Virus record (IMG/VR): IMGVR_UViG_3300031974_005289
Span: 1-24,781 of that record
From: a virus
Strand: one strand, 5' to 3'
DNA: 24,781 nucleotides
Translations under genes and position numbers: made by a program
Notes under the pieces: model-generated
Database searches by the model: none
Seen by the model: the letters and a program-made list of their open reading frames with translations, nothing else
Told to the model about the DNA's origin: nothing
Shown: piece by piece, positions 1 through 24,781 of the stretch
Layout: each line of letters starts with the position of its first letter
Numbering within the stretch: position 1 is the stretch's first letter

Positions 1-381
1 TGCCGAGTTGATCGTGATGTCATCAACCAGAAGTTGGTCAATCTTATTGTTGGCATCCGTGATAATTGCACTACCTGCTTTGACCTGTCCTTTCGGATGG
101 TCCATCATGTCAGTGTAATACTTACCACCTAGTATATGGACAGCATTTGCATATCCATTTGACTTATTACCTTCGGCACCAATAAAGAGTCTTTGGCCAC
201 CATCGGAATCACCAGAAACATAGCTATAACCTAACTCACCATTCTTAAGAATATTTGATTCAGGCGTAATGGATGCCGTAGTTGCACTGATCTTAATAAT
301 AATATTGCTTGAGCCAGTGGAATAGCCAGCATAAGGGCTACCACCTTCGTAGGTAGAGGACCTATTTCTATAGACGGCCAT
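1..381 (-). CDS. Virion structural / tail-fibre-like protein, N-terminal part (cut by window edge)
   Basis: An open frame runs leftward from an ATG at 381 to the window edge without a stop, giving 127 residues that begin MAVYRNRSSTYEGG. The ATG overlaps the stop codon of the preceding gene as TAATG, so the two are almost certainly translationally coupled. The sequence is rich in Gly, Ser, Asn and Ile, with short beta-strand-like stretches, no signal peptide and no membrane segment, as is usual in phage fibre or virion-surface proteins. No catalytic motif is visible. Its place directly after two small structural-type genes supports a structural role. The true length and C-terminal domain lie outside the window, so the function is inferred from context only. 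Confidence 0.7.
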   Translation of the reverse strand, partial: MAVYRNRSSTYEGGSPYAGYSTGSSNIIIKISATTASITPESNILKNGELGYSYVSGDSDGGQRLFIGAEGNKSNGYANAVHILGGKYYTDMMDHPKGQVKAGSAIITDANNKIDQLLVDDITINSA

Positions 382-602
382 TAGAACGTGCCTCCATAGA
401 TAGTGATACCAGTTAGGTCAGCACGTGGTTCATACTTTGTGGTATCTTCATTGTACTGTAAAAGAACACCAGGACCGATGTTTGCAGGTTCATCCTCAAC
501 GTTGATAAGATCTTCAATACCTTGAGCCTGTGCACCGGTAACTTTTCTTACCGGAACACCTAAGGTAATCTTTTTTACAATTGTTCTTTGAGCATTTGCC
601 AT
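381..602 (-). CDS. Small virion-associated protein of unknown function, 73 aa
   Basis: A 73-residue protein, basic at the N terminus (about residues 5-20) and acidic in the middle, ending in a Gly-rich strand. It contains the stretch LLQYNEDTTKYEPR, a phrase of the kind that links modules in marine T4-like tail proteins. The start is one base after the stop of the upstream 116-aa gene, and its own stop overlaps the next start as TAATG, so it sits inside a tight three-gene minus-strand unit with structural-type neighbours. I do not recognise a defined domain. A small connector or fibre-base protein is a guess from position. Confidence 0.7.
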   Translation of the reverse strand: MANAQRTIVKKITLGVPVRKVTGAQAQGIEDLINVEDEPANIGPGVLLQYNEDTTKYEPRADLTGITIYGGTF

Positions 603-603
603 T

Positions 604-954
604 TTAAGTCACCGATGGGTTAACGCGTATCTTTCCTTCAAGAATTCGTTCGATAACAGTTGAATCATTGCTATCAACAAACGAAATCTGTACATCATAA
701 ACATAGTTACCTACTTTAAGAGCGTCTGTTTGAGTATTTGTCAAGGAAAGAGTTACGATTCCATCGGTTGCCGGAGAACTAATGGCCACGGCAAAGTCAG
801 TGGTATCATCTGAATCTGAATTGAAATTTCTTTTCATCTTGGCAGCAGCGCTATAATCAGTCAGATTCTTTTTATTGCCTAGGTAATCAACCAACTCTAG
901 TTGAATAGCAACATCTGACCCCTTATCAAAGGTAAATTTTTCGTATTCTGCCAT
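604..954 (-). CDS. Small beta-sandwich virion protein (BppU-N/Ig-like type), 116 aa
   Basis: The protein has the outline of a small all-beta domain common in phage baseplate and fibre loci. It starts with a charged strand (EKFTFDKGSDVAIQLELVD), then a 'NLTDYSAAAKMKR' strand, then 'DGIVTLSLTNTQTDALKVG' and 'YVYDVQISFVD', and ends 'LEGKIRVNPSVT'. The order (ligand-like strand, a sentence 'G.V.L.L..T..L..G.Y.YDV', then a V-P-S-V-T terminus) resembles BppU N-terminal-like modules; this is from remembered family shape, not a search. It is the first gene after the leftward late promoter at 1001-1008 and is followed by two more structural-type genes. No strong ribosome-binding site is visible upstream. 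Confidence 0.65.
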   Translation of the reverse strand: MAEYEKFTFDKGSDVAIQLELVDYLGNKKNLTDYSAAAKMKRNFNSDSDDTTDFAVAISSPATDGIVTLSLTNTQTDALKVGNYVYDVQISFVDSNDSTVIERILEGKIRVNPSVT

Positions 955-1000
955 TTGACCAATCCGATACTAAGTAACTCGACATTATGTTCTTACACTT

Positions 1001-1008
1001 TATTTATA
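1001..1008 (-). promoter_or_regulatory. T4-type late promoter, leftward
   Basis: The minus strand reads TATAAATA exactly, the consensus late-promoter box recognised by T4 gp55-type sigma factors. The expected start of transcription is about 6 bases downstream, near 995, giving a leader of roughly 40 bases before the 116-aa gene that starts at 954. It overlaps the rightward box at 1007-1014. Confidence 0.75.
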
Positions 1009-1014
1009 TAAATA
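1007..1014 (+). promoter_or_regulatory. T4-type late promoter, rightward, for the enzyme island
   Basis: TATAAATA on the plus strand, an exact match to the T4 late-promoter box. A start near 1020 would leave about 25 bases before the ATG of the hydrolase gene at 1046. It shares two bases with the leftward box, and together they form the perfect palindrome TATTTATATAAATA at 1001-1014. It is the only exact late box I found on the plus strand. Confidence 0.75.
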
Positions 1015-1045
1015 ATTAATTCGAAAAGAATGAAAGTATTAATTC

Positions 1046-1789
1046 ATGAATAAAAAATATTTGGTTGCAAGTGGGTGTAGTTGGACAGATCATTATTTTA
1101 CATCTGACTATCACCGTGACCTGGACACCTCGTGGGATAAATGGCCAACCATCCTGGCTAATAAATTAGATATGGAGGTTATTAATCTAGGAAGCATGGG
1201 GTCAGGCAATGAAGGAATATATTCTAGGGTAAGTGATTTCATATCAGAAACTCCAAAGGAGAAAATAGGGTTGGTAATAGTTGCGTGGTCTGGCGCGGCT
1301 AGAAGAGATTGGGAATTAATTGGCCACCGTAAAAAATGGGCTAGAGGAGTTCTAAATTCACCTGACTCAATATACAAAAAGTACATAACAAGTTGGGTAA
1401 GCGAAATAGTTGATTCCAAAGGTGATTCATATTATTTTATGAGAAGATCGATACGAAATTTTTATGCTTTGCAAGTATTGTGTGAAAGATATAATATTCC
1501 ATATAAACAAATCTGTGCTTTAGATCCCATAGGCGCGTATCAATACACTAAGTTTAGTTTTGATACCCATCATATTGATGTGATGAACCACTTTTTTACA
1601 AGCAGTCAATTTGAAGAAATAAATAAAGATAATTTTATAGGCTGGCCTATTTTTGAATACATGGGAGGCTTTTGTCTAAATGATATACTGAAACAGAACC
1701 GGCCTAAATATGCAATTTCATTAGAAGATCTTCATCCAAATGCGCTCGGACAACAGTTAATAGCAGATATCATATATGAAAATCTTTAG
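1046..1789 (+). CDS. SGNH/GDSL-type hydrolase (probable esterase), 247 aa
   Basis: The N terminus has the motif GCSWT at residues 10-14, with Ser12 as the likely nucleophile of block I. The Gly-containing block II is INLGS (residues 46-50), and block III appears as GSGN at 52-55 with Asn55 as the oxyanion-hole residue. Near the C terminus EDLHPNALG places the block V acid and histidine at about Asp228 and His230. Strands such as IGLVIVAWSG (residues 74-83) fit the alpha/beta SGNH core. There is no signal peptide, so it acts in the cytoplasm or after lysis. Enzymes of this type remove or transfer acyl groups on glycans and lipids. It is the first gene after the rightward late promoter and overlaps the carbamoyltransferase gene by 14 bases, which suggests a shared substrate. 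Confidence 0.8.
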   Translation: MNKKYLVASGCSWTDHYFTSDYHRDLDTSWDKWPTILANKLDMEVINLGSMGSGNEGIYSRVSDFISETPKEKIGLVIVAWSGAARRDWELIGHRKKWARGVLNSPDSIYKKYITSWVSEIVDSKGDSYYFMRRSIRNFYALQVLCERYNIPYKQICALDPIGAYQYTKFSFDTHHIDVMNHFFTSSQFEEINKDNFIGWPIFEYMGGFCLNDILKQNRPKYAISLEDLHPNALGQQLIADIIYENL

Positions 1790-3266
1790 TATAGCCCTTA
1801 ATATGCATGACCACAATACTTATGATGGGACATGGCATAATCAAATTGAAAGATTCAGTAGAAGAAAACATAATATTCCGTGGCATCAACATGTCTATCC
1901 CCACCACTCCGAATTAACAAGGATGAATATTACAGATAATAGATATGCTGTAAAATTTTATAATGAATATTGGAAACCAGAGAATCATGAATTATTTGCA
2001 TTCAGTAATTCTAATGAAGGATTAGAACTATTAAGATCCGCTGATATAGACATTACCAGACAATTTTTAGAATTTAAGCCTAAAAATTTATGGGATTATC
2101 ATAGACATAAAAACATATACTACATAGATCATCATCAGTCCCATGCGGCATATGCATTTTTGTCATCCGAATATGATGAGTCTGATATTTTGGCTATTGA
2201 TGGTGAAGGTTCGAACTTTAACTGTGTGTTTTTTGATAAAGATGGTAACATTACAGATTTGTCACATAAAATGGGAATAGGAATACTTTGGAATTACTTT
2301 TCTAAAAAATTAGGATTTGGTTCAATGGGTGCTGGAAAACTTATGGGACTTTCTGCCTATGGAAAATATTGTTCTGAATTTCATACTATAATTAATTACT
2401 ATTCAAATAACGAATTTAATTTTCCAAAATTCAACATCGAAGATTTTAGTCATGAAGACATAGCATATACACTACAATATGCTACTCAAGAATTAATAAA
2501 CACCCATGTCCTACCTTTAAAGTCCTGTGATAATATTTGTATTGCGGGAGGAGTGGCATATAATGGCTATGTCAACGAAGAGTTTACTAAACATTACACT
2601 GGAGTGCACGTGCCTCCTGCTCCAGGTGATGAAGGTCAAGCTTTAGGAAATTACATGCATGCCGAATATACAATTAATAAAAATGTACATATTCCTGATG
2701 TATATAGTGGAAAAGAATATCACTTTGATGAAGGTACACCAATCAATCACCGTGAGGTTGCTATGGCAATATATGAGGGAAAAATTATAGGATGGTTTAA
2801 TGGTAAATCAGAATCCGGTAATAGAGCCTTAGGCAATAGAAGTATACTTGCTGATCCTCGCAATCCTAATATAAAAGATATTATTAATAGTACAATAAAA
2901 TACAGAGAAGATTTTAGACCATTTGCCCCGGCTGTGTTGGAACATCACTATCAATATTGGTTTAACACAAATCAACCAAGTCCTTACATGTCAAGAATAA
3001 TGCAGGTAAAATCTGATCGTATACCTGGTGTAACTCATGTTGATGGTTCTTCTAGAATACAAACCGTAAACCATAAACAAAATAAAGATTTTTATAGAGT
3101 GATTGAAGAATTTTATCAGTTAACTGGAGTGCCTATGGTCCTTAACACAAGTTTTAATTGTAAAGAACCTATGGTTGAATCTCCTAAAGATGCTATCTTA
3201 ACATACAATGATACAGAATTAGATATGTTGATAATTAATGGTCGTAGTGTGTCTAAAGCAGGGTAA
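1776..3266 (+). CDS. O-carbamoyltransferase, NodU/CmcH family
   Basis: Family landmarks are in the right order: HHQSHAA at residues 119-125 (metal- and nucleotide-binding histidines), AIDGEG at 140-145, MGAGKLMGLSAYG at 184-196, GGVAYNGYVN at 258-267, PAPGDEGQALG at 281-291, and then the YrdC-like part with GNRALGNRSILADPR at 348-362 and REDFRPFAPA at 377-386. Members use carbamoyl phosphate and ATP to put a carbamoyl group on a hydroxyl, usually of a sugar (as NodU does on Nod factor) or an antibiotic nucleus. At 496 residues it is somewhat shorter than typical members but appears complete at both ends. The start overlaps the hydrolase gene, consistent with coupled translation. The target here is probably a sugar or glycan made by the nearby glycosyltransferases; that part is inference. 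Confidence 0.9.
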   Translation: MKIFSIALNMHDHNTYDGTWHNQIERFSRRKHNIPWHQHVYPHHSELTRMNITDNRYAVKFYNEYWKPENHELFAFSNSNEGLELLRSADIDITRQFLEFKPKNLWDYHRHKNIYYIDHHQSHAAYAFLSSEYDESDILAIDGEGSNFNCVFFDKDGNITDLSHKMGIGILWNYFSKKLGFGSMGAGKLMGLSAYGKYCSEFHTIINYYSNNEFNFPKFNIEDFSHEDIAYTLQYATQELINTHVLPLKSCDNICIAGGVAYNGYVNEEFTKHYTGVHVPPAPGDEGQALGNYMHAEYTINKNVHIPDVYSGKEYHFDEGTPINHREVAMAIYEGKIIGWFNGKSESGNRALGNRSILADPRNPNIKDIINSTIKYREDFRPFAPAVLEHHYQYWFNTNQPSPYMSRIMQVKSDRIPGVTHVDGSSRIQTVNHKQNKDFYRVIEEFYQLTGVPMVLNTSFNCKEPMVESPKDAILTYNDTELDMLIINGRSVSKAG

Positions 3267-3267
3267 A

Positions 3268-3768
3268 TCACTTCCAGAAATCATTCATGTAAGCTGTTTC
3301 TAGATCTTTTCTTAGCTTATTAAGATCTTTTAGTGCTCTATTTTCAGCTATAAAATAATTTTTCCTTTTTTCTTTTGATGTCATTTTTTCAAATGATTCA
3401 AAATCAATCAAATATAGCTTTTCGGTATTATCCTCAACAATAAAGTTTTCAAGAAGAAGATCATGAAATCCCCATTCCTTATCATTATCAACCAGATTTT
3501 CATATATGATTTTTTTGTGATTCATAAAGGATATAGGATTTAATTGAGTTCCTTTAATGAATTCTATGTGGTATACTATTTCGTATTTAGTAACTTCATA
3601 TGAGAAATGAGGTATGTGTACTTTATCAAAGTCAAAACTTTGAAGAGTACTGTATTTTTCGTCAATCAAATCTTTATTAAGTTTGATTGGAAATCTTACG
3701 GTTTTAATCAATGTAAAAGATGATCGATCACCGTTATCTACTTCATCAAATCTACTATACCATTTCAT
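3268..3768 (-). CDS. Miniature kinase-like protein (protein/APH/LPS-kinase fold remnant or minimal form), 166 aa
   Basis: Residues 101-110, FHDLLLENFI, match a kinase catalytic loop of the H-x-D-L-x-x-x-N kind (His102, Asp103, Asn108). Residues 119-124, YLIDFE, stand where the metal-binding DFG/DFE motif is expected (Asp122). Upstream, EFIKGTQL at 69-76 looks like a hinge segment ('EYIEG.TL' in APH and lipopolysaccharide kinases). The N-lobe is very short, and I see neither a Gly-rich loop nor an obvious ATP-anchoring lysine pair. It lies on the opposite strand to the whole island, one base from the end of the carbamoyltransferase gene, and its ATG abuts that of the next plus-strand gene. It could phosphorylate a sugar or lipid A-type acceptor, or be a pseudokinase. 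Confidence 0.6.
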   Translation of the reverse strand: MKWYSRFDEVDNGDRSSFTLIKTVRFPIKLNKDLIDEKYSTLQSFDFDKVHIPHFSYEVTKYEIVYHIEFIKGTQLNPISFMNHKKIIYENLVDNDKEWGFHDLLLENFIVEDNTEKLYLIDFESFEKMTSKEKRKNYFIAENRALKDLNKLRKDLETAYMNDFWK

Positions 3769-4323
3769 ATGAATATATATTACATGAACATTATATTATT
3801 GAAACATGGAAAAAAGTATACTGCAAATGATGTCAATCGACAAGCAGAAAAATTAATGCATTATACGGATTATCCTATTTTTTGTTTTACAGATGATACA
3901 AAAGATGTTATAATAGACTGTGTATCATTACCCAAAAAACCAAAACTAATGAAATGGTGGAATAAGCTTCACGTATATAGAAACGATTTTGTTTTATCAG
4001 GCAAATGTGTTATGGTTGATTTAGATATAGACATTATTAAAAATCCTTTTCCTTACATTGAGAATATAGATTGGAGAATACCTCATTTTATTCATGATCA
4101 CTGGAAAAAAGATTTGTCATATCAGCCACATGCGTATGAGACCGAGATTAATAGCTCTATCATGGCATGGACAGCCCATCGTAATACAGAGTATTGGTGG
4201 TGGTTTGAGCAAAATATAGACTATAACACTCGAAAATATGCCGGTGTTGATAGATATATCTGGGATAAGAAATTTAACTATGGAACATTTGATAATGAAA
4301 TACATTCAACCATCATTCTTTGA
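3769..4323 (+). CDS. GT-A type glycosyltransferase, 184 aa
   Basis: The N terminus (IILLKHGKKYTANDVNRQAEKL, split here: strand IILLKHGKKYTA then helix NDVNRQAEKL) followed by IFCFTDD at 37-43 is the first Rossmann-like half of a GT-A fold. MVDLDIDI at 82-89 supplies a DxD motif (Asp84/Asp86) for metal and nucleotide-sugar binding. INSSIMAW at 127-134 is the usual acceptor-side strand. The reaction is transfer of a sugar from a nucleotide donor; donor and acceptor are not readable. An alternative start at 3784 fits the family N terminus slightly better than 3769, which would place its ATG directly against that of the minus-strand kinase-like gene. The last 29 bases overlap the methyltransferase gene. 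It is short for the family. Confidence 0.75.
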   Translation: MNIYYMNIILLKHGKKYTANDVNRQAEKLMHYTDYPIFCFTDDTKDVIIDCVSLPKKPKLMKWWNKLHVYRNDFVLSGKCVMVDLDIDIIKNPFPYIENIDWRIPHFIHDHWKKDLSYQPHAYETEINSSIMAWTAHRNTEYWWWFEQNIDYNTRKYAGVDRYIWDKKFNYGTFDNEIHSTIIL

Positions 4324-4927
4324 AAATAAAGTCTTACCTCTACTAAGCTTTCTTTACACGGATACAATGTATGGAAATCAGTATGATTTCTATAGAATTA
4401 AAGATGTATTAGATCAATTTTCATCAGGACAATTTATATGTAAACAATGGGCGGTTGATGAGGTACAGCAATTTATTGAGCCAGAAGATACTATTGCTGT
4501 TATTGGTGGATGGTATGGATTGATGTCCCATATGTTAGCCGAATCTGGATTTACAGATACAATATTTGATTATGAAATAGATGAGGCCTGCATAAACCTA
4601 CATGGACATCTTAAGGTGCATGATAATGTGTTTATTTGTCATAAAGATGGATTTGATACATGTATTATGCACGGGTTAAAGGAAAAGATTATTATATGCA
4701 CTGCCTGCGAACATATTGATGAGGAGGATTTATATGACTATATGTCTATGAAAAATCCTTATGCTAAAGTCTTATTGCAATCAAATAATATGTTTGACAT
4801 TGATAGTCATGTCAATTGTCATAGCAGTGTAGACCATTTTATTGAATCACTTCCTGAAATGGACATTCTATATAAAGGCACAAAACAAATCGATAACTAT
4901 GAAAGATATATGGTTATTGCAAAATGA
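4295..4927 (+). CDS. Class I SAM-dependent methyltransferase-like protein, 210 aa
   Basis: Numbered from the ATG at 4295, motif I is AVIGGWYG at 68-75, a Gly-rich SAM loop after strand 1. The acidic end of strand 2 is FDYEID at 91-96. The motif IV region reads IICTACEHID at 133-142, a phrase characteristic of a phage methyltransferase family ('TxCEHI'), and LLQSNN follows on the next strand. The frame is open further upstream, to an ATG at 4238, but that extension lies in the glycosyltransferase gene and does not look like protein; 4280 is another possible start. The end overlaps the next start as ATGA. A likely role is methylation of the glycan or peptide product of the island. The acceptor is unknown. 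Confidence 0.75.
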   Translation: MKYIQPSFFENKVLPLLSFLYTDTMYGNQYDFYRIKDVLDQFSSGQFICKQWAVDEVQQFIEPEDTIAVIGGWYGLMSHMLAESGFTDTIFDYEIDEACINLHGHLKVHDNVFICHKDGFDTCIMHGLKEKIIICTACEHIDEEDLYDYMSMKNPYAKVLLQSNNMFDIDSHVNCHSSVDHFIESLPEMDILYKGTKQIDNYERYMVIAK

Positions 4928-5778
4928 AAAGACTAATATACAGCATGTACATACACATTCCCCCTGACGTCATTGAGGACGAGCATGCTGAATGTCCTAT
5001 AACTCGAGAAAAAACCCGGCTTACGACAGATTCAATGTTATCAAATTATGATTGGTTGTATTCTTCTCAAAAAAAATATGCTAAGCTATGTGGTGCAGAT
5101 TATAAACTATATGAATATGATGATGACTATACAAAATTTAAGAATCTATATTTTTCTAAAAGACCTTACATAACCACATACAACATCTTAAATTTCTACA
5201 AGATTTGGCTTATGTATCAAAATATTCATTATGATGAAATATTGTATCTTGATTTTGATGTCATACCTATAACACATCAAAATATATTTGAGGAACTTAA
5301 TTTTAAGACCGGTATACTTTGCAGGGTAAACCATGAAGGAAAAGTTACAACAAATGATGTTGACCCACAGACCGTTAGATCTCCTCGTGCCAAATGGTGG
5401 AACGCTCGTGAACTTCTACTTGATAAAGAATTTGATGGTGAAAATGACGTGTATAATACTGGAATTATAGGTGGTTCAAAAGACCAGTTACAGAAGCTAG
5501 CATACTTTGAAAACTTTGACGATAAACTTGATATGATGCATGACAAGGTAGAAGAGACATCATACCCTGATGCAATAAGATCAATGTTTGGATATGATAA
5601 TGAAACTCTATTTAGTTATCTTATGCAATTAAATAATGTACAGCTTAATGAATTATCTGAGGAATGGCACTTTATTATGAATCACAAATTTTCATTTATA
5701 ACCAGAAAATCCAAGATGGTACATGTAATCAACAAAGATTTTAATTATGCAAAAGATTATATTCAGCGTATGGTCTAA
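4924..5778 (+). CDS. GT-A type glycosyltransferase, 284 aa (paralogue 1)
   Basis: The core has LCGADY at 55-60, then a helix leading to ILYLDFDVIP at 106-115 with a DxD motif at Asp110/Asp112. YNTGIIGGSK at 177-186 is the acceptor-side strand, DNETLF lies at 225-230 and EEWHFIMNH at 246-254, and the C terminus has a histidine strand (MVHVINK). This order matches small galactosyl/glucosyl-type GT-A enzymes. It has no signal peptide or membrane helix, so it acts in the cytoplasm. It carries an insert of about 40 residues (roughly 135-175) compared with the next gene. The start overlaps the methyltransferase stop as ATGA, and the end overlaps the next gene by 32 bases. The sugar specificity cannot be told. 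Confidence 0.8.
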   Translation: MKRLIYSMYIHIPPDVIEDEHAECPITREKTRLTTDSMLSNYDWLYSSQKKYAKLCGADYKLYEYDDDYTKFKNLYFSKRPYITTYNILNFYKIWLMYQNIHYDEILYLDFDVIPITHQNIFEELNFKTGILCRVNHEGKVTTNDVDPQTVRSPRAKWWNARELLLDKEFDGENDVYNTGIIGGSKDQLQKLAYFENFDDKLDMMHDKVEETSYPDAIRSMFGYDNETLFSYLMQLNNVQLNELSEEWHFIMNHKFSFITRKSKMVHVINKDFNYAKDYIQRMV

Positions 5779-6376
5779 TTTGGATCTAGCCAAATCATGG
5801 ACTGGTTATAAAGATCTGATAATAAATAAACAGAGACTATATGCTCAACTTTGTGGAGCAGAGTATTACCATTTTGTAGTTGACCATGACTTTACCGACC
5901 TAATGTTTTTCAAAATACAAAAAGCAGAAGAGTTGGTGGAACAATATGATAAAGTGCTTTATCTGGATTGTGATGTTGTACCAAAGACTAATGTATCATT
6001 TTTTGATTCGCATGATTTTGATGAAGTATGTTTACACAGAACCAGAAAACCTGACTGGAAAATATATCACAAACAGATGATGTTACACGTGGAAAATATA
6101 CAAGGTAATGATTTAATCTGTAATACAGGTGTTTTTGGTTTAAGTAAAAAATCATCAGACGCTCTTATGTTTTCAGATAGACTCAATGAAGCAAAAGAAC
6201 TATCGGATGTTCTGAATAACGAGATATGCATCTCATATATGATAGAAAGATACAATGTTCCTTTAAAGGATATTGGAATGCAGTGGAATTTTATTTTGGA
6301 TAAAAATTTTAATATACAAACTGATGCCTGTTATTTTGTGCATCACTCAAATAAAGAGTTTCAAAATGGCATATGA
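5747..6376 (+). CDS. GT-A type glycosyltransferase, 209 aa (paralogue 2)
   Basis: It follows the same plan as the preceding gene in a shorter form: LCGAEY at 35-40, VLYLDCDVVP at 70-79 (DxD at Asp74/Asp76), ICNTGVFGLSK at 124-134, NNEICISYMI at 157-166, MQWNFIL at 178-184 and FVHHSN at 197-202. The correspondence block by block indicates a tandem duplication followed by divergence. It lacks the insert seen between the DxD and NTG blocks of its neighbour. The start lies 32 bases inside the upstream gene, and the end overlaps the radical SAM gene by 11 bases. Two similar enzymes in tandem suggest successive sugar additions, which is inference. Confidence 0.8.
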   Translation: MQKIIFSVWSNLDLAKSWTGYKDLIINKQRLYAQLCGAEYYHFVVDHDFTDLMFFKIQKAEELVEQYDKVLYLDCDVVPKTNVSFFDSHDFDEVCLHRTRKPDWKIYHKQMMLHVENIQGNDLICNTGVFGLSKKSSDALMFSDRLNEAKELSDVLNNEICISYMIERYNVPLKDIGMQWNFILDKNFNIQTDACYFVHHSNKEFQNGI

Positions 6377-7094
6377 ATCCGGAAATTATACGGGTATGAT
6401 AGATCTATCAACGTTCTGTAATGCCGCGTGTCCTCAATGCCATAGGACGGATCAAGGAAACATTCAGGAAAAACAACCATGGTTACCTTTGATACAAACT
6501 AACCTGGATTTGTTCAAAAAGAGATTTTCTGTAAATCAGTTACAGATGTATAAGTCGCTGGTATTTTGTGGAACATGGGGTGATCCATTTATGGCCAAAG
6601 ACATTTATGAAATTACCGAATATGTTCTAAGGTATTCTCATGCATATTTGACCATTAATACAAACGGTGCGATGAGAAATGAAGATTTTTGGTTTAACTT
6701 TGGAGCTTTGAATAACAAATACGGTCAAAGAATTAATATTGTATTTGCTATAGATGGATGCACAGAAGAACAGCATGCAAAATATAGAAGGAACACTTCT
6801 TTAAAAACCGTGTTGAGTCATATGGATGCATATATGGAATGTCCTAAATCAAGAAGCTCAGTATTTACTGTAGTATTTGAACATAATGAGAATGACCTAG
6901 ATAAGATTACACAAATAGCTAAGGATCATGGTGCCTATAAACATTGCATATGTCCATCAAATAGATTTTTTAAAGGACATGAAGGAAATAAAAGAGGCAA
7001 ACACCCTGACGTTTTCAAATTTTATAATGAGGGTACCATAGAGACTTTACACAGAGCTAAAAAAATTACCAGATATTACGAGGTAGAACTATGA
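6366..7094 (+). CDS. Radical SAM core protein (lacks its own SPASM domain), 242 aa
   Basis: From the ATG at 6366 the cluster motif is FCNAACPQC, a CxxxCxxC with Cys18, Cys22 and Cys25 for the 4Fe-4S cluster. GTWGDP at 69-74 takes the place of the SAM-binding GGE motif, and LTINTNGA at 95-102 is a typical strand of the partial TIM barrel. The frame continues upstream to 6273, but that part lies within the glycosyltransferase gene and does not look like protein. The protein ends shortly after the barrel, where most relatives carry an auxiliary-cluster SPASM domain; that part is encoded by the next gene in the -1 frame. An A7 run at 7059-7065 lies where a slip would join the two. The radical reaction and substrate are unknown. 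Confidence 0.8.
   Translation: MAYESGNYTGMIDLSTFCNAACPQCHRTDQGNIQEKQPWLPLIQTNLDLFKKRFSVNQLQMYKSLVFCGTWGDPFMAKDIYEITEYVLRYSHAYLTINTNGAMRNEDFWFNFGALNNKYGQRINIVFAIDGCTEEQHAKYRRNTSLKTVLSHMDAYMECPKSRSSVFTVVFEHNENDLDKITQIAKDHGAYKHCICPSNRFFKGHEGNKRGKHPDVFKFYNEGTIETLHRAKKITRYYEVEL
7059..7065 (+). other. A7 run at the end of the radical SAM core: candidate frameshift site or indel
   Basis: Seven A residues lie in frame as AAA AAA A just before the end of the radical SAM core. Reading one base back from here gives codons from 7064 to the ATG at 7091 with no stop, entering the SPASM gene in frame. The -1 frame has a stop (TAA) at 7058-7060, so this run is at the very edge of the region where a joining slip could happen. 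It may be ribosomal or transcriptional slippage, a real one-base deletion in the phage, or an assembly error. Confidence 0.45.
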
Positions 7095-7522
7095 CTGATA
7101 AAAGAATATATTGTTATTTTTATGAAAGAGGTGAGCTTCAAATTAATCCAGACGGTCAGGTTTTCCCTTGCTGCTTTATTGCAAATAGTATGTTTGTATC
7201 AAAAACATTTGGTTATCCAAAGCCTGGCACCTTAAAAAGAAGAGGAGACCCGGATGATATTAAATTTCAACTTGAAGAGCCGGAATCTGTAGCCGAGTGG
7301 GTTCCTGACAGAGATTGGATCTATTCAGAATATATTGAAAATGGCGATGATCTATGTTTGGATAATCATTCTATAGATGAAATAGTAAATCATGAATGGT
7401 TCAAAAAAATAGAAAAAGCCAGAGAGAAATGGGAAACCGCACCTATTATATGCAGAGAGCACTGTACCGTTGGTGGAGGAAGAAGTGGTCATTTATCTAG
7501 AAAGAAAGCAAATGATGAATGA
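7091..7522 (+). CDS. SPASM/auxiliary-cluster domain protein, partner of the preceding radical SAM core, 143 aa
   Basis: It has Cys8, then 'ELQINPDGQVFPCC' at 15-28 (Cys27/Cys28), the classic '.I..DG.v.PCC' segment of a SPASM or twitch domain. 'NHSIDEIVNHEWF' at 92-104 is the helix that normally follows ('sl.eiw....f'), and CREHC at 121-125 supplies further cluster-ligand candidates, with Cys89 also present. There is no CxxxCxxC radical SAM motif, so it cannot cleave SAM alone. The start overlaps the stop of the core gene as ATGA, and its end overlaps the next start the same way. It may bind the core as a separate subunit or be the detached C-terminal half of a formerly single protein. Confidence 0.7.
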   Translation: MTDKRIYCYFYERGELQINPDGQVFPCCFIANSMFVSKTFGYPKPGTLKRRGDPDDIKFQLEEPESVAEWVPDRDWIYSEYIENGDDLCLDNHSIDEIVNHEWFKKIEKAREKWETAPIICREHCTVGGGRSGHLSRKKANDE

Positions 7523-8622
7523 AATACTTTTGTAAGGCTCCTTTTACACAAATGTCAATTGATCCAGATGGAGCCGTGTTACCGTGCTGTAGATACACCA
7601 AGGCTTTAGGTTATCTAAAAGATGAGAGAATAGATGATATATGGAACAATGAAAATTATAAAAATCTTAGGTCTCAATTTCTGAATGGTGAGAAACCAAA
7701 AGAGTGTGCTGACTGCTGGCATGCCGAAGAATCAGGTGACAAAAGTTTAAGATCAACACAAAATTATTGGGCTAGACATATGAACTTTAAGAGACCTGAA
7801 GTTGATACAAGCCCGTTATATTACGAATTTAAGACCACAAATGTTTGCAATTTAAAGTGTAGGATGTGTGGACCAATTAATTCAAGTCAAATAGCAAAAG
7901 AAGAATCCAGTATTGATGTTAGAAAACATTATCTTTCAAACAAGATTATAGGTACACATCACGAACCGATTCTTAAAGATTGGCTTGACGATTGTAGATA
8001 TATTTTATTTGCAGGCGGGGAACCATTTGTAAATAATGAAATTAAGACAATAGCCGATTATCTAAATGATAATGATTTACTTAAAGACATTGAAGTTTTG
8101 GTTGTCACAAACGGTACACACTATGATAAGGATTTCATTGATCAGTTTAAACAAATAAAAAAATTTCATCTTAGAATTAGTTTGGATGATATTAACGAAA
8201 GAAATAACTATCAAAGAGAAGGTTCAGACTTTAAGTTAATACAAAAAAATGTTTTAAAGTTTAAAAAAGATTTTGACGATATAATGTTTAACTGCACTGT
8301 AAATTGGTACAACATATGGGATATTGATAAATTCTTTGATTATTGTGATAAGGTTTCAATACCAGTATCTGTACAATTTGTAGAAAATCCTGCCTATTTG
8401 AATATATCAAATCTACCTCAAGAGATAAAGGAAAAAATAAACACAAAATATAAAAATTCAAAAGATGCAAGAATTAAGGTAATTCTAAATAGAATGAATA
8501 TATCCGGTAAAAATGTAATTGAAAGTTTTCGAAAGCATGTTACATACTATGATCTACTTAGAAATAACAATTTTGAAATGACCTTTCCAGAATGGAGTGC
8601 GATATTAAGTAATGTACGGTGA
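7519..8622 (+). CDS. Twitch-domain radical SAM protein, 367 aa (copy A)
   Basis: An N-terminal twitch-like cysteine module (Cys5, 'MSIDPDGAVLPCC' with Cys23/Cys24, and CADC at 63-66) precedes the radical SAM core. The core has the cluster motif NVCNLKCRMCG with Cys110, Cys114 and Cys117, the SAM motif FAGGEPF at 164-170, VVTNGT at 195-200 and a RISLDD strand near 219. The reversed order, auxiliary cysteines first and core second, is seen in the 'twitch domain-containing radical SAM protein' group of marine phages and bacteria. Characterised relatives of the wider SPASM/twitch class oxidise peptides or sugars (sulphur-to-carbon or carbon-carbon bonds, alcohol oxidation); the substrate here is unknown. 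ATGA overlap with the upstream gene; 11-base overlap with the downstream one. Confidence 0.85.
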   Translation: MKYFCKAPFTQMSIDPDGAVLPCCRYTKALGYLKDERIDDIWNNENYKNLRSQFLNGEKPKECADCWHAEESGDKSLRSTQNYWARHMNFKRPEVDTSPLYYEFKTTNVCNLKCRMCGPINSSQIAKEESSIDVRKHYLSNKIIGTHHEPILKDWLDDCRYILFAGGEPFVNNEIKTIADYLNDNDLLKDIEVLVVTNGTHYDKDFIDQFKQIKKFHLRISLDDINERNNYQREGSDFKLIQKNVLKFKKDFDDIMFNCTVNWYNIWDIDKFFDYCDKVSIPVSVQFVENPAYLNISNLPQEIKEKINTKYKNSKDARIKVILNRMNISGKNVIESFRKHVTYYDLLRNNNFEMTFPEWSAILSNVR

Positions 8623-9685
8623 ATACACATGCAACGCTCCATTTAACAATATGTATGTCCAACTCACAGGCAAGGTGTCTCCTTGTTGGAAATCTGTTGG
8701 GTTTGGTGATACATGGAGCAAAGATAGATCGTTAATGGATATATGGAAAGGAAATGAATTTCAGAAATATAGAGACGCGTTAATTCAAGATGCCTTTATC
8801 TATAGATGTAAGGAATGTAAGACTGATATTGACAATGGTGTATATCCTTTAGCAAAAGCATACGAAAACTTTCCAGTAAATCATATGCCATCAATGATGG
8901 AAATTGAGCTTAGTAATCAATGCAATCTGGAATGCATTATGTGCAGTGGTTTTTTGAGTAGTGGTATCCGTAAAAACAGAGATAAACTTCCACCTTTACC
9001 ACAGATATTTGATGATTCATTTAATGAACAAATGAAGGAGTTTATACCTCATCTTACTGAACTTAGGGTAAATGGTGGTGAGCCCTTTGCCCAGAAAATT
9101 TTATTGGATTTATTGGATGTGGTTGCAGAAATTAAGCCAGATCTTAAGGTTAATATTGCAACAAATGGAACCGTATATAATAAAAGGGTTCAATCAATAT
9201 TGGATAAATGTAACATAAGCCTTAATGTTAGTATTGACAGCCTAATACCTAAAAGATACGAAGAGATAAGAATCAATGCATCATTTAATATACTTATGAA
9301 AAATTTTGAAATATTCAATAACTATCATCACAAAAATAATAAGTTAATGTCAGTTATGGTAAATCCTATGAATATGAATTGGGATGAGATGGTAGGCTAT
9401 ATACCTTGGGCTACCGAAAAAAAAGTGAATATATGGTACAACACTATTTTATATCCTCATCACCTTACGATAAGAAATTTGCCTGCAAAGGAAATTGGGA
9501 AAATAATTGATTACATGGAAAAAGAATTTGACGAGCTTAGTGGCCACGACCCTATGAATAATATACCTACTCTTAAAAATTTAATAGATCTTATTAAACA
9601 ATGGTACCTTGATGCTTTGGCAGAAATAGATATTCCTAAGTACGATGATAGAGGAAGTTTACTACATGATAAAGGGCTTCAATAG
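8612..9685 (+). CDS. Twitch-domain radical SAM protein, 357 aa (copy B)
   Basis: It has the same architecture as the preceding gene: Cys7 with 'CNAPFNNMYVQ', 'GKVSPCW' at 20-26, CKEC at 66-69, then the core with NQCNLECIMC (Cys104, Cys108, Cys111), VNGGEPFA at 153-160, IATNGT at 182-187 and a SIDS strand. The auxiliary module differs: copy A has PCC at the second position and this one has PCW, so one potential ligand is missing and the auxiliary cluster may be altered. It is the last gene of the island, and its final 50 bases lie opposite the 3' end of a minus-strand gene. Duplication with divergence suggests two steps on one substrate or two substrates. Confidence 0.85.
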   Translation: MYGEYTCNAPFNNMYVQLTGKVSPCWKSVGFGDTWSKDRSLMDIWKGNEFQKYRDALIQDAFIYRCKECKTDIDNGVYPLAKAYENFPVNHMPSMMEIELSNQCNLECIMCSGFLSSGIRKNRDKLPPLPQIFDDSFNEQMKEFIPHLTELRVNGGEPFAQKILLDLLDVVAEIKPDLKVNIATNGTVYNKRVQSILDKCNISLNVSIDSLIPKRYEEIRINASFNILMKNFEIFNNYHHKNNKLMSVMVNPMNMNWDEMVGYIPWATEKKVNIWYNTILYPHHLTIRNLPAKEIGKIIDYMEKEFDELSGHDPMNNIPTLKNLIDLIKQWYLDALAEIDIPKYDDRGSLLHDKGLQ

Positions 9686-10175
9686 CGCTTTTTGATTTAC
9701 GTATATCTTTTTTTAATTCCTTATCTTTGGCATTTGCTATTTCCTCCCATTCAAATAACGCTAACTTGAAAAGAAAAAGCCTTTCCTTGTTCTGTTCCTC
9801 TGTTGATGTAGGCCTGGAGTCAAGTGTAAAAAAGGTTTTTACTAGAGACTCCATGGTATCTTTTGACATATTATCATAGGTCTCTTGAAGAAAATCATCT
9901 TTCACATCCATTACTTTTAAGAGCATTTGATCTCTTGTTCTCTCCAATTCTTGATTTCGAATATAGGTTCTTTCCATTAGATCATCTATGGTAACACAGC
10001 GACCAGATTCGTCAATAGGATGCTTCAAAAATTTTTCCCACTGTATATTACCTTCCGCTACATTTACAACGTGTGTTCTGTACACGTTTTCTGTTTCGGA
10101 CCACCAAACAGATTCAACTATTGTTCTTGCATTATTTGTAAAATATGCATCTACAAACTTGTGTCCTTCAATCAT
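9636..10175 (-). CDS. Unknown protein at the end of the fibre gene block, 179 aa
   Basis: I do not recognise this protein. It is mostly helical and highly charged, with an N-terminal strand-rich part (residues 1-45, including VESVWWSETENVYRTHVV), a middle section TIDDLMERTYIRNQELERTRDQ, and a Lys/Glu-rich C-terminal helix pair (about 140-175). There is no cysteine motif, signal peptide or membrane segment. The start overlaps the stop of the 337-aa gene as TAATG, so it is the last gene of the late structural run that begins with gp25. A virion-associated or assembly-helper protein is possible. Its last 50 bases overlap the end of the oppositely oriented radical SAM gene. Confidence 0.7.
   Translation of the reverse strand: MIEGHKFVDAYFTNNARTIVESVWWSETENVYRTHVVNVAEGNIQWEKFLKHPIDESGRCVTIDDLMERTYIRNQELERTRDQMLLKVMDVKDDFLQETYDNMSKDTMESLVKTFFTLDSRPTSTEEQNKERLFLFKLALFEWEEIANAKDKELKKDIRKSKSAIEALYHVVNFLYHRT
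9671..9693. terminator. Weak stem-loop between the convergent gene ends, possible bidirectional terminator
   Basis: The bases AAAGGGC, a 7-base loop, then GCGCTTT can pair with one G-G mismatch, and are followed by more T residues on the plus strand. On the minus strand the structure is preceded by AAAAA and followed by CCCTTT. It covers the stop codon of the last island gene. The stem is short, so this is tentative. Confidence 0.3.
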
Positions 10176-11188
10176 TATGTTCTCTCCAGTTTTAATTCGT
10201 ATGTATTTGCTGTGATCAGAGTACCATTAGGAAATTCTTGTGCACGATAGTCGTTCGTGGTGAAATCATATGTTTGAAAATCACCAGTTACGGTTGCGGC
10301 ATCTAATACTGTATTTGTCATAGCGGTTCCTTGTGTTGTCCCAGAACCATCAACGTTATATCTTAGTGTCATTCCTGTGTATGAATAAATTGCATGTCTT
10401 ATTAAAGGAGCAAAATAATCATCGAACTCTGTTTGTGTCATATGTCTTAAACCAGCAGGATTATTTGGTCCATTGTTGGTATAATCAACAACCAAAGGTC
10501 CTCTCCACCCACCACCTACAGATGATACTCCATCAATTTGATATAGCCTAAAATCTGTAAATGTGTAGATATCTTGAAAAATTTGGCCAGGTGTAACACC
10601 ATCTCCAATGTTGACACGATTGTAATTAGGAATATCAGCTGCTGTATCTCTGTAGACTAAACCTAAGTTTGTTGAACCAGAAATAGAAGCAGCCGTGCTG
10701 ATATAGTAAGCTCCTGCGGCAATAGCATCTGTACCATTTGCGCCAACCATTCTGGTTACAACAGGATCTATAAATGTGTCCAAAATATCCTGATAGGTCA
10801 TTTCCTGAACACCATTTGATGTAGGTCTTACAGGCTTATATCTATGACCTGGATATGATATAACGGGTGATGATGGTGCAGTAACGGTTTGACTAATTTT
10901 ATCATATAGTGTTGTAACAACCTGAGGTTCCTGTGTATCAGCCTCTGTTGGATAATATGTAACTGTTGGCCAACCAGCAGAGGTATTTCTTTCTGCTGCA
11001 CCAGATCTATATCTTGTATCAGTCATTGATGGCGAGATATTACCATTTGATGTTACAACACTTAACTCAACAGAAGGGTCCTGAGAATAAAGATAACCAA
11101 TCTGTTGTAACATCAATTCATATTCAGCCGACGTGCATTCTTTTATTCGAATGTTATTATCGGACACCATTGGTCTGTAAACTGTCAT
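10175..11188 (-). CDS. Probable virion structural (tail/fibre-region) protein, 337 aa
   Basis: The protein starts MTVYRPMVSDNNIRIKE and is rich in Thr, Tyr, Asn and Gly, with many short strand-like segments. Two helical stretches contain similar wording: MTYQDILDTFIDPVVTRM (residues about 129-146) and MTQTEFDDYFAPLIRHAI (about 250-267). These look like two copies of one structural unit, 'MT..(D/E)..D.f..P.(V/I).......', each followed by a Gly-rich beta region. No enzyme motif is visible. It stands directly after the two DSA-repeat fibre genes and is coupled by TAATG to the 179-aa gene. AAGGTT lies ahead of its ATG. The name is by context and composition. Confidence 0.7.
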   Translation of the reverse strand: MTVYRPMVSDNNIRIKECTSAEYELMLQQIGYLYSQDPSVELSVVTSNGNISPSMTDTRYRSGAAERNTSAGWPTVTYYPTEADTQEPQVVTTLYDKISQTVTAPSSPVISYPGHRYKPVRPTSNGVQEMTYQDILDTFIDPVVTRMVGANGTDAIAAGAYYISTAASISGSTNLGLVYRDTAADIPNYNRVNIGDGVTPGQIFQDIYTFTDFRLYQIDGVSSVGGGWRGPLVVDYTNNGPNNPAGLRHMTQTEFDDYFAPLIRHAIYSYTGMTLRYNVDGSGTTQGTAMTNTVLDAATVTGDFQTYDFTTNDYRAQEFPNGTLITANTYELKLERT

Positions 11189-11196
11189 GATAAACC

Positions 11197-11874
11197 TTAC
11201 GCAATTGTTGGATCATTGTTGGTTGATAAGAAATATCCTGCCAAAACTATTGTACCGGAATCATTCTTTACAGTAAACAACTTGGCATTATCTAGTTCAA
11301 TTCTATCACTATCAATAATTAATTTTGTAACTTCCAAATTTGTTATGGATGCACTATCAATTGTGGCATATGTAATATCTGCTTGATTTGCTGTTAGTTT
11401 AATTACTGTGGCACTATCAATGCTGAGTGATGTTACCTTAAGGTTATTTACATAGGCACTATCAATTGTTAAAATTGCACCAGGTTCAACACCAATACTA
11501 TCAACATTTATTGTTGCAAATCTTGCGCTATCGGCATACATTGTGCCTGTAACATATAGGTTTCTTATGGTTGCACTGTCAATTGTGGCACTGTCAGCAA
11601 TAAGTTTACCTACCCGAATTCTTTTGAACTCAGCAGAGTCACCAATAAAACCTTTTACATAAAGATTACCTGTGCCACTGAAAAGTGTGGTTCCGATACT
11701 ATCAAGTAAACCACCTGTATAATTTATAGCACTTACAAGATTGGAATCGGCATAGTTATTTGCAAAATCTGAATCTAAATTATCCAGATCACCTATGTAA
11801 TCTGACATCAGATTGGTGTTGTTCATAAATGTGCCAATGGCATCAACTAAATCTGTTGTAACTTTACGAGTCAT
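11197..11874 (-). CDS. DSA-repeat tail-fibre-like protein, 225 aa
   Basis: After an N-terminal helix-turn segment (LMSDYIGDLDNLDSDF at 22-37, then DSNLVSAINYTG at 43-54) the middle of the protein (about 79-175) consists of imperfect repeats of the form D-S-A-x-hydrophobic-x-x-L. DSA occurs seven times, near residues 79, 94, 99, 115, 138, 153 and 173. Such regular short repeats suggest a trimeric beta-helical or layered fibre shaft. The last 30 residues form a small C-terminal strand region. The N-terminal block is shared with the next upstream gene, so the two are paralogues, probably attaching to the same site. AGAGGAAA stands ahead of the ATG as a strong ribosome-binding site. Confidence 0.75.
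   Translation of the reverse strand: MTRKVTTDLVDAIGTFMNNTNLMSDYIGDLDNLDSDFANNYADSNLVSAINYTGGLLDSIGTTLFSGTGNLYVKGFIGDSAEFKRIRVGKLIADSATIDSATIRNLYVTGTMYADSARFATINVDSIGVEPGAILTIDSAYVNNLKVTSLSIDSATVIKLTANQADITYATIDSASITNLEVTKLIIDSDRIELDNAKLFTVKNDSGTIVLAGYFLSTNNDPTIA
11350..11640 (-). repeat. Asp-Ser-Ala coding repeat array in a fibre shaft
   Basis: Seven DSA units spaced 5 to 23 residues apart, most followed by a hydrophobic residue two places later and a Leu near position +5 (for example DSATIRNL, DSAYVNNL, DSASITNL). At DNA level the recurrent word on the plus strand is 'gcactatcaa' or a close variant. Confidence 0.7.
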
Positions 11875-11882
11875 ATTTTCCT

Positions 11883-12722
11883 CTATACACTATCAACATC
11901 CAACTGATAAGCAGCAAAGTAGATGGTACCAGAATCTCCCTGGCCTATTGAATCATAACCCAACGAATCCGCAATAATAAAAGGCCTTGCATACTTGAAT
12001 TCCAAACCAGGGCTATCGGTCAATGTTAATATATTTATATCCGCAGTTTCAATGAAGGCAGAATCAATATGGACACCGGAATCTCCACCACTATCAGATA
12101 TAAAATATGTTATATTGATCTTGTTAAGAACAAGTGCACTGTCAATCACACCGACCTGATATCGCCATCTTAAACTTTTAAAGAAAACAGTAGCTGTACT
12201 ATCAAGTGCTGTTAGGCTAGTGATAAAACCACTATCAGTAATTGTAAGTTGACCAAACGTAGCGCTGTCCGGATATTCACGAAGGTTTAATACATTTAAT
12301 TCTCTAAATTTTGCTGAATCTGCAGTAAAGTCAAATCCGGCAGTTCCGGGTGAATCACCATACCATGTAGGGTCAGTCGGACCCAAGGTCATTGCAGAGT
12401 CATAATTCCAAAGTTGATTGACACGAATTAGATCCAGATCACCAGAATCAACAAATAACTTCATTGAGACTTGTCTTGTGGAGGATGATGTCCCACCAAG
12501 TAATGAATTGTAGATATCTGTGGCTTCTCGGCCAAGATAATCTACAGCACTGACAAGATTTGAATCCTTATCAATTGGATAACCATCTAAAGACCAAGTA
12601 TTACCAGGTTGAAATGTTGTGTCTAGGTCATCCAGATCACCCATGTAATCAGACAAGGTATTAACCTTGTTGTACCAGGAATCAATTAAATCTGAATCAG
12701 TGACTAGAATCGTACGTGCCAT
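11883..12722 (-). CDS. DSA-repeat tail-fibre-like protein, 279 aa
   Basis: The N terminus shares the block LSDYMGDLDDLDTTF (residues 23-37) and DSNLVSAVDYLG (53-64) with the adjacent 225-aa protein. It has an extra Trp- and Gly-containing loop of about 12 residues between the two halves. The rest has DSA five times plus several DSG and DST variants, again in the 'DSA-x-hydrophobic-x-x-L' setting (DSAKFRELNVL, DSATFGQLTI, DSALVLNKI). A fibre or fibre-connector role is inferred. The start overlaps the stop of the 66-aa coiled-coil gene as TAATG. An exact late-promoter box falls inside the gene at 12032-12039 on the coding strand, which might add transcripts for the downstream genes or be chance. 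Confidence 0.75.
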   Translation of the reverse strand: MARTILVTDSDLIDSWYNKVNTLSDYMGDLDDLDTTFQPGNTWSLDGYPIDKDSNLVSAVDYLGREATDIYNSLLGGTSSSTRQVSMKLFVDSGDLDLIRVNQLWNYDSAMTLGPTDPTWYGDSPGTAGFDFTADSAKFRELNVLNLREYPDSATFGQLTITDSGFITSLTALDSTATVFFKSLRWRYQVGVIDSALVLNKINITYFISDSGGDSGVHIDSAFIETADINILTLTDSPGLEFKYARPFIIADSLGYDSIGQGDSGTIYFAAYQLDVDSV

Positions 12723-12922
12723 TATAATTTCTCTAAGATTTGTTTCATCATGTCTTTGAGTTCAGACACGTCGTTCTTCAACTCTTCAACCTCTTTTTCT
12801 TTTTCCTTGCGTAACCTCTTACGTTCACGTGCAGCCTCAATTTCACTTTTATTAGTATTCAATATAACACCATTTTCTGTCTTTACTAAACCGCTATAAC
12901 CTTCAATTTTCTTATAATTCAT
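12722..12922 (-). CDS. Small coiled-coil protein, 66 aa
   Basis: An N-terminal strand segment (MNYKKIEGYSGLVKTENGVI) is followed from about residue 26 by a continuous charged helix with heptad spacing of Leu, Val and Met (KEVEELKNDVSELKDMMKQ), a strong coiled-coil candidate. Small proteins of this form occur among baseplate and fibre genes of marine T4-like phages, from memory. It is locked between two structural genes by TAATG-type overlaps at both ends (stop at 12722, start at 12922). It may be a trimeric connector or an assembly factor; its exact role is not known to me. Confidence 0.75.
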   Translation of the reverse strand: MNYKKIEGYSGLVKTENGVILNTNKSEIEAARERKRLRKEKEKEVEELKNDVSELKDMMKQILEKL

Positions 12923-14499
12923 TATACACTCAATGCAATTGCCCTTAAATCTTTAAATTGTGGTACCTTGGCACTATTTGTGCTATTCATAACTATCTTA
13001 AGTTGGAATTGTGTAAACGCTGATAGAACACCGCCTTGTCCACCAACCAGGTATTCATATTCTCTAAACACCTTTGGATTTTCGTCCGTAGGTAATATTT
13101 TTTCTGGTTGTACGAGAGTAAAATCAACATCACCAAGATTTTCATCAGAGGTAGAGGTTCTGTAATATACATCAAATGATGTTCCTTTAGGTTTATTTGC
13201 AGATAGGAATATCTTAAGTCCTACTGCTGTTTCACCAAGTCTTATCAGTGTTGTTAGATGTCTTGCTGCAGAACTACCACCTTTGGCATTTGTCTCACTT
13301 AGGAAATTAAGTGGAACATTAAACCCTGAAGTTGATGCTGAATCTTGATTGTCAATAACATTGTCTATAAGAACCAATGATGATCTTTGTAAGTCAACCA
13401 TAGGAGCCACAAATTCGCTATTGGTAAAGAAATTTAATTGCATTTGTGCTGTTTTGGCCCCAATACCAATTTCTACATCAGCAATTGAATCTGCTGCAAC
13501 AACATAATTGTTTTCCAAAACATAATTATCTTTATTAAGAACTATATTTGTATATGTGCCATCTACAGTATATGGGGTCTCTGTCCCGGCAAAAGACTTA
13601 CCGGTGGTACCTTTATAACCGGCAGAATAACTTGCCCCAGCTGGAACAATCATTGAAAGACTTGGATGTACTATACTGTATGGAATGTTTTGTGTTGTAA
13701 TAATTCTATTTCCGCCTCCCACTTCATCAGAGTCAGCCGCAGTATTATTTTTAAATCTAAATCCTGTCCAATCAACCTCTGTAATTGTATGACTACCATT
13801 AACGTTTAATCCGCCTACATTATCAGCACCACTAATTGATACGGTATCATTTATTTGAAGGCCGTGATTATAACTGAAAACTGTTACATCACTATCGCCT
13901 CCTACAGTTTGAATCGAATTACGATTCAACAATTTGCGTGGAACAGAAGCATTGTTTAGATAAACAGTTGTAGTTTGTGTTGGATCAAATTTTGCTCTAT
14001 ATAAAGTAAACTTAAGATCTTGTTTTTGATCTGCAGTAAAGGTTGCACCATTCTGTGAATAGAAAAGACTACCAAGATTTGGATTAACATTTACACGATC
14101 TGATGCAGATCCAAGTATCTGTTCATCAATTTCCGAAATAAAAATTTCATATTCCGGGGTTTCTGCATATACAACAATTGCATAATCGGTATTCCCATTT
14201 AGAAAAATAGGTTCATCAAATTGAAACGTTGTTGCTGCTGAGGCATCAGTAGAGGTATTAACATTGTTATATGAAACATAAACAACTGAACCAGGCACAA
14301 TTTCCGTATCGGAGGGTGAGCCATTTCTCATAGGCCTCAGATGCATAGACACAGGCAATTGTAAGTTTGCTGTAGGACTAAAGGTTGAGGCAAAATATAG
14401 ATCAATCTTAGTTGCATAGTAACCTGAAGGTTCGTCAACAAAGAAAGATTGAGCTATAGGTTGTTTGCCTATCTTATATCCTAATGAATTTACAGACAT
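12922..14499 (-). CDS. Virion structural protein, baseplate/fibre region, 525 aa
   Basis: The first 180 residues form a recognisable marine-phage module: QPIAQSFFVDEPSGYYATKI at 13-32, LPVSMHLRPMRNGSPSDTEI near 48-67, then a strand series FQFDEPIFLNGNTDYAIVVY, a 'YEIFISEI' strand, 'SLFYSQNGATFTADQKQDLKF' split over two strands, and LYRAKF near 167-172. This reads like a jelly-roll or carbohydrate-binding-like domain that also occurs in other T4-like tail proteins. A Gly/Asp-rich middle (about 200-290) and further strands follow. No catalytic motif is seen. It lies directly after the DUF4815-type protein, where T4 has gp9-gp12 genes, so it may act at the baseplate-fibre junction. AGGGGGAA precedes the ATG. 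Confidence 0.75.
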   Translation of the reverse strand: MSVNSLGYKIGKQPIAQSFFVDEPSGYYATKIDLYFASTFSPTANLQLPVSMHLRPMRNGSPSDTEIVPGSVVYVSYNNVNTSTDASAATTFQFDEPIFLNGNTDYAIVVYAETPEYEIFISEIDEQILGSASDRVNVNPNLGSLFYSQNGATFTADQKQDLKFTLYRAKFDPTQTTTVYLNNASVPRKLLNRNSIQTVGGDSDVTVFSYNHGLQINDTVSISGADNVGGLNVNGSHTITEVDWTGFRFKNNTAADSDEVGGGNRIITTQNIPYSIVHPSLSMIVPAGASYSAGYKGTTGKSFAGTETPYTVDGTYTNIVLNKDNYVLENNYVVAADSIADVEIGIGAKTAQMQLNFFTNSEFVAPMVDLQRSSLVLIDNVIDNQDSASTSGFNVPLNFLSETNAKGGSSAARHLTTLIRLGETAVGLKIFLSANKPKGTSFDVYYRTSTSDENLGDVDFTLVQPEKILPTDENPKVFREYEYLVGGQGGVLSAFTQFQLKIVMNSTNSAKVPQFKDLRAIALSV

Positions 14500-14512
14500 T
14501 TTCTAATTCCCC

Positions 14513-17500
14513 CTAAGTACGATCAATTTCAACAAGTTTACCAGTCAATGCTTTATATATTCCAATAGCATATGATGGAACATAGAAAAACGTCTTACCT
14601 AATAATGCCTGCACAGATTTTTTATTTCCAACAGTTGACTGATAAAATCCTTCAGATAACCATTGAATTGTTTTATTGTGTACATGTGGAGCAATAATCT
14701 TTTTACCAAATTCCATATATCCATTTCTCCAAATTTTTGTATCAAGCTTGTCTTCAGGTTTAGCTTTCATACACCATAATACCAAACGGGTCTTTTTCAT
14801 CCAATGCCAATATCCAGCATCCATCAATGCAGTCGCGACATAACAATCATACGGAGAACTGCTACTACCATCGGTAGTACCAGAACCAAAGCCGGTACCA
14901 CCACCGTCGTTCCTTGCTCCCGTGCCGGCTGGATCATATGAATTTGGTGGCGTATAGCTATTAGGATCATTTCCAGCATCAAATACAGTGTCATGTTTTC
15001 CACCGCTAATGCCTACAGTATAATCATCATATGTTCCGCCAGCATTGCCCCAACTTTCTGGGTCATATCCAGCATCAAAGACCGTGTCTACCGTTTTTGT
15101 CTGTCCGCCAACTACAACCACGTGTGAAGGAGGTACCGTACGATCTTCTCCTCCACCTTGATATATAACAGGTCTATAAGTCACAATTTGATTACCTTCA
15201 ACCTCAAGCACCCGTGTTGCCTTGATATCTTGATGAACGGTATCAAGATATCCTTGAGCCACGTACATTGCTCGAGCAATCGTACCACTGACACTTTCTT
15301 GATTCACTGATGTATCCATTACCTTTATTTCATGTGTTCCAGCCCTATAACGATATGTATCATTATTTGGTAATTGGAATGAAATATCAACCGCACCAGA
15401 CTCATCGGTCGTTAGAGCAGTAGAACCATCAACATGTTCCGTGAGACCTCTTAAGGTATTTCCATAATCTTTTGTCGTATCACTATAGGCTACGTATGGT
15501 TCCTCTCTTACATAGTCTGACATTGCATCGCCAGCAAAGAATAAGTAGACATTTGAATTAGGTCTCAGACCACGTGCCTTGACACTAATAATTCTTGATC
15601 TAATAAATGGTAGCATTGCCACATTTAGAATTCTTTCACCAATTACCTCATCAATAACTTTATCACTTACAATTACATTAACAGTATTAGTGGTTCTTCT
15701 ACCAGAAGTTTTGCTAATTGTATTAGTGGCTGCTCCAGCATAAAGATCTTCAATATCTCTACCTGCCCAATTCCAATTCCAGCTATTCCAATTATATGCA
15801 CGAGTGGTATCAAGTTTCGTACCACCGTCAATAACTGTCTTGGACTGAACGTTTTTATCATGCCAATCATCAGAGGCTGGAGATAATATCATATTACCTT
15901 GATACACAGATGTTGTAAAAGGATTAATCTTTACAGCTTTTGTGGCAAAAGGTTGTGTAATTGCCTCTGTTTCTGTAAACGACATATAAACATTATCACC
16001 TCTGCGAATTGAATTTACAGAATTATCTGAATCAAATATCAAACGAATATTATCGTCAGAATATGATGGTCTTAGGATACCTTGAAAAGGATCAATTGAA
16101 GCCGCATATTGACGGGATGGTGTTGCAGATAGGGAGTGTGTTGTAAAGTTATCAGCAAAGAATCCCGACTTGGTTCTATTTACTCCAGCCGAATCAAGTA
16201 CAGCATAATTATTTGTATTCATTTCAAGGAGACTTAAAGAGGTTACCTCTTCAAGATTATTAATTCTGTCCTCAATTCTACCAATGTCCCTCATTGTATA
16301 ACGTTTATGTTCTATTTTTCTGGTTGAAACATCTAGAGAGTTAATGGTATTACCACCTAGGGTAAAGTTATAGAGAGGAAGTTCTCCGATTGCTGGGCCT
16401 GGAGGTACTGGATTAAAGTTGGGCTGACCAATATTAACGGTGAAGTTACCATCCTTATTAATTGCCAACTTATAGGCACGAGGTAAATAATACGTGTTAT
16501 CCGATTGTGCTAACTCATTAGGCGCTGGCATTGGTGATACATCAGCAGTTGCAAATGATGTTCTTGTATTTTTAACTGATCTAAAGTCTAATACATCTCT
16601 AAGGTTAACTCTACGTCCATTAGGGAAAACAAAGTTAGGAATTGCTCCATAATCAACAACTCCAGTATATGAATTAATAGCAAAAAAGTTACCATTACCA
16701 TGATTGAAATGGTCAAACTTTACATATACATTACCACTGGGTGCCGTTTGACCTGGCTGCAATATCATTTTTCCTATGTCATAGAAACCAGGTCTCTGAC
16801 CGTTATCTAGACGAAATCTTGGGAAGAGATCAATGCCATCGGAATCATCCGTTCTGATTCTTTTCACGGTGTAGATATCTGCTTGACCTAAATCAATAAT
16901 TTGATTTCCATCACTATCAGTCGTGATGGTTGTTGTTACGGTTGCATTTTGTACAAGTGTTTTAGATCTTACAACAGGTGATGAAATTGTTGCATAAACA
17001 TATGCGGTTATTGGTGCACTTGATGGAAGACCTGTAATTGTGGTTGAACTTGAACCGGTAGTTAAACCACCAAGTGAACCATTACTTAATTTACCACCAT
17101 TGGCCGCGTCTGTAAAGAACATCCAGTCATTTGAGTTACTTAGTGCATAGGAAGATGGAATTGAAACTGTAAAGTTACCTGCCCCATCAGATGTACCACT
17201 TCTTGAAAATTGAACTTCCAGAGATTGTGGATCAATAGCTCTTGGCCTTCTATATGGTAATGGATATATTAAACTTGTATTAAGAGGATCTTCTAATATT
17301 GTATTTGTACCGGTCTGAAGTGGATTAAAGAAATTATCAGAGTCAAGACCAATTGACTTAACATTTCTAAAAGATTTACCAGCATCCATTTTGATATCAA
17401 ATAAGTGATATCTCATATTTTCGCCATTCTCGTGGACACCTCTTACACGACCATAACCAATCCTGGAACCACCAAAGTCCTTGGCATCCATAAGATTTTG

Positions 17501-18643
17501 TCTTGGATAATTTTCAAGTGATGGCCCACCAATAGCTGAATCGGCCAATACATCAACATAGTTACCATAATCAATTGCTGTAAATTCACCTTCATTTTCA
17601 ATAGTGGTGGTTGGTTTTGCAATCCGGATATCTGATGGAGCAAGTCTTGCTGCTCTGTAACCATCAACAACAGCAATACCATCACTGATCTTAGCAACAA
17701 GGTGTGTATCCTGTGAATCTCCAACAAACTGTAATCTAAATGGTTTAACAAGATAGTTACCAGAATTTTCATGTATTCTTTTTGCTATAAGATCTCTTGG
17801 AATATTATATTGCAAATCCTGCTGTGTTTTAACTGCAGAAAATATGGCACCATTTTTTATTGTTGCAACGTGAATAAAGTTTTCATTTGCTGCCAATGAT
17901 GCTCTATCTGTAAGGTAAAGTTTTATTCTATATCTGTGAGCACCAGGAGCAGTAAGATTTGGATTTGCTGTTGAATTATCATAAAGAGATACATCATCAT
18001 TTTCGCTTACAACATCCTGTACAATCTTAAACCCAACATCACTATTTGGTGCGTCACTATATTTTGAAATAATATACGCTTGAGGCTCAGTATATACAAA
18101 AAATCCTTGTGTAAAATAAATGCTTTCGCCAACAGTAACACGTGCACCACGCCCCACGGCCGGATTGATTGATGTATTAGTAATCTGTACTATTCGGCCG
18201 GAACCTAGGCTTTCACCAGGTGTAAATCTAGGAGTTGTTACACCAGAAATTATAGAAGTGGTGTTTACATACCGAACATAGTATGTTACCGGATCACCAC
18301 TGGCCGCAGCAACAATTTCCAAGATCTCTGCACGAATGCCTGATGTGGCACCTGTAATTATATCACCCACATTTGCTGCTGTTGATGTTGAAGTTCCATC
18401 AAGCTTTACAAATTCATATGCAGCATCAAGGGCAAACCCACCAGCTTTTACAACAGCACCTTCCTTGAATATATTGTTACCAAATCTTTCAATCTGTTTA
18501 TTGATAATTGTTTGCATCTGTGTAAGTTCACGAGACTGCAATACCTTACCGCCATTAAACAGGATACGATAAAATCCAGCACTGTCACTGTAATCATCTC
18601 TATACTGTGTATCAAATAGGGTGTCTGTATAAGTAGTAGCCAT
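14513..18643 (-). CDS. Large DUF4815-type virion protein with C-terminal CYVATA cysteine domain, 1376 aa
   Basis: The N-terminal region has FYRILFNGGKVLQSREL at 24-40, followed by helix TQMQTIINKQIERFG at 41-55 and an 'NIFKEGAVVKAGG' turn at 57-69; this is the signature I associate with DUF4815 virion proteins. A long beta-rich body follows, with repeated 'SGxxxV.Y...' strands and no enzyme motif. Residues 1184-1262 form a Gly/Ser/Asp/Asn-rich linker with an internal duplication (DTVFDAGYDPESW and DTVFDAGNDPNSY). The last 110 residues change character: CYVATALMDAG at 1267-1277, KKTRLVLWC at 1283-1291, and further aromatic and basic segments, like a separate globular domain. It is the largest gene here and probably an arm or fibre of the baseplate. 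AAAGGTT precedes the start. Confidence 0.8.
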   Translation of the reverse strand: MATTYTDTLFDTQYRDDYSDSAGFYRILFNGGKVLQSRELTQMQTIINKQIERFGNNIFKEGAVVKAGGFALDAAYEFVKLDGTSTSTAANVGDIITGATSGIRAEILEIVAAASGDPVTYYVRYVNTTSIISGVTTPRFTPGESLGSGRIVQITNTSINPAVGRGARVTVGESIYFTQGFFVYTEPQAYIISKYSDAPNSDVGFKIVQDVVSENDDVSLYDNSTANPNLTAPGAHRYRIKLYLTDRASLAANENFIHVATIKNGAIFSAVKTQQDLQYNIPRDLIAKRIHENSGNYLVKPFRLQFVGDSQDTHLVAKISDGIAVVDGYRAARLAPSDIRIAKPTTTIENEGEFTAIDYGNYVDVLADSAIGGPSLENYPRQNLMDAKDFGGSRIGYGRVRGVHENGENMRYHLFDIKMDAGKSFRNVKSIGLDSDNFFNPLQTGTNTILEDPLNTSLIYPLPYRRPRAIDPQSLEVQFSRSGTSDGAGNFTVSIPSSYALSNSNDWMFFTDAANGGKLSNGSLGGLTTGSSSTTITGLPSSAPITAYVYATISSPVVRSKTLVQNATVTTTITTDSDGNQIIDLGQADIYTVKRIRTDDSDGIDLFPRFRLDNGQRPGFYDIGKMILQPGQTAPSGNVYVKFDHFNHGNGNFFAINSYTGVVDYGAIPNFVFPNGRRVNLRDVLDFRSVKNTRTSFATADVSPMPAPNELAQSDNTYYLPRAYKLAINKDGNFTVNIGQPNFNPVPPGPAIGELPLYNFTLGGNTINSLDVSTRKIEHKRYTMRDIGRIEDRINNLEEVTSLSLLEMNTNNYAVLDSAGVNRTKSGFFADNFTTHSLSATPSRQYAASIDPFQGILRPSYSDDNIRLIFDSDNSVNSIRRGDNVYMSFTETEAITQPFATKAVKINPFTTSVYQGNMILSPASDDWHDKNVQSKTVIDGGTKLDTTRAYNWNSWNWNWAGRDIEDLYAGAATNTISKTSGRRTTNTVNVIVSDKVIDEVIGERILNVAMLPFIRSRIISVKARGLRPNSNVYLFFAGDAMSDYVREEPYVAYSDTTKDYGNTLRGLTEHVDGSTALTTDESGAVDISFQLPNNDTYRYRAGTHEIKVMDTSVNQESVSGTIARAMYVAQGYLDTVHQDIKATRVLEVEGNQIVTYRPVIYQGGGEDRTVPPSHVVVVGGQTKTVDTVFDAGYDPESWGNAGGTYDDYTVGISGGKHDTVFDAGNDPNSYTPPNSYDPAGTGARNDGGGTGFGSGTTDGSSSSPYDCYVATALMDAGYWHWMKKTRLVLWCMKAKPEDKLDTKIWRNGYMEFGKKIIAPHVHNKTIQWLSEGFYQSTVGNKKSVQALLGKTFFYVPSYAIGIYKALTGKLVEIDRT
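14964..15088 (-). repeat. Duplicated DTVFDAG-x-DP linker segment
   Basis: The segments at 14964-14992 and 15061-15088 match over nearly all of their 28-29 bases and encode DTVFDAGNDP and DTVFDAGYDP about 35 residues apart. They lie in the linker before the C-terminal cysteine domain. Confidence 0.7.
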
Positions 18644-18653
18644 AATTCAACCT

Positions 18654-20006
18654 TTAAAATTGAAGAATAATTTTGATATCTTCGGCCTGTGTTAAGGACC
18701 TTGAGACAGGAGCTCTATTATCTATATAGAGAATATCCCCTGTAAGAGTATCAACATTTGGGTAAACAAGGGCTGAGTCAATCACACCGTTGCCTGTACC
18801 ATTTTGTTCATCTATAATTTCCCCATCTGTGAATGATAGGAACCCAGTATCATCACTCTGATGATAGTATATTTCATTTGAATCTATATCATCAACGTAT
18901 GCAACTGCACCGGATGATTGACCTTCAATGAGTTTATCTTTTGTAAATGATGTAACAACACTTGAAAGTCTCATCTTCTTTAACAGATTTGCTGTTGTGC
19001 CTGTAAACCTTGCGCCTGCTCTGTTCAATGGATTTTTATAGAGGCCTACCTGTCTGAAATCTTGTTGGACAATAAAGTCACTGTCATCACCTTCCAACAT
19101 CGTGTGGAACATAATTGAAGCAGTTTTAAGATCAACACGTGCATCAGCTCCAACACCTGAATCACTGAAGGCCAACACTGCACGTGCAGTTGCCCCTGTA
19201 CCACCACCACCGGTGAATGAAACATTTGCAGTTGTATATCCACTACCGTGTGCAATTGTATTTAATGCAGCGCCATCCATACGAACACGTGCAACCTGGC
19301 CAGTGGCAGAATCAATCACCGCTGTTGCACTTGCACCAGAACCGGTTGGGCTTGTGATCACAACCGATGGTGCTGATGTGTAACCAGAACCACCAGCAGT
19401 AATAATAATTGAAAGGATCTCGCCTGGAGTTGCACTATCTTGAATTTCTTTTTGTTTTAATTCAATACCAGTTGAGTTTGAATCAGTAGCACCTTGTTTT
19501 TGTACAGGCATAAAGTTTGATGACTGAAACTGGTCTTGTCTTTGTGCACTGATGGTGTATAAGAATTTCCATACATAACCATCGGCAAGTCTAAATGAAT
19601 CATTGTTTGATGATGTTGGTTCAATTGTTGATGGTTGCGCAACACCAAATCTGTCGCGACCTGTTTCCAGACAAACATAAACCTGATTGTTATCTGTTTT
19701 CACATAGTAAGGCTGTGTTGGATAACCTTGAACAGTATCATCATATTGTGAATAAATTGTACCCTGTGACCAGTTATTACGAGGAACGACAAGTGATGTT
19801 CCCAGCACCCTTTTCATTGCCTGCATACCATTCCGGAAATCTGCAATTTCATCCGGATTGTTAACAGGTGTAGGCACTGTTTCAAATGAATCCCACTGTT
19901 CTGATTTTGAGATTGCTACATAATAATTTTCAGTGTTATTCTGAAACTGTTCAAAAAAGTCTCTGGCAATCTGTCGTCTGAGAGTGTCTGTAATAACTGC
20001 TGGCAT
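18654..20006 (-). CDS. 8: Baseplate wedge protein gp8 homologue, 450 aa
   Basis: The N terminus MPAVITDTLRRQIARDFFEQF and the pattern YVAISKSEQW at 29-38, VVPRNNW at 73-79, VYVCLETG at 109-116 and DGYVWKFLYTI at 142-152 match remembered features of T4 gp8 (its 'FGRSEPW', 'IPRRDW' and 'GDGYVWEYLFEIP' segments, in the same order). gp8 is a dimeric component of the baseplate wedge. This copy is longer than T4 gp8 (334 aa) because of an insert at about 197-280 carrying two Gly-Ser-Gly-Tyr repeats, after which DFRQVGLYKNPL at 316-327 returns to the family pattern. The location after gp25, gp6 and gp7-like genes supports the call. AGGATAT stands ahead of the ATG. Confidence 0.85.
   Translation of the reverse strand: MPAVITDTLRRQIARDFFEQFQNNTENYYVAISKSEQWDSFETVPTPVNNPDEIADFRNGMQAMKRVLGTSLVVPRNNWSQGTIYSQYDDTVQGYPTQPYYVKTDNNQVYVCLETGRDRFGVAQPSTIEPTSSNNDSFRLADGYVWKFLYTISAQRQDQFQSSNFMPVQKQGATDSNSTGIELKQKEIQDSATPGEILSIIITAGGSGYTSAPSVVITSPTGSGASATAVIDSATGQVARVRMDGAALNTIAHGSGYTTANVSFTGGGGTGATARAVLAFSDSGVGADARVDLKTASIMFHTMLEGDDSDFIVQQDFRQVGLYKNPLNRAGARFTGTTANLLKKMRLSSVVTSFTKDKLIEGQSSGAVAYVDDIDSNEIYYHQSDDTGFLSFTDGEIIDEQNGTGNGVIDSALVYPNVDTLTGDILYIDNRAPVSRSLTQAEDIKIILQF
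19167..19418 (-). repeat. Two-copy 'SGYT' insert domain in gp8
   Basis: It encodes two related units, GGSGYTSAPSVVITSPTGSG followed by ASATAVIDS, and GSGYTTANVSFTGGGGTG followed by ATARAVL. Both carry the 'GSGYT..p.V.(I/F)tg..GtGA.A.A.(I/L)' pattern found in many virion decorations. The segment lies inside the gp8 homologue and has no counterpart in T4 gp8 that I know of. Confidence 0.65.
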
Positions 20007-20019
20007 TTTCTATATCCTA

Positions 20020-21261
20020 TTAAGTACTAATTTGTGTGCCAAGTGCGATACGTTTATAGAATCCGGCATCACTATCATAAACTGCAAGGCAAGGGTTTCC
20101 TGATGCACCATCATCAACAAATATAAGTTTACCGTGTGAACCGGTTGGAACAGTGGCAACAGTATATGTATTAAGATCAACTTCCGTTGCTCTAGCCTTT
20201 ACATAGTCCGAATCAACCGTAGTAGAAATATCATCTGCCTCAATTAGATTTCTCTTAATTGAGAACCAACCTTGGTCGTCATAGAAATTAAATCGATTTG
20301 AATCTTTATGATATGAGATAGAACCTTTACCTCTAAACAAAGCCTGTCCGGCAGTTGAGGTAAGACCAGCAGTATTAACTGTAGGTACTGCTAAGGTTCC
20401 TATATTATTGCTGGAATCAAATCCAAAATTAAATATTGTTTGATTTGTGTGAAGTTCAGCTGTTGGTACTTCATCGACAGTGGCAAGTTGAATAGTGTTA
20501 CCGCCAAATAATAAACCGCCACCGTTATTGGATGCCCAGATTCCTGATCTCCATGGACCAGTAATAAAGCCACCACCTACAAAGAAACCATTTGATGAGT
20601 CCAGGGAAACATTGTTTGAACCTAAAGAAACGGGTTCTGAGAATGTAAAGTATGTTCCGTCAAATCCAAAGTCTGCTCCGGCAAGATGAATTGTTTTACC
20701 ACTTAACCACAGGTCTTTCCACTGATAATTTGAATCACCTAAATCATATGCACTATCAACGGATGGAACAATGTTACCTGCATGTGCAGTAAGATCAGGA
20801 GCATCAACTCTGAGATTAATGTATGCAGAATCGATGAGTTGTATTACCTCAGCAGAATCAACTGAATTTGCTTGAATCAATATTAATGTACCGGCAGAGT
20901 CAAATGCTGTCCCGGTCAACAATGAGATATAGGCAGAATCAATTTCTTCTTTGATATTTGTTATCAAAGCAACAGTACCAGATTCATCTGGCAGTTTAAT
21001 TGTTCTATCGGCTGTTGGATTAATTACTCCAAAAAATGTTTGGAATGCATCATCAGGGCTGTCACCCTCAAATAATATACCGCGGTCAATGAAACCAATT
21101 CCATCAACACCACCACCAGAACCACCTACCTGAACTTGTAGGGCGGCTACATCCGAGTAGAGTTCCTGGAAATTGTTGTTAATTTTGGTACCACCGGTAC
21201 GAAGATCATCTCCGGTACCATCATTGCCAGTGGTTCCAATATCTATAATTTCTCTAGCCAT
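20020..21261 (-). CDS. Tail-fibre-like virion protein, 413 aa
   Basis: Residues 5-36 (IIDIGTTGNDGTGDDLRTGG followed by TKINNNFQELY) are the N-terminal attachment signature of many marine T4-like fibre proteins. A Gly-rich hinge (residues 46-55) follows, then DSA units at about 108-110, 121-123, 135-137, 144-146 and 169-171. 'YDLGDSNYQWKDLWLSGKTI' at 172-191 is the common shaft phrase 'DLGs....W.DLyLSGkTI'. The C-terminal third is beta-rich, ending 'GKLIFVDDGASGNPCLAVYD', which may be the tip. It has its own late promoter at 21287-21294 and AGGTTAAG upstream of the ATG. Standing between the gp7-like and gp8 genes, it may be tied to the wedge. Its receptor is unknown. Confidence 0.8.
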   Translation of the reverse strand: MAREIIDIGTTGNDGTGDDLRTGGTKINNNFQELYSDVAALQVQVGGSGGGVDGIGFIDRGILFEGDSPDDAFQTFFGVINPTADRTIKLPDESGTVALITNIKEEIDSAYISLLTGTAFDSAGTLILIQANSVDSAEVIQLIDSAYINLRVDAPDLTAHAGNIVPSVDSAYDLGDSNYQWKDLWLSGKTIHLAGADFGFDGTYFTFSEPVSLGSNNVSLDSSNGFFVGGGFITGPWRSGIWASNNGGGLLFGGNTIQLATVDEVPTAELHTNQTIFNFGFDSSNNIGTLAVPTVNTAGLTSTAGQALFRGKGSISYHKDSNRFNFYDDQGWFSIKRNLIEADDISTTVDSDYVKARATEVDLNTYTVATVPTGSHGKLIFVDDGASGNPCLAVYDSDAGFYKRIALGTQIST

Positions 21262-21286
21262 TTCTTAACCTATAAACCATTTTTTC

Positions 21287-21294
21287 TATTTATA
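21287..21294 (-). promoter_or_regulatory. T4-type late promoter ahead of the 413-aa fibre gene
   Basis: The minus strand reads TATAAATA exactly. The expected start is near 21281, about 20 bases before the ATG at 21261, with AGGTTAAG between. It sits in the 42-base gap after the gp7-like gene, one of the few real gaps in the structural block. Confidence 0.7.
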
Positions 21295-21303
21295 ATGGAA
21301 ATT

Positions 21304-22371
21304 TTATTTTCTAAAGTAAACACGTGCACTAAAGTTATCTAGTGTTGATGAGAACCTAATTGCAGATGCATTTGATGAATCAGCATAATCATCAAATGAT
21401 TGATAGAATCCAGCCCATTCGTATACATTGTCATAATACTGTTCAACCTGAGCAATTGTAAGATTCTGGAAGTCTTGAATGTTTCTGTATACACTGTAAC
21501 GATCTCTGGTTCTAAACAGTGCATGGTTACCACCAAGTTTGGACATATATCCTGGTGTGACATAACCACCGGCAACATATGGGATTGCATTTGGATTAAT
21601 TTGATCACTATCAAGGCCATCAAACAGAGGTGCATATATTGCAGGAGCAATACCTAGGGCACCAACAACCTCACCTTCAGCAGAAGGTGTATATGTTGCA
21701 ACACCATATACGTTTGTGATGTTGGCTCTTGGATCAGCAATTGATTCTGCTGTTCCTATCTGTACCTGACCTTTGCCTTCAATAACAACATTGGCTGCAA
21801 GATAGAAGCCGGATGGGTGTACATATTTTCTATAAAGGGATTCCCATTCATTTAAAGGTATTGCAACCTTAAGCAAAATTGAAAATACTTGCCAGAGTCT
21901 ACCATTTTGCATTTTATATGCATACTGTGGTCCAAGTGGTGACGAACCTACAGTAAATAGTTGTTGTTTAGGATAGATTATCTCTACATCTTCACCAAAG
22001 AAAGCTCTAAAAAATCCATCAATTGAGTATTCGGAACCTTTGACCCTAAAGAAATTACCGAAGTTTCTTATGGCTTCCCTTGGAAATGTAAACCTACCTT
22101 GGGAAACACCTATCCCAAGACCATAGAACATGTTGTCCAGATATGAAAGCTTTGTATCCTCAATATCTCTAACAGTCTGAAGTTCCTCAATAATCCCACC
22201 AAAGTTATCAGCAGAATCCAGATGTTCATAATATGCCTCCAAAAATTCCACCAAAGATGGATAGTCAGTGGAAAAATGTTCTGGCAGAACTTCCTTGACC
22301 AAACTTTTTCTAAGGTTTGTGTCAAGTCTATTGAACGTTCTTAAGGTTTGCGCAAAGCCTGTATGAGCCAT
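21304..22371 (-). CDS. gp7-like baseplate wedge protein, short form, 355 aa
   Basis: The protein matches, in order, segments I recall from the C-terminal third of T4 gp7: 'YPSLVEFLEAYYEHL' (37-51) against an 'F..FCEAYIQYL' helix, 'FFRVKGSEYSIDGFFRAFFGEDVEI' (107-131; quoted in two parts FFRVKGSEYS and IDGFFRAFFGEDVEI) against 'DFYSTKGIEASYKFLFKVLYNEEVEI', and 'YRKYVHPSGFYL' (180-191) against 'IRFVHPVGFGF'. gp7 is the central scaffold of the baseplate wedge. T4 gp7 is about 1032 residues, so here only the core attachment part is present. Its place directly after gp6 on the same strand agrees. The start overlaps the gp6 stop (TAATG). Confidence 0.7.
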   Translation of the reverse strand: MAHTGFAQTLRTFNRLDTNLRKSLVKEVLPEHFSTDYPSLVEFLEAYYEHLDSADNFGGIIEELQTVRDIEDTKLSYLDNMFYGLGIGVSQGRFTFPREAIRNFGNFFRVKGSEYSIDGFFRAFFGEDVEIIYPKQQLFTVGSSPLGPQYAYKMQNGRLWQVFSILLKVAIPLNEWESLYRKYVHPSGFYLAANVVIEGKGQVQIGTAESIADPRANITNVYGVATYTPSAEGEVVGALGIAPAIYAPLFDGLDSDQINPNAIPYVAGGYVTPGYMSKLGGNHALFRTRDRYSVYRNIQDFQNLTIAQVEQYYDNVYEWAGFYQSFDDYADSSNASAIRFSSTLDNFSARVYFRK

Positions 22372-24209
22372 TATGTTACCTGAAGTGAAGTGGTCTGTCT
22401 ATCAATTCGTGCAGTTGATGTTGATTCGTTTCTATCAAGCCTTAAAATATAGTTTCGAAGAGGTCTTACAACACTTGGACTTTCTGGTGTGGCAGATATC
22501 TTTAAGAATTGAAATGCACCTATAAACGCATCAATTCTCAGACCAACTATGTTTATGCTTCCATCAGAAGGATTGTATTGCCCAACATTATCCAAAAGAA
22601 CATTTCCATCTGTGTCAACGATATGTAATCTAGTTGATTCTAGGACATTTTGTATTGTTGCAACAACTCCATTATACGTAAATGCAGTTGATCTTACAAT
22701 TACATTTTCATCATCTGGAGATGCAAGTTTTGTTGGATAATATAAGTTGAATGTTTCCAATGAACCAGGATTTGGTGTGATCCTCATCTGAGTTTTCACA
22801 TCCATTTTGCTTGAGAGGATGGCCTGATCTATTGCATCAATTTCTGTCAAAAGATTACTTCTTCTAAACACAGCATTAAATGTTGATAGATTATCCGAGA
22901 AATAATTTTGAATAAATGTGTTTATGGTATTTTCTGTTGTTGTTGCTGTAAACCCAGAAAGGGCCGGATCAAAATCAAACTCGGTTGTAAGTTCTAGATA
23001 AACATCAATAGGATCTGTAAATTTAGTTGTAATTGAAACAACACCAAGTCTGTCTGCAAGATTGTTTACAATGCTATTCTTTACATTTGTTTGAATTGTT
23101 GATGATGTTCCGGGAGCAAAATTCAAGCTTACATATACAGAACCATAGTCAATAGGAACATTTTGATCACCGGACCAAACATTTGCATCAATAACATCTG
23201 TATAGTTTGAAAGAATTGAACCTTTATAATCTAGTGAGGTAACCAATCTTTTTTGAGATGCATATGCAATGGGGGCAAGATATCTTACACTCTCAATGGA
23301 TTGTTTGTTTGCACCTGCAGTTGATTCTGCACTTGTTACAACGTTCACTGCATATGAAACACCATTTATACTCAAGCTTGAGTTTGATGTGAAAACGTCC
23401 GCAGTATTTGCCGCTGGGCCAGCAGATGATAGGTATGTTACAACAACCTTGTTACCTGCATCCGGTTTCTTACCAAACGATAAACCATCACCAAAGTTTA
23501 GTTCATAGAATCCATTTGGTGCTTCACGGATCGTAAACACTGTTGAGTTTTCATCAATTGTTACTGCTCTTGCCAAGGGGATGTATGTCACATAATTGGA
23601 TGAACTTGCAGTATCAAAAACTTGTACAGAGGCTGTAGCCGTATCAATTGTTTCATCCGGAATCACAAATATTTGTCTCTCGTCAACTTCACCAGATAGG
23701 AATGTTTTTGTTTTTTCAATACCTTCATAAACAAGAATGTCTGTTGAACCATCCGCTGTTAAAAACTGATAAAAGCCGGAACCATTATCTTTTGCAAAAT
23801 AATTTTCTAGTGTTCTGAATGTATAGTTTACACCATTCACTGCCGATGTAAATGTCCAACCTTTTGGTAATTGTATCTGTGCAGGCCTTGAAGGAACCCC
23901 AGCTAAACTTACATTTAAATTAAGTATTGCATACGCAGTTGTTCTGGATCTTACCTCATATCCCAATGTTTCGGCATGGGAAACAACTGATGATCTGAGT
24001 TGCGCAGTATTCAAAAATGCTTCATTCAAGGCAAAGTTTGCAGTCAAACCATTAACGTGGGTGTTATAGGCAAGGACATCAAGGATGTTATTCAAACCAT
24101 CAGCTTCAAAATCATATGTATTAAATTGTGATTTTGACTTAAAATAATTTTTAAGCCCAGTTTTAATATTCTGAAAATCAAGGTCAGTTGATTTAATTGT
24201 TGTAGCCAT
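22371..24209 (-). CDS. 6: Baseplate wedge protein gp6 homologue, 612 aa
   Basis: The N terminus MATTIKSTDLDFQNIKTGL, followed by 'DFEADGLNNILDVLAYNTH' (about 34-52) and 'NEAFLNTAQLRSSVVSHAE' (62-80) with 'GYEVRSRTTA', is the well-conserved gp6/J-type opening. 'FTIREAPNGFYELNFGDGLSFGKKP' (near 225-250; FGDGLSFGKKP is the core) is the usual 'y.v.FGDG..G..p' strand. 'NVWSGDQNVPIDYGSVYV' (about 341-358) and the 'ITTKFTDPIDVYLEL' segment complete the pattern. gp6 forms the dimeric ring linking the baseplate wedges. The length is close to that of T4 gp6 (660 aa). Its ATG directly abuts the TAA stop of gp25, as expected for co-translated baseplate genes. Confidence 0.88.
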   Translation of the reverse strand: MATTIKSTDLDFQNIKTGLKNYFKSKSQFNTYDFEADGLNNILDVLAYNTHVNGLTANFALNEAFLNTAQLRSSVVSHAETLGYEVRSRTTAYAILNLNVSLAGVPSRPAQIQLPKGWTFTSAVNGVNYTFRTLENYFAKDNGSGFYQFLTADGSTDILVYEGIEKTKTFLSGEVDERQIFVIPDETIDTATASVQVFDTASSSNYVTYIPLARAVTIDENSTVFTIREAPNGFYELNFGDGLSFGKKPDAGNKVVVTYLSSAGPAANTADVFTSNSSLSINGVSYAVNVVTSAESTAGANKQSIESVRYLAPIAYASQKRLVTSLDYKGSILSNYTDVIDANVWSGDQNVPIDYGSVYVSLNFAPGTSSTIQTNVKNSIVNNLADRLGVVSITTKFTDPIDVYLELTTEFDFDPALSGFTATTTENTINTFIQNYFSDNLSTFNAVFRRSNLLTEIDAIDQAILSSKMDVKTQMRITPNPGSLETFNLYYPTKLASPDDENVIVRSTAFTYNGVVATIQNVLESTRLHIVDTDGNVLLDNVGQYNPSDGSINIVGLRIDAFIGAFQFLKISATPESPSVVRPLRNYILRLDRNESTSTARIDRQTTSLQVT

Positions 24210-24647
24210 TTATCTGAGCCTCGCTATTGTTAATTCTATTGACACTATCTCAGTTGTATTTACAACCTGGAAAGTAACCTGTACATCCAATGAATTGTAA
24301 TCTGGTGAAGGATTTATTGCAAGGTTTAAAACTCTTGCTCTTGGTTCGTAATTTGTGATTGCATCCTTTATAAGACCTGAGATATATTCTGGGTCATATT
24401 CTGTATCAAGAGCAAACAAAGCACTATTAAGGTTTGCTCCAAAATTTGGTTGAAAAGGCTTTTCATTACGACTTGTCAGAAGAAGATTTTTAACAGCCTG
24501 CTTTACTGCTGCAGCATCTGTTTTCTTAAATATCTCTCCGGATGGCCTAGGTTTAAAAGCCAAATCTATGTCTACGTGCGATACCGATCTGGATGACACG
24601 ATGGACGAACTTAGATTACCATCCTCAATTGAAAAAGCCTTAGCCAT
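24210..24647 (-). CDS. 25: Baseplate wedge / sheath initiator gp25 homologue, 145 aa
   Basis: The sequence fits the GPW/gp25 family: VSHVDIDLAFKPRPSGEIFK at the N terminus, AVKQAVKNLLLTSRNEKPFQ followed by PNFGANL in the middle, the helix 'ISGLIKDAITNYEPRARVL' carrying the family 'EPR' motif, and a final beta-hairpin 'LDVQVTFQVVNT'. In T4 gp25 binds gp6 and gp53 in the wedge and starts sheath assembly; the family also includes sheath initiators of type VI secretion. It is the first gene after its own late promoter at 24672-24679 and has a strong ribosome-binding site (AGAGGA) before the ATG. Confidence 0.9.
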   Translation of the reverse strand: MAKAFSIEDGNLSSSIVSSRSVSHVDIDLAFKPRPSGEIFKKTDAAAVKQAVKNLLLTSRNEKPFQPNFGANLNSALFALDTEYDPEYISGLIKDAITNYEPRARVLNLAINPSPDYNSLDVQVTFQVVNTTEIVSIELTIARLR

Positions 24648-24671
24648 AAAATCCTCTAACGTTATTAGATG

Positions 24672-24679
24672 TATTTATA
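24672..24679 (-). promoter_or_regulatory. T4-type late promoter ahead of gp25
   Basis: TATAAATA on the minus strand, an exact match, with the expected start near 24666 and the ATG at 24647. It lies just after the stop of the upstream gene at 24683-24685, so it opens the baseplate transcription unit. Confidence 0.75.
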
Positions 24680-24682
24680 ATA

Positions 24683-24781
24683 CTATTCTAATATTTCTAC
24701 AAGCTCACCATTTGTTTGGGTATAATTATTGAACTGTGTCTCCACCTTATTATCATATACAACTGTCCACTGAGGAGTAAC
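24683..24781 (-). CDS. C-terminal end of an unidentified gene (cut by window edge)
   Basis: A frame open from the window edge ends at a TAG at 24683-24685 and encodes 32 residues, VTPQWTVVYDNKVETQFNNY followed by TQTNGELVEILE. It is polar and strand-like, consistent with the end of a small virion or baseplate protein. Nothing more can be said without the missing part. It lies directly upstream of the gp25 promoter on the same strand. Confidence 0.6.
   Translation of the reverse strand, partial: VTPQWTVVYDNKVETQFNNYTQTNGELVEILE

Follow-up and report, generated by a model that had tools for sequence, protein, structure and literature searches.

The host recognition cluster (HRC) of pelagimyophages, described in 2020, is a hypervariable, non-syntenic fibre region located downstream of VrlC and upstream of the neck gene gp14, which harbors GT8 glycosyltransferases and radical-SAM cassettes (PMC7029224). 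The GT8 genes of the HRC were proposed to alter the O-chain of the host, and late promoters were not detectable in that study (PMC7029224). In 2017, 12 radical-SAM genes were reported from a T4-like phage of the ocean (PMC5332604). In mycobacteriophages, virions are glycosylated and phage-encoded glycosyltransferases reportedly act on virion proteins (Freeman 2023, cited in PMC11256854). At the locus described below phage-encoded glycosyltransferases may act on virion proteins too, but the phages and the glycosyltransferases are different, and no radical-SAM or carbamoyl tailoring is mentioned for the mycobacteriophage case.

The DNA analysed (the window) is an entire IMG/VR record of 24,781 bases from an uncultured T4-like marine phage, hence the phage genome itself is represented by a fragment. 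Close DNA relatives of the window were not found among 50,697 phage records; by the gene read as gp6, which was matched to annotated baseplate wedge genes, the nearest isolates are C48C1 (40%), Melnitz and HTVC008M (33%). Another gene was read as gp25, and profile matches in the minus-strand flank identify a baseplate wedge protein resembling gp8 as well as one protein that carries the N-terminal domain of T4 gp9/10. Set into this minus-strand fibre and structural block is an island of 11 mostly overlapping open reading frames (ORFs; 1046-9685), bordered on the left by t116 (604-954, minus strand) and on the right by f179 (9636-10175, minus strand). An earlier note, made from the letters alone, had described ten reverse-oriented genes between the 179-aa and the 116-aa gene; the block, its extent and its borders stand, as does the orientation opposite to the structural genes for ten plus-strand ORFs, but there are 11 ORFs, and the kinase-like gene lies on the minus strand. 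G+C content per 1-kb window is 28-35% in the island and mostly 35-42% in the flanks. The island is not a product of chance, since its long ORFs have homologues at the same place in many contigs.

The island is an instance of the published HRC feature of a pelagimyophage-like T4 relative: it contains GT8 and radical-SAM genes, and its content is hypervariable and non-syntenic among relatives. As to its position, it is preceded by f1376, a 1376-aa protein that matches VrlC of Pelagibacter phage Mosig (31%); the gene gp14 falls outside the window. The opinion in the earlier note that this is not a known standard phage cassette is thereby superseded (PMC7029224; PMC5332604). A difference is that the published cluster belongs to phages of SAR11, whereas the window comes from an uncultured contig. 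The nearest isolate with the gene set is Mosig itself (EXVC030M, MT647606; host HTCC1062), in which an opposite-strand island is likewise found between f337/f179 and a t116 homologue and encodes a carbamoyltransferase (56% identical to that of the window), a methyltransferase, the glycosyltransferase GTb (41%), an SGNH hydrolase and radical-SAM proteins. The Mosig cassette is larger, with nitroreductases, a DegT aminotransferase, Asp/Arg hydroxylases and a desaturase, and in this phage the fibre operon also includes an epimerase gene. This nucleotide-sugar epimerase (L052 23641-24369), 88% identical, lies between f337 and f179 in the fibre operons of Mosig, L056 and L059.

On the t116 side, the plus strand encodes HYD (1046-1789), a putative SGNH/GDSL-like hydrolase or acyl-transferring enzyme with a weak Pfam GDSL match (0.004), a homologue in Mosig and the motifs GCS close to the N-terminus and DLHPN close to the C-terminus, both read from the sequence, followed by CARB (1776-3266), a NodU/Nol-like O-carbamoyltransferase (Pfam 6.4e-63; PHROG 1601, 4.7e-101). 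The N and C Carbam_trans domains of CARB both exceed the Pfam cut-off, and under the NodU equivalog NF041651 the protein reaches 128 bits, below the curated cut-off of 1000 bits. KIN (3268-3768, minus strand) is kinase-like by very weak ABC1/KdkA/LanKC matches and the motif HDLLLEN...IDFE; its start codon abuts that of GTa (3769), and L019, L020, L027 and L049 retain it in the interval from t116 to GTa. The remaining genes are on the plus strand. GTa (3769-4323) is a glycosyltransferase by PHROG 1962 (3.2e-7), an invariant DLD motif and profile kinship with c6, a glycosyltransferase found in relatives. MT (4238-4927) gave no family match in profile searches, while its AlphaFold model (pLDDT 84.9) matches class I SAM methyltransferases and its profile weakly matches spermidine synthases. 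GTc (5747-6376) is a GT8-family glycosyltransferase (Pfam Glyco_transf_8 2.2e-6, above the cut-off), and GTb (4924-5778), which has no direct family match, is identified as GT8-like by profile-profile alignment to GTc (hhalign 100%, E 1.8e-43) and carries a DFD motif with the invariant residues D110 and D112. The roles originally assigned by eye are thus recovered by profile for the carbamoyltransferase, the glycosyltransferases and the radical-SAM genes, by structural model for the methyltransferase, and by weak matches only for the hydrolase and the kinase-like gene.

Three radical-SAM units had also been claimed. There are indeed three radical-SAM cores, but the first unit is a split enzyme, in which rS1 (6363-7094; core motif CNAACPQC; Pfam 5.8e-7) provides the core and SPA (7091-7522; Pfam SPASM 4.7e-6) is a separate SPASM (auxiliary Fe-S) protein that forms its other half. 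Among relatives the two are fused in 8 ORFs and SPASM is separate in 13; the recurrence of stand-alone SPASM proteins in other contigs makes a frameshift error unlikely. The other two, rS2 (7519-8622; NF033640, 9e-88) and rS3 (8612-9685; NF033640, 3e-46; Pfam Radical_SAM and SPASM), are N-terminal twitch/SPASM radical-SAM enzymes; rS2 scores 295 bits against N_Twi_rSAM (NF033640), whose curated cut-off is 170 bits, while rS3, at 158 bits, falls just under it and is therefore not counted as a member. Peptides and small metabolites are frequent substrates of SPASM/twitch enzymes, the A3 profile matches SkfB and the BtrN twitch domain, and in islands of a second class (see below) as many as about ten radical-SAM genes accompany genes for PP-loop enzymes, UDP-sugar dehydrogenase and DegT. 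All of this would suit an island whose radical-SAM/SPASM and other enzymes jointly make a RiPP- or aminocyclitol-like product, either a modified peptide or a small diffusible molecule, to be delivered in the course of infection. This role, one of those suggested in the earlier note, is nevertheless improbable: neighbouring island genes are overlapping or abutting, and between them no extra precursor-like ORF of at least 60 aa was recognised, which makes a small peptide product less likely, there is no exporter, and the universal core consists of glycosyltransferases and the methyltransferase rather than radical-SAM enzymes.

This core became apparent from a clade set of 23 loci. MT is present in 22/22 relatives with a readable island and in the window. 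Every readable island has either GTa or c6, never together, and the profiles of these two glycosyltransferases are related; likewise, each has either GTb and GTc or the pair c12 and c14 (another glycosyltransferase and a PP-loop enzyme), never both pairs. The shared core genes behave like alleles, while the carbamoyltransferase, hydrolase, kinase-like and radical-SAM genes are accessory and variably present. The smallest form, f179-GTc-GTb-MT-GTa-KIN-t116, is found in L027 and L049, and compared with it the window has two extra modules, HYD-CARB and rS1-SPA-rS2-rS3. Over seven loci GTa is 64-77% identical while the backbone gene f525 of the same loci is 41-64% identical, which suggests exchange between phage backbones. 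The synteny comparison hence bears out the expectation of a variable, fibre-linked island that is missing at comparable places of some relatives, rather than a core block present in all of them and unlinked to fibres.

The link to the fibre region can be followed through f337 (10175-11188, minus strand), a tail-region protein and the partner of f179. Its AlphaFold model is confident (pLDDT 89.6), yet it has no significant match in PDB or BFVD, and naming f337 by its fold was dropped. Of the 56 IMG/VR loci in which f337 is followed by 3.5 kb or more of sequence, 50 have f179 and a glycosyltransferase/methyltransferase cassette; in two, f179 goes with a cassette that is cut or partly different, and four have neither. 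Near-duplicate contigs are part of these counts, which depend on simple ORF calling. In L085 and L139, which are short and stand outside the 56, f337-f179 is followed directly by genes read as neck genes, with no cassette, and these are probable empty sites. Both loci, together with f179 matches in L037 and L039, rule out f179 as a strict cassette marker. No cassette gene was seen in the stretches of about 42 kb compared from HTVC008M (41.8 kb), C48C1 and Melnitz, nor in L047 and L048, where t116 comes directly after the VrlC-side genes.

Among the 50,697 phage records f337 was found only in Mosig, and GTb in one record. In a pattern-based scan of 84,980 bacterial and archaeal species, each represented by one genome, which can miss relatives, GTb relatives were confirmed in six loci, five of them titled MAGs and one a metagenome bin. 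Since f337 and f179 lie alongside in four of the six (L056, L057, L059, L060), these loci are probably phage DNA in bins; of the other two, L058 holds a Mosig-like cassette without f337/f179, and L061, a fragment of 3 kb, gives a partial match. The bins holding the phage-like contigs L056-L060 are named Flavobacteriaceae, Gammaproteobacteria, Pelagibacter and Rhodobacteraceae. MT relatives were confirmed by pattern scan in at least 588 viral contigs, and among the best 80 of these loci 21 have both f337 and f179 in the flanking sequence covered, two have one and 57 have neither; many of the 57 contain tandem radical-SAM genes. A second class of islands (L161, L164, L167, L173, L209, L216) combines this MT with a tandem array of as many as about ten radical-SAM genes, and various members add PP-loop, carbamoyltransferase, UDP-sugar dehydrogenase and DegT genes.

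In the gap between t116 and the island, the perfect palindrome TATTTATATAAATA (1001-1014) places the T4-type late promoter sequence TATAAATA on each strand and so gives two predicted back-to-back late promoters, one directed toward t116 and the fibres and one toward the island; in Mosig, TATTTATATAAATA lies between the two halves of the cassette. Upstream of t116, TATAAATA was present in 35/35 loci inspected, several of which are near-identical, and of 22 distinct divergent gaps 11 carry ATAAATA facing the island, where mononucleotide shuffling predicts 2.05. The motif is not over-represented across the whole window (7 matches, 14.55 expected), so the case for a promoter rests on position. Late expression of the island would follow from this arrangement. 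Most of the GTa-headed islands (L026, L029, L031, L146) have no consensus late promoter facing them, which counts against fibre decoration as proposed below. A conserved leader element, CGAGTTACTTAGTATCGGATTGG (959-981, minus strand), separates the late promoter from the start codon of t116; its core occurs in 20 of the first relatives compared, and its 17-nt core in 24 contigs of all IMG/VR, in 22 of which it sits in the t116 leader directly downstream of TATAAATA. As an RNA hairpin the leader folds no better than shuffles, and CGAGTTACTTAGTATCGGATTGG is a candidate regulatory leader or recombination border. Late timing is also compatible with enzymes that hypermodify phage DNA with glycosylated or otherwise altered bases against restriction, and phage glycosyltransferases can act on DNA; however, the island has no base-hydroxylating or thymidylate-type enzyme and sits in the fibre block, and restriction systems are nearly absent from SAR11 genomes (PMC7029224), hence this explanation is very hard to credit.

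The island proteins look soluble. In a hydropathy test for membrane spans, 1 of 154 clade island ORFs passes, by way of an N-terminal extension of the called ORF, as do 4 of 365 ORFs in the wider island set, the passes overall being mostly such extensions. With almost no membrane span among island ORFs, a flippase, a polymerase or a lipid-linked initiating transferase is not evident. The LPS- and O-antigen-modifying glycosyltransferases of temperate phages alter glycans usually with membrane-bound, lipid-linked donors; both they and the present enzymes are phage glycosyltransferases, but the window island has no membrane enzymes for lipid-linked donors. These observations bear on the possibility that the cassette modifies a host surface glycan (LPS/O-chain or a lipid-linked precursor), so that sugars are added and capped and competing or progeny phages no longer bind infected cells or debris. 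NodU-type carbamoyltransferases decorate exported sugars, GT8 enzymes often work in LPS synthesis, and peripheral glycosyltransferases that lack membrane spans can still work on the cytoplasmic side. The presence of UDP-sugar dehydrogenase and DegT genes in the wider islands also speaks for host-surface modification, as does its publication as a proposal for the same cluster, which in turn tells against fibre decoration (PMC7029224). Set against it are the missing flippase, polymerase and initiating transferase, the scarcity of GTb in cellular genomes, the position beside fibre genes and the late-type promoter of the window, as exclusion would be better served by early expression. On balance we regard host-surface modification as a serious possibility, nearly as likely as fibre decoration.

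An acceptor made late and lying in the cytosol, that is, virion fibres, is favoured by the solubility of the enzymes, their site beside the fibres, the late-type promoter that both share and families centred on phages; the allele-like behaviour of the core genes speaks for fibres as well, and the glycosylated virions of mycobacteriophages are a precedent. Our tentatively preferred reading is thus that the phage brings its own cytosolic module, expressed late, to build and tailor a glycan, with a virion fibre or adhesin as the most likely acceptor. The block, one cassette of the hypervariable host-recognition cluster, would encode a soluble pathway, in which two or three GT8-type glycosyltransferases and the methyltransferase build and cap a short glycan, while the accessory carbamoyltransferase, SGNH hydrolase/acyl transferase, kinase-like protein and three SPASM/twitch radical-SAM enzymes may tailor the glycan or its acceptor. 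Late transcription from a promoter that adjoins the divergent promoter of the fibre operon would bring the island enzymes together with freshly synthesised fibres in the cytosol. The acceptor might be f337/f179 or products downstream of t116, the latter gene matching PHROG 3304 'L-shaped tail fiber protein assembly' (6.5e-16), with relatives that flank the variable region in clade loci. Swapping the cassette would then change the exposed phage surface and leave the fibre backbone unchanged. We think it somewhat unlikely that the system is specifically one of virion post-translational modification, in which SPASM/twitch radical-SAM enzymes and glycosyltransferases mature the phage's own fibres and cassettes are exchanged like serotypes.

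Fibre decoration is further weakened by the occurrence of the methyltransferase and radical-SAM set in the second-class islands, where f337/f179 were not found in the flanking sequence covered, by f337-f179 without an adjoining cassette in L085 and L139, and by a candidate fibre sequon that does not track the cassette. This sequon, the dipeptide DS (often I/V-D-S-A), is 2.7-fold enriched in clade fibre proteins and plus-strand (virion) ORFs, often at a spacing of 9 residues, and in the window was noted in f225 (11197-11874), f279 (11883-12722) and the gp10-like gene (20020-21261). As a glycosylation sequon DS (DSA) was rejected, since its enrichment is about 1.0 in many other cassette-bearing phages, and Mosig, for example, shows none. 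A GANTC bias of the DNA was likewise discarded as its cause, as the excess is in one frame and AGY codons are used too.

While the island type, with GT8s and radical-SAM cassettes in ocean phages, was already known (PMC7029224; PMC5332604), the shared core with its exclusive alleles, the split radical-SAM enzyme, the linkage to f337/f179 with empty sites, the bidirectional late-type promoter, the solubility and the distribution of GTb are described here. With MT relatives in at least 588 contigs, such islands appear to be common in ocean T4-like phages, and since the cultured phage Mosig carries a related cassette, the question of their function is directly testable. If the enzymes decorate fibres, not only fibre sequence but also enzymes would determine the surface diversity of these phages, and if they remodel the host, the islands would be superinfection-exclusion modules.
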